A stretch of 64,000 nt of DNA, taken from contig NZ_LMNL01000001.1 of NCBI RefSeq assembly GCF_001422985.1, forward strand, positions 248,720-312,719, in the 5' to 3' direction. Positions 1-64,000 of this stretch are shown in pieces (position 1 is the first letter of the stretch; every line of letters starts with the position of its first letter). A model generated the notes under the pieces. That model had not been told where the DNA came from and searched no databases. It worked only from the letters and a program-made list of their open reading frames with translations. This DNA is from Methylobacterium sp. Leaf117 (lineage in GTDB: Bacteria; Pseudomonadota; Alphaproteobacteria; Rhizobiales; Beijerinckiaceae). Both the position numbers and the translations under genes were made by a program.

Positions 1-1
1 C

Positions 2-1114
2 GACACCAAGATCGTGGTGGCGGGCTGCGTCGCCCAGGCCGAGGGGGCCGAGATCCTGGCCCGCGCCGCGACCGTCGACGTGGTGGTGGGGCCGCAGAAC
101 TACCATCGCCTGCCGGATCTGCTGGCGCGCTCCGCCACCGGGCGCGTGGTCGACACCGAGTTTCCGGTCGAGGACAAGTTCGACCATCTGCCGGCCCGCC
201 GGACCCACGGCGTCACCGCCTTCCTCACGGTGCAGGAGGGCTGCGACAAGTTCTGCGCCTTCTGCGTGGTGCCCTATACCCGCGGCGCCGAGGTCTCGCG
301 TTCCGTGGCGGCGATCCTGGCGGAGGCCGAGAAGCTGGTGCGCGGCGGGGTGCGCGAGATCACGCTGATCGGTCAGAACGTCAACGCCTATCACGGCCTC
401 GGGCCGGACGGCGAAAGCGCGAACCTGCCGGTTCTGCTGCGGGCGCTGGAGCGTCTGCCCGGCCTCCTGCGCCTGCGCTACACCACGAGCCACCCCAACG
501 ACATGGACGACGATCTGATCGCCGCCCACGGGACGATCCCGGCGCTGATGCCGTACCTGCACCTGCCGGTGCAGTCCGGCTCCGACCGGGTGCTACGGGC
601 GATGAACCGCAAGCACAGCGGCGACGCCTATCGGCGGATCATCGAGCGGGTGCGAGCGGCCCGGCCCGACATCGCCCTGTCGTCGGACTTCATCGTCGGC
701 TTTCCCGGCGAGACCGATGCGGAGTTCGAGGAGACGATGCGGCTGGTGCGCGATATCGGCTTCGCCAGCGCCTTCTCGTTCAAGTACAGCCCACGTCCCG
801 GCACCCCGGCCGCCGACAGCGTCGATGCGGTGCCGGAGGCGGTGAAGTCCGAGCGTCTGGCCGCGCTCCAGGCTTTACTCGACGCGCAGCGGCACGCCTT
901 CAACGCCTCGGCCGTCGGCCATGTGGTCGAGGTCCTGGTCGAGAAGGTCGGGCGCCACCCTGGCCAGGTCGCCGGCAAGACGCCCCATCTGCTGCCGGTG
1001 CAATTCGATGCGCCAGCCTCGACCATCGGCACGGTGGTGCCGGTGCGGGTGGTGCGGGCCGGCTCCAACAGCCTGTTCGGCGAGACGGTCGGCGACACGG
1101 CGGCGGCCGCTTGA
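2..1114 (+). CDS. miaB: MiaB, tRNA methylthiotransferase (5' truncated by window edge)
   Basis: Radical SAM enzyme that adds the 2-methylthio group to N6-isopentenyladenosine at position 37 of tRNAs reading UNN codons. The reading frame is open from base 2, so the true start lies outside the window; compared with usual MiaB proteins of about 440 residues, roughly 80 N-terminal residues are missing. The GCVAQ segment at bases 26-40 fits the end of the N-terminal MTTase domain. The radical SAM cluster motif C-x3-C-x2-C (GCDKFCAFC) begins near base 239. The C-terminal 70 residues look like a TRAM RNA-binding domain. It starts the miaB-phoH-ybeY-corC-lnt order widely conserved in alphaproteobacteria. 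Confidence 0.95.
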
Positions 1115-1271
1115 GCGCTCGGAGCGCAGCGGCGACGCGTCCGGTCTCCGGTCGGGCGATACGCCGCGCCGGGGAAGCGCTGGACGTGGCGCAACGAATT
1201 CCGATGTCAGGGGCTTCTCCGGACACGCGGTGCGAAACGGCTTCGCACCCTCCGATTCGTCCCGGACGGCA

Positions 1272-2396
1272 ATGAAGGACAACGGCGTGCCAGGAACTGA
1301 AGGGTCGGGCGGACGTGGCGGCGCCCTGCGGGGGCGCGGCCCGGCGGCGCGGATCGGGGGGCTGGTCGAAACCGAGGAGGTCGCGCTGACCTTCGACGAC
1401 AACCGCCTCGCGAGCCTTGTCTTCGGCCAGTACGACCAGAACGTCGCCCATATCGAGCGCCGTCTCGGCGTCACTGCCACGGCGCTCGGCAATCATCTCG
1501 TGCTGAAGGGCAGCGTCGAGGCGGCCGAGAAGGGCCGCAAGGTGTTCGAGCGGCTCTATGCCCGGGTCAAGACTAACGGGCTGCCGCTGACCCTCGGCGA
1601 CGTCGACGGGGCGATCCAGGAAACGACGCAGCAGGGCAACCTCTTTCCCGCCGCCGAGGTCAGCGCCGAGCCCGACCGGGCTGTGTTCGACCAGATCGCC
1701 ACGCGCAAGCGCGGCGCCGTGCGCGCCCGCAACCCCGCGCAGGACGCCTACATCAAGGCCCTACGCAGCCACGAACTCGTCTTCGCCGAGGGACCGGCCG
1801 GGACGGGCAAAACCTGGCTCGCCGTGGGCCATGCGGTCTCCCTGCTGGAGCAGGGCCATGTCGAGCGCCTGATCCTGTCGCGCCCCGCCGTCGAGGCCGG
1901 CGAGCGGCTGGGCTTCCTGCCGGGCGACATGCGCGACAAGGTCGATCCCTACCTGCGGCCGATCTACGACGCGCTCTACGATTTCATGGAGGCGCGCCAC
2001 GTCGATCGCGGTCTGCAGACCGGCATCATCGAGATCGCGCCGCTGGCTTTCATGCGCGGGCGCACCCTGACCAACGCCGTGGTGCTCCTCGACGAGGCGC
2101 AGAACACCACCTCGATGCAGATGAAGATGTTTCTGACCCGGCTCGGTGAGAATTCCCGCATGATCATCACCGGCGATCCGAGCCAGATCGATTTGCCGCC
2201 GGGCCAGAAATCCGGCCTCGTCGAGGCCGTGCGCGTGCTCGACGGCGTCGAGGGCATCGGCCGCATCACCTTCCGCGACGTCGACGTGGTGCGCCACGAT
2301 CTCGTCCGCCGCATCGTCACCGCCTACGAGGCGGCGTCGCACGGGGAGGGCGATGCCGACCGGGCGCCCCTGTCCCGCCGGAGGCCCCTGTCGTGA
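1272..2396 (+). CDS. PhoH-like ATPase
   Basis: Predicted cytoplasmic P-loop NTPase of the PhoH/PhoL family, linked in many bacteria with YbeY and RNA metabolism; the exact reaction is not settled. At 374 residues from the ATG at 1272, it has a Walker A motif GPAGTGKT at about residues 174-181 and a Walker B segment VVLLDEAQN near 270. The reading frame stays open back to 921, but that part overlaps miaB and looks like shadow translation, so I chose the ATG at 1272. The first 30 residues are low-complexity and the true start could lie slightly downstream. The stop overlaps the ybeY start, which implies translational coupling. Confidence 0.9.
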
Positions 2397-2902
2397 GCGC
2401 TGCCGTTTCGGCCGAGATCGACGTCGCGATCGAGGACGCGCGCTGGACGAGCGTGGCGCCGGATCTCGAAGCGTTCGTGATCCGGGCCGTGGAAGCCGGG
2501 CTCGCCGCCGCCCCCGAGGCGCCGGAGGGCGAGGTCGAGATCAGCGTGCTGCTCACCAACGATGCGGCGGTGCAGGACCTGAACCGGACTTGGCGCGGCA
2601 AGGACAAGCCGACCAACGTGCTGTCTTTCCCGGCTGCGCCCCAGCCCACTCATCCGGGCGTGCCGCGTCCGCTCGGCGACGTCGTTCTTGCGTATGACAC
2701 GATGCTGCGCGAGAGTGCCGAGCAGTCGAAACCGCTCAGCGACCATCTGGCCCATCTCCTCGTCCATGGCACCCTTCACCTCCTCGGTCAGGACCACGAG
2801 ACCGGCGAGGCGGATGCCGAGGCGATGGAAGCCCTCGAAGTGGCGGCGCTTCGGACCCTTGGCGTGCCCGACCCCTATGCTGCAGAGACCTGCACGGAGT
2901 GA
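2393..2902 (+). CDS. ybeY: YbeY endoribonuclease / rRNA maturation factor
   Basis: Zinc-dependent single-strand endoribonuclease family needed for 16S rRNA 3' maturation and ribosome quality control. The 169-residue protein carries the family metal-binding motif H-x3-H-x5-H as HGTLHLLGQDH, with histidines at about 125, 129 and 135. The GTG start at 2393 overlaps the TGA of the phoH-like gene (GTGA), and the product has the expected length. The phoH-ybeY pairing is one of the most conserved gene neighbourhoods in bacteria and supports the assignment. Confidence 0.95.
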   Translation: MSAAVSAEIDVAIEDARWTSVAPDLEAFVIRAVEAGLAAAPEAPEGEVEISVLLTNDAAVQDLNRTWRGKDKPTNVLSFPAAPQPTHPGVPRPLGDVVLAYDTMLRESAEQSKPLSDHLAHLLVHGTLHLLGQDHETGEADAEAMEALEVAALRTLGVPDPYAAETCTE

Positions 2903-2938
2903 GCGGCGATCCCGCCCGACATCCCAGATCAGAGAGAC

Positions 2939-4042
2939 ATGACGAACGATCGAAGTCGCGGCGCGGCCCAGGCCGCGCCCAGTTCCGGCGATGGTGAGAA
3001 CCAGGCCCGCGAGCCCTGGTACGACCGCCTCCTCCACGTGTTCCATCTTCGCCCGCGCGATTCGCTGCGCGACGACATCGAGGGCGCGCTGGCCGAGCCC
3101 GACACTGGCGAGAACGCGTTCTCGCCCCTCGAACGCGCCATGCTGAAGAACGTGCTCGGCCTGCACAAGGTGCGGGTCGACGACGTCATGATTCCCCGGG
3201 CCGACATCGTCGCGGTCTCGATGGACACCAGCCTCGGCGACCTGCTGAAGCTGTTCCGCACGGCCGGGCATTCCCGGCTTCCGGTCTACGGGGAAACCCT
3301 CGACGACCCGCGCGGCATGGTCCACATCCGCGACTTCGTCGACCACATCGCTGCCCGGGCCGAGGCCGGCAGCCGCCGTGCGGCGCCGACGCAGCCGGAG
3401 GGCGAGGCCGCCCCGATCCTGCCGCCGCGGGCCCGCCGGGGCGCCCGCGCTCTGCGCAGCCTCAACCTCGCCCAGGTCGATCTCTCGGCGACGCTGGCGG
3501 CGACTCGTATCCAGCGCCCGGTGCTGTTCGTGCCGCCCTCGATGCCGGCCATCGATCTGCTGGTCCGGATGCAGGCGACGCGCACCCACATGGCCCTCGT
3601 GATCGACGAGTATGGCGGCACCGACGGCCTGATCTCGATCGAGGATCTGGTCGAGATGGTGGTGGGCGACATCGAGGACGAGCACGATGTCGCCGAGGGA
3701 CACCTGATCCAGCGCGTCGATGGGGAGAGCGACGTGTTCGTCGCCGATGCCCGGGCGGGCCTCGCCGAGGTCTCCGCCGCGAGCGGCGTCGACCTCGTGG
3801 CGGCGGTCGGCGAGATGGCCGAGGAGATCGACACCATCGGCGGCCTGATCGTGACCCTGGCGGGGCGCGTGCCCTCGCGCGGAGAGCTGATCAGCGGTCC
3901 CGGGAACCTCGAATTCGAGGTGCTCGACGCCGATCCGCGCCGGGTGAAGCGCCTGCGCCTGCAGCGGGGGGATGCCCGCATCACCGCCGTGGTTCCGCTG
4001 GCCCTGCCGGCGCCCACGCCGCCCGGATCGCCGGCCCCGTGA
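2939..4042 (+). CDS. CBS-domain transporter-associated protein, CorC/TlyC type
   Basis: Cytoplasmic protein of 367 residues, of the CorC (hemolysin-C-like) family without the membrane DUF21 domain. Two CBS motifs lie at about residues 80-140 and 185-245, the second containing the typical VIDEYGGTDGLISIEDLVE-type region. A CorC/HlyC C-terminal domain follows at about 265-345. CorC proteins have been tied to Mg2+/Co2+ resistance, but in this neighbourhood, directly before lnt, the link to apolipoprotein acylation or the envelope may be more relevant. It begins 36 bp after ybeY on the same strand and is probably in the same operon. Family is clear; the physiological role is inferred only. Confidence 0.88.
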   Translation: MTNDRSRGAAQAAPSSGDGENQAREPWYDRLLHVFHLRPRDSLRDDIEGALAEPDTGENAFSPLERAMLKNVLGLHKVRVDDVMIPRADIVAVSMDTSLGDLLKLFRTAGHSRLPVYGETLDDPRGMVHIRDFVDHIAARAEAGSRRAAPTQPEGEAAPILPPRARRGARALRSLNLAQVDLSATLAATRIQRPVLFVPPSMPAIDLLVRMQATRTHMALVIDEYGGTDGLISIEDLVEMVVGDIEDEHDVAEGHLIQRVDGESDVFVADARAGLAEVSAASGVDLVAAVGEMAEEIDTIGGLIVTLAGRVPSRGELISGPGNLEFEVLDADPRRVKRLRLQRGDARITAVVPLALPAPTPPGSPAP

Positions 4043-4052
4043 CGGGTTTCGC

Positions 4053-5729
4053 ATGACGTCGAGCGTCGTGGGACGCGCCGGTTACGGAGCGGCGACGAGG
4101 CCGCTTGCCGCCCTGGCGCAGTGGGTGATGCTGACCGCAGGCTGGCGCCGCATCGCCGTCGCCATGGCGGCCGGCGCCGCCGGCGCCCTGGCGATGCCGC
4201 CCTTCGGGCTGTTTCCCGCCCTCGTCGTATCCCTGTGCGTCGCGGTCTGGCTGATCGATGGCGCCGCCACCGGACGCCGGGCCACGCGCGGGGCGGTCCT
4301 CGCCAGCGCGGTGATCGGCTGGGCCTGGGGGTTCGGCTATCTCACCGCGGGTCTGTGGTGGCTCGGATCGGCTTTCCTGGTGGAGGCCGAGGAGTTCCTG
4401 TGGGCGCTGCCCCTGGGTGTCGTCGGCCTGCCGGCGGTACTGGCCCTGTTCTACGCCCTCGGCTTCGGGCTCGCCCGGCTGCTGTGGTCGCGCGGGGCAC
4501 TGCGCATCGTCGCCCTCGCGCTCGGCCTGTCCGCCAGCGAGTGGCTGCGCGGGCACCTCTTCACCGGGTTTCCCTGGAATACGCTCGGCATGGCGCTGGG
4601 GCAGAACCTGTGGCTGATGCAGGGCGCGTCCCTGGTCGGCCTCTATGGCCTGACCCTTCTGGCGATCCTCATCGCGGCCGCCCCCGCGACCTTGGCGGTG
4701 GCGGACAGCGCGCGCGGACGCTTCGGGCCGCTGGTCCTCGCCGGCCTCGCCCTGGCGGCCCTCGCGGGATTCGGCGCCGCGCGGGTTCCGGCCGCCGCCG
4801 ATCCGATCGTGGCGGGTGTGCGCCTGCGCCTGGTCCAGCCGAATCTCAACCAGGACGCCAAGTTCCGGCCCGAGAACCGTCAGGACATCCTCGACCGCTA
4901 CCTCGAACTCAGCGACCGCGCCGCCGCGCCCGACCGTACCGGCATCGCCGACGTCACGCACGTGATCTGGCCGGAATCAGCCTTTCCGTTCCTGATCCAG
5001 CGCGATCCCGAGGCCCTGGCCCGGATCGCCGCCGCTTTCCCGCCGGGCAAGCAGCTCATCACCGGGGCGGCGCGGGCCGAAGTGCCGGTGGGCGACGCGC
5101 GTCCGCGCTTCTTCAACAGCATCCTGACGATGTCGGCCGGGCCGAAGCTCGGCGACATCTACGACAAGGTCCACCTGGTGCCCTTCGGCGAGTACCTGCC
5201 CGGACCCCTCGACGCGACCCTGCGCGCCCTGCACATCCGGCAGTTCGTCTCGATCCCGGGCGGCTTCACCGCGGGCGACCGGGCGACCCAGCGGATCATG
5301 ACCATCCCGGGCCTGCCCCCGGTGGCGGCGACGATCTGCTACGAGGCGATCTTTCCGGGCGCGATCGTGCCGGGCGCCACGCCGAACTGGCCGCCGCCGG
5401 TTCCCGGCCTGATCCTCAATCTGACCAACGACGCCTGGTTCGGCGACACGCCGGGGCCACGCCAGCACCTCGCCCAGGCGCGTCTGCGTGCCGTGGAGGA
5501 AGGGCTGCCCCTGGTGCGCGACGCCAACACCGGCATTTCGGCCGTGATCGACGCCCATGGCCGCATCACCGCCAGCCTGCCGCTCGGCGTCGAGGGCGTG
5601 CTCGATGCCAACCTGCCGACCCGGCTCTCCGGGCGGACGCTCTATGCCAGCCTCGGCGACCTGCCGTTCGGGCTGGTCTGGATCGGGGGTTTCCTCACCA
5701 CCCTGGCGGTACGGCGGCGCAGCGCGTGA
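4053..5729 (+). CDS. lnt: Apolipoprotein N-acyltransferase
   Basis: Inner-membrane enzyme that adds the third acyl chain to the N-terminal cysteine of lipoproteins. The 558-residue protein has several hydrophobic segments in the first 250 residues, followed by a nitrilase-like periplasmic domain. The catalytic triad is recognisable: Glu in WPESAFP (about 308), Lys in YDKVHLVPFGEYLP (about 372) and Cys in ATICYEAIFPG (about 429). I used the ATG at 4053, 10 bp after the corC-like stop; the open frame extends to 3972 but overlaps that gene. The stop overlaps the next start. Confidence 0.95.
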   Translation: MTSSVVGRAGYGAATRPLAALAQWVMLTAGWRRIAVAMAAGAAGALAMPPFGLFPALVVSLCVAVWLIDGAATGRRATRGAVLASAVIGWAWGFGYLTAGLWWLGSAFLVEAEEFLWALPLGVVGLPAVLALFYALGFGLARLLWSRGALRIVALALGLSASEWLRGHLFTGFPWNTLGMALGQNLWLMQGASLVGLYGLTLLAILIAAAPATLAVADSARGRFGPLVLAGLALAALAGFGAARVPAAADPIVAGVRLRLVQPNLNQDAKFRPENRQDILDRYLELSDRAAAPDRTGIADVTHVIWPESAFPFLIQRDPEALARIAAAFPPGKQLITGAARAEVPVGDARPRFFNSILTMSAGPKLGDIYDKVHLVPFGEYLPGPLDATLRALHIRQFVSIPGGFTAGDRATQRIMTIPGLPPVAATICYEAIFPGAIVPGATPNWPPPVPGLILNLTNDAWFGDTPGPRQHLAQARLRAVEEGLPLVRDANTGISAVIDAHGRITASLPLGVEGVLDANLPTRLSGRTLYASLGDLPFGLVWIGGFLTTLAVRRRSA

Positions 5730-6901
5730 AGACGACATCGCCGACGCGAGCCCGGCCGATCCTTCTCGGTCTCGGCATCCTGCTGGTCGCCTTCAACATG
5801 CGCCCCGCCCTGACCACCGTCGGCCCGCTGCTGGAGCGCATCCGCGCCGAGACCGTCCTGAGTGCCGCCGGGGCGGCCCTGCTCACCACGCTTCCGGTGC
5901 TGTGCATCGGTCTCGCCTGCACCCTCGGCCCTCCGGTGATGCGACGCTTCGGGGCCGATCGCGGCGTGCTGCTGGCGGTGGCGATCGTCGCGCTGGGTTC
6001 GGGCCTGCGCGGCCTCGGCGGTCTCGGGCCGCTCTTCGTCGGCGCCTGCCTCGCCGCCTTCGGGATCGGCCTCTCGGGTGTGCTCCTGCCGGGGCTGGTC
6101 AAGCGCGACTTCCCGGGACTGACCGGATTCGTCACCGGCCTCTACACCATGGTGCTCTGCCTCGGTGCGGCGGCGGGGGCGGGCCTCGCGGTGCCTCTGG
6201 CCGACCAGCTCGGAAGCTGGCCCGTGGCCCTCGGGGTGTGGGCGCTCCCGGCCATCGTGGCGACCGTCGCCTGGGCGCCATTCGCGACGGGCGCCGATGC
6301 GCAGGCCGGACACGCGCGCCGGATCTCCCTGTGGCGCGACCGGATCGCCTGGCAGGTGACCGGGTTCATGGGCCTGCAATCGTCGCTGGCCTACATCATG
6401 TTCGGCTGGTTGCCCCTGGTGTTGCACGACCGCGGGCTCAGCGCGGTCGAGGCCGGGTTCGTGTCCTCACTGATGAGCATCGGGCAGGCCCCGGCGGCGC
6501 TGCTGGTGCCATCCTTCGCGGCACGGGTGCGCGACCAGCGCGGCTTCGCCGCCGGGCTTCTCGGCCTGTGCATCGTCTCGCTGGTGGCGCTGGTCTACGG
6601 GCCGCTGTCCTGGGCCCTTCCGGTGGGCATGCTGCTCGGGGCGGGCCTCGGTGGGCTGTTCGGCCTCGGCCTCACCATCATCGTCCTGCGTGCCCGCGAT
6701 CCGGCCGCCGCCGGCAGTCTCGCGGCGATGTCGCAGAGCGTCGGCTACACCCTGGCCTCGCTCGGCCCCCTGAGCTTCGGTCTGGCCCACGACCTGACCG
6801 GCACCTGGGCCGCCTCGACGGCCCTGTTCTGCGCCATCGCGATCGCGGCGTTCCTGTGCAGCCTGGGTGCGGGACGCGACCGCTATGTCGGGCGGGGCTG
6901 A
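5726..6901 (+). CDS. MFS transporter, CynX/NimT-like
   Basis: A 391-residue polytopic membrane protein of the major facilitator superfamily. The N-terminus (LLVAFNMRPALTTVGPLL) resembles the CynX/NimT (cyanate/2-nitroimidazole) subgroup, whose substrates are mostly unknown. Hydrophobic segments continue almost to the C-terminus, consistent with about 12 helices. The GTG start at 5726 overlaps the lnt TGA, so it is probably translated from the same mRNA, although a functional link to lipoprotein maturation is not expected. The open frame upstream to 4121 is shadow sequence inside lnt. Confidence 0.85.
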   Translation: MKTTSPTRARPILLGLGILLVAFNMRPALTTVGPLLERIRAETVLSAAGAALLTTLPVLCIGLACTLGPPVMRRFGADRGVLLAVAIVALGSGLRGLGGLGPLFVGACLAAFGIGLSGVLLPGLVKRDFPGLTGFVTGLYTMVLCLGAAAGAGLAVPLADQLGSWPVALGVWALPAIVATVAWAPFATGADAQAGHARRISLWRDRIAWQVTGFMGLQSSLAYIMFGWLPLVLHDRGLSAVEAGFVSSLMSIGQAPAALLVPSFAARVRDQRGFAAGLLGLCIVSLVALVYGPLSWALPVGMLLGAGLGGLFGLGLTIIVLRARDPAAAGSLAAMSQSVGYTLASLGPLSFGLAHDLTGTWAASTALFCAIAIAAFLCSLGAGRDRYVGRG

Positions 6902-7009
6902 GCGGCCCCGAGACCTCGAGATTACGGGCTGGCGCTTCGACCAACGGCCCAGACCGTCAGGGCCGATCGGGTGCCCGGAGGGGCCAAAAACCCTCCGGGC
7001 GCGCTTGGC

Positions 7010-9076
7010 TCAGAACACCTTCTCGGCGGTGTCGCCGCGCGGGGTCGCTCCCGCGACGCCGGCCTTGGCGTCGGCCTGCTCGGCGGCGCGCTTGTCGAGG
7101 GCGCGTTCCACCACCTTGGCGATGCCCACCATGATGGTGTCGAGGATGTAGTCCTTCGGGGTGTAGACCGCCGTCACGCCCATGTTCTTGAGCACCAGTT
7201 CATCGTCGGGCGAGATGATGCCGCCGACCACCAGCGGGATGTGATCGAGCCCGGCCTCGCGCATCTTGGCCCGGACGTCGCGCACCAGGGGCACGTGGCT
7301 GCCCGAGAGGATCGACAGCCCGACCACGTGGGCGCCCGTGGACTTCGCCTTGGCGACGATCTCGGCCGGGGTCTGGCGGATGCCGTCATAGGTCACGTCG
7401 AAGCCGACGTCGCGGGCGCGCAGCGCGATCTGCTCGGCGCCGTTCGAATGGCCGTCGAGGCCCGGCTTGCCGACCACGAGCCTGGGGGTCTCGCCCAGGC
7501 GCTCGCCGAGATCCGCGATGAGCAGTTTGGCATCGGCGGCGGCGCCCGATGAGATGGTCTCGAGGGAGACGCCGGTCGGGGCGCGATACTCGCCGAAGAC
7601 CTGGCGCAGGCGCTCGCCCCACTCACCGGTGGTGACGCCGGCCTTCGCCGCCGCGATCGACACCGGCATGATGTTGGCGCCGGAACGGGCGGCCGCTTCG
7701 AGGTCGTCCAGTGCCTTGTCGACGGCCCGGCCGTCGCGCTTGGAGCGCCACTCGCGGATGCGCTGTTCGGCCTCCATCTCGACCGTCTCGGAGACGGTGA
7801 AGATCGCCCCCTCGCCGGCGGTGAGGGGCGAGGGCTCGCCGGCCTGGAACTTGTTGACGCCGACCACGACCTGATCGCCGGCCTCGATGGCGGAGATCCG
7901 CTTGGCGTTTGACTCCACCAGCGCCCGCTTGAGGGCGCCGGTCTCGACGGCCGCCACGGCGCCGCCGATGCCGCCGATCTCCTCCAACGCCTTGCGGGTC
8001 TCGGCCTTCAGGGCCTCGACCTTGGCATCGATGACCTTCGAACCGTCGAAGATGTCGTCGTATTCGAGCAGGTCGGTCTCGAAGGCCAGAATCTGCTGCA
8101 TCCGCATCGACCATTGCTGGTCCCAGGGGCGCGGCAGGCCCAGCGCCTCGTTCCAGGCCGGAAGCTGCACGGCGCGGGCGCGCGCCCGCTTCGACAGGGT
8201 GACGGCCAGCATTTCGATCAGGATGCGGTGGACGTTGTTTTCCGGCTGCTGCTCGGTGAGGCCGAGGGAATTGACCTGGACGCCGTAGCGAAAAATCCGC
8301 TTCTTCGGGTCGGTGATGCCGTAGCGCTCCTGGGCGATCTCATCCCAGAGTTCCGAGAACGCCCGCATCTTGCAGATCTCGGTGACGAACCGCATGCCGG
8401 CATTGACGAAGAACGAGATGCGGCTGAACACGTCGGCGAAGCTGGCTTCGTCGAAATCCGGGTCGTCGCGCACCGTGTCCAGCACCGCGATGGCGATGGC
8501 GAGCGCGTAGGACAGTTCCTGCACCGGCGTCGCCCCGGCCTCCTGCAGATGGTAGGAGCAGACGTTCATCGGGTTCCACTTCGGCACTTCCTTGGTCGTG
8601 AACAGGATCACGTCCTTGGTCAGGCGAAGGGAGGGCGCGGGCGGAAACACGTAGGTGCCGCGCGACAGGTATTCCTTGATGATGTCGTTCTGCGTGGTGC
8701 CCTGGAGCCCGGCGAACGGCGCGCCCTGCTCCTCGGCCACCGCGAGGTAGAGCGACAGCAGCCACGGTGCCGTGGCGTTGATCGTCATCGAGGTGTTCAT
8801 CTGCTGCAGCGGAATCTGGTCGAACAGGGTCCGCATGTCGCCGAGATGAGCGATCGACACGCCGACCTTGCCGACCTCGCCGCGCGCCAGCTCGTGGTCG
8901 GGATCATAACCGGTCTGGGTCGGCAGATCGAAAGCAACCGAAAGACCGGTCTGCCCCTTGGCGAGGTTGCCCTTGTAGAGCGCGTTCGATTCCTTCGCGT
9001 TGGAATGGCCCGCATAGGTGCGGATGATCCATGGCTTGTCGCGCTTGATCTCCGCAACGCCTGCCTGTCCGCTCAT
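7010..9076 (-). CDS. ecm: Ethylmalonyl-CoA mutase (B12-dependent, MeaA)
   Basis: Coenzyme B12-dependent mutase of the ethylmalonyl-CoA pathway, converting (2R)-ethylmalonyl-CoA to (2S)-methylsuccinyl-CoA. The 688-residue single-chain protein has the TIM-barrel mutase domain first (LSVAFDLPTQTGYDPDHE near residue 45; TTQNDIIKEYLSRGTY near 127) and a C-terminal cobalamin-binding domain with D-x-H-x-x-G (GLDGHSNG, His about 543), a SILSGSH loop and a VVGGI segment. The identity as ethylmalonyl- rather than methylmalonyl-CoA mutase rests on similarity to MeaA as I recognise it and on ccr next door. It diverges from ccr across 672 bp that hold an unusual pair of direct repeats. Confidence 0.93.
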   Translation of the reverse strand: MSGQAGVAEIKRDKPWIIRTYAGHSNAKESNALYKGNLAKGQTGLSVAFDLPTQTGYDPDHELARGEVGKVGVSIAHLGDMRTLFDQIPLQQMNTSMTINATAPWLLSLYLAVAEEQGAPFAGLQGTTQNDIIKEYLSRGTYVFPPAPSLRLTKDVILFTTKEVPKWNPMNVCSYHLQEAGATPVQELSYALAIAIAVLDTVRDDPDFDEASFADVFSRISFFVNAGMRFVTEICKMRAFSELWDEIAQERYGITDPKKRIFRYGVQVNSLGLTEQQPENNVHRILIEMLAVTLSKRARARAVQLPAWNEALGLPRPWDQQWSMRMQQILAFETDLLEYDDIFDGSKVIDAKVEALKAETRKALEEIGGIGGAVAAVETGALKRALVESNAKRISAIEAGDQVVVGVNKFQAGEPSPLTAGEGAIFTVSETVEMEAEQRIREWRSKRDGRAVDKALDDLEAAARSGANIMPVSIAAAKAGVTTGEWGERLRQVFGEYRAPTGVSLETISSGAAADAKLLIADLGERLGETPRLVVGKPGLDGHSNGAEQIALRARDVGFDVTYDGIRQTPAEIVAKAKSTGAHVVGLSILSGSHVPLVRDVRAKMREAGLDHIPLVVGGIISPDDELVLKNMGVTAVYTPKDYILDTIMVGIAKVVERALDKRAAEQADAKAGVAGATPRGDTAEKVF

Positions 9077-9096
9077 CCCCGAAGACTCCCTGAGAC

Positions 9097-9128
9097 TGAA
9101 TTTGATGTGATCTAAAATTGAATTTGAT
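9097..9128. promoter_or_regulatory. Paired direct repeats upstream of ecm (candidate operator)
   Basis: The decamer TGAATTTGAT occurs at 9097-9106 and again, perfectly, at 9119-9128. The 22-bp spacing is two turns of B-DNA, so both copies face the same side. The pair lies 20-52 bp before the ecm start in an AT-rich patch that stands out in this GC-rich DNA. That position and phasing fit a regulator-binding site or promoter element. No regulator is known from the sequence. Confidence 0.4.
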
Positions 9129-9748
9129 TGTTCTCGATCACTTGCTGCGCACCCTAGCGAAGCGCGTGCGCGGCGTCATCAGGACGAACGGCCCGGATGC
9201 TCACGGTTGCGCGCCTGCAACGATCGCGCGCTCTCGGCCTGCCATTCACGGCACAGTGGTCGGCTGCCCGATCCGGGCGCGGAGCTGATTGCGGTTGGGA
9301 CGGCAGATTGACGGCGATCGCCGCGGACCTGTCGAACGCGATCGCGCAGGGCGATGGCGGCCGCGATTCCAGGCCCGACGCCGGCGGCCGTCAGCGTCTC
9401 GTCGAAACCATCGTCAGCGCGATGGGCGACAGCTCGCGCGCCATCCGGGAGCGGCTGATTGGACATTGGTACAAGGTGCATCCCGACTTCGGTCGCGGCG
9501 TCGCCGAGGGCCGGCATCGCCGTCGGTCAGGAGATCGCCGAAGAAACCTGTGGGCAGCGAGCCTTAAAGGTCCGTGGCAAAAGCATAATATTGAATACAG
9601 GAAGGCGTCGGTCCGGCCGGCGCCTTCTGCTTGTGGATCGCAAGGTTTCTTGCGCGCCAACGAAAAGATTCTTGGCCGTTGGGGCTCTTGGACGGCTTCG
9701 GGTTCGCCGATATAGCGGGCAGCACAAGAAGTCACGGGGAGAGCCAAG
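9129..9748. other. Intergenic region between ecm and ccr, no convincing gene
   Basis: About 620 bp without a gene I can support. Short open frames exist on both strands, for example 9197-9715 on the plus strand, but their translations show no family I recognise, and competing frames of similar quality overlap. The region probably holds the ccr promoter and a long leader. An AT-rich stretch at 9578-9600 precedes an imperfect hairpin at 9601-9627 (GAAGGCG paired with CGCCTTC). It could also contain the remains of a small gene or an sRNA. Confidence 0.4.
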
Positions 9749-11026
9749 ATGGCCGCGAGCGTTGCGTCGAGCACGACTGAAATCAAGGACCTGTACGAGA
9801 TGGGCGAGGTCCCGCCCCTCGGTCACGTGCCGGCGAAGATGTATGCCTGGGCGATCCGGCGCGAGCGCCATGGACCGCCGGAGCAGTCGCATCTGCTCGA
9901 AGTCCTCCCGGTCTGGGAGATCGGCGACGACGAAGTGCTCGTCTACGTCATGGCCGCCGGCATCAACTACAACGGCGTCTGGGCCGGCCTCGGCGAGCCG
10001 ATCTCGCCCTTCGACGTGCACAAGGGCGAGTACCACATCGCCGGTTCGGACGCGTCGGGCATCGTCTGGAAGGTTGGCGCGAAGGTGAAGCGCTGGAAGG
10101 TCGGCGACGAGGTCATCATCCACTGCAATCAGGATGACGGCGACGACGAGGAGTGCAACGGCGGCGATCCGATGTTCTCGCCCTCGCAGCGCATCTGGGG
10201 CTACGAGACCGGGGATGGCTCGTTCGCGCAGTATTGCCGGGTGCAGTCGCGTCAGCTCATGGCCCGCCCGAAGCATCTGACCTGGGAGGAGGCGGCCTGC
10301 TACACGCTGACCCTCGCCACCGCCTACCGCATGCTGTTCGGCCACGCCCCCCACACCGTGCGCCCGGGCCAGAACGTCCTGGTCTGGGGCGCGTCCGGCG
10401 GCCTCGGCGTGTTCGCGGTCCAGCTCTGCGCGGCCTCCGGCGCCAACGCCATCGCGGTGATCTCCGACGACACCAAGCGCGACTACGTCATGAGCCTCGG
10501 GGCCAAGGGCGTGATCAACCGCAAGGAGTTCGATTGCTGGGGCCAGTTGCCGAAGGTGAACAGCCCTGAATACAACACTTGGCTCAAGGAGGCCCGCAAG
10601 TTCGGCAAGGCGATCTGGGAGATCACCGGCAAGGGCAACGACGTCGACATCGTGTTCGAGCATCCGGGCGAATCGACCTTCCCGGTCTCCACCCTGGTGG
10701 CCAAGCGCGGCGGCATGATCGTGTTCTGCGCCGGCACCACCGGCTTCAACATCACCTTCGACGCCCGCTACGTCTGGATGCGCCAGAAGCGTATCCAGGG
10801 CTCGCACTTCGCCCATCTCAAGCAGGCCTCGGCGGCGAACCAGTTCGTCCTCGACCAGCGCATCGACCCGTGCATGAGCGAAGTCTTCCCCTGGGACAAG
10901 ATTCCCCAGGCTCACACCAAGATGTGGAAGAACCAGCACGCCCCGGGCAACATGGCCTGCCTCGTCAACGCCCCCCGCGCCGGTCTGCGCACGGTCGAGG
11001 ACGTGGTCGAGGCCGGAAAGCGCTAA
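9749..11026 (+). CDS. ccr: Crotonyl-CoA carboxylase/reductase
   Basis: Key enzyme of the ethylmalonyl-CoA pathway: NADPH-dependent reductive carboxylation of crotonyl-CoA to ethylmalonyl-CoA. The 425-residue protein is a zinc-less member of the medium-chain dehydrogenase superfamily. The dinucleotide fold motif GASGGLGVFAVQ is at about residues 214-225. An Asn in GINYNGVWAG (about 71), the acidic WGYETG segment (about 150) and His in KNQHAPGN (about 393) sit where I expect the CO2-pocket residues described for this family. The start ATG follows GGGGAG at 9736-9741. The strong hairpin just past the stop may end the transcript. Confidence 0.96.
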   Translation: MAASVASSTTEIKDLYEMGEVPPLGHVPAKMYAWAIRRERHGPPEQSHLLEVLPVWEIGDDEVLVYVMAAGINYNGVWAGLGEPISPFDVHKGEYHIAGSDASGIVWKVGAKVKRWKVGDEVIIHCNQDDGDDEECNGGDPMFSPSQRIWGYETGDGSFAQYCRVQSRQLMARPKHLTWEEAACYTLTLATAYRMLFGHAPHTVRPGQNVLVWGASGGLGVFAVQLCAASGANAIAVISDDTKRDYVMSLGAKGVINRKEFDCWGQLPKVNSPEYNTWLKEARKFGKAIWEITGKGNDVDIVFEHPGESTFPVSTLVAKRGGMIVFCAGTTGFNITFDARYVWMRQKRIQGSHFAHLKQASAANQFVLDQRIDPCMSEVFPWDKIPQAHTKMWKNQHAPGNMACLVNAPRAGLRTVEDVVEAGKR

Positions 11027-11030
11027 GGTC

Positions 11031-11058
11031 CGATACCCGATACCCGATACCCGACACC
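11031..11058. repeat. Tandem 7-bp repeats after ccr
   Basis: Three exact copies of CGATACC (11031-11051) are followed by a variant copy, CGACACC (11052-11058), starting 4 bp after the ccr stop codon. They are too short to be a mobile element. They may be a slippage product and sit directly before the hairpin described next. Confidence 0.75.
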
Positions 11059-11064
11059 AGACGA

Positions 11065-11232
11065 TCACCTGCCCTTTTCGGAGGGCAGGTGCTTGGCGTA
11101 TTCTTCGCGCTCTTCCTTCTGCTTGATCAGGTCGGCGTAGGCTTGGCGCATCTCGGGGGAGACCGACACCGTGCGGGCCTTCTCCTTCTTGCGTTTCGGC
11201 GCCTTCTTGAACTGGTTCGTGGTTTCGCTCAT
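11065..11232 (-). CDS. Small hypothetical charged protein (55 aa)
   Basis: A 55-residue, highly charged protein rich in Lys, Arg and Glu, with a basic stretch (KKAPKRKKEKAR, residues 9-20) followed by a probably helical, acidic-basic tail. There is no signal peptide or membrane segment. Downstream it converges on ccr and upstream it diverges from leuD. I do not recognise a family. The codon pattern and the clean start just before a GGGGAACAG sequence (a plausible ribosome binding site) make it more likely real than chance. A nucleic-acid-binding role is possible from charge alone. Confidence 0.6.
   Translation of the reverse strand: MSETTNQFKKAPKRKKEKARTVSVSPEMRQAYADLIKQKEEREEYAKHLPSEKGR
11066..11091. 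terminator. Hairpin at the ccr 3' end (terminator-like, no T-tract)
   Basis: A perfect 10-bp stem, CACCTGCCCT paired with AGGGCAGGTG around loop TTTCGG, lies 40 bp beyond ccr. On the plus strand no T-run follows, so intrinsic termination would be weak. It also forms the last codons of the small minus-strand gene ending at 11065, so the two genes converge with no spacer. Confidence 0.5.
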
Positions 11233-11404
11233 GGCTGTTCCCCTGGTGTTGCGCACAGCATAGGCCCGATGGGCGACGATCGCGAGACGCGAAGCCCCGT
11301 CTTTCGGCGTCGTCGCCCGCCTGATAGAGGTCGGCCCACATGCGGCACCTGCCTCGTCCGGGGATGAGGCCGCCGCCCATCGCGAGACCACGGCGACCGG
11401 CATC

Positions 11405-12007
11405 ATGGACAAGTTCACCACCCTGGAGGGCGTCGCGGCGCCCATGCGGATCATCAACGTCGACACCGACCGGATCATCCCCAAGCAATATCTCAAGACG
11501 ATCAAGCGCACCGGCCTCGGCAAGGGCCTGTTTTCCGAGATGCGATACCGGGACGACGGCTCCGAGAACCCGGATTTCGTCCTCAACAAGCCGGCCTATC
11601 GCAACGCCCGGATCCTCGTCGTCGGTGACAATTTCGGTTGCGGCTCGTCGCGCGAGCACGCGCCCTGGGCCCTGACCGATTTCGGCATCCGCTGCGTGAT
11701 CTCGACGAGTTTCGCCGACATCTTCTTCAACAACTGCGCCAAGAACGGCATCCTGGCGATCACGGTCTCGCCGGAAGACCTGGAGAAGCTGTTCGAGGAT
11801 GCCGAGCGCGGCTCCAACGCCACGCTCTCAGTCGATCTCGAAGCCCAGACCATCAAGGGTCCGGACGGCGGCACCCTGCATTTCGACATCGATTCCGGTC
11901 GCAAGGAAAGCCTGCTCAACGGCCTCGACGAGATCGGCCTCACGCTGAAGCGAGCGCCCAAGATCGACGCCTACGAGGAGAAACTGGCGGCGCGCGGGTT
12001 CGCCTGA
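11405..12007 (+). CDS. leuD: 3-isopropylmalate dehydratase small subunit
   Basis: Swivelling-domain subunit of isopropylmalate isomerase (LeuCD) in leucine biosynthesis; LeuC, which carries the 4Fe-4S cluster, is not in this window. The 200-residue length is typical. Recognisable segments are [15 protein letters not shown] near residue 18, the substrate-loop motif [13 protein letters not shown] at about 78-90, and the [11 protein letters not shown] region near 110. The ATG at 11405 is preceded by GACCGGCATC with only a weak ribosome binding site. It stands alone, separated from its neighbours by repeat DNA downstream. Confidence 0.95.
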
Positions 12008-12064
12008 GGAGCTGCGGCAAGACGCCTCCCGGCAAGACCGGGCGATCGAAAGTCCGTGGCGCTC

Positions 12065-12178
12065 CGTCATTCCGGGGCGCCGCAGGCGAGCCCGGAATCC
12101 ATAGCCGCCGACAGTGTAAGGCCTGGTACCACCTGAGTTTCTGGATCCCGGGCTCCGCTGCGCGGCCCCGGGATGACG
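12065..12178. repeat. Nested inverted repeat (dispersed intergenic palindrome)
   Basis: The outer arms CGTCATTCCGGGGC (12065-12078) and GCCCCGGGATGACG (12165-12178) are complementary apart from one base. Inside them, GCCCGGAATCC and GGATCCCGGGC form a second, imperfect pair. The same CGTCATTCCGGGGC...CCCGGAATCC pattern recurs at 49164-49200, which suggests a dispersed, non-coding palindromic element like those common in rhizobial-type genomes. Confidence 0.75.
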
Positions 12179-12411
12179 CAGTGCTCCGAGTGGTTTCCGC
12201 CATCATATCGGCATTCTGCCTGAGGTTGTGTTGGGGGCTGCTGTACGCTGTGCGCAGATCCAACAGGCTGAGTTGGCCAAGCGATACCCAACACCCCGAG
12301 AGCACCAAGCCATCACCCCAACGAATCGGTCTCGCCCTCAACCGTTCGTTAACCCTGGTATCGCCTGAATCGCCGCTCACGATCGATGGGTACGTAGTGG
12401 CGGAGAACACG
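12179..12411. other. Gap between leuD repeat element and transglycosylase
   Basis: Together with the preceding repeat element, this makes a 404-bp gene-free stretch after leuD. It contains an AT-richer stretch around 12225-12360 (GTTCGTTAACCC near 12344-12355) that probably includes the promoter of the transglycosylase gene. No open frame here resembles a protein I know. Confidence 0.4.
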
Positions 12412-13617
12412 ATGGCATTCGGCCGACCGGGCAAGACGGCGACCCTCTCCCTCGGGATGGCTGCGGCCCTCCTGTCGATCTCCGCTCCGGCGCGGGCCGA
12501 TTTTCAGGGCTGCCTCGCCAACCTCCAGGCGCAGGCCGCGGCGCAGGGCATCTCGGCCCAGACCTTCCGGGCGGCCACCGCCGGCATCGCGCATGACGAG
12601 AAGGTGCTGGAACTCTCCCAGGCTCAGCCCGAGTTCAAGACTCCGATCTGGGATTACATGGCCGCCCTGGTCGACGAGGAGCGTGTCGACGACGGCAAGG
12701 CGGCGATGCGTCAGCACGCACAGGCGCTCGCCAACGCGGAGGCGCGCTACGGCGTCGACCGCCACACCATCGCGGCGGTCTGGGGCGTCGAGTCGAATTT
12801 CGGCAAGAACCTCGGCAAGATGCCGCTGGTCCAGTCCTTCGCCACCCTGATCTGCGCCAATCACCGCCGGAAGGACTTCTTCAAGGGCGAGCTGATGGCC
12901 ACCCTGAAGATCATCGAGCGCGGCGACATCGACCCCTCGCGCCTCAACGGCTCCTGGGCCGGCGCCTTCGGCCAGACCCAGTTCATGCCCACCACCTACC
13001 AGCGTCTCGCCGTCGACGGCGATGGTGACGGACGTCGCGATCTGGTCGATTCGGTGCCGGACGCCGTCGCCTCCACGGCCAACTTCCTGCGCGTCGCCAA
13101 GTGGAACAACGGCCAGCCCTGGGGCTATGAGGTCAAGGTCCCGCGCGGCTTCAACGCCGGCGCCGCCGGGCGCAAGAACAAGAAGCCGGTGGCGCACTGG
13201 GCCTCCCTCGGCGTCACTCGCATCGACGGCCGCCCGCTCTCGGGCGACGGGCCGGCGGGTATCCTGCTGCCGGCGGGCAGCGACGGGCCGGCCTTCCTGG
13301 TGACGAAGAACTTCGACGCGCTCTACTCCTACAACGCCGCCGAATCCTATGGTTTGGCCATCGCGGTGCTGTCCGATCGCCTGCGCGGCCGCGCGGGCAT
13401 CCAGGCGGAGTGGCCGACCGACGATCCGCCCCTGTCCCGGGCCGAACGCCGCGATCTCCAGGCCCGTCTGACCAAGCGCGGCTTCGACGTCGGCGAGCCG
13501 GACGGCAAGGTCGGGTCGAAGACCCGCGACGCGATCAAGGAGGTCGAGCGCAGCCTCGGCATGCCGGCGACCGGCCGTCCCGGTGCCAAGGTGCTGGAGG
13601 CGCTGCGACGCGGATGA
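12412..13617 (+). CDS. Lytic murein transglycosylase, MltB family, with peptidoglycan-binding domain
   Basis: Periplasmic enzyme that cleaves the MurNAc-GlcNAc bond to form 1,6-anhydromuropeptides. The 401-residue protein starts with a signal peptide (hydrophobic residues about 10-25, cleavage near APARA-DF). The catalytic domain has VWGVESNFG with probable catalytic Glu127, and AFGQTQFMPTTY near 185. The C-terminal 60 residues (RRDLQARLTKRGFDVGEPDGKVG) match a PG_binding_1 domain. I chose the ATG at 12412; a GTG at 12397 is an alternative. The stop overlaps the next start (ATGA). Confidence 0.9.
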   Translation: MAFGRPGKTATLSLGMAAALLSISAPARADFQGCLANLQAQAAAQGISAQTFRAATAGIAHDEKVLELSQAQPEFKTPIWDYMAALVDEERVDDGKAAMRQHAQALANAEARYGVDRHTIAAVWGVESNFGKNLGKMPLVQSFATLICANHRRKDFFKGELMATLKIIERGDIDPSRLNGSWAGAFGQTQFMPTTYQRLAVDGDGDGRRDLVDSVPDAVASTANFLRVAKWNNGQPWGYEVKVPRGFNAGAAGRKNKKPVAHWASLGVTRIDGRPLSGDGPAGILLPAGSDGPAFLVTKNFDALYSYNAAESYGLAIAVLSDRLRGRAGIQAEWPTDDPPLSRAERRDLQARLTKRGFDVGEPDGKVGSKTRDAIKEVERSLGMPATGRPGAKVLEALRRG

Positions 13618-14000
13618 GTGCGCGCCGCCTGATCAGCTCGGGGTCGCCCTTCGAGACCGCCTACGGCTATTCCCGTGCCGTGGTGCAGGATGGCGACGTG
13701 TTCGTGGCCGGAACCACCGGCTACGATTACGCCACGATGACGATGCCGGACTCGGCGGAGGATCAGGCCGAGGCCTGCTGGCGCACGATTGACGCCACGC
13801 TGGTGGACGCGGGGTCGTCGCTGGCAGGGATCGTGCGGGCGACCTATTACGTCACCGATCGCGCGGATGCCGAGGCGGTGCTCGGAATCTGTGGGCGGGT
13901 GTTGGCCGATGTCCGGCCGGCCGCCACCATCGCCATCGTGGCGGGCCTGCTGCGCCCCGAGATGAAGGTCGAGATCGAGGTCACCGCGAGACTGCCCTAG
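13614..14000 (+). CDS. RidA/YjgF family protein
   Basis: A 128-residue member of the RidA superfamily; canonical members hydrolyse reactive enamine/imine intermediates released by PLP enzymes. The protein begins ISSGSPFETAYGYSRAVVQDGDVFVAGTTG-like and has the late V-E-I-E-V segment, but ends without the canonical R-x-C signature, so it may belong to a Rid subgroup with a different activity. The ATG overlaps the transglycosylase stop. Its role in this pairing is unknown. Confidence 0.8.
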   Translation: MSARRLISSGSPFETAYGYSRAVVQDGDVFVAGTTGYDYATMTMPDSAEDQAEACWRTIDATLVDAGSSLAGIVRATYYVTDRADAEAVLGICGRVLADVRPAATIAIVAGLLRPEMKVEIEVTARLP

Positions 14001-14013
14001 GGAGAACCCGATC

Positions 14014-14967
14014 GTGGTCGCACGGCTGATCGCATTGACGGGCGCCACCGGATTCATCGGGCGCCACCTGCTCCACAGCCTGTCGCAGCGGGGCTATCGC
14101 GTGCGGGTCCTGCTGCGCCGGCCGGTCGCGATGCCGGAGGGCGCCACCAGCGCCGTGGTCGGGGACCTGACGCGGCCGATGAACATGGCGGCAGCGCTCG
14201 CCGGCGTCGACGCGATCGTGCATTCGGCCGGGCTTGCCCATGCGATGTCGGGAACGCCGGAGGACGACTTCCGCGCCTCGAACACCGAAGCCACGCTGCG
14301 CCTCGCCGAAGCCGCCGCCCGCGCCCGCGTGAACCGCTTCGTCTTCCTCTCGTCGATCCGAGCCCAGGTCGGCTTCGCGGCGTCCGGCATCGTGACGGAC
14401 ACAGACCTGCCGGCGCCGACCGAGCCGTACGGACGCTCGAAGCGCGATGCCGAGGCAGCCCTGGCGGGGACCGATCTCGACTGGGTCGCCCTGCGACCCG
14501 TCCTGGTCTACGGAGCCGGCGCGAAAGGCAATGTCGCCCGCCTGATGCAACTGGCCCGCTCGGCGGCGCCTCTGCCGTTCGGGCGCCTCGACGGTCGGCG
14601 CTCGCTGGTCTCGGTCGAGAGCCTGGGCGCCGCGGTAGCGGCGGTTCTCGAAGCGCCCGGCCCGCTGCGCCGGCCCCTGATCGTCGCCGAACCCGATGCC
14701 CTGACCCTGCCGGACATGATCACGGCGTTGCGGGCCGGTCTCGGGCGTGGGCCGGGTCTGGTGCCGGTGCCGAGGAGCCTGCTCGGCCTCGCCTGCCGCC
14801 TCACCGGTCGGGAGGCCCTCTACGCTCGGCTGGCCGGCGATCTGGTGGCGCGGCCCGATGGGCTGTTGGACCTCGGCTGGACCCCGGCTACCGCCGCCCG
14901 GGACGGGCTGGTGCGGCTCGCCCGGGAGAGCCTGGCCGGCCACGGACCGAACGGAAACCAGACATAA
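14014..14967 (+). CDS. NAD(P)-dependent epimerase/dehydratase (extended SDR)
   Basis: A 317-residue extended short-chain dehydrogenase with the nucleotide-binding motif GATGFIG at residues 10-16. A Y-x3-K catalytic pair is visible in PYGRSKRDAE near residue 140. The overall layout resembles UDP-sugar epimerases or complex I NDUFA9-like proteins; the substrate cannot be told. It starts with GTG at 14014, 13 bp after the RidA gene and behind AGGGAG, so it probably shares that transcript. The hairpin immediately after the stop belongs functionally to the opposing gene. Confidence 0.8.
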   Translation: MVARLIALTGATGFIGRHLLHSLSQRGYRVRVLLRRPVAMPEGATSAVVGDLTRPMNMAAALAGVDAIVHSAGLAHAMSGTPEDDFRASNTEATLRLAEAAARARVNRFVFLSSIRAQVGFAASGIVTDTDLPAPTEPYGRSKRDAEAALAGTDLDWVALRPVLVYGAGAKGNVARLMQLARSAAPLPFGRLDGRRSLVSVESLGAAVAAVLEAPGPLRRPLIVAEPDALTLPDMITALRAGLGRGPGLVPVPRSLLGLACRLTGREALYARLAGDLVARPDGLLDLGWTPATAARDGLVRLARESLAGHGPNGNQT

Positions 14968-14992
14968 AAAAAGCCCGGCACCGCGCCGGGCT
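14965..14992 (-). terminator. Rho-independent terminator for the minus-strand gene at 15015
   Basis: AGCCCGGC (14972-14979) pairs with GCCGGGCT (14985-14992) around a 5-base loop. Read on the minus strand, the stem is followed by eight T residues (complement of 14965-14972), the classical intrinsic terminator form. It ends transcripts from 15350 leftward and overlaps the epimerase stop codon. Confidence 0.85.
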
Positions 14993-15014
14993 CTGTCGCG
15001 AAATAGGCTGTCGA

Positions 15015-15350
15015 TCAGCGGCGGACGTCGAGCACGTCGCCGGAGCGACTGTCGATGACCACGGTCAGGTCGTCGCCGCGACGGTCGGAGCCGCGGACGA
15101 TCATCCGGGGACCGCGCCGGTCGACGCCGTCGACATCGACGAGGCCTTCGCGCCGGGCGATCCGCGCCGCCTCGCCCCGGGACAGCTCGCTGCGCGGCGG
15201 ACCGCGATCATCGTAGCCGCGACGGTAGCCGGGATCGACCTGGACGCCGCCGGGGCCGATGGAGATCCCCTGCGCGGAGGCGGGCGCGGCGGTCAGGCCG
15301 AGGCCGAGCGCCATGAGGCTGCCGGCGAGAATGGTCGAACGAATGGACAA
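15015..15350 (-). CDS. Small secreted protein, PepSY-like C-terminus
   Basis: A 111-residue exported protein. A TTG start at 15350 is proposed because a strong ribosome binding site (AGGGGG) lies about 9 bases before it, and it gives a full signal peptide (about residues 5-25, ending APASA). The mature part is Arg/Asp/Gly-rich, and the last 45 residues (ARIARREGLVDVDGV, then VVIDSRSGDVLDV) resemble the PepSY-type fold seen in small periplasmic proteins. The function is unknown. It has its own intrinsic terminator. Confidence 0.7.
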   Translation of the reverse strand: MSIRSTILAGSLMALGLGLTAAPASAQGISIGPGGVQVDPGYRRGYDDRGPPRSELSRGEAARIARREGLVDVDGVDRRGPRMIVRGSDRRGDDLTVVIDSRSGDVLDVRR

Positions 15351-15460
15351 CTGGGCTTCCCCCTCTTGCGCGCATCGGGGCGGCACCATCAGCCTCAATA
15401 CCTGGACGCACGAACTGCGCCTCAATCGACCGATGCGCGCGTTGGTTCCGTGGGCGCGAC

Positions 15461-16303
15461 TCAGCGGACCGCCTTGAGGGCGGCCGCGACGGCGTCGTCC
15501 GTTTGGTCGATATCGGGCGCATCGATGTGGCGGAACCGCGCCTGGATCAGGCCGAAAGCTCCGAAGGCGAAATGTCCGGCCGCCACGATGGCGAGCAGGA
15601 CCCAGCCGTAGGGCTGGGCGCGCAGGGCCGCGAAGGCACCGGCAAGCCCCTTCACTTCGGACGAGGCCTGGTACCAGGCCGCCGCGATGAAGAACCCGCC
15701 GATGATCAGGAACGCGATGCCGCGCGCGGCATAGCCGAACTGCCCGATCGGCTTGGCCCAGCGGCAATGGTCGGCGTCGAGCTTCAGGCGGTCGGTCACG
15801 TCGCCCTTGAAGGCCTTCACCAGGAAGGCGACCCCGCCGCCCATCACGCCGAGGCCGATCAGGCCGACGAGCCACAGCCCGAACGGCTTGGCGAGGAGCC
15901 AAGCGGTCCAGTCCTGCGCCTTGTCGCCGCCGCCTCGGCTCAGACCGAGGGCGAGACTCGCGGCGGTGATCGCGAGACCGGTGTAGATCACCGCACTGAG
16001 GAGATGGGCGAGGCGCACGATGCTGCCCTTGAGCGACGTGCCGCGGCGGTCAGCGTCGGTGACGCCCTCGACTAGGCGCCAGATCGCGAATCCCAGGAGC
16101 CCGACGGCGATCAGGCCGACCAGCACGGCACCGAACGGCCCGGCCAGGACCCAGCGGATGGCGCTCTCGCTGTCGCCCGCGCGTCCCCCCCGGCCGATCG
16201 CCGCCAACAGGGCGAGGCCGCCGACCAGACAGTAAACGACGCCGCGCGCGCCGTATCCGAACCGAGCCAGACGCTCGATTGTGTTGAGTCCAAGTGAAAA
16301 CAC
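15461..16303 (-). CDS. DUF1206 family membrane protein
   Basis: A 280-residue integral membrane protein built from three similar units, each beginning with an R-x-G-Y/F-x-A-R-G-like segment (FGYGARGVVYCLVGG at 14-28, LAHLLSAVIYTGLAI around 98, FGYAARGIAFLIIGG around 190), with about two helices per unit. This three-fold repeat is the hallmark of DUF1206, whose function is unknown. The gene directly upstream on the same strand, 27 bp away, is a hypothetical protein that may be cotranscribed. Confidence 0.85.
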   Translation of the reverse strand: MFSLGLNTIERLARFGYGARGVVYCLVGGLALLAAIGRGGRAGDSESAIRWVLAGPFGAVLVGLIAVGLLGFAIWRLVEGVTDADRRGTSLKGSIVRLAHLLSAVIYTGLAITAASLALGLSRGGGDKAQDWTAWLLAKPFGLWLVGLIGLGVMGGGVAFLVKAFKGDVTDRLKLDADHCRWAKPIGQFGYAARGIAFLIIGGFFIAAAWYQASSEVKGLAGAFAALRAQPYGWVLLAIVAAGHFAFGAFGLIQARFRHIDAPDIDQTDDAVAAALKAVR

Positions 16304-16330
16304 GGCGCTTCCTGGTATTCCACGACTGGT

Positions 16331-16732
16331 TCAGTCGGAGGAACGCGCAGCCTTGCCAGATAGTGCCACGTAGAAGCCGAGGCCGTCGCCAGCCGGCAGG
16401 GTCTGCAGGCGATCGACCAGACCCTTGCGCTTGGCGTCGAGCAGAAGCCGTCCGATCGGTTGGAACAGGGTTTCGCCGCCGCCCTCCGGCGGAGGATCGA
16501 GACGGAGCGCCACCGTCTTGCCCTTCCCGAACCGGCTGCGCTCCAGCATGTCGGCAAGCGACGCTTCCGCCGTCGGTCGGTTCACCCCGCGCAGGTCGAG
16601 CACCGATTCGGCGTCGGTGACGCCGAGCGAGCCACGCAGCTTGGCGGCATAGAAATCTTCGAAGTGAGGCACCGGGCAATGCAGTCCTGGCTGGAGACGA
16701 AGACGGATCTGCGCGTCAGAGCGCGATGCCAT
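16331..16732 (-). CDS. Hypothetical protein (133 aa), faintly Smr-like
   Basis: A 133-residue soluble protein without a signal peptide. The middle contains LDLRGVNRPTAEASL (about residues 45-59), followed by a helix and a strand, which loosely recalls the LDLHG start of Smr (small MutS-related) nuclease domains, but the later conserved G-K-G motif is not clear. I would treat it as unassigned. Codon use matches its neighbours, and the 27-bp spacing suggests an operon with the DUF1206 gene. Confidence 0.6.
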   Translation of the reverse strand: MASRSDAQIRLRLQPGLHCPVPHFEDFYAAKLRGSLGVTDAESVLDLRGVNRPTAEASLADMLERSRFGKGKTVALRLDPPPEGGGETLFQPIGRLLLDAKRKGLVDRLQTLPAGDGLGFYVALSGKAARSSD

Positions 16733-16841
16733 CGTAGACGTCTGTCAGTCCAGCGCACAACGGGGTCGGGGTGCGTCGTGTCGGGTTCAGTCCCCGGCAC
16801 CAACGGTGCGCCGGGAACCGATCAGGCGAGTCGCAGGCCGA

Positions 16842-18293
16842 TCAGCCGTGAACGAGCACGTTCCGGAACTGCCACGGATCGCTGGTGTCGATGTCCTCGG
16901 GGAACAGGCCCGGGCGACCGGTCAGCGGGGTCCAGTCGGTATAGACGCCGACGACGGGGCCGAGATACGGGGTCTGCACCTCGAGGCAGCGGCGGAAGTC
17001 CATCTCGTCGGCCTCGACGATGCCGGCCTCCGGGTTCTCCAGGGCCCAGACCATGCCGGCGAGCACGGCCGAGGTCACCTGCAGGCCGGTGGCATTCTGG
17101 TAGGGGGCGATGCGGCGGGTCTCTTCGATGGAGAGCTGCGAACCGTACCAGTAGGCGTTCTTGGCGTGGCCGTAGAGGAGAACGCCGAGCTCGTCGATGC
17201 CGTCCACGATTTCGGTCTCGTCGAGGATGTGGTGCTTCTCCTGAACCTTGCCGCCATTGCCGAACATCTCGTGCAGCGACAGGACGGCGTCGTTGGCCGG
17301 GTGGTAGGCGTAGTGGCAGGTCGGGCGGTAGGCGGCGCGCTCACCCTCCAGCACGGTGTAGTAGTCGGAGATCGAGACGGCCTCGTTGTGCGTCACCAGG
17401 AACCCGAACTGCGACTGGGCGGTCGGGGTCCAGGAGCGCACGCGGGTGTCGGCGCCGGGCTGCAGCAGGTAGATCGCGCAGCGCGACCCCTTCTCCTGCT
17501 CGCGGGCGTTGTCGGGCTTCCAGGTCTCGTGGGTGCCCCAGCCGAGTTCGGCCGGCTGGTTCCCTTCGGAGACGAAGCCTTCCACCGACCAGGTGTTGAC
17601 GAACACGCCCATAGGCTTGGCCGACTTGGCGCGCTGGGTGTCGCGCTCGGCGATGTGCACGCCCTTGACGCCGACCTCGCGCATGAGCGCGGCCCAGCCG
17701 GCGCGGTCCTTCGGCTCGGGGGTCTTCAGCCCGAGATCGCCGGCGACGTTGAGGAGCGCCTGCTTGACGAACCACGAGACCATGCCGGGATTGGCGCCGC
17801 AGCACGAGACGGCGGTGATGCCGCCCGGGCTCGCCGCGCGGGCGTCGAGGATGTCCTGGCGCAGGGCGTAGTTGGTGCGGTCGCCCTGGCTCTTGTTCTT
17901 GTCGAAGTAGAAGCCCGGCCAGGGCTCGGCCACGGTGTCGATGTAGAAGGCGCCGAGTTCGCGGCACAGTTCCATGATGGCGCGCGAGGAGGTGTCGACC
18001 GAGAGGTTGACGCAGAAGCCCTGGCCGCCGCCCTCGGTGAGGAGGGGCGTCAGGATTTCGCGGTAGTTCTCCTTGGTGAGCGCCACCTGCTCAAAGCGCA
18101 GGCCATGCTTGTCGGCCAGCGCCTTGTGCGCATCGGACGGCTCGACGACGGTGAAGCGGGCCTTGTCGTACTCGAAGTGGCGCTCGATCAGCGGAAGGGT
18201 GCCGCGCCCGATGGAGCCGAAGCCGATCATCACGATGGGGCCGGTGATGCGGCCGTGGACGGGCCAGGAGGTTGCGGCTTCGGTCATCAGCAC
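16842..18293 (-). CDS. hss: Homospermidine synthase
   Basis: NAD-dependent enzyme that makes sym-homospermidine from two putrescines, or from putrescine and spermidine; this is a major polyamine in many alphaproteobacteria. The 483-residue protein opens with a Rossmann motif, GFGSIGRG at residues 24-31, and has SCCGANPGMVSWFV near 165 and a substrate-domain DTVAEPWPGFYFD stretch near 138, all of which I recognise from this family. The ornithine decarboxylase gene at 19598 would supply putrescine, and a GNAT acetyltransferase lies between them on the same strand. Confidence 0.92.
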   Translation of the reverse strand: MLMTEAATSWPVHGRITGPIVMIGFGSIGRGTLPLIERHFEYDKARFTVVEPSDAHKALADKHGLRFEQVALTKENYREILTPLLTEGGGQGFCVNLSVDTSSRAIMELCRELGAFYIDTVAEPWPGFYFDKNKSQGDRTNYALRQDILDARAASPGGITAVSCCGANPGMVSWFVKQALLNVAGDLGLKTPEPKDRAGWAALMREVGVKGVHIAERDTQRAKSAKPMGVFVNTWSVEGFVSEGNQPAELGWGTHETWKPDNAREQEKGSRCAIYLLQPGADTRVRSWTPTAQSQFGFLVTHNEAVSISDYYTVLEGERAAYRPTCHYAYHPANDAVLSLHEMFGNGGKVQEKHHILDETEIVDGIDELGVLLYGHAKNAYWYGSQLSIEETRRIAPYQNATGLQVTSAVLAGMVWALENPEAGIVEADEMDFRRCLEVQTPYLGPVVGVYTDWTPLTGRPGLFPEDIDTSDPWQFRNVLVHG

Positions 18294-18634
18294 TCGATCC
18301 TTCTCATACTCAATTCGTCGTCATCGCTCGGCGAGCGCCGTGCTTAGGCGCCGCAAATGACGAACAAGCGACGGGCTCAGTGACGTTTGCGGCCCGCAGG
18401 GTCAACTCCCCGACCGGATCGGCGTCCACCTGCGCGACGGGCCGGGCTCGACGCAGGGGTTACGGAACCTTGAATCGTCCCATGTGTCGGACGCGGGTCG
18501 CCGTCCCACCGCAACGGATTGCAGACCGCCTCCGACACTCCGATATTGCACTGCAACAGAACAACGCCGATCCCCGTCTTCAGAGGGGTCGACAGCGAGG
18601 AAGCGTCCGTCCCTCGACGCCACGGACCGCCGCC
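18294..18634. other. Gap upstream of hss
   Basis: 341 bp between the divergent hss gene and a tiny plus-strand frame. An 11-bp perfect inverted repeat, TTGCA-C-TGCAA, lies at 18546-18556. Nothing else stands out, and no frame here looks coding. It probably holds the hss promoter. Confidence 0.4.
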
Positions 18635-18811
18635 ATGCTTTCCCTGATCACCGCACGCCTTGCCGCCCCCGTCGACGAGCCGATCGATCGCGATCCCGGC
18701 ATCATTACGCTGGCCGCCTCCATCCTGCGCATGATGGGCCGTCGCCACGACGCCGCCTTTCAGCGTCGCTGCGAACTCGCCGCCAAGGCCGAGCATCACT
18801 CCGCGATCTGA
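18635..18811 (+). CDS. Possible small hypothetical protein (58 aa)
   Basis: A 58-residue frame beginning MLSLITARLAAP, with a likely amphipathic helix near residues 25-50. It lacks a good ribosome binding site, and I recognise no family. It is kept because it starts cleanly and keeps the third-position GC pattern of real genes, in a gap where no other frame does. It could be chance. Confidence 0.35.
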   Translation: MLSLITARLAAPVDEPIDRDPGIITLAASILRMMGRRHDAAFQRRCELAAKAEHHSAI

Positions 18812-18832
18812 GGTGCGGCGTCGGGCCGACCG

Positions 18833-19450
18833 TCAGGCCACTCGTCGTCGCGAGGCCGCACCGGCCACGGCGAATGGCCGCTCGCCGATGATCGGTTCGG
18901 CGATCGGCAAGGCCACCACGTCCGCTGTGTCCGTGCGGTCGGGTGCCGAATCATCCCAGGCTCCGGTGGCTCGCACGATGCCGCGCGCGCCCGATAAAGT
19001 CTCCGGCCGCAATTCGAGCCCGAGCAGGCGATCGCGCTCGAACGGACCAGGCATGAACAGCCCCTCCGCCAGCGCCGGCGAGAAGCCGAAGCGCGCATAG
19101 TACGGCGCGTCACCCATCAGCAGCACGGCGCCGTGACCGAGGATCGTCGCCCGGCGCAGAGACGCGTGCATCAGCATCGTGCCGAGACCGATGCCCTGAA
19201 GGGACGGATCGACGGCGAGCGGGCCGAGCAGCAGGGCGGACCGGCCGAGGCCAGCCTCCACGTGCCAGAGGCGGACGGTGCCGATCACCCGGTCGTCCTG
19301 CTCGGCCACCAGGGCCAGCCCCTCGGCCGGAAGACGCCCCTCGCGCAGGCGCTCGGAGGTCTTCAGGCGTCGCGCCTCGCCAAAGCAGGCGTCGAGCAGT
19401 CGTTCCCGGGCGACGAGGTCGGCGGGTTTCTCATCACGGATCTGGACCAA
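18833..19450 (-). CDS. GNAT family N-acetyltransferase
   Basis: A 205-residue acetyltransferase. The acetyl-CoA-binding stretch LAVDPSLQGIGLGTMLM (about residues 78-95) carries the Q/R-x-x-G-x-G/A motif, and the following GDAPYYARFGF matches the GNAT motif B region. The layout resembles the YhbS-type subgroup. The substrate is unknown; its position between homospermidine synthase and ornithine decarboxylase on the same strand makes a polyamine substrate possible, but this is inference from context only. Confidence 0.8.
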   Translation of the reverse strand: MVQIRDEKPADLVARERLLDACFGEARRLKTSERLREGRLPAEGLALVAEQDDRVIGTVRLWHVEAGLGRSALLLGPLAVDPSLQGIGLGTMLMHASLRRATILGHGAVLLMGDAPYYARFGFSPALAEGLFMPGPFERDRLLGLELRPETLSGARGIVRATGAWDDSAPDRTDTADVVALPIAEPIIGERPFAVAGAASRRRVA

Positions 19451-19597
19451 GGCCGCACCCTTCCCGAACGTTGGGCAGGCGACGAAACGATCCGGGCGCC
19501 ATCGCGGAGGATGCGCACGGGGCGAGCATGTGGGAGGCCACCGCCGGGCACCCTCGCTGGAGGGTGCCCGACCTGCGCGTCACGACCGTAGAGTGGT

Positions 19598-20764
19598 TCA
19601 GATGACGTATTGCTGAAGGGGCGGGAAGCCGTTGAACGCCACCGCCGCATAGGTGGTGGTGTAGGCACCTGCGCCCTCGATCAGCACCTTGTCGCCGATC
19701 GAGAGCGACACCGGCAGCGGATACGGCACCTTCTCGTAGAGCACGTCGGCCGAATCGCAGGTCGGGCCGGCGAGGACGCAGGGCGTCATGCGGTCCTCGT
19801 CGTGCTCGGTGCGGATCGCGTAGCGGATCGACTCGTCCATGGTCTCGGCCAGACCGCCGAACTTGCCGATGTCGAGATAGACCCAGCGCACCTCGTCCTC
19901 GGCCTCCGACTTCTTCGAGACCAGCACGACCTCGGCCTCGATCATGCCGGCATTGCCGACCATGCCGCGGCCCGGCTCGATGATGGTCTCGGGCATGTGG
20001 TTGCCGAAGTGCTTGGTCAGCGCGCGGAAGATCGCGTCGCCGTAGGATTCCACGCCCGGCACCGCCTTGAGGTACTTGGTCGGGAAGCCGCCGCCGAGGT
20101 TGACCATCGACAGGCTGATGCCGCGCTGGGCGCATTCCTCGAAGATCATGGCGGCGGAGGCCAGTGCCCCGTCCCAGGCCCCGGTGTTGCCCTGCTGCGA
20201 GCCGACATGGAAGGAGACGCCGTAGGCGGTGAGGCCCTGGCGATGGGCGTGCTCCAGCACGTCAACCGCCATCTCCGGCACGCAGCCGAATTTGCGCGAC
20301 AGCGGCCACTCGGCCCCGGCCCCGTCGCACAGGATGCGGCAGAACACCTGCACGTCGGCGCTCTCGACCCCGACCGCGTCGGCGGCGCGGGCGATCTTCT
20401 CGACCTCGGCTTGGCAATCGACGGCGAAGAGGCGCACGCCGAGCTTGAGCGCACGGGCGATGCAGCGCTCCTTCTTGATGGTGTTGCCGAACGAGACCCG
20501 GTCGGCGGTGGCGCCGGCGGCGAGCGCCATCTCGACCTCGACCACCGAGGCCGTGTCGAAGCAGGAGCCCATCTCGGCGAGCAGGCGCAGCACCTCGGGA
20601 GCCGGGTTCGCTTTGACCGCATAGAACACGCGGGTGTCCGGCAGGGCGCGCGCGAACGCGGTGTAGTTGTCGCGCACGACCTCGAGGTCGAGCACCATCA
20701 CGGGCCCTTCGTCCTGGCCCATGTCGCGGCGGGCGCGGAGGAAATCGCGGATACGATCGGTCAT
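19598..20764 (-). CDS. Ornithine decarboxylase (PLP, fold type III)
   Basis: Decarboxylates ornithine (possibly also lysine) to putrescine. The 388-residue fold-III protein has the PLP lysine in FYAVKANP (Lys51), a glycine-rich phosphate loop in NLGGGFPTKY near 225, the EPGRGMVG segment near 265, and the active-site cysteine in GPTCDSAD near 322 at the dimer interface. The ATG at 20764 gives the usual length; the frame stays open upstream but without conserved residues. It probably feeds the homospermidine synthase encoded 1.3 kb downstream on the same strand. A long leader precedes it. Confidence 0.92.
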   Translation of the reverse strand: MTDRIRDFLRARRDMGQDEGPVMVLDLEVVRDNYTAFARALPDTRVFYAVKANPAPEVLRLLAEMGSCFDTASVVEVEMALAAGATADRVSFGNTIKKERCIARALKLGVRLFAVDCQAEVEKIARAADAVGVESADVQVFCRILCDGAGAEWPLSRKFGCVPEMAVDVLEHAHRQGLTAYGVSFHVGSQQGNTGAWDGALASAAMIFEECAQRGISLSMVNLGGGFPTKYLKAVPGVESYGDAIFRALTKHFGNHMPETIIEPGRGMVGNAGMIEAEVVLVSKKSEAEDEVRWVYLDIGKFGGLAETMDESIRYAIRTEHDEDRMTPCVLAGPTCDSADVLYEKVPYPLPVSLSIGDKVLIEGAGAYTTTYAAVAFNGFPPLQQYVI

Positions 20765-21442
20765 GGTCGTTCCAACCCACAGGTTCGCGGCCGCCCTCAC
20801 GGGGCGCGCTGTCGAATGTCAGGACGACGCGAGTCGTCCGGCGTCTGGGGGCGCTGCGTCGCGACGCATCGCGTGCTTTGGAGACACGCGAAGCGCAGCG
20901 GGCGCGAGAGCACCCGGAAGCTGCCTTGGATTGGAAGGGAGGACCCCCACCGCACGCCGGGCAAAGAGAAACAAGCCTCTTCGGTGCCGGCCTTTGGAGG
21001 GCCGACGAGACCAAAAAAGCCCGTTCGTCGTTGCTTTAAGCTGCGTCCCCCGTGGAGAGCGGGGTTCGCCGGTTTCGCCTCCGGCTGCCGGTTGTTGTCG
21101 GGGTCCGGTGTTGCCACCTGGATGCCGGCCGGAGGGAATCCACCCTGTCGACCATCGATCCTTTAAGACCCCTGGCGGCTGTCCGGCAGTTGGCCGGATG
21201 CCCACCAACCGACACGCGGCCACAGGCACGTGCGAAATTGGGCAAGGCGCATATACGGTCAGGGCGTTCCGGCCACAAGGGAAAGCCGTGTTTTTCACCA
21301 ACCTTCTGCTGTGAGCAGCCAGGGCTGTTGCATAAACGCCGCGCCGGTTTTCTTGACCGCGCCGATGGGCTCTTCCCAAGGGGCCGCGGACGGGCCATCA
21401 AGCGCACGGTTTTCACGCGTGGACGCACCGGGTCGCAGGCCA
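20765..21442. other. Long divergent leader region (candidate ODC regulatory RNA)
   Basis: 678 bp separate ornithine decarboxylase (minus) from opgD (plus). I found no supported gene. Read on the minus strand, the region is rich in inverted repeats; on the plus strand CTCCGGCTGCCGG lies near 21079-21091 and CCAAAAAAGCCCG near 21011-21023. Alphaproteobacterial ODC genes are known to be preceded by the structured speF RNA element, so this leader is a candidate, but I could not match a consensus by eye. The right part presumably carries the opgD promoter. Confidence 0.4.
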
Positions 21443-23020
21443 ATGACAGAACTCAACCGGCGCTCCGTCGTCCAGGGTCTGGCGGCGACCGCGGCCTTCG
21501 TCGCGGGTACCGCGGAGGGGCAGGCGCAGCCGCCGGACCGGCGGCCCGAAACCCCGTTCGGCTTCGCCGATGTGGAGCGCCGCGCCAGCGACCTCGCCAA
21601 ACTTCCCTACGACGCCCGGATTCCGGCGCTGCCGGCGCCGATCGCCAAGCTCGACTACGATGCCTGGCGCGATATCCGCTTCAAGCCCGACAAGGCGTTC
21701 CTGGGGGAGGGGAGCCCGTTCCGGCTCCAGCTCTTCCACCTCGGCTTCCTCTACAACCGCCCCGTGACGGTGAACCTCGTGCGCGGCGGGGTGGCGACGC
21801 CGATCCCCTATCAGGGCAGCCTCTACGACCTGGGCCGGACCAAGCTCGACCGGGCGCTGCCGCTCGATCTCGGGTTCGCGGGAATCCGCATCCATTCCCC
21901 CCTGAACAAGCCGAACCTGCTCGACGAACTGATCAGCTTCCTGGGGGCGAGCTACTTCCGCTTCCTCGGGCGCGACCAGCTCTACGGTTTGTCGGCGCGC
22001 GGCATCGCGGTCAATGTCGAGGGCGTCGGCGGACCCGAGGAGTTCCCGGTGTTTCGCGAGTTCTGGATCGCCCAGCCCGAGACCAATGCCGATGCGCTGG
22101 TGATCGACGCGCTCCTCGACGGTCCCTCGCTGACGGGCGCATTTCGCTTTACCGTGCGGCCGGGCGACGAGACCAGCGTCGGCGTGACGGCGACGTTGAA
22201 CCCGCGGGTCGATCTCGCCACGGTCGGTCTCGCGCCGCTGACCTCGATGTATTTCATCGGCGAGAACGACCACAGCCACACCGACGATTACCGGCCGGAA
22301 CTCCATGATTCCGACGGGTTGCAGATCGCGGCGGGCAGCGGCGAGTGGCTGTGGCGCCCGCTGGAGAACCCGGCCGCGCGCCGCATCTCGACCTTCGCCG
22401 ACCGCGACCCCAAAGGCTTCGGGCTGCTGCAGCGTGACCGCCACTTCGAGGCCTATCAGGACCTGGAGGCCTCCTATAGCCGACGCCCCGGCTACTTCGT
22501 CGAGCCCGAGGGCGCCTGGGGCGAGGGCGCCGTGATGCTGATGGAACTGCCCACGGATACGGAGGTGAACGACAACATCGTCGCCTGCTGGCGGCCGGCT
22601 CAAGCCTATCCGGCCGGGACGCCGGTGCGGCTCGCCTACCGGGTGCGGACGGTCGGCGGCGAGACCCTGCATCCCGGCGGGCAGGTGGTGAACACCTTCA
22701 GCGTAGCGCCGGTGGCGAGCGGAACCGCGAAGGCCGCCGAGATCAAGGGCGGTCTCGTACGCCGCTTCCTCATCGATTTCGCCGGCGGCGAACTCGGCTA
22801 TTACCGTCCCGATCCGGCCAAGGTCGAGATCGTGGCCGGTACCTCGGCGGGCCGGATCACCGCCACCTCCCTGGTGCCGAATCCGCATATCGACGGCTTT
22901 CGCGCCGCCGTGGATGTGGCTCTCGAATCGACCGGGCAATCGACCGATCTGCGGGCCTTCCTCAAGGCGGGCGGCCGCGCGCTGACGGAAACCTGGACCT
23001 GTCCCTGGACCGCCACGTGA
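21443..23020 (+). CDS. Glucan biosynthesis protein, OpgD/MdoD type
   Basis: Periplasmic protein of the OpgG/OpgD family, which shapes osmoregulated periplasmic glucans. The 525-residue protein has a twin-arginine signal (NRRSVVQGLAATAAFVAG, residues 5-22, cleavage near QA-QP), typical of OpgD rather than the Sec-exported OpgG. The family segments FNLGFLYNRPV-like near residue 95, MYFIGENDHSHTDDYRPE near 275 and an AYRVRT stretch near 405 are present. The partner glucosyltransferase OpgH was not seen in this window. I chose the ATG at 21443; the open frame upstream has no export signal. The stop overlaps the next gene. Confidence 0.9.
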   Translation: MTELNRRSVVQGLAATAAFVAGTAEGQAQPPDRRPETPFGFADVERRASDLAKLPYDARIPALPAPIAKLDYDAWRDIRFKPDKAFLGEGSPFRLQLFHLGFLYNRPVTVNLVRGGVATPIPYQGSLYDLGRTKLDRALPLDLGFAGIRIHSPLNKPNLLDELISFLGASYFRFLGRDQLYGLSARGIAVNVEGVGGPEEFPVFREFWIAQPETNADALVIDALLDGPSLTGAFRFTVRPGDETSVGVTATLNPRVDLATVGLAPLTSMYFIGENDHSHTDDYRPELHDSDGLQIAAGSGEWLWRPLENPAARRISTFADRDPKGFGLLQRDRHFEAYQDLEASYSRRPGYFVEPEGAWGEGAVMLMELPTDTEVNDNIVACWRPAQAYPAGTPVRLAYRVRTVGGETLHPGGQVVNTFSVAPVASGTAKAAEIKGGLVRRFLIDFAGGELGYYRPDPAKVEIVAGTSAGRITATSLVPNPHIDGFRAAVDVALESTGQSTDLRAFLKAGGRALTETWTCPWTAT

Positions 23021-23511
23021 GCGCGCCTTCGCCGAAGGCGGAGCCGCCCCCCATCGTCACGCTGCGGGTCGCCACGCCGGCCGACCTCGACGCGCTGGTC
23101 GCCCTCGAACATGCGGCCTTCGCCGGTGACCGGGCCGAGCGCCGCTCCATCCGGCACGCCATCCGGTCGCCGAGCATGACCGTGCTGGTGGCGATCATGG
23201 ATGACGGGGCGGAGCAGGACATTCTGGTGGGCGCGGCCACCCTGGAGCGGCGGCGCGGCAGCCGCAACGCGCGACTCTCGTCGATCGCGGTCTCGCCGCT
23301 GCGGTCGGGTCTGGGCCTCGGCAGCCGCATACTCGACGGCGCCGAGGACGATGCCAGGGCCCATGGCTGCACCCGGCTGCGCCTCGAGGTCCGGGCCGAC
23401 AACGGCGCCGGCATCCGCCTCTACGAGCGCCGCGGCTACGTGCGGTTCGCGGTCATCCCGGATTATTACGAGGATGGCATGGAAGCCTGGCGCTACACCA
23501 AGGACCTCTGA
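23017..23511 (+). CDS. GNAT family N-acetyltransferase
   Basis: A 164-residue acetyltransferase of the RimI/YhbS type. The acetyl-CoA motif is SIAVSPLRSGLGLGSRIL (about residues 88-105), followed by a C-terminal R-x-D-N-x-x-x-x-x-Y-x-x-x-G-Y pattern (RADNGAGIRLYERRGYVRF) common in protein or amino-acid acetyltransferases. The GTG start at 23017 overlaps the opgD stop codon, so the two are probably translated together. The substrate is unknown. Confidence 0.85.
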   Translation: MSAPSPKAEPPPIVTLRVATPADLDALVALEHAAFAGDRAERRSIRHAIRSPSMTVLVAIMDDGAEQDILVGAATLERRRGSRNARLSSIAVSPLRSGLGLGSRILDGAEDDARAHGCTRLRLEVRADNGAGIRLYERRGYVRFAVIPDYYEDGMEAWRYTKDL

Positions 23512-23516
23512 ACGGA

Positions 23517-23552
23517 CATGACCCGTCCCGGCCAAGGCCGGAACGGGTCATG
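23517..23552. terminator. Convergent hairpin terminator
   Basis: CATGACCCGT-C-CCGGCC pairs with GGCCGG-A-ACGGGTCATG around an AA loop: 16 base pairs with one mismatch. It begins 5 bp after the GNAT stop codon and lies between that gene and the opposing small secreted-protein gene. No T-tract follows on either strand, so it may act by blocking readthrough or protecting the 3' end. Confidence 0.65.
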
Positions 23553-23578
23553 GATCGAGCCGGACTAAAGCGACGAAA

Positions 23579-23818
23579 TCAGTCGCAGCTCTCCTTCGTG
23601 ACCGTCTTGCGGTCGCCGAGGTCGTTCTCCTTGGTCACCGTCTTCGAGGAGCAGCCGTCGCTCGACTCGCGGCGCTCGACCGTGCGGCTCTCGGAGGCGG
23701 GGCGATCGACGACCACGGTGTCGGGCGCATCACGGTGGATCACCGTGGTTTCGGCCTGGGCGGCGGAAGCACCGAACAGCGTTGCCAGGGTCAGGGCGGC
23801 GAGAACGGGGTGGCGCAT
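23579..23818 (-). CDS. Small secreted hypothetical protein (79 aa)
   Basis: A 79-residue exported protein with a clear signal peptide (MRHPVLAALTLATLFGASAAQA, cleaved after about residue 22) and a hydrophilic mature part that repeats the segment KTVTKE (two copies near the end). It has two cysteines (SDGCSSK and the penultimate residue) that could form a disulphide in the periplasm. The ribosome binding site GGGAG precedes the ATG at 23818. The longer frame upstream to 23866 would bury the signal peptide. No family was recognised. Confidence 0.7.
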   Translation of the reverse strand: MRHPVLAALTLATLFGASAAQAETTVIHRDAPDTVVVDRPASESRTVERRESSDGCSSKTVTKENDLGDRKTVTKESCD

Positions 23819-23967
23819 GGAGAACTCCCAAGTTGAAACTGCCGCCACAACGGAGATCGCCGTCAAACCGTTCCGCTTAACGCGGAGACATCTTGATCAA
23901 TGGTTACGAATACGCGCCGAGCGCTGATGTTGCCCCGGTTGCGTCGGCGCGCATTCTGACAATCGAC

Positions 23968-24846
23968 TCAACCAAGGGCAGCAGCGAGCGTCGTAGCAAG
24001 GGGAGTCGTCGGCCGTCCGATCAGGGCACGCAACGCATGGCCCGCGTCGAACAGGGCGTCTTTGGCGGCGCCGGCATCGGAATCCGCGAGCAGACTCGCC
24101 AGCCCCTCGGGGAGCCCCGCGGTCAGGAGGGCCGAGCGGTAATCCGCCGCCGCCAGATCCTGATAGCGCAGCGGTCGGCCGGAAATGCGGGCGGCTTCGG
24201 CGGCGAAGTCCGCCAGGGTGTAGGCCGCGTCGCCCGCCAGTTCGTAGATCCGGCTCTCGGACGATCCGGCGGTCAGCACGGCAGCCGCAGCCTCGGCGTA
24301 GTCGGCTCGCGCCGCGCTGGCGATCCGTCCCGCGCCGGCGCTTCCGAACATGACGCCCCGTGCCAGGGCAGCCGGGAGGGCGGCGGCGTAGTTCTCGGTG
24401 TACCAGCCATTGCGCAGGAGGACGGTCGGCACGCCCGACCCCGCCAGGGCCGCCTCGGTGGCCCGATGTTCCTCGGCCAGCGCGAGGGGCGAGGTGTCGG
24501 CCCGCAGCAGGCTGGTATAGGCGATCACTTTCACTCCCGCATCGACGGCCGCCGCGATGACGTTGCGGTGCTGAGCGACGCGCGACCCGACTTCGCTCGA
24601 CGAGATCAACAGCAGGCGATCGATGCCCGCGAAGGCGACGCCGAGGGTATCCGGCGCTGCGTAATCGGCGACCCGGACCTCGACGCCGCGCGCCGCCAGG
24701 TCCTGCGCGGCGGGCGTGTCGCGGTTGCGGACGCCGGCGACGATCGTACCGGCTGGCACTGCGCGCAGCAGCGCCGCGATGACAAGACGTCCGAGTTGAC
24801 CGGTGGCTCCGGTGACGAACAGGCGCGGAGACGGGGTCTGCGACAT
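23968..24846 (-). CDS. NmrA-family NAD(P)H oxidoreductase, QorB-like
   Basis: A 292-residue atypical SDR with the dinucleotide motif TGATGQLG at about residues 12-19. The TSLLRADTSP and LRNGWYTENY segments (near 120 and 150) are typical of the QorB/NmrA subgroup, which reduces quinones or acts as a redox sensor. It starts at 24846 and diverges from an HxlR-type regulator 106 bp away, the same arrangement as known quinone- or electrophile-responsive pairs. Substrate specificity is inferred, not shown. Confidence 0.85.
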   Translation of the reverse strand: MSQTPSPRLFVTGATGQLGRLVIAALLRAVPAGTIVAGVRNRDTPAAQDLAARGVEVRVADYAAPDTLGVAFAGIDRLLLISSSEVGSRVAQHRNVIAAAVDAGVKVIAYTSLLRADTSPLALAEEHRATEAALAGSGVPTVLLRNGWYTENYAAALPAALARGVMFGSAGAGRIASAARADYAEAAAAVLTAGSSESRIYELAGDAAYTLADFAAEAARISGRPLRYQDLAAADYRSALLTAGLPEGLASLLADSDAGAAKDALFDAGHALRALIGRPTTPLATTLAAALG

Positions 24847-24872
24847 GGCTGGGCTCCTGGTGGTTTCTTTCC

Positions 24873-24929
24873 GACACAAGGTCTATAAAAGAGACCGCCC
24901 AGGCCCGTAAGACGGCAGGTTTTTGTGTC
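24873..24929. promoter_or_regulatory. Candidate operator between NmrA oxidoreductase and HxlR genes
   Basis: Two inverted motifs lie in this short divergent promoter. GACACAA (24873-24879) and TTGTGTC (24923-24929) are exact inverted copies 43 bp apart. Between them GGTCT-ATAAAAG-AGACC (24880-24896) is a perfect 5-bp inverted repeat overlapping an AT-rich, promoter-like stretch. Either could be the site for the adjacent HxlR regulator. Confidence 0.45.
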
Positions 24930-24952
24930 CAGGTTACCGTGGAGGAACCACC

Positions 24953-25351
24953 ATGGCCGAAGGGCCGGACCTCGCCCGCAAGTTCGCGTCCTGGCAGGAT
25001 CTCGGCTTCGACCCGGACCATTGCCCGGTCCGCGACGTGCTGAGCCATCTCGGCGACAAGTGGACGACGCTGATCATCGCCGCGCTGGCCGGTGGCGCGC
25101 AGCGGTTCGGGGCGATCCATCGGGTGATTCCCGACATCTCGAAGCGGATGCTGACGCAGACCCTGCGCGACCTGGAGCGGGACGGGCTGGTGAGCCGTCG
25201 CGTGTTCCCGACCAGCCCGCCGAGCGTCGCATACAGCCTCACGCCGCTGGGCGGCTCGCTGCTCGATCCGCTCGGTGTGCTGGTCGAGTGGGCGGAGCGG
25301 AACCACCCCGCCATCCGCGCGGCCCGGACGCGCTTCCGGGCCGATCCTTGA
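24953..25351 (+). CDS. HxlR family transcriptional regulator
   Basis: A 132-residue winged-helix regulator of the HxlR/DUF24 family. The DNA-binding core (DKWTTLIIAAL, ISKRMLTQTLRDLERDGLVSR) is well conserved, with the Y-x-L-T-x-L-G ending typical of the family. A cysteine in DHCPV (residue 24) sits where redox-sensing members carry their reactive cysteine, so it may sense quinones, aldehydes or oxidants; formaldehyde would be a meaningful signal in a methylotroph, but that is speculation. The ATG at 24953 has a strong GGAGGAA site. It is divergent from its likely target. Confidence 0.88.
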   Translation: MAEGPDLARKFASWQDLGFDPDHCPVRDVLSHLGDKWTTLIIAALAGGAQRFGAIHRVIPDISKRMLTQTLRDLERDGLVSRRVFPTSPPSVAYSLTPLGGSLLDPLGVLVEWAERNHPAIRAARTRFRADP

Positions 25352-25363
25352 GCGGCGGGGCGC

Positions 25364-27508
25364 TCAGCCCTCGATGCGGGAGAAATCCGCCACTTCGCGC
25401 GTCGCCGCCCGCAGAGCATTGAGCAGGGCGAGGCGGTTCCGGCGCAGGTCCGCATCGTCGGCATTCACCGTGACGCGCTCGAAGAACGCGTCCACCGGCG
25501 CGCGCAGGGTCGAGAGCGCCTGCATGGCCCCGGCAAAATCCTCAGCCGCCACCGCCGCCGAGGCCTTTTCGCGGGCCACCGCAAGAGCCTCCGCCAGGGC
25601 GCGCTCCTCCGGCTCACCCGTGGCAGCCTGCCCCGCATCCGGGGCGGCGTCGTAGGTGCGGCCGTCCTTCTTCTCCTCGATGCGCAGAATGTTGGCGGCG
25701 CGCTTGTAGCCGGCGAGCAGATTCTTGCCGTCATCGGTCTCCAGGAACGAGCCCAGCGCCTCGACGCGGCGCACCACCATCAGGAGGTCGTCCTGCCCGG
25801 GCAGGGCGAACACCGCATCGATCAGGTCGTGGCGGGCGCCCTTGTCGCGCAGGTAGACTTTGAGGCGGTCGGCGAAGAAGGCGAGGAGACTGGCAGCGTC
25901 CGCGTCGCTCTCGCTCAAGGCAGCGTCCGCCTCGATCCGCGGCGTACCGCCGTAGTTTCGCAAGCCATCGGCTGCCGCCTGGTATCCGTCGTGCAACAGG
26001 GACAGCTTGACGGTGTTCTCGATCAGCAGCCGGATCACGCCGAGCGCCGCGCGCCGAAGGGCATACGGGTCCTTACTGCCGGTCGGCTTCTCGTCGATCG
26101 ACCAGAATCCCACCAGGGTGTCGAGTTTGTCCGCGAGCGCCACCGCGACCGCGACCGGATCGGTCGGAACCCGATCGGAAGGGCCGACCGGTTTGTAATG
26201 ATCCTCGATTGCCGCCGCGACGCTCTCCGGTTCGCCCTGGAGCGCCGCGTATTTGCGCCCCATCAAGCCCTGCAGCTCGGGAAACTCGCCGACCATCTCG
26301 GTGACGAGGTCGGCCTTGGCGAGCGTCGCCGCGCGCTCGGCCAGATCCGGGTCGGCCCCGACCAGGGGCGCCAGTTCACGAGCCAGGGCGGCGATGCGCT
26401 GCACCCGCTCCCCCTGCGTGCCGAGCTTCTCGTGAAACACGATGCTGTAGAGCTTGGGCAGGCGGTCGTCCAGCCGGATCGCCTTGTCGGTCTCCCAGAA
26501 GAACTTGGCGTCCGACAGGCGCGCCCGCACCACGCGCTCGTTGCCGGCCGTGATGGCGAGGCCGCCATCGCTGGCGACGAGGTTCGATGTCAGGATGAAG
26601 GCGGGCGCGAGGGTGTCGGTGCCGGCCCGGCGCAGGACGAAGCACTTCTGGTTGGCCCGGATGGTGGCCCGGATCGCCTCGGCCGGGATGTCCAGAAAGG
26701 TCTCGTCGAACGAGCCCATCAGCACCACGGGCCATTCCACCAGACCGGCGACCTCCTCCAGCAGGCCCTCGTCCTCCACCAGTTCGAGGCCGCGCGCGAA
26801 GGCGAGGTCGCGGGCATCGTGCAGGATGATGTCCTTGCGGCGCTCCACGTCGAGCACGACCTTGGCGCGCTCCAGGGCCTGGACGTAGTCGTTGAAGCGC
26901 CGGACTTCGATCGCCTCGGGCGCGAGGAAGCGGTGGCCGTAGGTGGTGGTGCCGGCGACGATGCCGTCGACCGCGAACGGCACCACATCCGGGGTCTCAG
27001 TCTCCGGCCCGAAGGTGGCCACGATGGATTGCAGCGGCCGCACCCAGCGCAGGGCGCCCGGCTGCGCCGAGGCCTTGCCCCAGCGCATGGATTTCGGCCA
27101 CGGGAAGCTGCGGATGATCTGCGGCAGGATCTCGGCCAGGACGTCGAGGGTCTCGCGGCCCGGCCGCTCGATCACCGCCGCGTAGAACTCGCCCTTCTTC
27201 GGGTCGGTCACAATGGTGGCCTGGTCGAGGCTCGCCAGCCCCGCGCTCTTGAGGAAGCCCTGGACCGCTCCCTCCGGCGCGCCGACCCGGGGGCCCTTGC
27301 GCTCCTCGCGCACGTCCTGCCCGCGCGGCGGCAGGCCGGCGACGTGCAGCGCCAGCCGGCGCGGCGTCGCGAAGGCCTTGGCGCCCTCGTAGAGGAAGCC
27401 GCGCTCGACCAGAGCGTCGGTGACGAGCTTCCGCAGATCGTCGGCCGCACGCCGCTGCATGCGGGCGGGAATCTCTTCGGAGCGGAGTTCGAGGAGGAGG
27501 TCGGGCAT
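25364..27508 (-). CDS. glyS: Glycyl-tRNA synthetase beta subunit
   Basis: Beta chain of the tetrameric (alpha2beta2) bacterial glycyl-tRNA synthetase, carrying tRNA recognition and an HD-type and anticodon-binding region. The 714-residue length and the opening [14 protein letters not shown] are typical, as are [13 protein letters not shown] near residue 105 and [17 protein letters not shown] near 395. It follows glyQ by 57 bp on the same strand, the usual glyQS operon. The 12-bp gap to the converging HxlR gene contains no visible terminator. Confidence 0.97.
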
Positions 27509-27565
27509 GGGCGGGGCGTCCGGGAAGATGTTCGAGAAGGCGAGGAGCGTCGGCAGCGCGATGGG

Positions 27566-28513
27566 TCAGGCCGCCCCGCCGCCCGCCGTGCGCAGGTACG
27601 CCGCCCCGCAGGCCTTCGCGAGTTCGCGCACCCGGAGGATGTAGCTCTGACGCTCGGTCACCGAGATGACGCCGCGGGCGTCGAGCAGGTTGAAGACGTG
27701 GCTCGCCTTGATGCACTGGTCGTAAGCCGGCTGAGCCATCCGATGGCGATCGGACTCGCCCGTGGGTGCTCCCGCGTCGAGGTAGGTCCGGCAGGCTTTT
27801 TCCGCGTCGGTGAACTGGCGGAACAGCATCGCGGTGTCGGCCGCCTCGAAGTTGTGGCGCGAATATTCCTGCTCGGATTGCAGGAAGACGTCGCCGTAGG
27901 AGACGCGCTCGTCGCCCGTGCCGCCGTTGAAATTCAGGTCGTAGACGTTCTCGACGCCCTGGACGTACATCGCCAGGCGCTCGAGCCCGTAGGTCAACTC
28001 GCCGGCGACCGGCGCGCATTCGATGCCGGCGACCTGCTGGAAGTAGGTGAACTGGCTCACCTCCATGCCGTCGCACCAGCACTCCCACCCGAGCCCCCAG
28101 GCGCCCAGCGTCGGGCTCTCCCAATCGTCCTCGACGAAGCGGATGTCGTGGAGCTTCATGTCGACGCCGATGGCATCGAGGGAGGCGAGGTAGAGTTCCT
28201 GCAGGTTCGGCGGATTGGGCTTCAGGATGACCTGGAACTGGTAATAGTGCTGCAGCCGGTTGGGGTTCTCGCCGTAGCGCCCGTCCTTGGGCCGGCGCGA
28301 GGGCTGCACGTAGGCGGCCTTCCACGGCTTCGGTCCCAGTGCCCGTAAGGTGGTGGCCGGATGGAAGGTGCCGGCGCCCACCTCCATGTCGTAGGGCTGC
28401 AGGATGACGCAGCCCTGCGCCGCCCAGAACCGCTGAAGCGTCAGGATCAGGCCCTGGAACGAGGTCTTGGGCGCGAGATCGACGGCGCTCGACAGGGGAT
28501 TGGCGCTCGACAT
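27566..28513 (-). CDS. glyQ: Glycyl-tRNA synthetase alpha subunit
   Basis: Catalytic chain of the alpha2beta2 enzyme, activating glycine with ATP. The protein has 315 residues, close to the family norm of about 300, with the class II features [20 protein letters not shown] (about residues 28-47), [16 protein letters not shown] near 90 and [19 protein letters not shown] near 142. It is first in the operon; the start at 28513 lies 12 bp below GGAAGACCC. Confidence 0.97.
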
Positions 28514-28736
28514 GGGTCTTCCGGTCCGTGGAGGGACGGCCAGCGTTTAAGAGGCCGGTCCGGGGTGTCAAGCGACGGCGCCGCGCAGGCCCGTTTACCA
28601 CGCGGGTGTGGCGGCACACACATTTCGGCCACGATTCGACATAGCGGTGGAACGGTCTCGCTTGCTGCCAAGTTTATCCGGCAATCAAGGGGTTTTCGCC
28701 GCCTCCCGGGCGGACGACAATTTGGATCTTCGCGCC

Positions 28737-28976
28737 ATGCGCTCGTCTTTCACAGTGTTCGCCACCCTCGTTGCAGCTTCCCTCGTTGCGACCCCGCTGG
28801 TCATCACGGCGTCGAACGCGCTCGCGACCGGTGAATATTCGGATGCGGTGACGATGCCGGCAGCCGTGACTCCGATCGAGGTGGCGGCCGTACCGGCACC
28901 GGTCCTGGCCGAGACCTGCGCCCGGAAGGTTCGGGTCGTCTATGCCGGCTACGGCAACGACGCCTGCAAGCGCTGA
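28737..28976 (+). CDS. Small secreted hypothetical protein (79 aa)
   Basis: A 79-residue protein with a signal peptide at the N-terminus (hydrophobic residues about 5-28, cleavage near NALA-TG), followed by an Ala/Pro/Val-rich stretch and a short C-terminal tail with two cysteines (ETCARKVRVVYAGYGNDACKR). The paired cysteines suggest an oxidised periplasmic peptide. No family recognised. It stands alone, divergent from glyQ and convergent with the S49 peptidase. Confidence 0.6.
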   Translation: MRSSFTVFATLVAASLVATPLVITASNALATGEYSDAVTMPAAVTPIEVAAVPAPVLAETCARKVRVVYAGYGNDACKR

Positions 28977-29000
28977 ACCGCGGCGTCTCGCAGCGACACG

Positions 29001-29855
29001 CTACAAGCCATAGCGGGCGAAGGCGGCGCGATCCTCGATCGCCGCCATCACCTCGCCCGCGACGCTGCTACCCGGTGCCGAGCGGCGCAGCAGCCGCGCG
29101 ATCAGCGAGCCCTTCTTGTCGGCGATGAAAACCAGTTCGACCGTATCGCCGTAGCGCGCCCGAAGCGTCGAGCGGGCATCGCCGAGCCCATCCACCAATC
29201 CGAGCGGCACGGCCTGCTGGCCGGTCCAGACCGCGCCGGTGAAGAGATTCTCGCCCTGCGCCGCCAATTTCGGGCGCCGTGCGCTCACCAGCGCGGTGAA
29301 GAGCGCCTGCACGTCGGCCTGGATGACCTTGAGGCGCGCGACGTCGGCGGCGTCTTCCGGGCGGAACGGGTCGAGCATCCCCTTGGCTTCGCCCTGCGTG
29401 TGCACCCGACGGTCGACGCCGATGCGCTCGATCAGGCGGTCGAACCCGAACCCCGCCGAGACGACGCCGATCGATCCGACGAGGGACATCGGATCGGCGA
29501 TGATCTCGTCGGCGGCACAGGCGATCATGTAGCCGCCCGAGGCCGCCACATCCTCCACGAAGGCGAGAACGGGAAGCTTCTTCTCGGTCGCTAGAGCGCG
29601 GATGCGCTGGTGGATCAGGTGGGACTGGGCCGGTGCGCCGCCGGGCGAATTGATAACGAGGGCGACCGCCGAGATGCCGGGTGTCGTGAAGGCGCGCTCC
29701 AGGCTGCTGGCCAGACCGCCGATCGAGAGCCCGGCCCGGAACGGCGACACGGCTCCGATCGCTCCGCTGAGCCGCAGGACGGCAACGCGCGGGACGTTTC
29801 GGCGCCAACGGCGCGGCAGGAGCGCGCGCAGGGGACCCGGCAGGGAAATCGGCAT
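29001..29855 (-). CDS. S49 family serine peptidase (SppA/SohB-like)
   Basis: A 284-residue membrane-associated peptidase of the signal-peptide-peptidase A family. The Ser/Lys dyad is visible: Ser in VAASGGYMIACA (about residue 106) and Lys in GEAKGMLDPF (about 158). LVINSPGGAPAQS near residue 66 is the conserved substrate strand. This is the half-length form found in alphaproteobacteria, which would oligomerise to make a full active site. It lacks an obvious cleavable signal; residues 1-30 are basic and weakly hydrophobic. It is a single gene; the DNA between it and the methyltransferase gene shows nothing notable. Confidence 0.9.
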   Translation of the reverse strand: MPISLPGPLRALLPRRWRRNVPRVAVLRLSGAIGAVSPFRAGLSIGGLASSLERAFTTPGISAVALVINSPGGAPAQSHLIHQRIRALATEKKLPVLAFVEDVAASGGYMIACAADEIIADPMSLVGSIGVVSAGFGFDRLIERIGVDRRVHTQGEAKGMLDPFRPEDAADVARLKVIQADVQALFTALVSARRPKLAAQGENLFTGAVWTGQQAVPLGLVDGLGDARSTLRARYGDTVELVFIADKKGSLIARLLRRSAPGSSVAGEVMAAIEDRAAFARYGL

Positions 29856-29991
29856 GGTGCAGCGACTCGAGGTTGCTTAAAACGCGGACCGGCGCGACCG
29901 CGCTGCCCGGGGGAGCGCGACTGGGCCGTCCCCGAGCCTGAACTGGGGCGAGCCGAACCGCTTTGCCAGCCTCGCTGTCGTCGCCCCCGGT

Positions 29992-30786
29992 TCAGGGCGT
30001 GTCAGAGGTCTGGCCGATCCAGCCTCGGCCGGCATTGAGCCCCTCGGTCACCTCCGTGAACCGACCGGCTTCGTCCTGCAGGATGAGCGCCGGCAGGAGC
30101 CCGAAGGGCCCCCGGCTGCCCTTGACGGCACTGACGAGGATGCGGATCGCCGGGCGGTCGGGTCTTGCCTGCACCGGCCGGACGGTCACGGCGCCGAAAC
30201 GCCCCTTCAGGGCATCGAGGCAGGCGGGCAGGGCGTCGGCCCGGTGGATCAGGCCGAGACGCCCGTGCGGGCTCAGCAGGTCGGCACAGGTGCGGAGCCA
30301 GCCGTCGAGTCCGCCTTCGGGGTCGGCCATGCCATAGCCATGCGCGCTGGCCTTGGCCGTCACCGGCGAGGCGCGGTAACGGCCGGGCTCGAAGAACGGA
30401 GGGTTGGTCAGGACGAGACCGGCGACGCCGGAGGCGAGCCCGGCGGCGCGGCGCTGGGCGCCCGTTGCCAGGACATCCGCAACGATCACCGTGGTCCGGT
30501 CGCCGAGTCCATTCGCGTCCGCGTTGATCCGGGCCAGCCCGGCGAGTTCGGGCTCGCGCTCGACCAGGACCACCCGGGCGTCGGGATGGCGCAGGGCGAC
30601 GGCGAGGCCGACCGCCCCGGTGGAAGCCCCGACATCGCAGACGATGGTGCCCGGTTCCGGCACCATCAGGCTCGCCAGCAGCACCGCATCGGTGCCGGCC
30701 CGGTGTCCGCCGCGCGGAGGCTGATGCAGCCGGAGGCGGCCGCCGAGCCAGAGATCGGGCGGGGCAAGAGTCAGGGGATCAGGCAT
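29992..30786 (-). CDS. tRNA1(Val) adenine N6-methyltransferase-like (TrmN6 family)
   Basis: A 264-residue SAM-dependent methyltransferase. The SAM motif CDVGASTGAVGLA is near residue 50, and the N6-adenine catalytic motif is NPPFFEPG at about residues 128-135, preceded by GTDAVLLAS, which is characteristic of the YfiC/TrmN6 group acting on A37 of tRNA1(Val). The family includes related enzymes, so the exact target is likely but not certain. The ATG at 30786 overlaps the upstream DUF2007 gene by a few bases; an ATG at 30798 is an alternative. Confidence 0.85.
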   Translation of the reverse strand: MPDPLTLAPPDLWLGGRLRLHQPPRGGHRAGTDAVLLASLMVPEPGTIVCDVGASTGAVGLAVALRHPDARVVLVEREPELAGLARINADANGLGDRTTVIVADVLATGAQRRAAGLASGVAGLVLTNPPFFEPGRYRASPVTAKASAHGYGMADPEGGLDGWLRTCADLLSPHGRLGLIHRADALPACLDALKGRFGAVTVRPVQARPDRPAIRILVSAVKGSRGPFGLLPALILQDEAGRFTEVTEGLNAGRGWIGQTSDTP

Positions 30787-31003
30787 CCCGAAGCTCATGG
30801 GCGAGACCCGCATCGGTGAGCAGGCGCCGCGCCTGGCGGGCATGGTCGTGCGGCACCAGGAGCCGCCGGGCGAAAGCGCCGATCGAGCCTTCCAGCAGGC
30901 TCATATGCTGGTCGGCCACGAGGACCGGGATCGACGCGCCCTCCAGAAGCGACTGGGCGAAGCCGATGAGAACGATGTCGTTGCTGCGGATCAGTTCGGT
31001 CAT
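30779..31003 (-). CDS. DUF2007 domain protein
   Basis: A 74-residue protein of the DUF2007 family, short proteins with a predicted ferredoxin-like or PII-like fold and unknown function. The N-terminal MTELIRSNDIVLIGFAQSLLEGASIPV and the later LLVPHDHARQARRLL match the family pattern. It overlaps the TrmN6-like gene downstream, a pairing common in alphaproteobacteria. It diverges from the polyprenyl synthase gene. Confidence 0.85.
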   Translation of the reverse strand: MTELIRSNDIVLIGFAQSLLEGASIPVLVADQHMSLLEGSIGAFARRLLVPHDHARQARRLLTDAGLAHELRDA

Positions 31004-31161
31004 GCATCGTCATCCGGGGCGACATCATGGGCGCAGCTTGTCGCTGTAGCTTGCGGCATGGTGCGTGTTGCAGCGCCATCGGGCGCATGCGATGGGGTGT
31101 CACAGACGCGATCGATTGGATCGCGCCGCGTTGGCGTAGGGAAGCGGGAGGTCTCGAGGTC

Positions 31162-32181
31162 TTGGGCGTCGTAGTTCCGATCGATGAGAGCAGCCCCGAC
31201 CCGGAGGCGAGCCTGGCCGACCTGGTCTCCCTGGTGTCCAGCGGCATGGAGCGCGTCAACGCGACCATCCTGTCACGGACCGGGTCCGACGTGCAGATGA
31301 TTCCGGAAGTTGCCAACCACCTCATTTCGTCGGGCGGCAAGCGTCTGCGTCCGATCCTCACCCTGGCGACCGCCGACCTCTGCCACTATGCCGGGGACGG
31401 CGCCGTGAAGCTCGCGGCCAGCGTCGAGTTCATGCATACCGCTACGTTGCTGCATGACGACGTGGTCGACGGCAGCGACATGCGGCGCGGCAAGGTCGCG
31501 GCCCGCATCAAGTGGGGCAACGAGGCGAGCGTCCTCGTCGGCGATTTCCTTCTGGGACAGGCCTTCCGCATGATGGTCGAGGTCGGCTCCCTCAAGGCCC
31601 TCGACATCCTGTCGGCAGCAGCCACCATCATCGCCGAGGGCGAGGTGATGCAGCTGACCGCCGCGAAGAATACCGAGACGAGCGAGGACGAGTACCTCGC
31701 CGTGATCAGCGCCAAGACGGCCGAACTGTTCGCCGCCGCCTGCGAGGTCGGTCCGGTCCTCGCCTCCCGCGCCGAAGCGGAGCAGGCGGCCTGCCGCGCC
31801 TACGGCATGAATCTCGGCATCGCCTTCCAGCTCATCGACGACGTGCTTGATTACGGCGGCACCAGCGACACCCTCGGCAAGAACGTCGGCGACGATTTTC
31901 GCGAGGGCAAGATCACCCTGCCGATCGTGCTGGCGGTCCGGCGCGCCACCGTCTCCGAGCGCAGCTTCTGGAAGCGCACGCTGGAACTCGGCGAGGTGGC
32001 CGATGCCGACCTGGAGACCGCCCGCACCATTCTCCGGCGACACGGCGCCCTGGAGGAGACGATGGCGCGCGCGCGCCTTTACGGGGATCGGGCGCGCGAT
32101 GCCCTGAAGCCGTTCCCGCCGAGCCCGATGAAGCACGCGCTCCTGCAGGTCGTGGATTTCTGCATCGCGCGGGCTCACTGA
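31162..32181 (+). CDS. ispB: Polyprenyl (octaprenyl-type) diphosphate synthase
   Basis: Builds the long polyprenyl side chain of ubiquinone from FPP and IPP. The protein is 339 residues with both aspartate-rich motifs: DDVVD (99-103) in LLHDDVVDGSDMRRGK, and DDVLD (226-230) in FQLIDDVLDYGG. I chose the TTG at 31162 because it gives the usual length and follows a GGGAGG-like site at 31146-31151; the frame stays open to 31027 but has no conserved residues there. Product chain length cannot be read from sequence with certainty; methylobacteria use Q-10, so decaprenyl is possible. Confidence 0.9.
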   Translation: MGVVVPIDESSPDPEASLADLVSLVSSGMERVNATILSRTGSDVQMIPEVANHLISSGGKRLRPILTLATADLCHYAGDGAVKLAASVEFMHTATLLHDDVVDGSDMRRGKVAARIKWGNEASVLVGDFLLGQAFRMMVEVGSLKALDILSAAATIIAEGEVMQLTAAKNTETSEDEYLAVISAKTAELFAAACEVGPVLASRAEAEQAACRAYGMNLGIAFQLIDDVLDYGGTSDTLGKNVGDDFREGKITLPIVLAVRRATVSERSFWKRTLELGEVADADLETARTILRRHGALEETMARARLYGDRARDALKPFPPSPMKHALLQVVDFCIARAH

Positions 32182-32212
32182 GCCTTCGCCGTGGGCGCAG
32201 GCCCCTGGGCTT

Positions 32213-33874
32213 TCAGGCCGCGACGTGATCCGGGACGGGAGGCGCGCTGAGGATCGGATTGCTGCCGCTCCGGCTCTCCGTGGTTTCCATCGGGGACGGG
32301 GCGATCACGATCCGACCGGCAGCGTCGGTCCATTGGACCAGCAGTTCGTCCGTGATGCCCTTGTCCTGCGGTTTCCCGAACAGATAGCCCTGTCCGTAGG
32401 TGCAGCCCTGGCCGGCGAGCCAGTCGACGCTCGACCCGGTCTCGATGCCCTCGGCGGTGGTCAGGAGACCGAGGCTGGAGCCGAGGGCGATGATCGCGTC
32501 GACGAGCTTCGCTCGCTCGCTGCTGAGCCGCATCGCCTCGACGTAGCTGCGGTCGATCTTGAGCTTGTCGAAGCGCAGCTCGCGCAGATGATAGAGGCTG
32601 GAATAGCCGGTCCCGAAATCATCGAGGGCGACGCGGATTCCGAAGGCCTGGAGTGACGTCAAAGCGGTCCGCGCCGCCTCCAGGTCGTTGACCAGGGCGG
32701 TCTCGGTGATCTCGATTTCGAGGCGGTACGGAGCGAAACCGGTCTCGGTCAGGATCGCCAGGATGCGCTCGGGCAGGCGTGGGTCCCGCAGCTGGATCGG
32801 CGAGATATTGACCGCGAGCTGCAGGTGAGCGGGCCATTGGCGCGCATCCGCGCAGGCCTTGCGCATCAGCCCCCAGGTCAGTTCGGCGATCTGGTCGGTC
32901 TCCTCGGCCAGGGTGATGAAGGCGTCGGGTCCGAGAATTCCGTGCTGCGGGTGGTTCCAGCGCGCCAACACCTCGAAGCCGATCAGGTCTCGGCCGGGCA
33001 GCGAGACCACCGGCTGGTAGAACGGCTCGATTTCCCCGCGTTCGATTCCGACCCGCAGTTCGCCCTCCAGGCGTGCCCGCGCCTTGAGAGCGTGGCCCAT
33101 ATCGAGGTGGAAGAACCGGAAGGTGGCGCGGCCGTCGCGTTTGCCCTGATCCATCGCGACGTCGGCGGAATGCAGCAGGGCTTCCGCGATTCGGCATTCC
33201 TCCGTCGCCGTCGTGATCCCGACGGTGGCGCCGATCTCCAGATGCCCCTGTTCCCAGGCGATCGGTTGCGAGATCGAGGCGATGATCCCTTGCGCCAGGC
33301 GCGCCAGAACCTCCAGATCGTCACCGGGATCGACCAGGAGGGCGAATTCGTCGCCGCCGAGACGGGCGAGGAAACCCTGGGCGGGCCGCAGAAGGCGGAG
33401 CCGGTCGGCCACCACGCACAGGGCGGCATCGCCGGCGGCATGGCCGTGGAGGTCGTTGACCGGCTTGAAGCGATCGAGGTCGATCAGCATCACGGCGATG
33501 CGCGGAACGCCCGCCGCATCCGAACCGCCCTGAATGCGGGCCTCGAGGGTTTCGCGGAACAGGCGCCGGTTGGCGAGCCCGGTCAGCGCGTCATGGCGTG
33601 CCACCGATTCGGCCTGCGCCTCGGCGCCGTCGCGATCCCGCATGGCCCGGCGCAGTTTCAGCGATTTGCGCACGCTCGCCGCGACAAGGCCCAGGCTCAT
33701 GCACAGCGACAGCATCAGGAGGTCCTGAAGCTCGTAGGTCCGGGTCGCCTCGCCGAGGAAAGTGAAGAAACCGAGCCGCGTTCCGAGAAGCCAGACGCAG
33801 GTTCCGATCATCATGAGACAGAGAAGCTCGCGAAGCTCCCCTTCCCCCCATGACTTATGACCGTGATCGGGCAT
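32213..33874 (-). CDS. Membrane GGDEF-EAL (EVL) cyclic-di-GMP protein
   Basis: A 553-residue protein with two N-terminal hydrophobic segments (about 15-37 and 47-66), a GGDEF domain (intact GGDEF at 173-177, so potentially a diguanylate cyclase) and a C-terminal EAL-type phosphodiesterase domain. The EAL signature is EVL (GFEVLARW, Glu301), a substitution found in active enzymes as well. Metal-binding segments of the EAL domain (VALDDFGTGYSSLYHL, KLKIDRSYV) are present. It could make or degrade c-di-GMP. Upstream lies an 11-bp palindrome, GTAAA-G-TTTAC (33925-33935). Confidence 0.92.
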   Translation of the reverse strand: MPDHGHKSWGEGELRELLCLMMIGTCVWLLGTRLGFFTFLGEATRTYELQDLLMLSLCMSLGLVAASVRKSLKLRRAMRDRDGAEAQAESVARHDALTGLANRRLFRETLEARIQGGSDAAGVPRIAVMLIDLDRFKPVNDLHGHAAGDAALCVVADRLRLLRPAQGFLARLGGDEFALLVDPGDDLEVLARLAQGIIASISQPIAWEQGHLEIGATVGITTATEECRIAEALLHSADVAMDQGKRDGRATFRFFHLDMGHALKARARLEGELRVGIERGEIEPFYQPVVSLPGRDLIGFEVLARWNHPQHGILGPDAFITLAEETDQIAELTWGLMRKACADARQWPAHLQLAVNISPIQLRDPRLPERILAILTETGFAPYRLEIEITETALVNDLEAARTALTSLQAFGIRVALDDFGTGYSSLYHLRELRFDKLKIDRSYVEAMRLSSERAKLVDAIIALGSSLGLLTTAEGIETGSSVDWLAGQGCTYGQGYLFGKPQDKGITDELLVQWTDAAGRIVIAPSPMETTESRSGSNPILSAPPVPDHVAA

Positions 33875-33992
33875 CGACCGCTCCTTGCGCGCGGCGATCC
33901 TGCGGAGACAAGTCTTGCTTGGGCGTAAAGTTTACAGAGGAAGTGCGCCGAAACGGACGCAAATACGCTGGCTCACGCCGATGCCTGGGGCC

Positions 33993-34868
33993 TTATCGCA
34001 GAAAGGCCGCGCTGACCCACCAGTTCGGTTGTGCCGCCGACAGGTGCCGGGCCGCCCGCGCCGCGTCGGAGCGATGATCGAACAGCGCGAAGACCGTGGC
34101 GCCCGACCCCGACATGCGGGCGAGCCGGCATCCGGGTTCCCGGCGCAAGGCGGCCAACGCCACGTCGATGGCTGGAGCAAGGGTCCGGGCCGGTGCCTCC
34201 AGGTCGTTGCGGGCGGGGCCGATTGCCTCGAGCAGGCCCGAGCGGGACAGGCGAGCCGCGATGACCGGATGTGCATCGGTGCCGTAGCGCTCGCCCACCG
34301 CGAGGCCGAGCGCCCGGAAGATCGGTGCGGTCTCGACCGGAACGCCCGGATTGACCAGCACTGCGGGAATGGGGGTGAGGTCGAGGGCCGGGCCGATCGA
34401 TTCGCCGGCCCCTCGCATCATCCGGGCGCGCGGCATCAGGCAGACGGGAACGTCGGCACCGGTGGTGCGCGCGGCGGCGATCAGGTCGGGATGATCGGGC
34501 GCGAGATCGTTCCAGCGGCCGAGGAGGCGCAGGGCCGCCGCCGCGTCGGAGGAGCCGCCGCCGATGCCGGCGGCCACCGGAAGGCGCTTGACCAGGTGGA
34601 AGGCCCCGTGGCGCAGGCCGGGGCGCAGGCGCGCCAGATTGCGGGTCGCCTTGATGACGAGGTTGTCGTCGAGGGGGCCGGCGGGGCCGGCGGTCGGCCC
34701 GGTGACCGTCAGGGTCAGGTCGGGGCCGGGCTCCAGGGTCAGGGTGTCGCCGGCGCCCGTGAAGGCCACCAGGCTCTCCAGCTCGTGATAGCCGTCGCCG
34801 GCCCTCCGGCCGAGGACGTGGAGCGTCAGGTTGATCTTCGCCGGAGCGCGGGTGACGAGGAGGGACAC
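33993..34868 (-). CDS. ispE: 4-diphosphocytidyl-2-C-methyl-D-erythritol kinase
   Basis: GHMP kinase of the MEP isoprenoid pathway. The 291-residue protein has [12 protein letters not shown] at 9-20 with the invariant Lys11, the GHMP ATP motif [10 protein letters not shown] at 101-110, and a C-terminal [13 protein letters not shown] glycine loop near 258. It begins with GTG at 34868. It lies beside a TPR protein and not far from the ispB-type gene, so two isoprenoid steps sit within about 3 kb, though on opposite strands. Confidence 0.94.
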
Positions 34869-34946
34869 GGCGCCTCGGAGCTTGAGCGTGGAACGGGTGC
34901 GGGGCCGGTCTGGCCTCGCAACCCGCGCCGCGTCAAGCGTCCCGTG

Positions 34947-36800
34947 TCAGCCGCCGCTCTTCTTGTCAGCAGCGCCCGGAGGCTCGCTCGGGGCCGGGGC
35001 GCCCTTCGGCAGTTCCGGGTTCACCTTGCCCTCGGGCGGGTTCTCGGCCGTGGCCGCCGGCTTCTCCAGCTCGGGCAGCCCGTCCTTGAGCTTGGCGTTG
35101 ATCTTCTCGAGTTCGTCCGGCTCGGGGTTCAGGTCCTTGGCATGCTGCCACTGGAACTTGCCCTCCAGGCGGCGCCCGGCACGCCAATAGGCGTCGCCCA
35201 GGTGATCGTTGATGGTGGGATCGCCGGGCTTCAACTCGATCGCCTTCTCCAGCTCGCGCACGGCATCGTCCCAACGGCCGAGGCGGAAATAGGCCCAGCC
35301 CAGGCTGTCGATGATCATGCCGTCGCGCGGAGCCGCATCGACGGCCTGCTTCAGCATCGTGAAGGCCTCGTCGATGTTCATGTTCTGGTCGACCCAGGAA
35401 TAGGCCAGATAGTTCAGCACCTGCGCCCGGGCGCCGGGCTGGCTGGCCGGCACGAGTTCCAGCGCCTTCTTCAGGTCGGCCTCGGCCTTCGGCCATTGCT
35501 TGGCCCGCTCGTAGGCGGTGCCGCGGAAGTAGAAGGTCGTCCAGTAATTCGAGGCCGGGCGGTCGCCGATCAGCGCGATGGCGCGGCTGTAGGTCTCCGC
35601 GGCCTCCTCGTACTTCTTGCGCGAGCGCTGGACATTGCCGAGGGCCGTGATGACCTCGATGTCGTCCGGATGCGCCTTCATGGCGGCATCGAGGTGGGCG
35701 ATGGCCTCCTCGCCCTTGCCCATCTGCTCCAGGTTCAGGCCGACCTGCACGTCGGCATTGAGGCGGAGCGGCGAGGTGGTGGGGATCTGCGCGTAGGCCT
35801 CGTTCGCCCGGTCGGTCTGCTTCATGCGGTCGAGAAGGTCGGCCAGGGTCAGGCGGGCCAGCGCGTGCTCCGGGGCGAGGTAGAGGGCGAGGCGCAGGTA
35901 GACCACCGCCGGCAGCTCGTCGCCCTGCGTCGAACCCGCCGAACCGAGCCCGTACAGCACCTCGCCGGCGCCCTCCTGCGCGGTGTTGACGAGGCGGGTA
36001 AGGGGCTTGCCCTCCTTCAGCTTGGTCAGGGCATCGCGCACGATCGGGTGGCGCGGCAGCAGCTTGTCGAACTCGGTATAGGCCTGGATCGCCAGATCGG
36101 TGCGGCCGGCCTGCGCCTCGAAGCGCGCATAGGCATCGACGATGCGCAGGGTGTTGCGGTCGGCATCGTAGGCGGCCTTGAGGCGGCGCTCGGCCTCGGC
36201 CTGATCCCCCACGAGGCTGGCGATCAGCCCGGCGTGGAAGTCCCGGAAGGTGTTGTAGTAGCGCTCGCCCTTGAGCTTGTTGATGGTGTCCAGCGCGCGC
36301 TTGCCGTCATTGGCCCCGGCATAGGCCCAGGCGGTCAGCAGCGTGCTGGTCAGGTCGGCGGCGGCACCCCGGCCGCTACGGGCGAAGTTCTGGCGGGCCT
36401 GGGCGAACTGCCCGGCCTTGATCTGACGGACACCGAGGGCGAGCTGGGCGAGACCGTTCGAGCCGTCGCGGCTGGTCAGACGTTCGGCCGCCCGGAACGC
36501 GTCCGGCAGGGACCCGTCGGCGAGCAGGGACACGAAGGCGCGCTCCAGCAGCTCGGCGTTGCGCGGGTCGGCCTTCACCGCCTCGCGATAGTAGCTCGCG
36601 GCGGCGGCCGTGTCCTTGGAAGCGCCGGCGATGTAGGCCGAGAGGAAGTTGCCTTCGAGCGATTCGGCGGGCTCGTACTCGGAGATCGGCGCGGATTCGC
36701 GCGGTTGGGCCGCGTAGGCGGCGGGCGAGACCGCGAGGCCGATCGCGAGAGCCGAGAGAACCCGGCGACCCGTCCGGGTGGTTTTGGCGTTTCCGTTCAT
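34947..36800 (-). CDS. Exported tetratricopeptide-repeat protein
   Basis: A 617-residue protein with an N-terminal export signal (RRVLSALAIGLAVSPAAYAA, residues about 12-31) and roughly a dozen TPR-like units, many with the W-x-x-x-A-x-x-x-Y/L-x-x-A pattern (KKYEEAAETYSRAIAL near 395; GRWDDAVRELEKAIEL near 510). The tail after 585 is Pro/Ala/Glu-rich. Such periplasmic or outer-membrane-associated TPR proteins often scaffold envelope assembly; no specific partner is evident. The ATG at 36800 was chosen over an in-frame GTG two codons upstream. Confidence 0.85.
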   Translation of the reverse strand: MNGNAKTTRTGRRVLSALAIGLAVSPAAYAAQPRESAPISEYEPAESLEGNFLSAYIAGASKDTAAAASYYREAVKADPRNAELLERAFVSLLADGSLPDAFRAAERLTSRDGSNGLAQLALGVRQIKAGQFAQARQNFARSGRGAAADLTSTLLTAWAYAGANDGKRALDTINKLKGERYYNTFRDFHAGLIASLVGDQAEAERRLKAAYDADRNTLRIVDAYARFEAQAGRTDLAIQAYTEFDKLLPRHPIVRDALTKLKEGKPLTRLVNTAQEGAGEVLYGLGSAGSTQGDELPAVVYLRLALYLAPEHALARLTLADLLDRMKQTDRANEAYAQIPTTSPLRLNADVQVGLNLEQMGKGEEAIAHLDAAMKAHPDDIEVITALGNVQRSRKKYEEAAETYSRAIALIGDRPASNYWTTFYFRGTAYERAKQWPKAEADLKKALELVPASQPGARAQVLNYLAYSWVDQNMNIDEAFTMLKQAVDAAPRDGMIIDSLGWAYFRLGRWDDAVRELEKAIELKPGDPTINDHLGDAYWRAGRRLEGKFQWQHAKDLNPEPDELEKINAKLKDGLPELEKPAATAENPPEGKVNPELPKGAPAPSEPPGAADKKSGG

Positions 36801-36972
36801 GGGCACCGATCACGGCTCCTGCGCACCGGCCGCGTCGGCAGCCGGGCTCGATTGCGGCGGGACACTGGACTCTTCGCGCCATCCTAGCAAGGCAGCAGGA
36901 TGGCGCGCGGCGGGATCGGGCCCCGCCGCGCGAAGCCGTGATCGGGTGGGTTTCCGCAGGGCGGACGCGCGA

Positions 36973-38634
36973 TCACATGTTCGGATAGTTCGGTCCGCCC
37001 GGTCCCTCCGGCGTCTCCCAGTTGATGTTCTGGTTGGGATCCTTGATGTCGCACGTCTTGCAGTGGACGCAGTTCTGAGCGTTGATCTGGTAGCGGACGC
37101 CGTCGCTGGCTCCCGCATCCGCGACCCATTCGTAGACGCCGGCCGGGCAATAGCGCGCCGACGGACCGCCATAGACGTCGTGCTCCGACGCCTTCTGCAA
37201 TTCGAGGTTGCGCACCTTGAGGTGGGCCGGCTGGTCCTCCTCGTGGTTGGTGTTCGACAGGTAGACCGAAGACAGGCGGTCGAAGGTCAGCTTGCCGTCG
37301 GGCTTCGGGTAGACGATCGGCTTGACCTCGCTGAGCGGCTTCAGCGTGGCGTGATCCGGCTTGCCGTGCTTGAGCGTCCCGAAGGGCGAGGCATCCAGGA
37401 TGGTGTTCGACCACATGTCGAGACCGCCGAGGCCGACGCCGATCAGGGTGCCGTATTTCGACCAGAGCGGCTTGACGTTGCGCACGCGCTTCAGGTCCTG
37501 GCCGATGGCGCTGTCGCGCCAGCCGTGCTCATAGGTGCTGAGCTCGTCGCCCTGGCGCCCGGATTCCAGCGCTTGGGCCAGGGCTTCGGCCGCCTGCATG
37601 CCGGACAGGACCGCGTTGTGCGAGCCCTTGATGCGCGGCACGTTGACGAAGCCGGCGGAGTCGCCGACGAGGCAGCCGCCCGGGAAGACGAGCTTCGGCA
37701 CCGATTGCCAGCCGCCCTCCATGATGGCGCGGGCGCCGTAGCCGATGCGCCTGGCCCCCTCGAAGGTCTCGCGGATCATCGGGTGGGTCTTGAAGCGCTG
37801 GAACTCGTCGAACGGCGACAGGGTCGGGTTCTCGTAGTTCAGGTGCGTGACGAAGCCGACCGAGAGCAGACCGTCGTCGAAATGATAGAGCCAGGAGCCG
37901 CCGCCGGCCTTGTTCGGCAGGGGCCAGCCCATGGTGTGCTGGACGAGGCCGGACTGGAACCTGTCGGGCGCCAGCTGCCAGAGTTCCTTGACGCCCAGAC
38001 CGTATTTCTGGTGGTCGCTGTGGGCGTTCAGCTTGAAGCGGTCGATGACAGTCTTGGTCAGGGAGCCGCGGGCCCCCTCGCCGAAGACCGTGTATTTGGC
38101 CCGCAATTCCATGCCGCGGGTATAGTCGTCGCGCGGTTCGCCGGACTTGCCGATGCCGAGGTCGCCGGTGGCGACACCCACCACGATTCCGGAATCGTCG
38201 TACAGAACCTCGGAGGCGGGAAAGCCCGGGTAGATCTCGACGCCGAGTTCCTCGGCCTTGGCACCGAGATACTTCGTCACGTTGGACAGCGACCCGACGA
38301 AGTTGCCGTGGTTCGACATCAGCTTGGGGAAGAACAGGTTCGGCATGGTGACGCCGCTGTTCTTGGTCAGGAACATGAACTCGTCACGCTCCACGGCCGT
38401 CTTCAGCGGGCGCGCGTCATCCGTGCGCCAGTCGGGCAGCAGGCTGTCGAGCCCGGAGGGATCGATCACCGCGCCCGACAGGATATGGGCGCCGACCTCG
38501 GACCCCTTCTCCACCACCACGATGCTGGCATCGGCGGAAAGCTGCTTGAGGCGGATGGCGGTCGCGAGTCCGGCCGGGCCGGCTCCCACGATCACCACGT
38601 CGAACTCCATCGCCTCGCGTTCGGGCAGCGCCAT
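36973..38634 (-). CDS. Electron transfer flavoprotein-ubiquinone oxidoreductase
   Basis: Membrane-bound FAD/4Fe-4S enzyme passing electrons from ETF to ubiquinone during acyl-CoA and dimethylglycine-type dehydrogenations. The 553-residue length fits. The FAD motif GAGPAG is at 17-22; the cluster ligands are C496 (YCPAG) and C522-x2-C525-x2-C528 (CVHCKTC) near the C-terminus. In this organism it probably also serves dehydrogenases of the ethylmalonyl-CoA pathway, such as methylsuccinyl-CoA dehydrogenase, but that gene is not in the window. Divergent from the uracil-DNA glycosylase gene. Confidence 0.95.
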   Translation of the reverse strand: MALPEREAMEFDVVIVGAGPAGLATAIRLKQLSADASIVVVEKGSEVGAHILSGAVIDPSGLDSLLPDWRTDDARPLKTAVERDEFMFLTKNSGVTMPNLFFPKLMSNHGNFVGSLSNVTKYLGAKAEELGVEIYPGFPASEVLYDDSGIVVGVATGDLGIGKSGEPRDDYTRGMELRAKYTVFGEGARGSLTKTVIDRFKLNAHSDHQKYGLGVKELWQLAPDRFQSGLVQHTMGWPLPNKAGGGSWLYHFDDGLLSVGFVTHLNYENPTLSPFDEFQRFKTHPMIRETFEGARRIGYGARAIMEGGWQSVPKLVFPGGCLVGDSAGFVNVPRIKGSHNAVLSGMQAAEALAQALESGRQGDELSTYEHGWRDSAIGQDLKRVRNVKPLWSKYGTLIGVGLGGLDMWSNTILDASPFGTLKHGKPDHATLKPLSEVKPIVYPKPDGKLTFDRLSSVYLSNTNHEEDQPAHLKVRNLELQKASEHDVYGGPSARYCPAGVYEWVADAGASDGVRYQINAQNCVHCKTCDIKDPNQNINWETPEGPGGPNYPNM

Positions 38635-38874
38635 CCGTCATCCTCCTGTGAGGCCCTGCTGTGCCGCCGGGCCTTCGTATTGCGTCTCGCACGTCCGACC
38701 GTAGGACCGGACGCTCACGTGTCTGGCGATCACTCTCAACCCATTCCAACCTGAGAACGCAAGCGCCGCAAAGGTCCAGAGGGCGCCCGGTGACGATGTC
38801 GCGCGGGGCAAATGCCGGTGCGCAGCGTCGCATGCGCGGTTGTCCACAGCCGCGTGAGGCGCCACATCGGATGG

Positions 38875-39771
38875 ATGAGCCAGAGCGACGACCGACAGCG
38901 GGATCTCATCGCCAGCCTCGATTTCCATGTCGAGGCGGGACTCGACCTGTTCCTCGACGAGGCACCCCACGACCGCTTCTCGGAAGCGGAGGCGCCCGAG
39001 CCGGTGCCGGCGGCGCCTGTGCGGCTCGCCCCGGCGCGCGACGGTCCGGCCCCGCAGCGCCCCCCGTTGCGCGGTGCCGACATGGTCCTGGCGGACCTGC
39101 CCGAGCGCGGTGCGGCCCCGCCTCCGCCGGCCCGGACCTTCGGCCAGTCGGCCTCGGCCAAGCCCGGAGAAGCGGCCGGCGATGCCCGGGCGCGGGCTCG
39201 CGAGGTGCAGACCCTGGAGGAACTGGAAGCGCTGCTCGCCGGCTTCGACGGCTGTCCCCTCAAGTTCACCGCCAAGAACCTCGTCTTCGCCGACGGCAAT
39301 CCGGCGGCCAAGCTGATGTTCATCGGCGAGGCGCCGGGCGCCGACGAGGATCGCGTCGGCAAGCCGTTCATGGGCCGCTCGGGCAAGCTCCTCGACCGGA
39401 TGATGGCCGCCATCGGCCTCGACCGGACGGCGGCCTACGTCACCAACATCGTGCCGTGGCGCCCGCCGGGCAATCGCAACCCGACCCCGCAGGAGGTCGC
39501 GATCTGCCGGCCGTTCATCGAGCGGCAGATCGAACTGGCCGATCCCGACCTGATCGTGTGCCTGGGAAGCCCGGCGACCCAGACCATTACGGGCACCAAG
39601 GACGGCATCCTCAAGGCGCGGGGCCGGTTCTATCCCTACCGGGTCGGGATGCGAGAGATCCGCGCGCTGGCGACCCTGCATCCGGCCTATCTGCTGCGGC
39701 AGCCCCTGCAGAAGCGCCTCGCCTGGCGGGACTTCCGCACCCTGCGGGCCGCCCTCGACGGCAAGGCCTGA
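38875..39771 (+). CDS. Uracil-DNA glycosylase, family 4/5-like
   Basis: Removes uracil from DNA in base-excision repair. The 298-residue protein has a long Pro/Ala-rich N-terminal linker (about 40-110) and a catalytic core with GEAPGADEDRVGKPFMGRSG (about 151-170) and ATLHPAYLLRQP near 262, typical of family 4. The usual paired cysteines before this core, C-x2-C-P-L, appear as F-D-G-C-P-L (F124, C127), so one expected cluster ligand is missing. Two later cysteines (ICRPF, VCLG) remain. I chose the ATG at 38875, where similarity begins; an in-frame ATG lies upstream at 38812. Confidence 0.88.
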   Translation: MSQSDDRQRDLIASLDFHVEAGLDLFLDEAPHDRFSEAEAPEPVPAAPVRLAPARDGPAPQRPPLRGADMVLADLPERGAAPPPPARTFGQSASAKPGEAAGDARARAREVQTLEELEALLAGFDGCPLKFTAKNLVFADGNPAAKLMFIGEAPGADEDRVGKPFMGRSGKLLDRMMAAIGLDRTAAYVTNIVPWRPPGNRNPTPQEVAICRPFIERQIELADPDLIVCLGSPATQTITGTKDGILKARGRFYPYRVGMREIRALATLHPAYLLRQPLQKRLAWRDFRTLRAALDGKA

Positions 39772-39874
39772 GCCCGCTACGGCGTCTGCACAAGCGGAAC
39801 CGTATTTGCGGGCCGCGACTTAACTCACGCGGTCGTGTTCCTTGCCGCGCGTCCGAACAGGGTGTCACGAGATC

Positions 39875-40786
39875 ATGCGCTGGGAAGATTTCCGTTCTTC
39901 GGACAACGTCGAGGACCGGCGCGGTGAAGGTGGCGGCGGCGGTGGATTCGGATTCCCCGGCGGTGGTGCAGGCGGCCTCGGCATCGGCGCTATCGTGATC
40001 CTGACCCTCATCGGATGGGTCACGGGCATCAACCCCGCGATCCTGATCGGCGGGGCCGAGCAGATGTCGGGCGGCGGGCGTCCGCGCCAGGAGCAGGTCG
40101 ATCCGCAGACCCAGGCCCAGCGCAAGACCAAGCCCACGGATGAGAGCGGCCGTTTCGCCGCGGCGATCCTCGGCAACACCGAGGATGTGTGGAAAGAGAT
40201 CATGCCGAACCAGACGGGACGCCAGTACCGGCCGACCGCGATGGTGCTCTATACCGGCGGCACCCGCAGCGGCTGCGGTTCGGCCCAGGCCGCCATGGGT
40301 CCGTTCTACTGCCCGCTCGACAAGAAGGTCTATCTCGACACCTCCTTCTTCAAGGAGATGGAGCAGAAGTTCGGCGTGAAGGGCGACTTCGCCTACGCCT
40401 ACGTCATCGCCCACGAGGTCGGTCACCACGTCCAGGACGAACTCGGCATCCTCGGCAAGGTCCAGAGCCGCCAGCAGAGCGCATCGAGCAAGACCGAGGC
40501 GAATCAGCTTTCCGTGCGCGTCGAGCTGATGGCCGACTGCCTTGCCGGCGTCTGGGCCAAGAACTCGAACGACAAGTACAATGCCCTGGAGCCGGGCGAC
40601 ATCGAGGAGGCCATGCGGGCTGCGAGCGCCATCGGCGACGACAAGCTGCAGAAGCAGTCGCAGGGCTATGCGGTGCCGGACTCGTTCACCCACGGCTCGT
40701 CCGAGCAACGGATGCGCTGGTTCATGACCGGCTATCGCAGCGGCCAGACCAAGTCCTGCGACACGTTTCGCGCGGCGCGTAACTGA
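39875..40786 (+). CDS. Neutral zinc metallopeptidase, YpfJ family
   Basis: A 303-residue protein of the YpfJ/KPN_02809 family of predicted metalloproteases. It has a Gly-rich N-terminal stretch (residues 15-35), one transmembrane helix (about 35-55), and the zinc motif HEVGH at about 180-184. The segment GCGSAQAAMGPFYCPLDKKVYLD near 135-157 and LMADCLAGVWA near 220 are conserved family features. Substrates are unknown. The catalytic domain is probably periplasmic. Confidence 0.9.
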   Translation: MRWEDFRSSDNVEDRRGEGGGGGGFGFPGGGAGGLGIGAIVILTLIGWVTGINPAILIGGAEQMSGGGRPRQEQVDPQTQAQRKTKPTDESGRFAAAILGNTEDVWKEIMPNQTGRQYRPTAMVLYTGGTRSGCGSAQAAMGPFYCPLDKKVYLDTSFFKEMEQKFGVKGDFAYAYVIAHEVGHHVQDELGILGKVQSRQQSASSKTEANQLSVRVELMADCLAGVWAKNSNDKYNALEPGDIEEAMRAASAIGDDKLQKQSQGYAVPDSFTHGSSEQRMRWFMTGYRSGQTKSCDTFRAARN

Positions 40787-40871
40787 GCCGCGTTCGCCGC
40801 GCTGTCGGGAGGAAGGCGGTTCGGCTAGACTCATCGCCGTTCCACACCCATCCGATTGAAGGCACATCACG

Positions 40872-41429
40872 ATGGTCGCATCGGACAAGACCCGCAGCTT
40901 CATCCCGCTGACCATCGCGGTCCTGACCGTGTCCGACACCCGCGTCGCCGAGGATGACCGCTCCGGCGACACCCTCGTCGAGCGTCTCAAGGCGGCGGGT
41001 CACGAATTGGCGGCCCGGGCCATCGTGCCGGACGAGGTCGAGGCGATCCGGAACCAGGTCGAATCCTGGTGCCGCGACCCTGCGGTGGACGTGGTCATCA
41101 CCACCGGCGGGACCGGCTTCACCGGTCGCGATGTGACTCCGGAGGCGATCGAGCCACTGTTCGAGAAGCGCATGGACGGCTTCTCGGCCGTGTTCCACCG
41201 CATCTCCTACGACAAGATCGGGACCTCGACGCTGCAATCGCGCGCCACTGCCGGCGTCGCCAAGGCCACCTACATCTTCGTGCTGCCGGGCTCTCCGGGC
41301 GCCTGCCGCGATGCCTGGGACGGAATCCTCGCCGCCCAGCTCGATTACCGGCACCGCCCCTGCAACTTCGTCGAGATCATGCCGCGCCTCGACGAGCATC
41401 TGCGTCGCGGCGCGTCGATCACGGTCTAG
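40872..41429 (+). CDS. moaB: Molybdenum cofactor biosynthesis protein B (MoaB/MogA family)
   Basis: Adenylylates molybdopterin before molybdate insertion. The 185-residue protein has the MoCF-binding motif TTGGTGFTGRD at 77-87 and the closing LPGSPGACRDAWD region at about 140, matching MoaB/Mog proteins. The ATG at 40872 lies 11 bp after GAAGG. It relates distantly to the CinA-like protein encoded at 60771-61577, which shares this fold. Molybdoenzymes such as formate dehydrogenases are important in methylotrophs, but none is in the window. Confidence 0.92.
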   Translation: MVASDKTRSFIPLTIAVLTVSDTRVAEDDRSGDTLVERLKAAGHELAARAIVPDEVEAIRNQVESWCRDPAVDVVITTGGTGFTGRDVTPEAIEPLFEKRMDGFSAVFHRISYDKIGTSTLQSRATAGVAKATYIFVLPGSPGACRDAWDGILAAQLDYRHRPCNFVEIMPRLDEHLRRGASITV

Positions 41430-41551
41430 CCGATCGTCCGGCTTCGAACGGGCTGGTGTATTTCGGCTTTCGAACGCGTCGTTAACCGTACCGCAAGCGC
41501 CGCGCCGTCTCATGCGGTAGCATCGTCACCGTTCGGTTCTGCAGGGACATC

Positions 41552-41824
41552 ATGGTCGCAAAGCACGCGTCGAACCTGGATCAGTTTCGCAGCCGCCGAA
41601 AATTCGAGCGGGTGGAGATGGCCGAGCAGGCGACGGCTGTCTTCGATGACGGAACCCGTCTCACCTGCCTGATCCACGACATGTCGAATGGCGCCGACGC
41701 GCGAATCGGGATGCGCATCGAACTGTTCGACTGTCCCGCCTCCGGCGTGCCGGAAAGCTTTCTTGTGATCATGAAATCCGGGCGGGTGATCCGCTACACG
41801 CCAGGCTGGAACGAGCGCCTTTAG
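41552..41824 (+). CDS. PilZ-like domain protein (degenerate)
   Basis: A 90-residue protein resembling the short PilZ proteins of methylobacteria. An R-x3-R motif is present as R16-K-F-E-R20, and a D-x-S-N-G segment at 43-47 partly matches the second c-di-GMP motif D-x-S-x-x-G. The second motif is imperfect (Ala48 where Gly is expected), so c-di-GMP binding is possible but doubtful. It has no signal or membrane segment. Confidence 0.65.
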   Translation: MVAKHASNLDQFRSRRKFERVEMAEQATAVFDDGTRLTCLIHDMSNGADARIGMRIELFDCPASGVPESFLVIMKSGRVIRYTPGWNERL

Positions 41825-41839
41825 GCGCCCTCGCTTACC

Positions 41840-42361
41840 TCATGATCGCTCGAGACGGGCCGGCACCCGGCGGACCTTGAGCCGCCGCGCGAATTTCGGC
41901 CCCGACAGCAGCCGGTCCCGGCGTACGAGATCGCCCGGTCGCGGCGCGGTCACGCCGATGACGCTCTCCCCCCGCGCGGCGAGTCGGGAGGGCAGGCCGG
42001 TATGCGGACGGCGCAGGCGCGCCAGGGACACCTCCGGTCGGGCGGTACCGATGAAGCGGTCGAGCAGGCGGATCCAGCCCTCCGCCGGGACATCGCCGGC
42101 TTCGAGGCAGAGCACCCAGTCCCGCCGCGCCGCTCTGGCGCCGGCCGACCACGGCGACGCGCCGCGTCCGCGCAGGACCACCTTGGCGCCCGTCGCCTCC
42201 GCGACCGTCTCGATCGCCGGGTTCGCACCGGCCACGATGATCACCGCATCGCCGACGAGGCCCGCCGCCACACCCGCCACCAGAGCGCCGAGGGTGTCGG
42301 CCAGCCGATCGATCGCTTCCGGGTCGTTGGGCCGCGTGACGGAGATCAGTGCCGAAATCAT
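41840..42361 (-). CDS. Short glycosyltransferase family 2-like protein
   Basis: A 173-residue protein with the start of a GT-A fold (ALISVTRPNDPEAIDRL, then AVIIVAGANPAIETVAEATGA) and VLCLEAGDVPAEGW at about 88-101 where family 2 enzymes carry the metal-binding D-x-D-like strand. It is shorter than typical GT2 enzymes of 220-300 residues, so it is probably a minimal or inactive homologue. I chose the ATG at 42361; the frame is open to 42418. It converges on the PilZ-like gene with 15 bp between. Confidence 0.65.
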   Translation of the reverse strand: MISALISVTRPNDPEAIDRLADTLGALVAGVAAGLVGDAVIIVAGANPAIETVAEATGAKVVLRGRGASPWSAGARAARRDWVLCLEAGDVPAEGWIRLLDRFIGTARPEVSLARLRRPHTGLPSRLAARGESVIGVTAPRPGDLVRRDRLLSGPKFARRLKVRRVPARLERS

Positions 42362-42504
42362 GCGCGCGCATACCGCATTTTTGCGTGAGGCCAAATTTCC
42401 ACGTCTCTGATGGCCCATCTCACACTACGGAGGCGCGTGCAGGGGGGGAGGAATGCTGGCCTCCGACCAAACGGCCTCGCGACTTCCCTGGGACGCCCCT
42501 GTTC

Positions 42505-42519
42505 GTTCGTGTTATGTTC
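42505..42519. promoter_or_regulatory. LexA-like SOS box before the radical SAM gene
   Basis: GTTC-GTGTTAT-GTTC matches the alphaproteobacterial LexA consensus GTTC-N7-GTTC exactly. It lies 17 bp upstream of the ATG at 42537, where it would overlap or adjoin the promoter. The two half-sites are direct repeats, as in rhizobial-type LexA sites. I did not find lexA or recA in the window. Confidence 0.6.
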
Positions 42520-42536
42520 TCGTCCGGGCAACGGGA

Positions 42537-43673
42537 ATGTTGGAGCGGATGCGGAACACGCGAACGGCCGATCTCACGGTGACGGAGAGCGCGCCCCGGC
42601 GCCTTGCCGAGACCACGCCCCTGCCGTCGGGCCGCCGCGGTCGGGGCGCCACGGCCAATCCGGGCAGCCGCTTCGAGCCGACGGGGCGGGAGGCCTTCGC
42701 GGATGGCTGGCCGGATCGCGATGCACCGGCGCCTTTGCGCACCGAGGTCCTGCCGGAGCAGGCGCGCACCCTGATCACCCGCAACACCTCGCCCGATATC
42801 TCGTTCGATCGCTCGATCAACCCCTATCGGGGCTGCGAGCACGGCTGCGTCTACTGCTTCGCCCGTCCGAACCACGCCTATGTCGGGCTCTCGCCCGGCC
42901 TCGATTTCGAGACCAAGCTGTTTCACAAGGCGAATGCGGCCGTCCTGCTGGAGCGGGAGCTGTCGGCTGCAAACTATCGCCCGGCCACCATCGCCCTCGG
43001 GACCGCCACCGATCCCTATCAGCCGATCGAGCGCGAGCATCGCCTGACCCGCTCGGTGCTCGAAATCCTGGCCCGTTTCCGCCACCCGGTCGGCATCGTC
43101 ACGAAGTCGAACCTCGTCCTGCGCGACATCGACCTCCTGGCCGAGATGGCGCGGGACGGGCTCGTGAAGGTCGCGGTGTCGGTCACCACCCTGGATCCGG
43201 AGCTGGCGCGCCGCCTGGAACCGCGCGCCCCGCATCCGGAGAAGCGCCTGGAAGCGATCGGCCGGCTGAGCGAAGCCGGCATTCCCGTGATGGTGATTGC
43301 GGCACCGATCATCCCGTCGCTGAACGATCACGAGGTCGAGGCGATCCTGACCCGGGCGCGCGCCCTCGGGGCCATCGAGGCGAGCCATGTCCTGCTGCGG
43401 CTGCCCCTCGAACTCGATGCCCTGGTCGACGACTGGTTCGCCGAGCATTACCCGGGGCGGCGCCGGCACGTGATGTCGCTCGTCCGGCAGGCCCGGGGCG
43501 GCAAGGCCTACGACGCCGCCTTCGGCACCCGCATGACCGGCACCGGCGCCTATGCCGACCTGATCCGCGACCGCATGCGCCTCGCCCGCCAGCGTCTCGG
43601 TTATCCCGAAGAGCGCCGCCGCCTGCGCACCGACCTGTTCAGGGTGCCGACCGACCAGCTGTCCCTGTTCTGA
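42537..43673 (+). CDS. Radical SAM protein, PA0069/SplB-like
   Basis: A 378-residue radical SAM protein. The cluster motif is C100-x3-C104-x2-C107 in YRGCEHGCVYCFAR, preceded by NTSPDISFDRSINPY, the signature of the PA0069 family, which is related to spore photoproduct lyase. The reaction is unknown; a role in DNA or nucleotide repair is an inference from the family and from the LexA-like box upstream. The start is ambiguous: the ATG at 42453 has a G-rich upstream stretch but lies before the box, and 42549 is another option. Its 3' end overlaps rnhB. Confidence 0.85.
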   Translation: MLERMRNTRTADLTVTESAPRRLAETTPLPSGRRGRGATANPGSRFEPTGREAFADGWPDRDAPAPLRTEVLPEQARTLITRNTSPDISFDRSINPYRGCEHGCVYCFARPNHAYVGLSPGLDFETKLFHKANAAVLLERELSAANYRPATIALGTATDPYQPIEREHRLTRSVLEILARFRHPVGIVTKSNLVLRDIDLLAEMARDGLVKVAVSVTTLDPELARRLEPRAPHPEKRLEAIGRLSEAGIPVMVIAAPIIPSLNDHEVEAILTRARALGAIEASHVLLRLPLELDALVDDWFAEHYPGRRRHVMSLVRQARGGKAYDAAFGTRMTGTGAYADLIRDRMRLARQRLGYPEERRRLRTDLFRVPTDQLSLF

Positions 43674-44283
43674 CATCGTAGGCGCGGGTGAAGCTGGCGC
43701 GGTGATGCGGCGAGCGGCCGAGAGCCGCCAGCCCCGCCAGGTGCGTGCGGGTGCCGTAGCCGACATTGCTGGCCCAGCCGTAATCCGGATAGCGCCCGGC
43801 GAGGCGCCGCATCAGCGCGTCGCGCAGGGTCTTGGCGACGATCGAGGCGGCGGCGATCTGCGGCACGAGCCGGTCGCCTCCAACGACGGCGCGGCAGGGC
43901 AAGGCGCGGCAGGGCAAGGCGAGGCCCGGAACCGGGTCGCGGCCGTCGACCCAGACCGGCGCATCGAGTTGCAGGGCCAGGACGGCCCGCCGCATGGCGT
44001 CGAGGGTGGCGCCGCGGACATTGATGCGATCCACGAGGGCGCGGGAGCCCGCGGCCACGGCGACGCGGGCATGGCGGCGGATCAGCGGCGTCAACGCCTC
44101 CCGTTCGGCCGCCTTCAGGCGCTTGCTGTCGTCGAGGCGTGCCAGGAGGTCGGGGGGGAGGGCGTCGGGCCGAAACCACACGGCCGCGACCACGACGGGG
44201 CCGCACAAGGCCCCGCGCCCCACCTCGTCGCATCCGATCACGGCTGGATAGGTCGCCGCCAGAAGCGGGTCGAACGGCGGCAT
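43639..44283 (-). CDS. rnhB: Ribonuclease HII with an internal 15-bp tandem duplication
   Basis: Removes ribonucleotides and RNA primers from DNA. The 214-residue protein has the acidic active-site start GCDEVGRG (D19, E20), the DSKRLKAAERE motif near 52 and VWVDGRDPVPG near 109, all typical of RNase HII. The DNA at 43891-43920 is a perfect 15-bp tandem repeat, which doubles five residues (ALPCR) just before AVVGGDR, a region that is normally short. The frame stays intact, so the enzyme should still be made. It converges on and overlaps the radical SAM gene by 35 bp. Confidence 0.93.
   Translation of the reverse strand: MPPFDPLLAATYPAVIGCDEVGRGALCGPVVVAAVWFRPDALPPDLLARLDDSKRLKAAEREALTPLIRRHARVAVAAGSRALVDRINVRGATLDAMRRAVLALQLDAPVWVDGRDPVPGLALPCRALPCRAVVGGDRLVPQIAAASIVAKTLRDALMRRLAGRYPDYGWASNVGYGTRTHLAGLAALGRSPHHRASFTRAYDVRTGTAGRSAP
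43891..43920. repeat. Perfect 15-bp tandem duplication inside rnhB
   Basis: The unit GCGGCAGGGCAAGGC occurs twice in direct succession (43891-43905 and 43906-43920). Because the unit is divisible by three, the frame is kept and five amino acids are duplicated. Confidence 0.9.
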
Positions 44284-44353
44284 CGCGGCAAGATCCGTGC
44301 ACAGGGGGCCTGTTGGCCCGTCCCTAGCCCGGCCACGGCAACCCGTCCACGCC

Positions 44354-45433
44354 TCAACCGAGATGGATCGCCGCTTCCGCCTGAGTTTCCAGGGCTGGCC
44401 GGCGCGCCGGTACGGTGCCGTGCGCGACGGCGATGTTGTCGTAGAACTGGCGCGCGCTCTCCGCCCACGTATAGCTTAGGGCCTCCGCGCGGCACCGCGC
44501 CCGCGGCAGGTCCAGGGCCGCCATAGCCGCTGCCCGCAGATCGTGGTCGAGGATGCCGGCGCCGGAACCGCCGATGACGTCGAGGGGCCCCGTCACCGGA
44601 TAGGCGGCCACCGGCACCCCGCAGGCCAGGGCTTCGAGGAGCACGATGCCGAAGGTGTCGGTCAGGCTCGGGAAGACGAAGACGTCGGCGCCGGCATAGA
44701 GGGCGGCGAGGTCGGCGCCGGTCCGGGTCCCGAGGAAGCGCGCGCCCGGATCGATGGCGGCGAGGCGCGCCCGATCCGGACCGTCCCCGATCACGACCTT
44801 GGTGCCGGGCAGGTCGAGGCGCAGGAAGGCCTCCAGGTTCTTCTCGACCGCGAGGCGACCGACCGAGAGGAAGATCGGTCGGGGCAGCCCGGCGAGATCG
44901 GCCGGTTCCGGCGCATTCGTCGGCCGGGGCTGGAACAGGTCGGTGTCGACGCCGCGCGTCCAGCGCATCAGCTTGGTGAAGCCGCGCGCGTCGAGGTCGC
45001 GTTCCAGGGAGGGGGTCGACACCATCGTGCCGTTCGAGGCTCCGTGGAACCGGCGCAGCCAGGCGTAGCTCCAGGCCTCCGGCACGGGCGCGCGCGCGGA
45101 GAGGTATTCGGGGAAGCGGGTGTGATAGCTCGTGGTGAACGGCCGGCAATGGGCGAGGCAGTAGCGGCGGGTGGCGTAGCCGACCGTGCCCTCGGTCGAG
45201 ATATGCACATGGGTCGGGCGCAGATCGTCCCACAGCCGCGCGACGTGGCGCTTGGTGGCGTAGGCCAGCCGGATTTCCCGATATCCGGGCAGCGGCACGG
45301 AGGCGAAGTCCTGATGCGTCAGGAACACGGTCTCGAAGCCGAAAGCCGCGCCGGCCGCCGCCATGTTCTCCAGGGAGCGGACGACGCCATTGACCTGCGG
45401 GTGCCAGGCATCCGTGGCGATGAGGAGTCTCAC
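44354..45433 (-). CDS. Glycosyltransferase family 4
   Basis: A 359-residue GT-B glycosyltransferase. The N-terminal DAWHPQVNGVVRSL and the C-terminal VFVFPSLTDTFGIVLLEALACGVPVAAYPV segment (about 250-280) with its E-x7-E motif (E268 region) are hallmarks of GT4 enzymes such as those adding mannose or sulfoquinovose to lipids. It begins with GTG at 45433, overlapping the stop of the phosphoesterase gene, so the two are coupled. Donor and acceptor are unknown; a lipid-linked envelope substrate fits the pairing. Confidence 0.88.
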   Translation of the reverse strand: MRLLIATDAWHPQVNGVVRSLENMAAAGAAFGFETVFLTHQDFASVPLPGYREIRLAYATKRHVARLWDDLRPTHVHISTEGTVGYATRRYCLAHCRPFTTSYHTRFPEYLSARAPVPEAWSYAWLRRFHGASNGTMVSTPSLERDLDARGFTKLMRWTRGVDTDLFQPRPTNAPEPADLAGLPRPIFLSVGRLAVEKNLEAFLRLDLPGTKVVIGDGPDRARLAAIDPGARFLGTRTGADLAALYAGADVFVFPSLTDTFGIVLLEALACGVPVAAYPVTGPLDVIGGSGAGILDHDLRAAAMAALDLPRARCRAEALSYTWAESARQFYDNIAVAHGTVPARRPALETQAEAAIHLG

Positions 45434-46251
45434 GCGACGGCCCGGGCTCCGTCGGGGCGGGGATGCCCGACCAGATCGGCGCGGGCGGCGCGGGCGCGCA
45501 GCAGGCTCGGGTAGTGCAGCACCTCCATGGTGCCGTCGTAATGCTCGACGATGGCGGTGCAGGATTCGACCCAGTCGCCGGTGTTCAGGTAGGTCAGCCC
45601 GTTGATCTGGCGGTTGGCGGCGTGATGGATGTGGCCGCAGATGACCCCGTCAGCCCCAACGCGCCGGGCTTCGGCGCTCAGCAATTCCTCGAACTTGCCG
45701 ATGAAGTTGACCGCATTCTTCACCTTGAGCTTGGCCCAGGCCGAGAGCGACCAGTAGGCGAGTCCGAGGCGCCGGCGCGCGGTGTTGACGTAGGTGTTGA
45801 TGAACAGCGCGAAGGTGTAGGCGCCGTCGCCCAGGAAGGCGAGCCACTTGGCGTGGCGCACCACCATGTCGAACTGGTCGCCGTGGATGACGAGGTAGCG
45901 CTTGCCGTCGGCGGCCACATGCAGGCGCTGGTCGGCGACCTCGATGCCCCCGAAGGTCATGCCGATGTAGTCGCGCAGGAATTCGTCGTGGTTGCCCGGC
46001 ACGTAGACCAGGGTGGAGCCCTTGCGCACCTTGCGCATCAGCTTCTGCACCACGTCGTTGTGGCTCTGGGGCCAGTACCAGCCCGACTTGAGCTGCCAGC
46101 CGTCGACGATGTCCCCAACAAGATAGATCTCGTCCGCATCGTAATCGCGCAGGAATTCGAGCAACAGATCGGCCTGACAGCCCTTGGTGCCGAGATGCAT
46201 GTCCGACAGAAACAAGGTCCGGACGCGGGTCGTCTCGGTATCTTCGCCCAC
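45430..46251 (-). CDS. LpxH-like metallophosphoesterase
   Basis: A 273-residue calcineurin-like phosphoesterase resembling UDP-2,3-diacylglucosamine diphosphatase. The metal motifs are in order: SDMHLGT (about residue 16), GDIVDGW (46), GNHDEF (86), HGDQFD (122) and GHIHH (near 204). It has the extra helical NTARRRLGLAYWSLSAWAK insert seen in LpxH/LpxG-like proteins. LpxH2-type paralogues exist that are not essential for lipid A, so I give no symbol. It is the first gene of a two-gene unit with the glycosyltransferase. Confidence 0.85.
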   Translation of the reverse strand: MGEDTETTRVRTLFLSDMHLGTKGCQADLLLEFLRDYDADEIYLVGDIVDGWQLKSGWYWPQSHNDVVQKLMRKVRKGSTLVYVPGNHDEFLRDYIGMTFGGIEVADQRLHVAADGKRYLVIHGDQFDMVVRHAKWLAFLGDGAYTFALFINTYVNTARRRLGLAYWSLSAWAKLKVKNAVNFIGKFEELLSAEARRVGADGVICGHIHHAANRQINGLTYLNTGDWVESCTAIVEHYDGTMEVLHYPSLLRARAARADLVGHPRPDGARAVA

Positions 46252-46836
46252 GCTCGCCTCCGGGACAGCCTCAGTTGTGGCGAGCCAAACCGGATTCCCG
46301 TATCAGTTTGATGACGCCGACCCGTGCGTCGGCGAGGGTACCGCAACGCGACGTAAGCCCTTCTTCCACGAAAAAAATTTTGATTTGGAAGTAAGTATTT
46401 CGGGTTTTCCTTTCCCCGCGAAGGCGGGCATAGTCCTCCGCAAGGTGCCCCACCGGGCGGCGTTCGAAAACGCATGGCCGGAGCCCATCGAGGCAAATCA
46501 AGGGTGCCGTTCCCGGGGACGACGACGCTGAAACGGCCCAGCGGCGCGCGCATATCCAGCGTGCGACCCGGCCCATGGAGAAGAGGCGTGAGGCATTCGG
46601 TGGCGCGCGGGACGGAGGATGTCGGAGGTCGAACTCCGGCCGGCTCATCCGTCCGCACGGCGCGCGACCGGGTCCCGAACGCCGGCGGGCTCGTCCCACA
46701 ATCCGGCACATCGGCGGCCGCGTCGGCCTAGTCCCGGACGTCTCGGGACAGAGCCGCGCGGTTCGTTCAAACCATCCAGAACCTTGCATGCCGCAGGTGA
46801 ATGCCTGCGGAGACGAAGAGAAAGCGGAGAAACATC
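46252..46836. promoter_or_regulatory. 585-bp control region upstream of the serine-cycle cluster
   Basis: This gap separates the phosphoesterase (minus) from sgaA (plus) and should hold the main serine-cycle promoter. An AT-rich block at 46370-46400 (including AAAAAAATTTTGATTTGG) is unlike the GC-rich surroundings. A perfect inverted repeat, CCGCAGG-TGAATG-CCTGCGG, lies at 46791-46810, 26 bp before the start codon. LysR-type regulators such as QscR control this cluster in M. extorquens; I cannot identify a QscR site by eye. No open frame here looks genuine. Confidence 0.6.
46791..46810. promoter_or_regulatory. Inverted repeat just before sgaA
   Basis: A perfect 7-bp inverted repeat with a 6-base spacer, ending 26 bp before the sgaA ATG. 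It may be a regulator-binding site or an mRNA leader hairpin. Confidence 0.45.
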
Positions 46837-48045
46837 ATGGCGGCAACGCGACGTCCCGGCCGGAACCACCTGTTCGTCCCGGGCCCGACGAATATCCCGG
46901 ATCGCGTGATGCGCGCGATGATGGTGCAGTCCGAGGATCACCGTTCGGTGGACTTCCCCTCGCTGACCAAGCCGCTCTTCCAGGACACGAAGGCCGTCTA
47001 CGGTTCGACCGAGGGCACCATCTTCCTGTTCCCGGCCTCCGGCACCGGCATCTGGGAATCCGCCCTGTCGAACACCCTGTCGCGCGGCGACAAGGTCCTG
47101 GCCGCCCGCTTCGGCCAGTTCAGCCACCTCTGGATCGACATGGCCCAGCGCCTCGGCCTGGAAGTCATCGTCCAGGACGAGGAGTGGGGCACGGGTGCGA
47201 GCCCGGAGCGGATCGGCGAGGCCCTGCGCGCCGACAAGAACCACGAGATCAAGGCCGTCATGGTCGTCCATAACGAGACGGCGACCGGCGTCACCAGCGA
47301 TATCGGCGCCGTGCGCAAGGCGATCGACGCCGCCGGCCACCCGGCCCTGCTATTCGTCGACGGCGTGTCCTCGATCGGCTCGCTCCCCTTCAAGATGGAC
47401 GAGTGGAAGGTCGATTGCGCCATCGCCGGCTCGCAGAAGGGCCTGATGCTCCCCGCCGGCCTCGGCGTGATCTGCGTCAGCCAGAAGGCGCTCAAGGCCG
47501 CCGACACCTCGTCGGGCCAGAACGACCGCCTCGCGCACGTGTACTTCGACTGGGCCGACCACCAGAAGCAGAACCCGTCGGGCTACTTCCCCTACACCCC
47601 GTCGCTGCCGCTGCTCTACGGCCTGCGCGAGGCCCTGGCCTGCCTCAACGAGGAAGGCCTGGAGAACGTCTATCACCGCCACCACGTGCTCGGTGAGGCG
47701 ACCCGCCAGGCCGTGGCGGCCTGGGGCCTGAAGACCTGCGCCAAGGAGCCCAAGTGGAACTCCGACACGGTCACCGCCATCCTGGTGCCGGAGGGCGTCG
47801 ACGCCGCCGCGATCATCAAGCACGCCTACGTGCGCTACAACCTGGCGCTCGGCGCCGGTCTGAGCCAGGTGGCCGGCAAGGTGTTCCGCATCGGCCACGT
47901 CGGTGACATGAACGAGCTGTCGCTGCTGGGTGCCATCGCGGGTGCCGAGATGTCGATGCTCGACCATGGCATGAAGGTCCAGCCCGGCTCCGGCGTCGCC
48001 GCCGCGTCGAGCTACCTGCGCGAGAACCCGCTCCACAAGGCCTGA
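46837..48045 (+). CDS. sgaA: Serine-glyoxylate aminotransferase
   Basis: PLP enzyme that converts serine plus glyoxylate into hydroxypyruvate plus glycine, the entry step of the serine cycle after serine formation. The 402-residue length equals the well-known methylobacterial enzyme. The PLP lysine is Lys201 in AGSQKGLMLP; NHLFVPGPTNIPDRV near the N-terminus and the GSTEGTIFLFPASGTGIWE loop near 67 are class V aminotransferase features. The ATG at 46837 has a GGAGA site 7 bases upstream; the frame is open further up. It is the first gene of the cluster. Confidence 0.98.
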   Translation: MAATRRPGRNHLFVPGPTNIPDRVMRAMMVQSEDHRSVDFPSLTKPLFQDTKAVYGSTEGTIFLFPASGTGIWESALSNTLSRGDKVLAARFGQFSHLWIDMAQRLGLEVIVQDEEWGTGASPERIGEALRADKNHEIKAVMVVHNETATGVTSDIGAVRKAIDAAGHPALLFVDGVSSIGSLPFKMDEWKVDCAIAGSQKGLMLPAGLGVICVSQKALKAADTSSGQNDRLAHVYFDWADHQKQNPSGYFPYTPSLPLLYGLREALACLNEEGLENVYHRHHVLGEATRQAVAAWGLKTCAKEPKWNSDTVTAILVPEGVDAAAIIKHAYVRYNLALGAGLSQVAGKVFRIGHVGDMNELSLLGAIAGAEMSMLDHGMKVQPGSGVAAASSYLRENPLHKA

Positions 48046-48066
48046 GCTTCTCGAAGCCCGACACGC

Positions 48067-48094
48067 GACCGGGATGGGTTCGCCCATCCCGGTC
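48067..48094. repeat. Perfect 12-bp stem with TTCG tetraloop between sgaA and hprA
   Basis: GACCGGGATGGG pairs perfectly with CCCATCCCGGTC around TTCG, a thermodynamically strong tetraloop. It begins 22 bp after the sgaA stop and lacks a T-tract, so it looks more like an intercistronic stability or processing element than an intrinsic terminator. Confidence 0.8.
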
Positions 48095-48174
48095 ACACCC
48101 GCGACCCTATCGGTGACGTGCCCAAGCGGTGACGCGCCCTATCCGAGACTTGGCCGGATCGGCCAGAGGATTCC

Positions 48175-49113
48175 ATGACGAAGAAGATCGTGTTCCTCGA
48201 CCGCGAGTCCCTGGACGCCAAGGTCCGTGAATTCAACTTCCCGCACGAGTACGTCGAGTACGAGTCGACCTGGACGCCGGAAGAGATCGTCGAGCGCCTG
48301 AAGGGCGCCGAGATCGCCCTGATCAACAAGGTCCCGATGCGGGCCGACACCCTGAAGCAGCTTCCCGACCTCAAGCTGATCGCGGTCGCCGCCACCGGAA
48401 CCGACGTGGTCGACAAGGAGGCCGCCAAGGCCCAGGGCATCACCGTCGTCAACATCCGCGGCTATGCCTTCAACACCGTGCCCGAGCACGTCATCGGCCT
48501 GATGTTCGCGCTGCGCCGGGCCATCGTGCCCTATGCCAACTCGGTGCGCCGGGGCGATTGGGCGAAATCGACCCAGTTCTGCTACTTCGACTACCCGATC
48601 CACGACATTGCCGGCTCGACCCTGGGCATCGTCGGCTACGGCGCCCTCGGCAAGTCCATCGCCAAGCGGGCCGAAGCCCTCGGCATGACGGTCATCGCCT
48701 ACGACGTGTTCCCCCAGGAGGGCCTCGTCGATTTCGAGACGATCCTGCGCGAGTCCGACGTCATTACGCTGCACGCGCCGCTGACGCCCGAGACCCGCAA
48801 CATGATCGGGCGCGAACAGCTTGCGAAGATGAAGAAGCATGCGCTTCTCATCAACACCGCGCGCGGCGGCCTCGTCGACGAAGAGGCTCTGGCCGAGGCC
48901 CTGAAGGCGGGCACCATCGGCGGCGCCGGGTTCGACGTGGTGATGACCGAGCCGCCCAAGAACGGCAACATCCTGTGCGAGCTCGACCTGCCCAACCTCA
49001 TCGTCACGCCGCACGTGGCCTGGGCCAGCAAGGAAGCCATGCAGATCCTCGCCGACCAGCTCGTCGACAATGTCGAGGCTTTCGTGGCGGGCAAGCCGCA
49101 GAACGTGGTCTAA
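48175..49113 (+). CDS. hprA: Hydroxypyruvate reductase
   Basis: NAD(P)H-dependent D-2-hydroxyacid dehydrogenase that reduces hydroxypyruvate to D-glycerate in the serine cycle. The 312-residue protein has the Rossmann motif GIVGYGALGKSIA near 145, the catalytic Arg in NTARGGLVDEEAL (about 230) and a His in the HVAWASKEA stretch near 280 that completes the Arg/Glu/His set. The ATG at 48175 follows AGAGGA. It lies 129 bp after sgaA, with a strong hairpin between them. Confidence 0.97.
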   Translation: MTKKIVFLDRESLDAKVREFNFPHEYVEYESTWTPEEIVERLKGAEIALINKVPMRADTLKQLPDLKLIAVAATGTDVVDKEAAKAQGITVVNIRGYAFNTVPEHVIGLMFALRRAIVPYANSVRRGDWAKSTQFCYFDYPIHDIAGSTLGIVGYGALGKSIAKRAEALGMTVIAYDVFPQEGLVDFETILRESDVITLHAPLTPETRNMIGREQLAKMKKHALLINTARGGLVDEEALAEALKAGTIGGAGFDVVMTEPPKNGNILCELDLPNLIVTPHVAWASKEAMQILADQLVDNVEAFVAGKPQNVV

Positions 49114-49163
49114 CCTGACCTCGACGTGGTCGAGGACCGAACTGCGCATCGATAAGAACCGAT

Positions 49164-49276
49164 CGTCATTCCGGGGCCGCGAAGTGGAACCCGGAATCCC
49201 AGAACATACGTGGTATTCCAGTCGGTGACCTCGGCGACTCTGCATTCCGGGCTCGACGTCGGCGCCCTGGATTGAC
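49164..49276. repeat. Dispersed palindromic repeat between hprA and mtdA
   Basis: CGTCATTCCGGGGC (49164-49177) is identical to the left arm of the element at 12065, and ACCCGGAATCCC follows at 49189. The right half carries a related GCATTCCGGGCTC...GCGCCCTGGATT copy (49242-49275). It is a repeat family member lodged inside the serine-cycle cluster; it may affect mRNA stability. Confidence 0.7.
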
Positions 49277-49352
49277 AGCGCGGGTCGTGCCGCCGAACGG
49301 ACATACCAACACGAACGCCAGCCGCGCCGAGACGCGGGCGAGAGGACGCCAA

Positions 49353-50213
49353 ATGAAGAAGCTTCTGTTCCAATTCGATACCGACGCCGTTCCGAGCGTG
49401 TTCGACGTGGTGGTGGGCTACGATGGCGGCGCCGACCACATCACCGGCTACGGCAACGTCACCCCGGATAACGTCGGCGCCCTGGTCGACGGCACGATCT
49501 ACACCCGCGGCGGCTCCGAGAAGAAGTCGACGGCGATCTTCGTCGGCGGCGGCAGCATGGCGGCCGGCGAGGCCGTGTTCGAGGCGGTGAAGAAGCGCTT
49601 CTTCGGCCCCTTCCGCGTGTCGATCATGCTCGATTCCAACGGCTCCAACACCACCGCCGCCGCCGGCGTCGCGCTGGTCCAGAAGGCCGCCGGTTCGCTC
49701 CAGGGCAAGAAGGCCGTCGTGCTCGCCGGCACCGGCCCGGTCGGCATGCGCTCGGCCGCGCTCCTCGCCCAGGAAGGCGCCGAGGTCATCCTGTGCGGTC
49801 GGTCGCTCGACAAGGCTCAGGCCGCCGCCGACCAGATCAACACCCGCTTCAAGGTGAGCATCAAGGCCGCCGAGACGCCCGACGCCGCCTCGCGCGCCCA
49901 GATCGTCAAGGGCCAGAACCTCGTGTTCTCCGCCGGCGCCATCGGCCTCGAGCTGCTGCCCGAGGATGCCTGGAAGGACGAGGCCAGCATCGAGTTCGTG
50001 GCCGATTACAACGCTCAGCCACCCCTCGGCTTCGGCGGCATCGAAGCCATGGACAAGGGCAAGGACCGGCACGGCAAGAAGGTGTTCGGCGCCCTCGGCA
50101 TCGGCGGCCTGAAGCTCAAGCTGCACCGCGCCTGCGTCGGCCAGCTCTTCGACAACACCGAGCAGGTGCTGGACGCCGAGGCGATCTACGCCCTCGCCAA
50201 GAAGATGGCCTGA
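49353..50213 (+). CDS. mtdA: NADP-dependent methylene-tetrahydrofolate/methylene-H4MPT dehydrogenase
   Basis: Oxidises methylene-H4F to methenyl-H4F with NADP; in methylobacteria MtdA can also act on methylene-H4MPT. The protein is 286 residues. The NADP-binding motif is VVLAGTGPVGMRSAALLAQ near residue 131; the N-terminal KKLLFQFDTDAVPSVFDVVV and FSAGAIGLELLPEDAW near 193 are features I recognise from MtdA. The ATG at 49353 has GAGAGGA upstream; the frame is open to 49272. The next gene starts 5 bp after the stop. Confidence 0.97.
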   Translation: MKKLLFQFDTDAVPSVFDVVVGYDGGADHITGYGNVTPDNVGALVDGTIYTRGGSEKKSTAIFVGGGSMAAGEAVFEAVKKRFFGPFRVSIMLDSNGSNTTAAAGVALVQKAAGSLQGKKAVVLAGTGPVGMRSAALLAQEGAEVILCGRSLDKAQAAADQINTRFKVSIKAAETPDAASRAQIVKGQNLVFSAGAIGLELLPEDAWKDEASIEFVADYNAQPPLGFGGIEAMDKGKDRHGKKVFGALGIGGLKLKLHRACVGQLFDNTEQVLDAEAIYALAKKMA

Positions 50214-50218
50214 TCGCC

Positions 50219-50860
50219 ATGGCCGAGAAGGAAAATCCCGCGCACGAGACGATCCAGACCTTCCTGGACGGTCTCGCGAGCTCGGCGCCCACCCCCGGCG
50301 GGGGTGGTGCCGCCGCCATCTCGGGCGCCATGGGCGCCGCCCTCCTCAGCATGGTGTGCAACCTCACCATCGGGAAGAAGAAGTACGTCGAGGTCGAGGG
50401 TGAGCTGAAGGAAATCCTCGGCAAGTCCGAGGCCCTGCGCGCCGAACTCACCGGCATGATCGCCGACGATGTCGCCGCCTTCGACGCGGTGATGGGCGCC
50501 TACGGGCTTCCTAAGACCACCGACGAAGAAAAGGCCGCGCGGGCGGACACGATCCAGGCCGCCCTCAAGGTCGCCACCGACGTGCCGCTCGAATGCTGCC
50601 GCGCCTGCCGCAAGGTCATCGACCTCGCCCAGATCGTGGCCGACAAGGGCAACCTCAACGTCATCTCGGATGCCGGCGTGGCGGTGCTCTCCGCCCATGC
50701 GGGCCTGCGCAGTGCCGCCCTCAACGTCTACGTCAACGCCAAGGGCCTCGACGACCGGGCCTTCGCCGACGAGCGCCTGCGCGAGCTGGAAACCCTGATG
50801 GGCTCGGCCGGTCCGCTGAACGAGTCCATCTACGAGATCGTCAAGGCCAAGGTGAACTGA
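50219..50860 (+). CDS. fchA: Methenyl-tetrahydrofolate cyclohydrolase
   Basis: Converts methenyl-H4F to 10-formyl-H4F, acting directly after MtdA. The 213-residue protein is of the Fch/FTCD-cyclodeaminase type rather than the FolD type: PTPGGGGAAAISGAMGAALLSM (about 26-47) is the conserved folate-binding stretch. It begins 5 bp after mtdA and shares its transcript. A pair of hairpins follows the stop. Confidence 0.96.
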   Translation: MAEKENPAHETIQTFLDGLASSAPTPGGGGAAAISGAMGAALLSMVCNLTIGKKKYVEVEGELKEILGKSEALRAELTGMIADDVAAFDAVMGAYGLPKTTDEEKAARADTIQAALKVATDVPLECCRACRKVIDLAQIVADKGNLNVISDAGVAVLSAHAGLRSAALNVYVNAKGLDDRAFADERLRELETLMGSAGPLNESIYEIVKAKVN

Positions 50861-50881
50861 CGCCTCAGGTTAGCTGAGGCG
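50861..50881. repeat. Hairpin immediately after fchA
   Basis: CGCCTCAG pairs perfectly with CTGAGGCG around GTTAG, starting on the base after the fchA stop codon. No T-tract follows (next bases GTTAAACCC). Confidence 0.7.
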
Positions 50882-50943
50882 GTTAAACCCCCAGGCTAAG
50901 CCGCGAGGCATCGGGCCAAGACAAACCGGACGATCGGCGATAT

Positions 50944-50979
50944 CAAGAGCTGCTCCCGACGCCATCGGGGCAGCTCTTG
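50944..50979. repeat. Large hairpin between fchA and mtkA
   Basis: CAAGAGCTG-C-TCCCGA pairs with TCGGGG-CAGCTCTTG around a 5-base loop, a long, nearly perfect stem. No T-tract follows. It separates fchA from mtkA and could be a partial terminator or processing site. Confidence 0.75.
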
Positions 50980-51027
50980 TGCAAACTGAATACAGTTCAC
51001 CGCCCCTCAAGGCAGAGTGAACGCCAA

Positions 51028-51116
51028 TGTAAAAAAATATAAACGGCCAAGCACTTTCCGTGAAGTGAAATTTACGAGACAGTCGGGCCAACGAAGAAAC
51101 GCCGAGGAGAACGCTG
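51028..51116 (+). promoter_or_regulatory. AT-rich region upstream of mtkA (candidate promoter)
   Basis: The stretch GTAAAAAAATATAAAC near 51029-51044 is strongly AT-rich in a GC-rich background and is followed by an inverted repeat, CACTT-TCCGTG-AAGTG (51052-51067). It lies 50-90 bp before the mtkA ATG. This suggests a secondary promoter for mtkAB and downstream genes. Confidence 0.4.
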
Positions 51117-52295
51117 ATGGACGTGCACGAGTACCAGGCCAAGGAACTGCTTGCCGGCTTCGGTGTCGCCGTTCCAAAGGGCGCCGTCGCCTTCAGCGCC
51201 GATCAGGCGGTCTATGCCGCCACCGAGCTCGGCGGATCGTTCTGGGCCGTCAAGGCGCAGATCCATGCCGGTGCCCGCGGCAAGGCCGGCGGCATCAAGC
51301 TGTGCCGGACCTACAACGAGGTTCGCGACGCCGCCAAGGACCTCCTCGGCAAGCGCCTGGTGACGCTCCAGACGGGGCCGGAGGGCAAGCCCGTCCAGCG
51401 CGTCTATGTCGAGACCGCCGATCCGTTCGAGCGCGAACTCTACCTCGGCTACGTCCTTGACCGGAAGGCCGAGCGCGTCCGGGTCATCGCCTCCCAGCGC
51501 GGCGGCATGGACATCGAGGAGATCGCCGCCAACGAGCCGGAGGCGCTGATCCAGGTGGTGGTCGAGCCCGCCGTCGGCCTGCAGCAGTTCCAGGCCCGCG
51601 AGATCGCCTTCCAGCTCGGTCTCAACATCAAGCAGGTCTCGGCCGCCGTGAAGACGATCATGAACGCCTACCGGGCGTTCCGCGATTGCGACGGCACCAT
51701 GCTGGAGATCAACCCCCTCGTCGTCACCAAGGACGACCGGGTGCTGGCCCTCGACGCCAAGATGTCCTTCGACGACAACGCCATGTTCCGCCGGCGCAAC
51801 ATCGCGGACATGCACGATCCCTCGCAGGGCGACCCGCGCGAGGCCCAGGCCGCCGAGCACAACCTCTCCTATATCGGCCTCGAGGGTGAAATCGGCTGCA
51901 TCGTCAACGGTGCCGGTCTGGCCATGGCCACCATGGACATGATCAAGCATGCCGGCGGCGAGCCCGCGAACTTCCTCGATGTCGGCGGCGGCGCCTCGCC
52001 GGACCGGGTCGCCACGGCCTTCCGCCTCGTCCTGTCGGATCGCAACGTGAAGGCGATCCTCGTCAACATCTTCGCCGGCATCAACCGCTGCGACTGGGTC
52101 GCCCAGGGCGTCATCCAGGCGGCGCGCGAGGTGAAGATCGACGTGCCTCTGATCGTCCGGCTCGCCGGCACCAATGTCGAGGCCGGCCAGAAGATCCTGG
52201 CCGAGAGCGGCCTCGATCTCATCACCGCCAACAGCCTGTCCGACGCCGCCGCCAAGGCCGTCGAGGCCTGCGCCGCCGCCAAGAACAACCGCTAA
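51117..52295 (+). CDS. mtkA: Malate-CoA ligase (malate thiokinase) beta subunit
   Basis: ATP-grasp subunit of malyl-CoA synthetase, which activates malate with ATP and CoA for cleavage to glyoxylate and acetyl-CoA. The 392-residue protein is homologous to succinyl-CoA synthetase beta: [15 protein letters not shown] at 3-17, [17 protein letters not shown] near 46-62 and EINPLVV near 199. The assignment to malate rather than succinate comes from its place between fchA and ppc/mclA. The ATG follows GAGGAGAA. Confidence 0.95.
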
Positions 52296-52313
52296 GAGAG
52301 GGGAGGATACGTC

Positions 52314-53207
52314 ATGAGCATTCTGATCGACGAGAAGACCCCGATCCTCATCCAGGGCATCACGGGCGACAAGGGCACCTTCCACGCCAAGGAGATGATG
52401 GAGTACGGCTCCAACGTCGTCGGCGGCGTCACCCCGGGCAAGGGTGGCAAGACCCATCTGGGCGTGCCGGTGTTCAACACCGTCAAGGAGGCCGTCGAGG
52501 CGACCGGCGCCACCACCTCCATCACCTTCGTGGCCCCGCCCTTCGCGGCCGACGCCATCATGGAAGGCGCCGATGCCGGCCTCGCGCTGATCTGCTCGAT
52601 CACCGACGGCATCCCGGCCCAGGACATGATGCGGGTGAAGCGGTATCTGCGCCGTTACCCCAAGGATCGGCGCACCATGGTGGTCGGCCCGAACTGTGCC
52701 GGCATCATCTCGCCCGGCAAGTCGATGCTCGGCATCATGCCCGGCCACATCTACCTCAAGGGCAATGTCGGGGTGATTTCGCGCTCGGGCACCCTCGGGT
52801 ACGAGGCGGCCGCCCAGATGATGGAAGAGGGCATCGGCATCACCACCTCGGTGGGCATCGGCGGCGACCCGATCAACGGCTCGTCCTTCCTCGACCATCT
52901 CGCCCTGTTCGAGCAGGACCCGGAGACCAAGGCGGTTCTGATGATCGGTGAGATCGGCGGCCCGCAGGAAGCCGAGGCCTCGGCCTGGATCAAGGAGAAC
53001 ATGACGAAGCCGGTCATCGGCTTCGTCGCCGGCCTCACCGCCCCGAAGGGCCGCCGCATGGGCCATGCCGGCGCGATCATCTCGGCGACCGGCGATTCCG
53101 CCGCCGAGAAGGCCGAGATCATGCGCTCCTACGGACTGACCGTTGCCCCGAGCCCCGGCGAGTTCGGTTCCACAGTGGCGCAGGTGATGCGCAAGCTGGC
53201 CGCGTGA
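52314..53207 (+). CDS. mtkB: Malate-CoA ligase (malate thiokinase) alpha subunit
   Basis: CoA-binding subunit bearing the histidine that is phosphorylated during catalysis. The 297-residue protein begins with ILIDEKTPILIQGITGDKGTFHAKEMMEYG; the phospho-histidine is His251 in MGHAGAII. The ATG follows GAGGGGAGGA, and it lies 18 bp after mtkA, an obligate pair. A repeat-rich gap separates it from ppc. Confidence 0.95.
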   Translation: MSILIDEKTPILIQGITGDKGTFHAKEMMEYGSNVVGGVTPGKGGKTHLGVPVFNTVKEAVEATGATTSITFVAPPFAADAIMEGADAGLALICSITDGIPAQDMMRVKRYLRRYPKDRRTMVVGPNCAGIISPGKSMLGIMPGHIYLKGNVGVISRSGTLGYEAAAQMMEEGIGITTSVGIGGDPINGSSFLDHLALFEQDPETKAVLMIGEIGGPQEAEASAWIKENMTKPVIGFVAGLTAPKGRRMGHAGAIISATGDSAAEKAEIMRSYGLTVAPSPGEFGSTVAQVMRKLAA

Positions 53208-53217
53208 GATCGAAAAC

Positions 53218-53340
53218 CCTCTCCCATCCGTGGGGGAGGGTGGTCGCGGAGCGACCGGGAGAGCGGTAGGCCATCCGCGAAGCGGTCGCCTCCTCTGCCG
53301 CCTGCTCCGCAGGCACCCTCTCCCGCAGAGGGGGAGGAGG
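53218..53340. repeat. Palindrome-rich repeat element between mtkB and ppc
   Basis: Four perfect or near-perfect hairpins occur in a row: CCCTCTCCC/GGGGGAGGG, GGTCGC/GCGACC, GCCTGC/GCAGGC and CCTCTCCC/GGGGGAGG. Such strings of short palindromes are a common dispersed intergenic element in alphaproteobacteria. It is not coding. Confidence 0.75.
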
Positions 53341-53474
53341 TCCGTCGCGCTTCCAGGCCCGAAGCTTGATCGTCCTGATCGCCGATCGCATGAGCCCGGC
53401 GGCTGCAACACACCAATCCATTGCCCGCCTCCGTCGCGGTCAATCGGCTGATACTCCCCTCGAGGTGGCCTTCG

Positions 53475-56234
53475 ATGACGGATACCCTTCACGCCCCGGT
53501 CGGAGCCGTCGACCTCACCTTCGCGCCGCCCGTGATCACGGGCACCTCGTCGAAGGAAGCGCTCGACATCCTGTTCCATGCTCTCCTGGCTGTGGCGCGC
53601 CGCCATGAGCCCGAGCTTGAGGACGTGCTGCACGGCCGCGCCAACATCTCGGAATTCTCGCCCGAACTTCTGGCCCGCGCGCTGCAGGTGCAGGGCATCT
53701 GGTTTCAGCTTCTCTCGATCGCCGAGCAGAACGCCGCCATGCGCCGGCGCCGGCAGGTGGAGCGCACCAAGGGCCGCGAGGCGCTGGGCGGCAGCTTCAG
53801 CGCCGTCCTGGCCGACGCGGCGGCGAACGGCATCAAGGCGCCGGAGATCCACGCGCTGCTCAAGGACCTGCGCATCCGCCCGACGATCACCGCGCATCCC
53901 ACCGAGGGCAAGCGCGTCACCGTGCTGGAGAAGTTCCGCCGCATCTACCTGGTGCTGCGTGAGCTGGAACTGCCGCGCTGGACCGAGCGCGAGCGCAACG
54001 GCCTGATGAACGAGTTGCGGGACCAGATCGAACTCGTCTGGATGACCGGCGAACTCCATCTGGAGAAGGCCACCGTCGAGCGTGAGGTCGCCTGGGGGCT
54101 GCACTTCTTCGACGAGACGCTGTTCGAGATGCTGCCCGAAGTGCTCTACTCCCTGGAGGAGAGTCTGGCACAGTATTACCCCGACGAGAAGTTCGAGGTG
54201 CCGGCCTTCTTCCAGTTCGGCTCCTGGATCGGCGGCGACCGCGACGGCAATCCGTACGTCACCTCCTCGGTCACCCGCACCACCCTGCAGCGTAACGCGC
54301 TCGCCTCCCTTCGGCGCTACCGTGACGGCGTCACCGCGCTCGGACGGACGCTGTCCCTCACCGAGCGCTCGCTGCCGGTGCCGCCGACCTTCAAGGCCGA
54401 GCTGGCGCAGATGCTCGCCGAGAGCGGTGACGGCCGCGCCATCGCCAACCGCAACCCGGGCGAGGCCTATCGCCAGTTCCTCACCTGCATCCTGCGCAAG
54501 CTCGAGGCGACGATCCTGCGCAACAAGGGCCAGCGCTCGACCGGACCCGATTATCCGAGCGCCGACGGCCTCATCAACGACCTGCGCATTCTGGAACAGG
54601 GCCTCGCCGACGCGAAATGCGCGTCGCTGGCGGTCGACCTGGTGCGCCCGGTGCGCCGCATGGTCGAGATCTTCCGATTCTCCACCGTCCGCCTCGACTT
54701 GCGCGAGAACACCACCCGCACCACGAAGACCCTGCAGGCTCTGTGGGTTCAGTCGAACGGGCAGAACCGCACCCCGCCCGACGTCGATTCCCACGAGTGG
54801 AAGAAGTGGCTCATCGACGAGCTGGCCAAGCCGCGCACGGGCGAGCGCAGCTTCGAAGACCTGCCGGACGACGCCCGCGAGACCCTGGAGACCTTCGCGC
54901 TGGTCGGCGAGATGCGCGAGCAGCTCGACCGCGAGGCCTTCGGCTCGTTCATCCTGTCGATGACCCGCTCGGTGCAGGACATCCTCGGCGCCTATCTGCT
55001 GGCCAAGGAGGCCGGCAACTTCCTCGACGCCGCCGGCACCGAGATCTGCTGCCTGCCGGTGGTGCCCCTGTTCGAGACCATCGACGATCTGCGCGCCGCG
55101 CCGGCGATCATGAAGGAGCTGTTCTCGATCCCGGTCGTGCGCCGCTCCACCCGCTGGCAGGGCGGCGTGCAGGAGGTCATGATCGGCTACTCGGATTCGA
55201 ACAAGGACGGGGGCTTCGTCGCCTCGAACTGGGAGCTGTACAAGGCGCAGGACAAGCTGACCCAACTCGGCAAGGCCTCCGGCGTGCCGATCGCGTTCTT
55301 CCACGGCCGCGGTGGCTCGGTCAGCCGTGGCGGCGCCCCGACCGCGCGGGCCATCGCGGCCCAGCCGCCCGGCTCGATCAACGGCCGCTTCCGCACCACC
55401 GAGCAGGGCGAGGTGGTCTCGTTCAAATACGCCAACCGGGGCACCGCCGCCTACCAGATGGAGCTTCTGGCCTCCTCGGTGTTCGAGCACGCTTTGAAGT
55501 CGGAGCGCGAGGCCGCCAAGATCCCCCGCAACGAATTCGACGACTGCCTGGAGGCGCTGTCCGGCGCCTCGCGCGCGGCCTACGTCAACCTGATCCAGCA
55601 CCCCGATCTGGTGACCTATTTCGGTGCCGCGAGCCCCCTCGACGAGATCGCGCTTCTCAACATCGGCTCGCGCCCGGCCCGCCGCTTCGGCGCCCGCTCG
55701 CTCTCCGATCTGCGCGCCATCCCGTGGGTGTTCGCCTGGTCGCAGAACCGCCACGTCATCACGGGCTGGTACGGCGTCGGTTCGGGCCTGAAGAGCTTCC
55801 TCGACGTGCGCGGTCAGCAGGGCGAGGCTCAGCTGAAGCGCCTGTTCGCCGAATCGAAGCCGTTCCGGCTCATCCTCGACGAGGTCGAGAAGACGCTGCT
55901 GATGGTCGATCTGGAGATCGCCCGCGATTACGCGAGCCTCGTCCCCGACGAGGGCGCGCGCAACAGCATCTTCCCGCTGATCGAGGCCGAATACGCCCTG
56001 ACCCGCGAGATGGCCCTGCGGGTCAGCGGCGGCAGCGAACTGGCGGAGCGCTTCCCCCTGTTCCGCGATCGCCTCAACGGGCGCCTGCCGACGATCAACC
56101 AGGTCAGCCGCGAGCAGGTGGAACTCCTCCGCCGCTTCCGCTCGGAAGAGGACGAGGACCAGCGCGAGGCGGTGAAATCCGCCTTGCTGCTCTCGATCAA
56201 CTGCATCGCCGTCGGCTTCGGCGCGACGGGGTGA
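53475..56234 (+). CDS. ppc: Phosphoenolpyruvate carboxylase
   Basis: Fixes bicarbonate onto PEP to give oxaloacetate, the carbon-fixing step of the serine cycle. The 919-residue protein has the catalytic His in TAHPTEG (about residue 141), GYSDSNKDGGFVAS near 575 and FHGRGGSVSRGGAP near 610, all signatures of PEPC. The ATG at 53475 was chosen because similarity starts here; the frame opens earlier at 53421. It is the longest gene in the cluster and appears full length. Confidence 0.98.
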   Translation: MTDTLHAPVGAVDLTFAPPVITGTSSKEALDILFHALLAVARRHEPELEDVLHGRANISEFSPELLARALQVQGIWFQLLSIAEQNAAMRRRRQVERTKGREALGGSFSAVLADAAANGIKAPEIHALLKDLRIRPTITAHPTEGKRVTVLEKFRRIYLVLRELELPRWTERERNGLMNELRDQIELVWMTGELHLEKATVEREVAWGLHFFDETLFEMLPEVLYSLEESLAQYYPDEKFEVPAFFQFGSWIGGDRDGNPYVTSSVTRTTLQRNALASLRRYRDGVTALGRTLSLTERSLPVPPTFKAELAQMLAESGDGRAIANRNPGEAYRQFLTCILRKLEATILRNKGQRSTGPDYPSADGLINDLRILEQGLADAKCASLAVDLVRPVRRMVEIFRFSTVRLDLRENTTRTTKTLQALWVQSNGQNRTPPDVDSHEWKKWLIDELAKPRTGERSFEDLPDDARETLETFALVGEMREQLDREAFGSFILSMTRSVQDILGAYLLAKEAGNFLDAAGTEICCLPVVPLFETIDDLRAAPAIMKELFSIPVVRRSTRWQGGVQEVMIGYSDSNKDGGFVASNWELYKAQDKLTQLGKASGVPIAFFHGRGGSVSRGGAPTARAIAAQPPGSINGRFRTTEQGEVVSFKYANRGTAAYQMELLASSVFEHALKSEREAAKIPRNEFDDCLEALSGASRAAYVNLIQHPDLVTYFGAASPLDEIALLNIGSRPARRFGARSLSDLRAIPWVFAWSQNRHVITGWYGVGSGLKSFLDVRGQQGEAQLKRLFAESKPFRLILDEVEKTLLMVDLEIARDYASLVPDEGARNSIFPLIEAEYALTREMALRVSGGSELAERFPLFRDRLNGRLPTINQVSREQVELLRRFRSEEDEDQREAVKSALLLSINCIAVGFGATG

Positions 56235-56250
56235 GGATGCTGTCAGGAAA

Positions 56251-56274
56251 CCGAGGGCCGCCCCAGGCCCTCGG
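56251..56274. repeat. Hairpin between ppc and mclA
   Basis: CCGAGGGCC pairs perfectly with GGCCCTCGG around GCCCCA, 17 bp after the ppc stop. There is no T-tract, like the other intercistronic hairpins in this cluster. Confidence 0.75.
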
Positions 56275-56364
56275 GCTTGCGCTCAGGCGCATCCGGACCG
56301 GTATGGTGGCCCGACCGTCGGGTCTCATGAACGACCAGAACACTCCCAACAGGAAGGAATCCCA

Positions 56365-57339
56365 ATGAGCTTCACCCTGATCCAGCAGGCCACCCCGCGC
56401 CTTCACCGTTCGGAGCTCGCCGTTCCGGGCTCCAACCCGACCTTCATGGAAAAGTCCGCCACCTCGAAGGCCGACGTGATCTTCCTCGATCTCGAGGACG
56501 CGGTCGCTCCGGACGACAAGGAGCAGGCCCGCAAGAACATCATCCAGGCGCTCAACGAGATCGACTGGGGCAACAAGACCATGATGATCCGCATCAACGG
56601 TCTCGACACCCACTACATGTACCGCGACGTGGTCGACATCGTTGAGGCCTGCCCGCGCCTCGACATGATCCTGATCCCCAAGGTCGGCGTGCCGGCCGAC
56701 GTCTACGCCATCGACGTGATGGTGACGCAGATCGAGCAGGCCAAGAAGCGCGAGAAGAAGATCGGCTTCGAGGTCCTGATCGAGACCGCGCTCGGCATGG
56801 CCAACGTCGAGGCGATCGCGACCTCGTCGAAGCGCCTCGAAGCCATGTCGTTCGGCGTCGCCGATTACGCCGCCTCGACCCGCGCCCGTTCGACCGTCAT
56901 CGGCGGCGTCAACAAGGACTACTCGGTCCTGACCGACAAGGACGAGTCCGGCAACCGCGAGACTCATTGGCAGGACCCGTGGCTGTTCGCCCAGGCCCGC
57001 ATGATGGTCGCCTGCCGCGCCTACGGCCTGCGTCCCATCGACGGCCCCTTCGGCGACTTCTCCGATCCGGACGGCTACACCTCTGCCGCCCGCCGCTGCG
57101 CCGCGCTCGGCTTCGAGGGCAAGTGGGCGATCCACCCCTCGCAGATCGATCTCGCCAACGAGGTGTTCACCCCGTCGGCCGCCGAAGTCGACAAGGCCCG
57201 CCGCATCCTGGCGGCCATGGAAGACGCCGCCAAGGCTGGCAAGGGCGCCGTGTCCCTCGACGGCCGCCTGATCGACATCGCCTCCATCCGCATGGCCGAG
57301 GCACTGATCGAGAAGGCCAACGCGATGTCGGCGAGCTGA
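56365..57339 (+). CDS. mclA: L-malyl-CoA / beta-methylmalyl-CoA lyase
   Basis: Splits malyl-CoA into glyoxylate and acetyl-CoA (serine cycle) and beta-methylmalyl-CoA into glyoxylate and propionyl-CoA (ethylmalonyl-CoA pathway). The 324-residue protein is of the CitE/HpcH superfamily: RSELAVPGSNPTFMEKSA near 15-32, VIFLDLEDAVAPDDK at about 38-52 (Mg2+-binding acidic residues) and KWAIHPSQIDLANEVF near 253-268. The ATG at 56365 follows AGGAA. A T-tract terminator lies 33 bp beyond the stop. Confidence 0.97.
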   Translation: MSFTLIQQATPRLHRSELAVPGSNPTFMEKSATSKADVIFLDLEDAVAPDDKEQARKNIIQALNEIDWGNKTMMIRINGLDTHYMYRDVVDIVEACPRLDMILIPKVGVPADVYAIDVMVTQIEQAKKREKKIGFEVLIETALGMANVEAIATSSKRLEAMSFGVADYAASTRARSTVIGGVNKDYSVLTDKDESGNRETHWQDPWLFAQARMMVACRAYGLRPIDGPFGDFSDPDGYTSAARRCAALGFEGKWAIHPSQIDLANEVFTPSAAEVDKARRILAAMEDAAKAGKGAVSLDGRLIDIASIRMAEALIEKANAMSAS

Positions 57340-57373
57340 CACGCGAGCGACCAGACGAATTAACCCGCACCTT

Positions 57374-57400
57374 GGCCGCCTCTTCGGGGGCGGCCCTTTT
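57374..57400 (+). terminator. Rho-independent terminator of the serine-cycle cluster
   Basis: GGCCGCC pairs with GGCGGCC around TCTTCGGG and is followed by CTTTTGTTT. It is the only hairpin with a T-tract in the cluster and probably ends the whole transcript. Confidence 0.85.
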
Positions 57401-57558
57401 GTTTGGCGAGGGTTCTGGGGATGCCAGGGCACCGAATCGGGCCCTCGTCCGTTAGCAGACCGCCGTCATCGGCAAGCGTTGCTGAAAATCTACAAGATCA
57501 GCGTGTCACGCTCTCGCATGACACGACACCACGACCAGGTATTCAGGGAGATCCGATC

Positions 57559-57993
57559 ATGCACGTGACCATCGAAGACGCGCACAAGGCTATCGAGGCG
57601 GCGCGCGCCAAGGCCGTCGAGCTCGGCACGCAGATGTGCATCGCCGTGGTTGATTCGGGTGGAAACCTGAAGGCGTTCTACCGGATGGACGGCGCCTGGG
57701 TCGGCTCCATCGACATTTCGCACAAGAAGGCCAAGACCTCCGTGTTCTTCGGCATGATGACCGGCCAGATCGGCCAGCTCTCGCAGCCGGGCGGGCCGCT
57801 TTACGGCATCGAGCACTCGAACGACGGGCTCATCACCTTCCCGGGCGGCATCCCGATCGTCGACAAGGACGGTGAGATGTCCGGCGCCATCGGCGTCAGC
57901 GGCTCCACCGTCGAGAACGACCACGCGGTGGCCCTGGCCGGTGCCAGCTCGATCGGATCGACGGAACTGCCTGCCCACCCCTGGCGGACCTGA
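57559..57993 (+). CDS. GlcG/HbpS family protein
   Basis: A 144-residue protein of the GlcG/HbpS (DUF336) family. The opening [23 protein letters not shown] and the body [20 protein letters not shown] with [20 protein letters not shown] are characteristic. HbpS is a secreted haem-binding protein, whereas GlcG genes accompany glycolate oxidation; this one lacks a signal peptide. It follows mclA by 220 bp and a terminator, so it is probably transcribed separately, perhaps from the region near 57470-57550. Any glyoxylate-linked role is inference from position. Confidence 0.85.
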
Positions 57994-58035
57994 CCCGACC
58001 CCGTCACCGACGCGGGCGATCCGGCACCGAACAGC

Positions 58036-58067
58036 AAAAAGCCCCGCTCGCGAGAGCGGGGCTTTTC
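58036..58067. terminator. Bidirectional intrinsic terminator
   Basis: GCCCCGCTC (58041-58049) pairs with GAGCGGGGC (58054-58062) around GCGA. Five A residues precede it and four T residues follow it, so it can end both the GlcG-like gene (plus) and the porin-like gene (minus). Confidence 0.9.
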
Positions 58068-58121
58068 TCGTCCGGGACGTCCCGGTCCGGCGACCCCGCA
58101 GGGCCGCCGGACCGAATGATC

Positions 58122-58988
58122 CTAGTACGAGCCGAACTTGTAGTTGAAGCCGGCCTTGATGAGGTTGCCCTCGGTGTTGAAGCGCGAGGTGTACGAGCCG
58201 GTGGCGGGCGCACCCAGACCGGTGTTGTTCACCAGCACGTTGCGGCTGCCGAGGTCGTAGCGCAGGTACTCGGCCTTCAGCGTGATGGCGCTGGCGCCGA
58301 TGAGACCGCCGATGAAGTTGAAGCGGTTCAGGAAGCTGTCGGTGGGGATCGCGTACTCGACGCCGCCGCCGTAGACGTAGCCCGTCTCCATGCCCTTGTA
58401 GCGGCCGAAATAGGCGAGCTGGCCGGCAGTGTTGAAGAAGTCGGCCTGATACTTGACCTCGCCGTAGGCGAAGCCGCCGGTCCCGTAGACCAGGAACCGG
58501 TCGAAGGCATAGCCGAGGCGGCCCTGGACGGTGCCGAGGTAGTTCAGGCGGTTCCGGTAGCTGCTCGGATCCGGGATGAAGTTGTTCTGCGCGATGGCCG
58601 GGCCGAGATAGTCGCGGCGCTTGCCGATATCGGTCCAGGTCACGTCGGCCTCGGCGCCGATGACGAAGCCGGAGCCCGGGGTGAGCTGATAGTTGTAGCC
58701 GATGCCACCGCCGATGTTGCCGATGCCGTCCTGCTCGGCCTTGAAGTTCGGCGCGCGGCGGCCGAGGGCCACGTTGTTCGCGGTGTTGACGTTATTGCCC
58801 AGCGTCCGGATGTTCTGGCTGTCGCTGAAGGTGTAGGAGCTGTGCGTTCCCACGTAGATGCCGGTCCAGGTAAAGACCGGGATCGGGGTGAAGACCGGCG
58901 CCACTTCGCGGCGCGGAAGGTCAGCAGCGTTGGCCGCGCCGAGGGCGACGAGCGAAGCAACGCCGGCCAGGAGGAATTTTGAGATCAT
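58122..58988 (-). CDS. Outer-membrane beta-barrel protein (Omp25-like)
   Basis: A 288-residue outer-membrane protein with a signal peptide (MISKFLLAGVASLVALGAANAA) and a mature part of alternating, Gly/aromatic-rich strands such as GGGIGYNYQL and GFVIGAEADVTW, ending FKYGSY-like (NYKFGSY) with a terminal aromatic, as expected for Bam-dependent barrels. The DLPRREVAPVF opening is common in the alphaproteobacterial Omp25/Omp31 group. Function is structural or porin-like. The monocistronic gene is bounded by the terminator downstream. Confidence 0.88.
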   Translation of the reverse strand: MISKFLLAGVASLVALGAANAADLPRREVAPVFTPIPVFTWTGIYVGTHSSYTFSDSQNIRTLGNNVNTANNVALGRRAPNFKAEQDGIGNIGGGIGYNYQLTPGSGFVIGAEADVTWTDIGKRRDYLGPAIAQNNFIPDPSSYRNRLNYLGTVQGRLGYAFDRFLVYGTGGFAYGEVKYQADFFNTAGQLAYFGRYKGMETGYVYGGGVEYAIPTDSFLNRFNFIGGLIGASAITLKAEYLRYDLGSRNVLVNNTGLGAPATGSYTSRFNTEGNLIKAGFNYKFGSY

Positions 58989-59237
58989 CGGGGTGTCTGT
59001 CCCAGGGTCGGAGAGTTGTTGGCCAAGCTATCCTCGGTTGTTCATCTCGACTATGCCCCGCAAGACACACCCCCCTCGGAAGCGTCTCAGGCCGTACCGA
59101 ATTTCTACGCCCGGACTTCGCGGATCGGAGAATGTGGGACGATGCGCGAGGCGGTGCGATGCGGAATCCGACAACGGCCGGTTAAGCACGTTGCGCTAGA
59201 TCGATCCGGCACCCCTCCAGCCGTGACAGGAGCGACG

Positions 59238-59417
59238 ATGACACGGGACCAGCTCGCCGCCGAACTGAAGCGCATCGCCACCGACCAGGTGAGCGACATC
59301 GAGCGCGCGGTGAAGGACGGCCACAAGACGATCGCGCTGAACGAAATCGCCGATCTCAACCGCAACCTGAAAGCCCTCGCGGCGGCCGTCAAAGGAAAGG
59401 GGCTCGTGCGAGCCTGA
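59238..59417 (+). CDS. Small hypothetical protein (59 aa)
   Basis: A 59-residue, fully helical-looking soluble protein (MTRDQLAAELKRIATDQVSD...). It has a good ribosome binding site, AGGAG, 6 bases before the ATG. Not recognised, but start, length and composition are convincing for a real small gene. Immediately downstream (59402-59460) the sequence CGTGC(A)AGCCTGAAACCG is nearly duplicated. Confidence 0.6.
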   Translation: MTRDQLAAELKRIATDQVSDIERAVKDGHKTIALNEIADLNRNLKALAAAVKGKGLVRA

Positions 59418-59633
59418 AACCGCCTCGTGCAAGCCTGAAACCGGCTTGTGCGCGCCTAAGAATCAACGCGTGCGCGCTGCGGAAAGCGCGTGCGTTTCTT
59501 AACGATCCCGCGCCGACACATCGTTCTGTGGCGGCGCCTTTCGAACCGACCTCGGGGAAAACCTGCGAATCCCGGTTGACCCACCCTGGCGGGTCAGACC
59601 ATGTTCCTGATCTGTTCTCAATCAGGATCCGCG

Positions 59634-59852
59634 ATGCAGCCTCGTCCCAACACCCTGTCCGAGTGGGCGGCTCCGGCGGAGGCCATCGTGTCCGCTTACC
59701 TGGAGGAGGCTGGCGGCGATGCGATCCTGGCCCTGCACCGCGCCGTGGCCGATGCCCTGACGGATCTGTGCGAGGCGGAGCGGCGAACCCTGCGGCGGGA
59801 CCGCCTGATCTCGCACGGCTACGTCCGGGGCCGGGCGGATTCCGCGGGCTGA
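59634..59852 (+). CDS. Small hypothetical protein (72 aa)
   Basis: A 72-residue soluble protein with a helical Ala/Glu/Arg-rich middle (AIVSAYLEEAGGDAILALHRAVADALTDL-like) and a basic tail. A moderate AGGA site precedes the ATG at 59634. It converges on the FNT channel gene, leaving only 7 bp between stops. No family recognised. Confidence 0.6.
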   Translation: MQPRPNTLSEWAAPAEAIVSAYLEEAGGDAILALHRAVADALTDLCEAERRTLRRDRLISHGYVRGRADSAG

Positions 59853-59859
59853 GCCCAGC

Positions 59860-60705
59860 TCACGCCTCGCCGTCCGATTCCTTCTGGGCCTCGACCTCCG
59901 GAGCGACCTGGCCGAAATTGAGCACCGCCACCAGGGCCGTGCCGCCGAAGACGTTGCCGATCAGCGTCGGCAGGAAGAAGCGCCAAACATAGTCGACCAT
60001 CGAGGCCTCGCCGGTGAAGACGAGGTAGAACGTATCCACCGATCCGGCGACGATGTGGCTGAGGCCGCACATCGAGACCAGCCACGTGATCAGGATGATG
60101 ACGAACACCGCCGCCGAACCGGTCGCGGGCAGCATCCAGACCATCAGGGCGATGAGCCACCCGGCGAACACCGCCTTGATCACCGTGGTGGCGAAGGCCG
60201 AGGCCAGCGCGTGATGGCTGATCTGCGTGAAGGCGGCATGGAGGCCGGGTTCGAAGGCGTCCGAGAAGGCGAGCACCGCCGCGATCGCCGCCGTGCCGAC
60301 GATGTTGCCGAAGAGCACGATGCCCCACAGGCGCAGCACCCGCCACAGGGTCGTCCGGCTTCGATCGTGCAGGAGCGGAAGGATCGGCGTCAGCGTGTTC
60401 TCGGTGAAGAGCTGCTGGCGCCCGAGCACCACGATGAGGAAGCCTGTGGCGTAGCCGAGGCTCGTGATCAGGCTGGCCCAGGGAGCCTCCGGCAGATGCG
60501 CCTGGAGCACCCCGGGCACGATCAGCGAAAAGCCCATCGAGAGGCCGGCCGCGAGGGCCGAGATCAGCAGCGCGCCGCCACGCCGCCGCAACTCCTCGTC
60601 GCCCTCGCGGCGGATGACCTCGTGCAAGACGAAGGCGTCCGGCCGGCCGCTCTCGGCCACGCTCTCCGCTTGTTCGGCATCCTCGTTCTCCGTATGCTCC
60701 GCCAT
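59860..60705 (-). CDS. Formate/nitrite transporter (FNT) family protein
   Basis: A 281-residue channel of the FNT family with about six hydrophobic segments after a charged N-terminus of some 40 residues. The reentrant regions LGRQQLFTENTLTPILP (about 96-112) and IVAGSVDTFYLVFTGE near 218 fit the YfdC-like FNT subgroup. Substrate (formate, nitrite or another small monovalent anion) is not decidable by eye; formate would be relevant in a methylotroph. It begins with ATG at 60705. Confidence 0.85.
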   Translation of the reverse strand: MAEHTENEDAEQAESVAESGRPDAFVLHEVIRREGDEELRRRGGALLISALAAGLSMGFSLIVPGVLQAHLPEAPWASLITSLGYATGFLIVVLGRQQLFTENTLTPILPLLHDRSRTTLWRVLRLWGIVLFGNIVGTAAIAAVLAFSDAFEPGLHAAFTQISHHALASAFATTVIKAVFAGWLIALMVWMLPATGSAAVFVIILITWLVSMCGLSHIVAGSVDTFYLVFTGEASMVDYVWRFFLPTLIGNVFGGTALVAVLNFGQVAPEVEAQKESDGEA

Positions 60706-60770
60706 CGTGTCCGCTCCACAGGTCGCATTGATGCAAGCGGGTCACGGCGGCCCGGGTTCGGGCGGTCGCG

Positions 60771-61577
60771 TCAAATCCGCAAGGTGGCGAGCAGCGCCAC
60801 GATCTCGGCCTTCGCCCGCGCGACGGCCTCGGCGTCCTTGCCCCGCACCACGATGCGGTTGGCGAACCCGGTCTGCGTCATCGACGGATACGACCCGATG
60901 GAGACAGCCCCGTGCGCCTTGGCGATAGCGGCGAGGCCGCCCGCATAGGTGCCCTCGGGCATGTTGCCGGCCTCGATGGTTTCCGACAGCACCCTGGCGC
61001 CGGTGTCGAGGGTCGGGCCGATCGTATCGAGCATCGCCTGCATGATCGCCGGCACGCCCGCCATGACGAAGACGTTGCCGATGCGGAAGCCCGGCGCTTT
61101 CGAGATCGGATTGGCGATCAGGTCGGCGCCGGCCGGGATGCGGGCCATGCGCAGACGCGCCTCGTTGAGGTCTTCCGGCTTGTGGCGCTCCAGCAGCATC
61201 GCCTTGGCGCGCGGGTCGATGTCGATCGTCACCCCGAAGGCGGCGGCCACGCAATCGGCGGTGATGTCGTCGTGGGTCGGGCCGATGCCGCCGGTGGTGA
61301 AGACGTAGGTGTAGGCGTGCCGGAGCGCGTCGAGGGCGGCGACGATGCGGTCGGCCTCGTCGGGAACGATCCGCACCTCCTTCAGGTCGATGCCGATGGC
61401 CGTGCAGTAATCGGCGATGGTGCCGATGTTCTTGTCCTTGGTCCGCCCGGACAGGATCTCGTCCCCGATGACCAGGATTGCGGCCGTGATGACATTGCGA
61501 GCAGCGGGTTCGGGGGCAGCGGCTTCGGCGGTAACCGCTTCGGGGAGGACGGTTCGGGTTTCGGTGGAATCGGTCAC
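60771..61577 (-). CDS. CinA/MoaB-like molybdopterin-binding domain protein
   Basis: A 268-residue protein with a MoCF-binding domain (ILVIGDEILSGRTKDKN near 33-49; VFTTGGIGPTHDDITAD near 92-108) and a C-terminal extension, similar to the N-terminal half of CinA, which in some bacteria is an ADP-ribose pyrophosphatase. It lacks the C-terminal nicotinamide-nucleotide amidase domain. I chose the GTG at 61577 because similarity begins soon after; the open frame upstream is not conserved-looking. Function in methylobacteria is uncertain. Confidence 0.8.
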   Translation of the reverse strand: MTDSTETRTVLPEAVTAEAAAPEPAARNVITAAILVIGDEILSGRTKDKNIGTIADYCTAIGIDLKEVRIVPDEADRIVAALDALRHAYTYVFTTGGIGPTHDDITADCVAAAFGVTIDIDPRAKAMLLERHKPEDLNEARLRMARIPAGADLIANPISKAPGFRIGNVFVMAGVPAIMQAMLDTIGPTLDTGARVLSETIEAGNMPEGTYAGGLAAIAKAHGAVSIGSYPSMTQTGFANRIVVRGKDAEAVARAKAEIVALLATLRI

Positions 61578-61655
61578 GGCATGTCCGGGGCAGGCGGCTG
61601 AGATCCTGCCACCTAGCGCGGCAAGGCCGCGCTGACCACGTCGGTCCACGCCGGG

Positions 61656-63923
61656 TCAGCGCGCCCCGCGCTGGAGGTCGCCGTCGATCAGGAGCGCGCT
61701 CTTGCCGTCGAGGCGGTTGCGATAGACCTGCAGGTTCTCCATCACCCGCTGGACGTAGTTGCGGGTCTCGGTGAAGGGGATGCGCTCCACCCAGTCGATG
61801 GGGTCGACGCCGCCCTTGCGCGGGTCGCCGTAGGCGTCGATCCACTTCTTCACGTTGCCGCCGCCGGCATTGTAGGAGGCGAAGGCCAGGATGTACGAGC
61901 CGCGCCAATCCTCCATCAGCTCGCCGAGATGGGCTTGGCCGAGTCGGGCGTTGTAGGCCGGGTCGCTGGTCAGGCGGTCCTGGTCGAAGCTGGCGCTGAC
62001 GCGGCGCGCCGTGCGCTGGGCGGTCGCCGGCATCATCTGCATCAGGCCGCGGGCGCCGACGCTCGATTGCGCCTGCGGGTCGAACTGGCTCTCCTGGCGG
62101 GCGATGGCGAAGACCATCGCCTTCTCCACCAGGGGCACGGCGGCGGAGGCCTCGTAGTTCGGAATGCCGATGGTCGGATAGGCGTGGGCGTCCAGGGGCA
62201 GGCCGCGCTGAACCGCGGCCTTGCCGATGGCCACGAGGGCGCGGGAGTTGCGCTGCTCGGCCGCGATGTTGCCCAGCGCTTCGAGTTCGGCGGCATCGGT
62301 CAGGCGATTGGCCGCGTCGATGTAGAGGGGCAGCGCGAGATCGCGGATCGCCGCGGCTTCCAGCATCTTCAGGGCGCGCACGTAGAGGCGCTGGTCGAAG
62401 GCGCCCTGCTGCTTGGCGTCGAGGTTGGGAATGCTGCGCAGCGACAGGCTGGAGCGCCCGAGCTTGGTGCGCGCCAACTGCCCGTAATAGGCGATCGGCT
62501 GCAGGGCGGCCCGCTCGTAGAAGGTCTTGGCGGCCTCGGCCTGTCCCAGGGCCTCGGCCGCGCGACCCTGCCAATAGGCGACGCGGGCGAGCGAGATCGG
62601 GGTCTCGGCGATCTCGGCCGCTTCGGCGAAGTGCCCGGCTGCCTTGGCGGCGTCGTCCTGGAACCGCAGGGCGATCCAGCCGGCGTGGAACGCGGCCTCG
62701 ATTCGCTTCTCCACCGTGCGGGCGCAGGGAGCGCGGGCGACCGCGTAGGCACCCGCGGGGTCGTTGGTATCGATCAGCTTGCGGGCCACGATCCGGCGCT
62801 CGACCCACCACTCGTCGCCGTCGACCAGGACATCCCCGTTGGTCGGCGCGGTCGCCAGCATCGCGGCCGCCTCCGCGAACTTGTCATGGCGGCGCAGGTA
62901 CTGGGCCCGTGACAGGATGTAGGATGAATCGCTGCGCAGCGACGGCGGCACCGCGTTGAGGGCGGCGGGCGCGGACGAACTCTTGTCCTCCACTGCGCGG
63001 CGGGCGCGCACCAGGGTGGCGTAGCTGCCGCCGGCCAAAGCCGCGGCGCGCCCGGCGGTGTCGTAATCCTCCTTCAGGAGCGCGCGCTCCATCCGGTAGC
63101 GGTGATCGATTCGGGTCAGCACCGTCGGAAAGGCGTCGACCACCTTGGTCTCGAGGTTCCGGCCGAAGGTCTCGGACCGCCACAGGTCGCGCACCAGCGC
63201 GGCTGCGTCCTCGTCGAGCCCGTCGGCCTTGAAGGCGAGCGCCAGGGCGAACTTGCCCGGCGCACTCGCGGGCTTCGCTGCGGCAAAGAACGCCCGCACG
63301 GTCGCGGCATTGCGGCGCTCGGTCAGCAGGGCCTCCTCGGCCCGGCGCCGGAGCAGCGGGCCGGCCGGCCAGTCGGGATGGAGGCGGGTGAACGACACCG
63401 TGCGCTCGAAGCCGATGCCGGCTCCCGCCCGGATCGCCACCCATTCGAGGAGCGCGCGGGCGGCCGGGTCCTTGAAGCCGTCGCGCAGGCGGTCGCCCTC
63501 GGAGACGCGGCCCTTGCGGTAGGCATCGATGGCCTGCCGCAGGGCCGGCAGGTCGATATCCGGCGCCACCTGGGCGGCGCGGGCCGAGTCCGGCACCTCG
63601 GGGATCGGGGCGACGGGGGAGACCGCCGCATCGGGGAGCGGAAATGCGATGCCGGCCTCGGGGTCGGCCGACGCGTAGGCCTTGGCGGCGGCCGGGAGGG
63701 CCTGGCTCGGGGCGGCCTCCGGCGCCTTCGCGTCGATCTTGAGGGCGTCGGCCGCGACCGGATCGGGGATCTTGGCGTCCGGCAGGGCGGCGGAGGGCGC
63801 CACCGCATCGCTCGCCGGCCGCAGGCTCGGCTCCCCGTCCGGCCCGGCAGAGGCCGCGAGGGCGCCGGCCGAAGCCAGGCTGAGGGCCAGCATCAGGGCT
63901 GCGCGCTGCGTCGAGAACACCAT
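61656..63923 (-). CDS. Lytic transglycosylase, Slt70-like
   Basis: A 755-residue periplasmic muramidase with a signal peptide, a Pro/Ala-rich stretch (about 25-115), a long alpha-superhelical region resembling Slt70's doughnut domain, and a C-terminal SLT domain. The catalytic Glu is in AIARQESQFDPQA (about residue 611), followed by GARGLMQMMPATAQ and FASYNAGGGNVKKWI near 690, the signature motifs. It is transcribed toward the CinA-like gene, with 78 bp between. The start at 63923 gives a normal signal sequence. Confidence 0.92.
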   Translation of the reverse strand: MVFSTQRAALMLALSLASAGALAASAGPDGEPSLRPASDAVAPSAALPDAKIPDPVAADALKIDAKAPEAAPSQALPAAAKAYASADPEAGIAFPLPDAAVSPVAPIPEVPDSARAAQVAPDIDLPALRQAIDAYRKGRVSEGDRLRDGFKDPAARALLEWVAIRAGAGIGFERTVSFTRLHPDWPAGPLLRRRAEEALLTERRNAATVRAFFAAAKPASAPGKFALALAFKADGLDEDAAALVRDLWRSETFGRNLETKVVDAFPTVLTRIDHRYRMERALLKEDYDTAGRAAALAGGSYATLVRARRAVEDKSSSAPAALNAVPPSLRSDSSYILSRAQYLRRHDKFAEAAAMLATAPTNGDVLVDGDEWWVERRIVARKLIDTNDPAGAYAVARAPCARTVEKRIEAAFHAGWIALRFQDDAAKAAGHFAEAAEIAETPISLARVAYWQGRAAEALGQAEAAKTFYERAALQPIAYYGQLARTKLGRSSLSLRSIPNLDAKQQGAFDQRLYVRALKMLEAAAIRDLALPLYIDAANRLTDAAELEALGNIAAEQRNSRALVAIGKAAVQRGLPLDAHAYPTIGIPNYEASAAVPLVEKAMVFAIARQESQFDPQAQSSVGARGLMQMMPATAQRTARRVSASFDQDRLTSDPAYNARLGQAHLGELMEDWRGSYILAFASYNAGGGNVKKWIDAYGDPRKGGVDPIDWVERIPFTETRNYVQRVMENLQVYRNRLDGKSALLIDGDLQRGAR

Positions 63924-64000
63924 GGTTCTTCCAGTCCCATCACCGTGGACAGACCATCAAGCTCACCCAAAGGGCATTAAGAAGGCATTAACCCCGGCAA
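63924..64000. other. Window end, upstream of the Slt gene
   Basis: 77 bp with a short direct repeat, GGCATTAAGAAGGCATTAA (63972-63990). It probably belongs to a divergent promoter; the next gene lies outside the window. Confidence 0.4.

Follow-up and report, generated by a model that had tools for sequence, protein, structure and literature searches.

A PA0069-family radical SAM gene of Methylobacterium with a predicted LexA operator and a putative sliding-clamp docking tail

We identified in Methylobacterium sp. Leaf117 a radical SAM gene of the PA0069 family which is preceded, on the same strand, by the sequence GTTCGTGTTATGTTC, almost certainly a LexA operator as judged from its conservation, and which encodes a protein ending in QLSLF, a pentapeptide apparently suited to docking onto the sliding clamp. 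The analysis started from a 64-kb stretch of DNA, called the window in the following (Table 1). The operator, the family, the fold, the tail motif and the lack of the hydrogen-donor cysteine of spore photoproduct lyase (SPL) are supported by computation. We consider it rather likely that the protein is a radical SAM enzyme of DNA repair, induced in the SOS response and tethered to the clamp, and not a photoproduct lyase.

Table 1. Positions of the features in the window; residue numbers refer to the 378-aa protein.
Feature	Position	Strand	Remarks
LexA operator (almost certainly), GTTC-GTGTTAT-GTTC	42505..42519	+	exact match, kept at orthologues, PWM rank 2/127,958
Divergent ORF	41840..42418	-	no family match; 86 nt from ORF start to box
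PA0069-family radical SAM gene	42549..43673	+	NF033668; PF04055; start from relatives; alternative ATG 42537
CxxxCxxC, presumed 4Fe-4S ligands C100, C104, C107	42834..42857	+	202/202 orthologues
G-T-x-T-D-x-Y-Q-P, residues 155-163	42999..43025	+	by-eye alignment with SPL ACTSD holding catalytic C140
C-terminal QLSLF, residues 374-378, predicted sliding-clamp (DnaN) binding motif	43656..43670	+	conserved in orthologues

Results

A box kept in front of orthologous genes

The initial annotation had read the GTTC-N7-GTTC sequence as the alphaproteobacterial SOS box and had named the presence of the box before orthologues as a check, a chance match being the objection. Exact GTTC-N7-GTTC occurs three times in the window versus 1.63 expected, with at least three matches in 23 of 100 shuffles, and 149 times genome-wide versus 80 for the reversed control. 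Such counts within the own genome are weak evidence when taken alone, and we therefore used conservation at orthologous loci instead.

We gathered 208 orthologue loci, of which three duplicates and two loci without the cysteine anchor were removed, leaving 203. For the own family, in which 115 of 119 genomes have a match, the 30 best-scoring loci were taken, as were the 30 with the highest scores in the phylum search, some of the latter belonging to the family or being duplicates; 110 loci were taken at class level, and all 40 loci of other classes over the cut-off were included, 38 of them being usable. For family and order, the sample thus mostly holds the loci with the highest scores; of the matches outside the sample, some are weak, broken or close to a contig end, and others exceeded the sample size. 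The box was searched on the sense strand in the 400 nt 5' of the conserved N-terminus.

The exact box is present in 150 of the 165 alphaproteobacterial loci, the window's own counted (own family 33/36, order 23/23, class 94/106), the counts not representing independent events since family trees were not used. In the same 165 loci, the controls yielded 7 matches for the reversed pattern, 2 for the antisense strand and 2 for the gene body, while re-spaced patterns were found 5 (N4), 2 (N5), 0 (N6), 1 (N8), 2 (N9) and 2 (N10) times and permuted patterns once (TTCG form) or never (GTCT form). Across the boxes the spacer varies, the eight bases and their spacing being constant. A second, named set of 80 loci, partly overlapping the first, shows the box in 74/79 and the reversed control in 0/79 loci, one locus having been omitted because its upstream sequence is too short, though the box is present. 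Of the 15 alphaproteobacterial loci lacking an exact box within the 400 nt, L011 carries it just beyond this stretch, at -412, nine contain a site with one mismatch and five have none; several of the one-mismatch sites are AT-rich, e.g. GTACTTGTTTTGTTC, and others are unconvincing, for instance the site of L205.

GTTC-N7-GTTC is found in none of the 38 loci of other classes. There, CTGT-N8-ACAG, which we take to be the E. coli-type LexA box, is present in 26/38 loci versus 0/165 in Alphaproteobacteria, suggesting another LexA-type box replacing GTTC-N7-GTTC; the looser CTG-N10-CAG occurs in 28/38 and 17/165 loci, respectively. The remaining 12 loci of other classes do not contain even a one-mismatch CTGT-N8-ACAG site, so that LexA control may be lost or different in these. 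Three exact matches where 1.63 are expected would be compatible with a box arisen by chance and a gene outside LexA control, but conservation at orthologues combined with the alternative box type in other classes makes such a coincidence highly improbable. The reading as an alphaproteobacterial SOS box is thereby supported, the box being exact and kept in both sets of orthologues.

A matrix derived from 149 orthologue boxes, the window's own omitted, places the site second in the window. With 26.95 it scores lower than the median training box (34.0), and it deviates from their consensus, (A/T)TGTTCTTGWTTTGTTCT, directly before the first GTTC and at the first spacer base. From the two Caulobacter LexA boxes reported in the available part of PMC12700426, GTTCttgttatGTTC, it is one spacer base apart. 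A sigma-70 scan revealed no promoter-like site at the box. Given the short distance between the start of the divergent ORF and the box, LexA could also touch the promoter of this ORF.

Further boxes in the window and the genome

The first rank among the 127,958 window positions is held by another box, GTTCCTGATCTGTTC (59603-59617, + strand), located 16 nt 5' of the start ATG of an ORF of 72 aa (59634-59852, + strand), for which Pfam has no match. This ORF has relatives in the genus with an exact box upstream at 7 of 8 loci, its own one counted, and is perhaps a small SOS gene not described so far. The third exact match of the window (49389-49403, + strand) has a GC-rich spacer, lies within the coding ORF 49272-50213 and is probably a chance match.

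The same genome encodes LexA, TIGR00498 matching twice in a single frame with 171.9 bits over both matches (cut-off 110.95), and two overlapping exact boxes are found about 70 nt upstream of lexA on the opposite strand, while no exact box is present within 1.5 kb of recA and uvrA. The AT-rich form GTTC-NNN-WWWT-GTTC, a pattern picked after viewing the box list of this genome, occurs 13 times versus once for the control. Some of these 13 boxes adjoin, on either strand, ssb, a DNA polymerase III alpha gene, parC and an ImuA-like gene, the matches for the polymerase, which is cut off by the locus end, and for ImuA scoring under the curated cut-offs. At two further loci of this genome (L043 and L048, at about position 1501 each), tight LexA-type boxes overlap the starts of ORFs of 302 and 151 aa without NCBIfam match, possibly further unnamed SOS genes. 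A LexA match is present in 211/241 genomes of the class; with genome size as a confounder, the co-occurrence of LexA and PA0069 was left out of the evidence, and at least one genome (G223) has a good PA0069 match but no LexA match.

Family membership and translation start

The window protein is a plain member of the PA0069 family without any difference from it, reaching 513.5 bits with NF033668 (cut-off 360; NCBIfam model type hypothetical equivalog) and aligning with residues 34-378 to positions 1-348 of the 348 of the model. It also matches Radical_SAM (PF04055), and its closest named relatives are from Methylobacterium. PA0069 matches are found in 136 of 241 sampled alphaproteobacterial genomes, a few of them weak or broken, and in a phylum-wide sample of 249 genomes, 114 have a match exceeding the cut-off; in phages, the search yielded nothing but distant relatives of partial length, 10 records that all cover less than 80%. 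Two genomes of another class (G572 and G430, loci L114 and L115) contain three PA0069 matches each on one contig, some being partial. To our knowledge, no reaction has been assigned to PA0069 proteins.

The start had initially been placed at 42537 or later and not at 42453, as the relatives confirm. In the closest relative (L010/L230, identical there; 79-80% identity), the box is followed by three in-frame stops before the sole start, excluding 42453 by analogy, and this start is an ATG 44 nt past the box start, a distance leading to 42549 in the window. Start candidates in L231, L238, L013 and L295 are 35-51 nt past the box start; L012 has its first ATG directly 3' of the box, and L011 differs in its arrangement. 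By this analogy, 42549 is somewhat better supported than 42537, the position from which the residues of the 378-aa protein are counted here.

An SPL-like fold lacking the SPL hydrogen donor

The AlphaFold2 model (104 aligned sequences, pLDDT 89.4) has SPL as its closest solved fold, with Z 19.1-19.7, 267-275 residues aligned and an rmsd of 3.3-3.7; the structure 4fhf reaches Z 19.7 over 268 residues, the next family being NifB with Z 15.2, and SkfB, SuiB, RlmN and TYW1 are further radical SAM folds among the structure matches. A sequence search of the PDB with the single protein gave nothing under E 0.25 and a profile search reached SkfB and NifB, not SPL, so that the relation to SPL is seen by fold only. 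Aligning with SPL by hhalign covers 69 columns with a probability of 30%, a weak sequence similarity, and the SPL models TIGR04070 and TIGR03886 do not match the window protein at E 0.001, whereas an SPL control sequence matches both, TIGR04070 over its cut-off.

The hydrogen donor of SPL is a cysteine, i.e. C141 in B. subtilis, C140 in Geobacillus and C74 in Clostridium acetobutylicum, acting in a relay with two tyrosines (available part of PMC5368176). The window protein contains three cysteines in total. At column 156 of the conserved G-T-x-T-D-x-Y-Q-P segment, T, A, I, S, V, G or M are found and Cys in 0/202 orthologues, while T158, D159, Q162 and P163 are invariant. As hhalign covers 69 columns only, the equivalence of this column to C140, read by eye and not from a residue-level structural alignment, rests on the shared T/S-D step and on the missing fourth conserved Cys. 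The latter is independent of the alignment: none of the columns of the 202 orthologues contains a fourth conserved Cys, the next best ones having Cys in 65/202 and 60/202. The residue following the third cluster Cys, which is the redox tyrosine in SPL, is mostly Phe in the PA0069 orthologues (F 147/202, Y 55/202), the preceding Tyr being kept in 202/202.

Compared with SPL (PDB 4FHC and mutants), the protein has the overall fold and the CxxxCxxC motif in common and differs by having no equivalent of the catalytic, hydrogen-donating Cys, no match to the SPL family models and a clamp-type tail where SPL has AYVQYFT; by the family models and the Cys pattern it does not count as an SPL. The tie to photoproduct lyases made by the initial annotation thus holds for the PA0069 radical SAM assignment and the SPL-like fold, the likeness being one of fold only, and does not extend to the hydrogen-donor Cys, in whose absence SPL chemistry as known is not expected. 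These comparisons suggest the PA0069 protein probably not being a photoproduct lyase. A functional spore photoproduct lyase or other UV-dimer lyase under SOS control has been proposed in PMC3323433, as its available part reads, with splB, photolyase and photoreactivation as names in the literature, and the best structural match agrees with it, SPL at Z 19-20 being about 4 units over the next family; we nevertheless regard it as unlikely, given the failure of both SPL models, which recognise the SPL control, the lack of a fourth conserved Cys, the predominance of Phe at the redox-Tyr position and an SPL C-terminus without clamp motif.

A conserved tail of the clamp-binding type

The clamp-type tail was not part of the earlier reading of this gene. 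The clamp-binding consensus is QL[S/D]LF, more generally QxxLF, according to the available part of PMC12309361. We found Qxx[LMF][FLI] within the last 12 residues in 190 of 202 orthologues, the incomplete L229 omitted, versus 5.5 expected when shuffling the last 30 residues (family 34/36, order 22/23, class 97/105, other classes 37/38); it is missing from this region in 12/202. Other windows of the same proteins contain the motif in 12/5107 cases; among further open frames of 150 codons or longer near the named loci, spurious ones included, it occurs in 4/1354. All proteins of the named set (79/79) carry it in their last 14 residues. Extending the region to the last 35 residues gives 194/202, and five of the eight proteins lacking it end in a hexapeptide-like form, e.g. 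QMALDL. The strict QL[SD]LF is present in 41/202 orthologues and Qxx[LM][FL], within the last 12 residues, in 180/202, and Q374 and L377 are at least 95% conserved among the 202. In the model, the last eight residues form a tail of lower confidence (mean pLDDT 68) with a short helix at 374-377.

A tail of this type is also seen at individual loci: QLSLL in L321, where the tail was located by the motif, and GQLDLFAGIV in a plasmid copy of Legionella adelaidensis, for which the tested stretch contains no CTGT-N8-ACAG. The pattern is found in 0/5 of the more distant relatives (Lachnospira mobile pair B, Haloarcula, Nostoc, Runella, Gemmatirosa), the Gemmatirosa protein ending in QLSLGI, a hexapeptide-like form.

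A tail this short can serve another role. SOS proteins often are short-lived, and in 159/202 proteins the motif reaches the very C-terminus, as degrons often do, both of which would suit a hydrophobic tail that is not a clamp motif and acts, e.g., as a degradation signal limiting the protein after SOS. We judge this improbable, as Q1 and L4 are the best conserved positions and the fit of Qxx[LM][FL] in 180/202 is to the published clamp consensus, and as QxxLF is followed by further residues in L020, L022, L105 and L064, which a C-terminal degron would hardly tolerate. The conservation pattern argues for QLSLF being a putative docking motif for the sliding clamp.

Discussion

LexA control of a 'splB'-type gene has been predicted since 2012, and the core of our observation is not new: Sanchez-Alberola et al. 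2012 (PMC3323433), in the part available, predict that splB is preceded by LexA sites in alpha- and beta-Proteobacteria, termed photoreactivation, this control being absent from the gamma-Proteobacteria of that study. An alpha-type box in Alphaproteobacteria and a divergent box in Betaproteobacteria are common to that prediction and our data. S. meliloti is among its species, and in one strain of this bacterium the pSymB-borne PA0069 orthologue carries GTTCTTGATTTGTTC; we infer that the splB of that work, as far as its available text describes it, belongs to the PA0069 family. Its label is photolyase, whereas the cysteine and family data obtained here oppose SPL chemistry, and the available text does not mention a clamp motif. 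The parts available of two further sources call SplB SOS-regulated in several species (PMC8565304) and link SplB-like proteins to SOS operons (PMC3765255). Searching the main texts of papers on SOS, DNA repair or iron limitation in Caulobacter (PMC12700426, PMC1839093, PMC6120978, PMC13384398) for terms naming this kind of gene returned nothing. Judged by titles and beginnings of abstracts, literature on PA0069 offered nothing on SOS or radical SAM, and none was found joining Rv2578c with LexA. PA0069 presumably is part of the LexA regulon of P. aeruginosa, as we assume Rv2578c to be in M. tuberculosis. We found no report of a clamp motif in the PA0069 family in a search with most subscription literature lying outside it and some items judged by title. 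As far as our searches reach, the clamp-type tail in this family and the SPL fold without the SPL hydrogen-donor Cys are novel.

The actinobacterial sister is the Rv2578c family (NF038135), a separate NCBIfam family. Its Tsukamurella member shares 43% identity over 195 residues with the window protein, scores 223.9 bits on NF033668, which is under the cut-off, and touches TIGR03886 weakly (20.4 bits); relatives from Streptomyces, Arthrobacter and Nonomuraea have 47-54% identity to it. All four carry the tail, i.e. QESLF in Tsukamurella, QLTLL in Streptomyces, QEPLF in Arthrobacter and QLRLL in Nonomuraea. GAAC-N4-GTTC is present upstream in two of the three relatives of the Tsukamurella protein, and Tsukamurella itself has no exact match. 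In Streptomyces venezuelae, the radical SAM gene vnz_31145, whose membership in the Rv2578c family we assume, is described in the available part of PMC9380542 as LexA-bound with a 19.97-fold change with mitomycin. Archaeal SplB-like genes adjoin nreB, and the question of their substrate has been raised; NreA has a C-terminal PCNA-binding motif, that of NreB being less clear (available part of PMC4929162). A link of an SplB-like enzyme to the sliding clamp thus is common to the archaeal system, as described there, and the present one; unlike in the archaeal Nre case, the clamp motif here is on the enzyme itself, the single Haloarcula relative examined being without the tail.

The data are consistent with a model according to which LexA on the box would keep the gene low in undamaged cells, whereas DNA damage would activate RecA, resulting in LexA self-cleavage and production of the protein along with the other members of the SOS regulon. 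The SPL-fold radical SAM enzyme, carrying one 4Fe-4S cluster, would be brought to stalled or recently copied DNA by its flexible QLSLF tail docking in the protein-binding pocket of the sliding clamp, and its 5'-deoxyadenosyl radical would act on a damaged nucleotide in the clamp-bound DNA. The repression and derepression steps follow from the operator, the clamp step from the motif, and the lesion step from fold, regulation and motif together; from these we infer LexA binding, damage induction, clamp binding and DNA as the substrate, the latter by guilt by association. As the SPL hydrogen-donor Cys is missing, the substrate would more likely be another base lesion or crosslink than the spore photoproduct, and with no Cys returning the hydrogen, either 5'-deoxyadenosine would return it directly or the reaction would not be a simple reversal. 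An SOS-induced radical SAM enzyme docking on the clamp might instead modify a protein, such as the clamp or a polymerase, or RNA, as the related SkfB, SuiB, RlmN and TYW1 folds act on peptides or RNA; we assign this a low probability, the nearest fold, SPL, being DNA-acting and SOS control together with the clamp motif fitting DNA repair.

Extending the preferred reading, that of a clamp-tethered repair enzyme, to the PA0069 and Rv2578c families as a whole is more tentative: they could represent a widespread, replication-coupled class of SOS radical SAM repair enzymes working on the clamp, directed at a lesion other than the spore photoproduct and returning hydrogen without the Cys relay of SPL.

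It is the conserved clamp-docking tail occurring together with the missing SPL Cys that raises the interest of this family. Due to the missing Cys, the photolyase label is better dropped until tested, and the tail offers a simple separation-of-function mutant. If confirmed, the LexA operator and the clamp tail would place PA0069 proteins at the replication fork after damage and pose a concrete repair question, namely which lesion on clamp-bound DNA requires radical chemistry.
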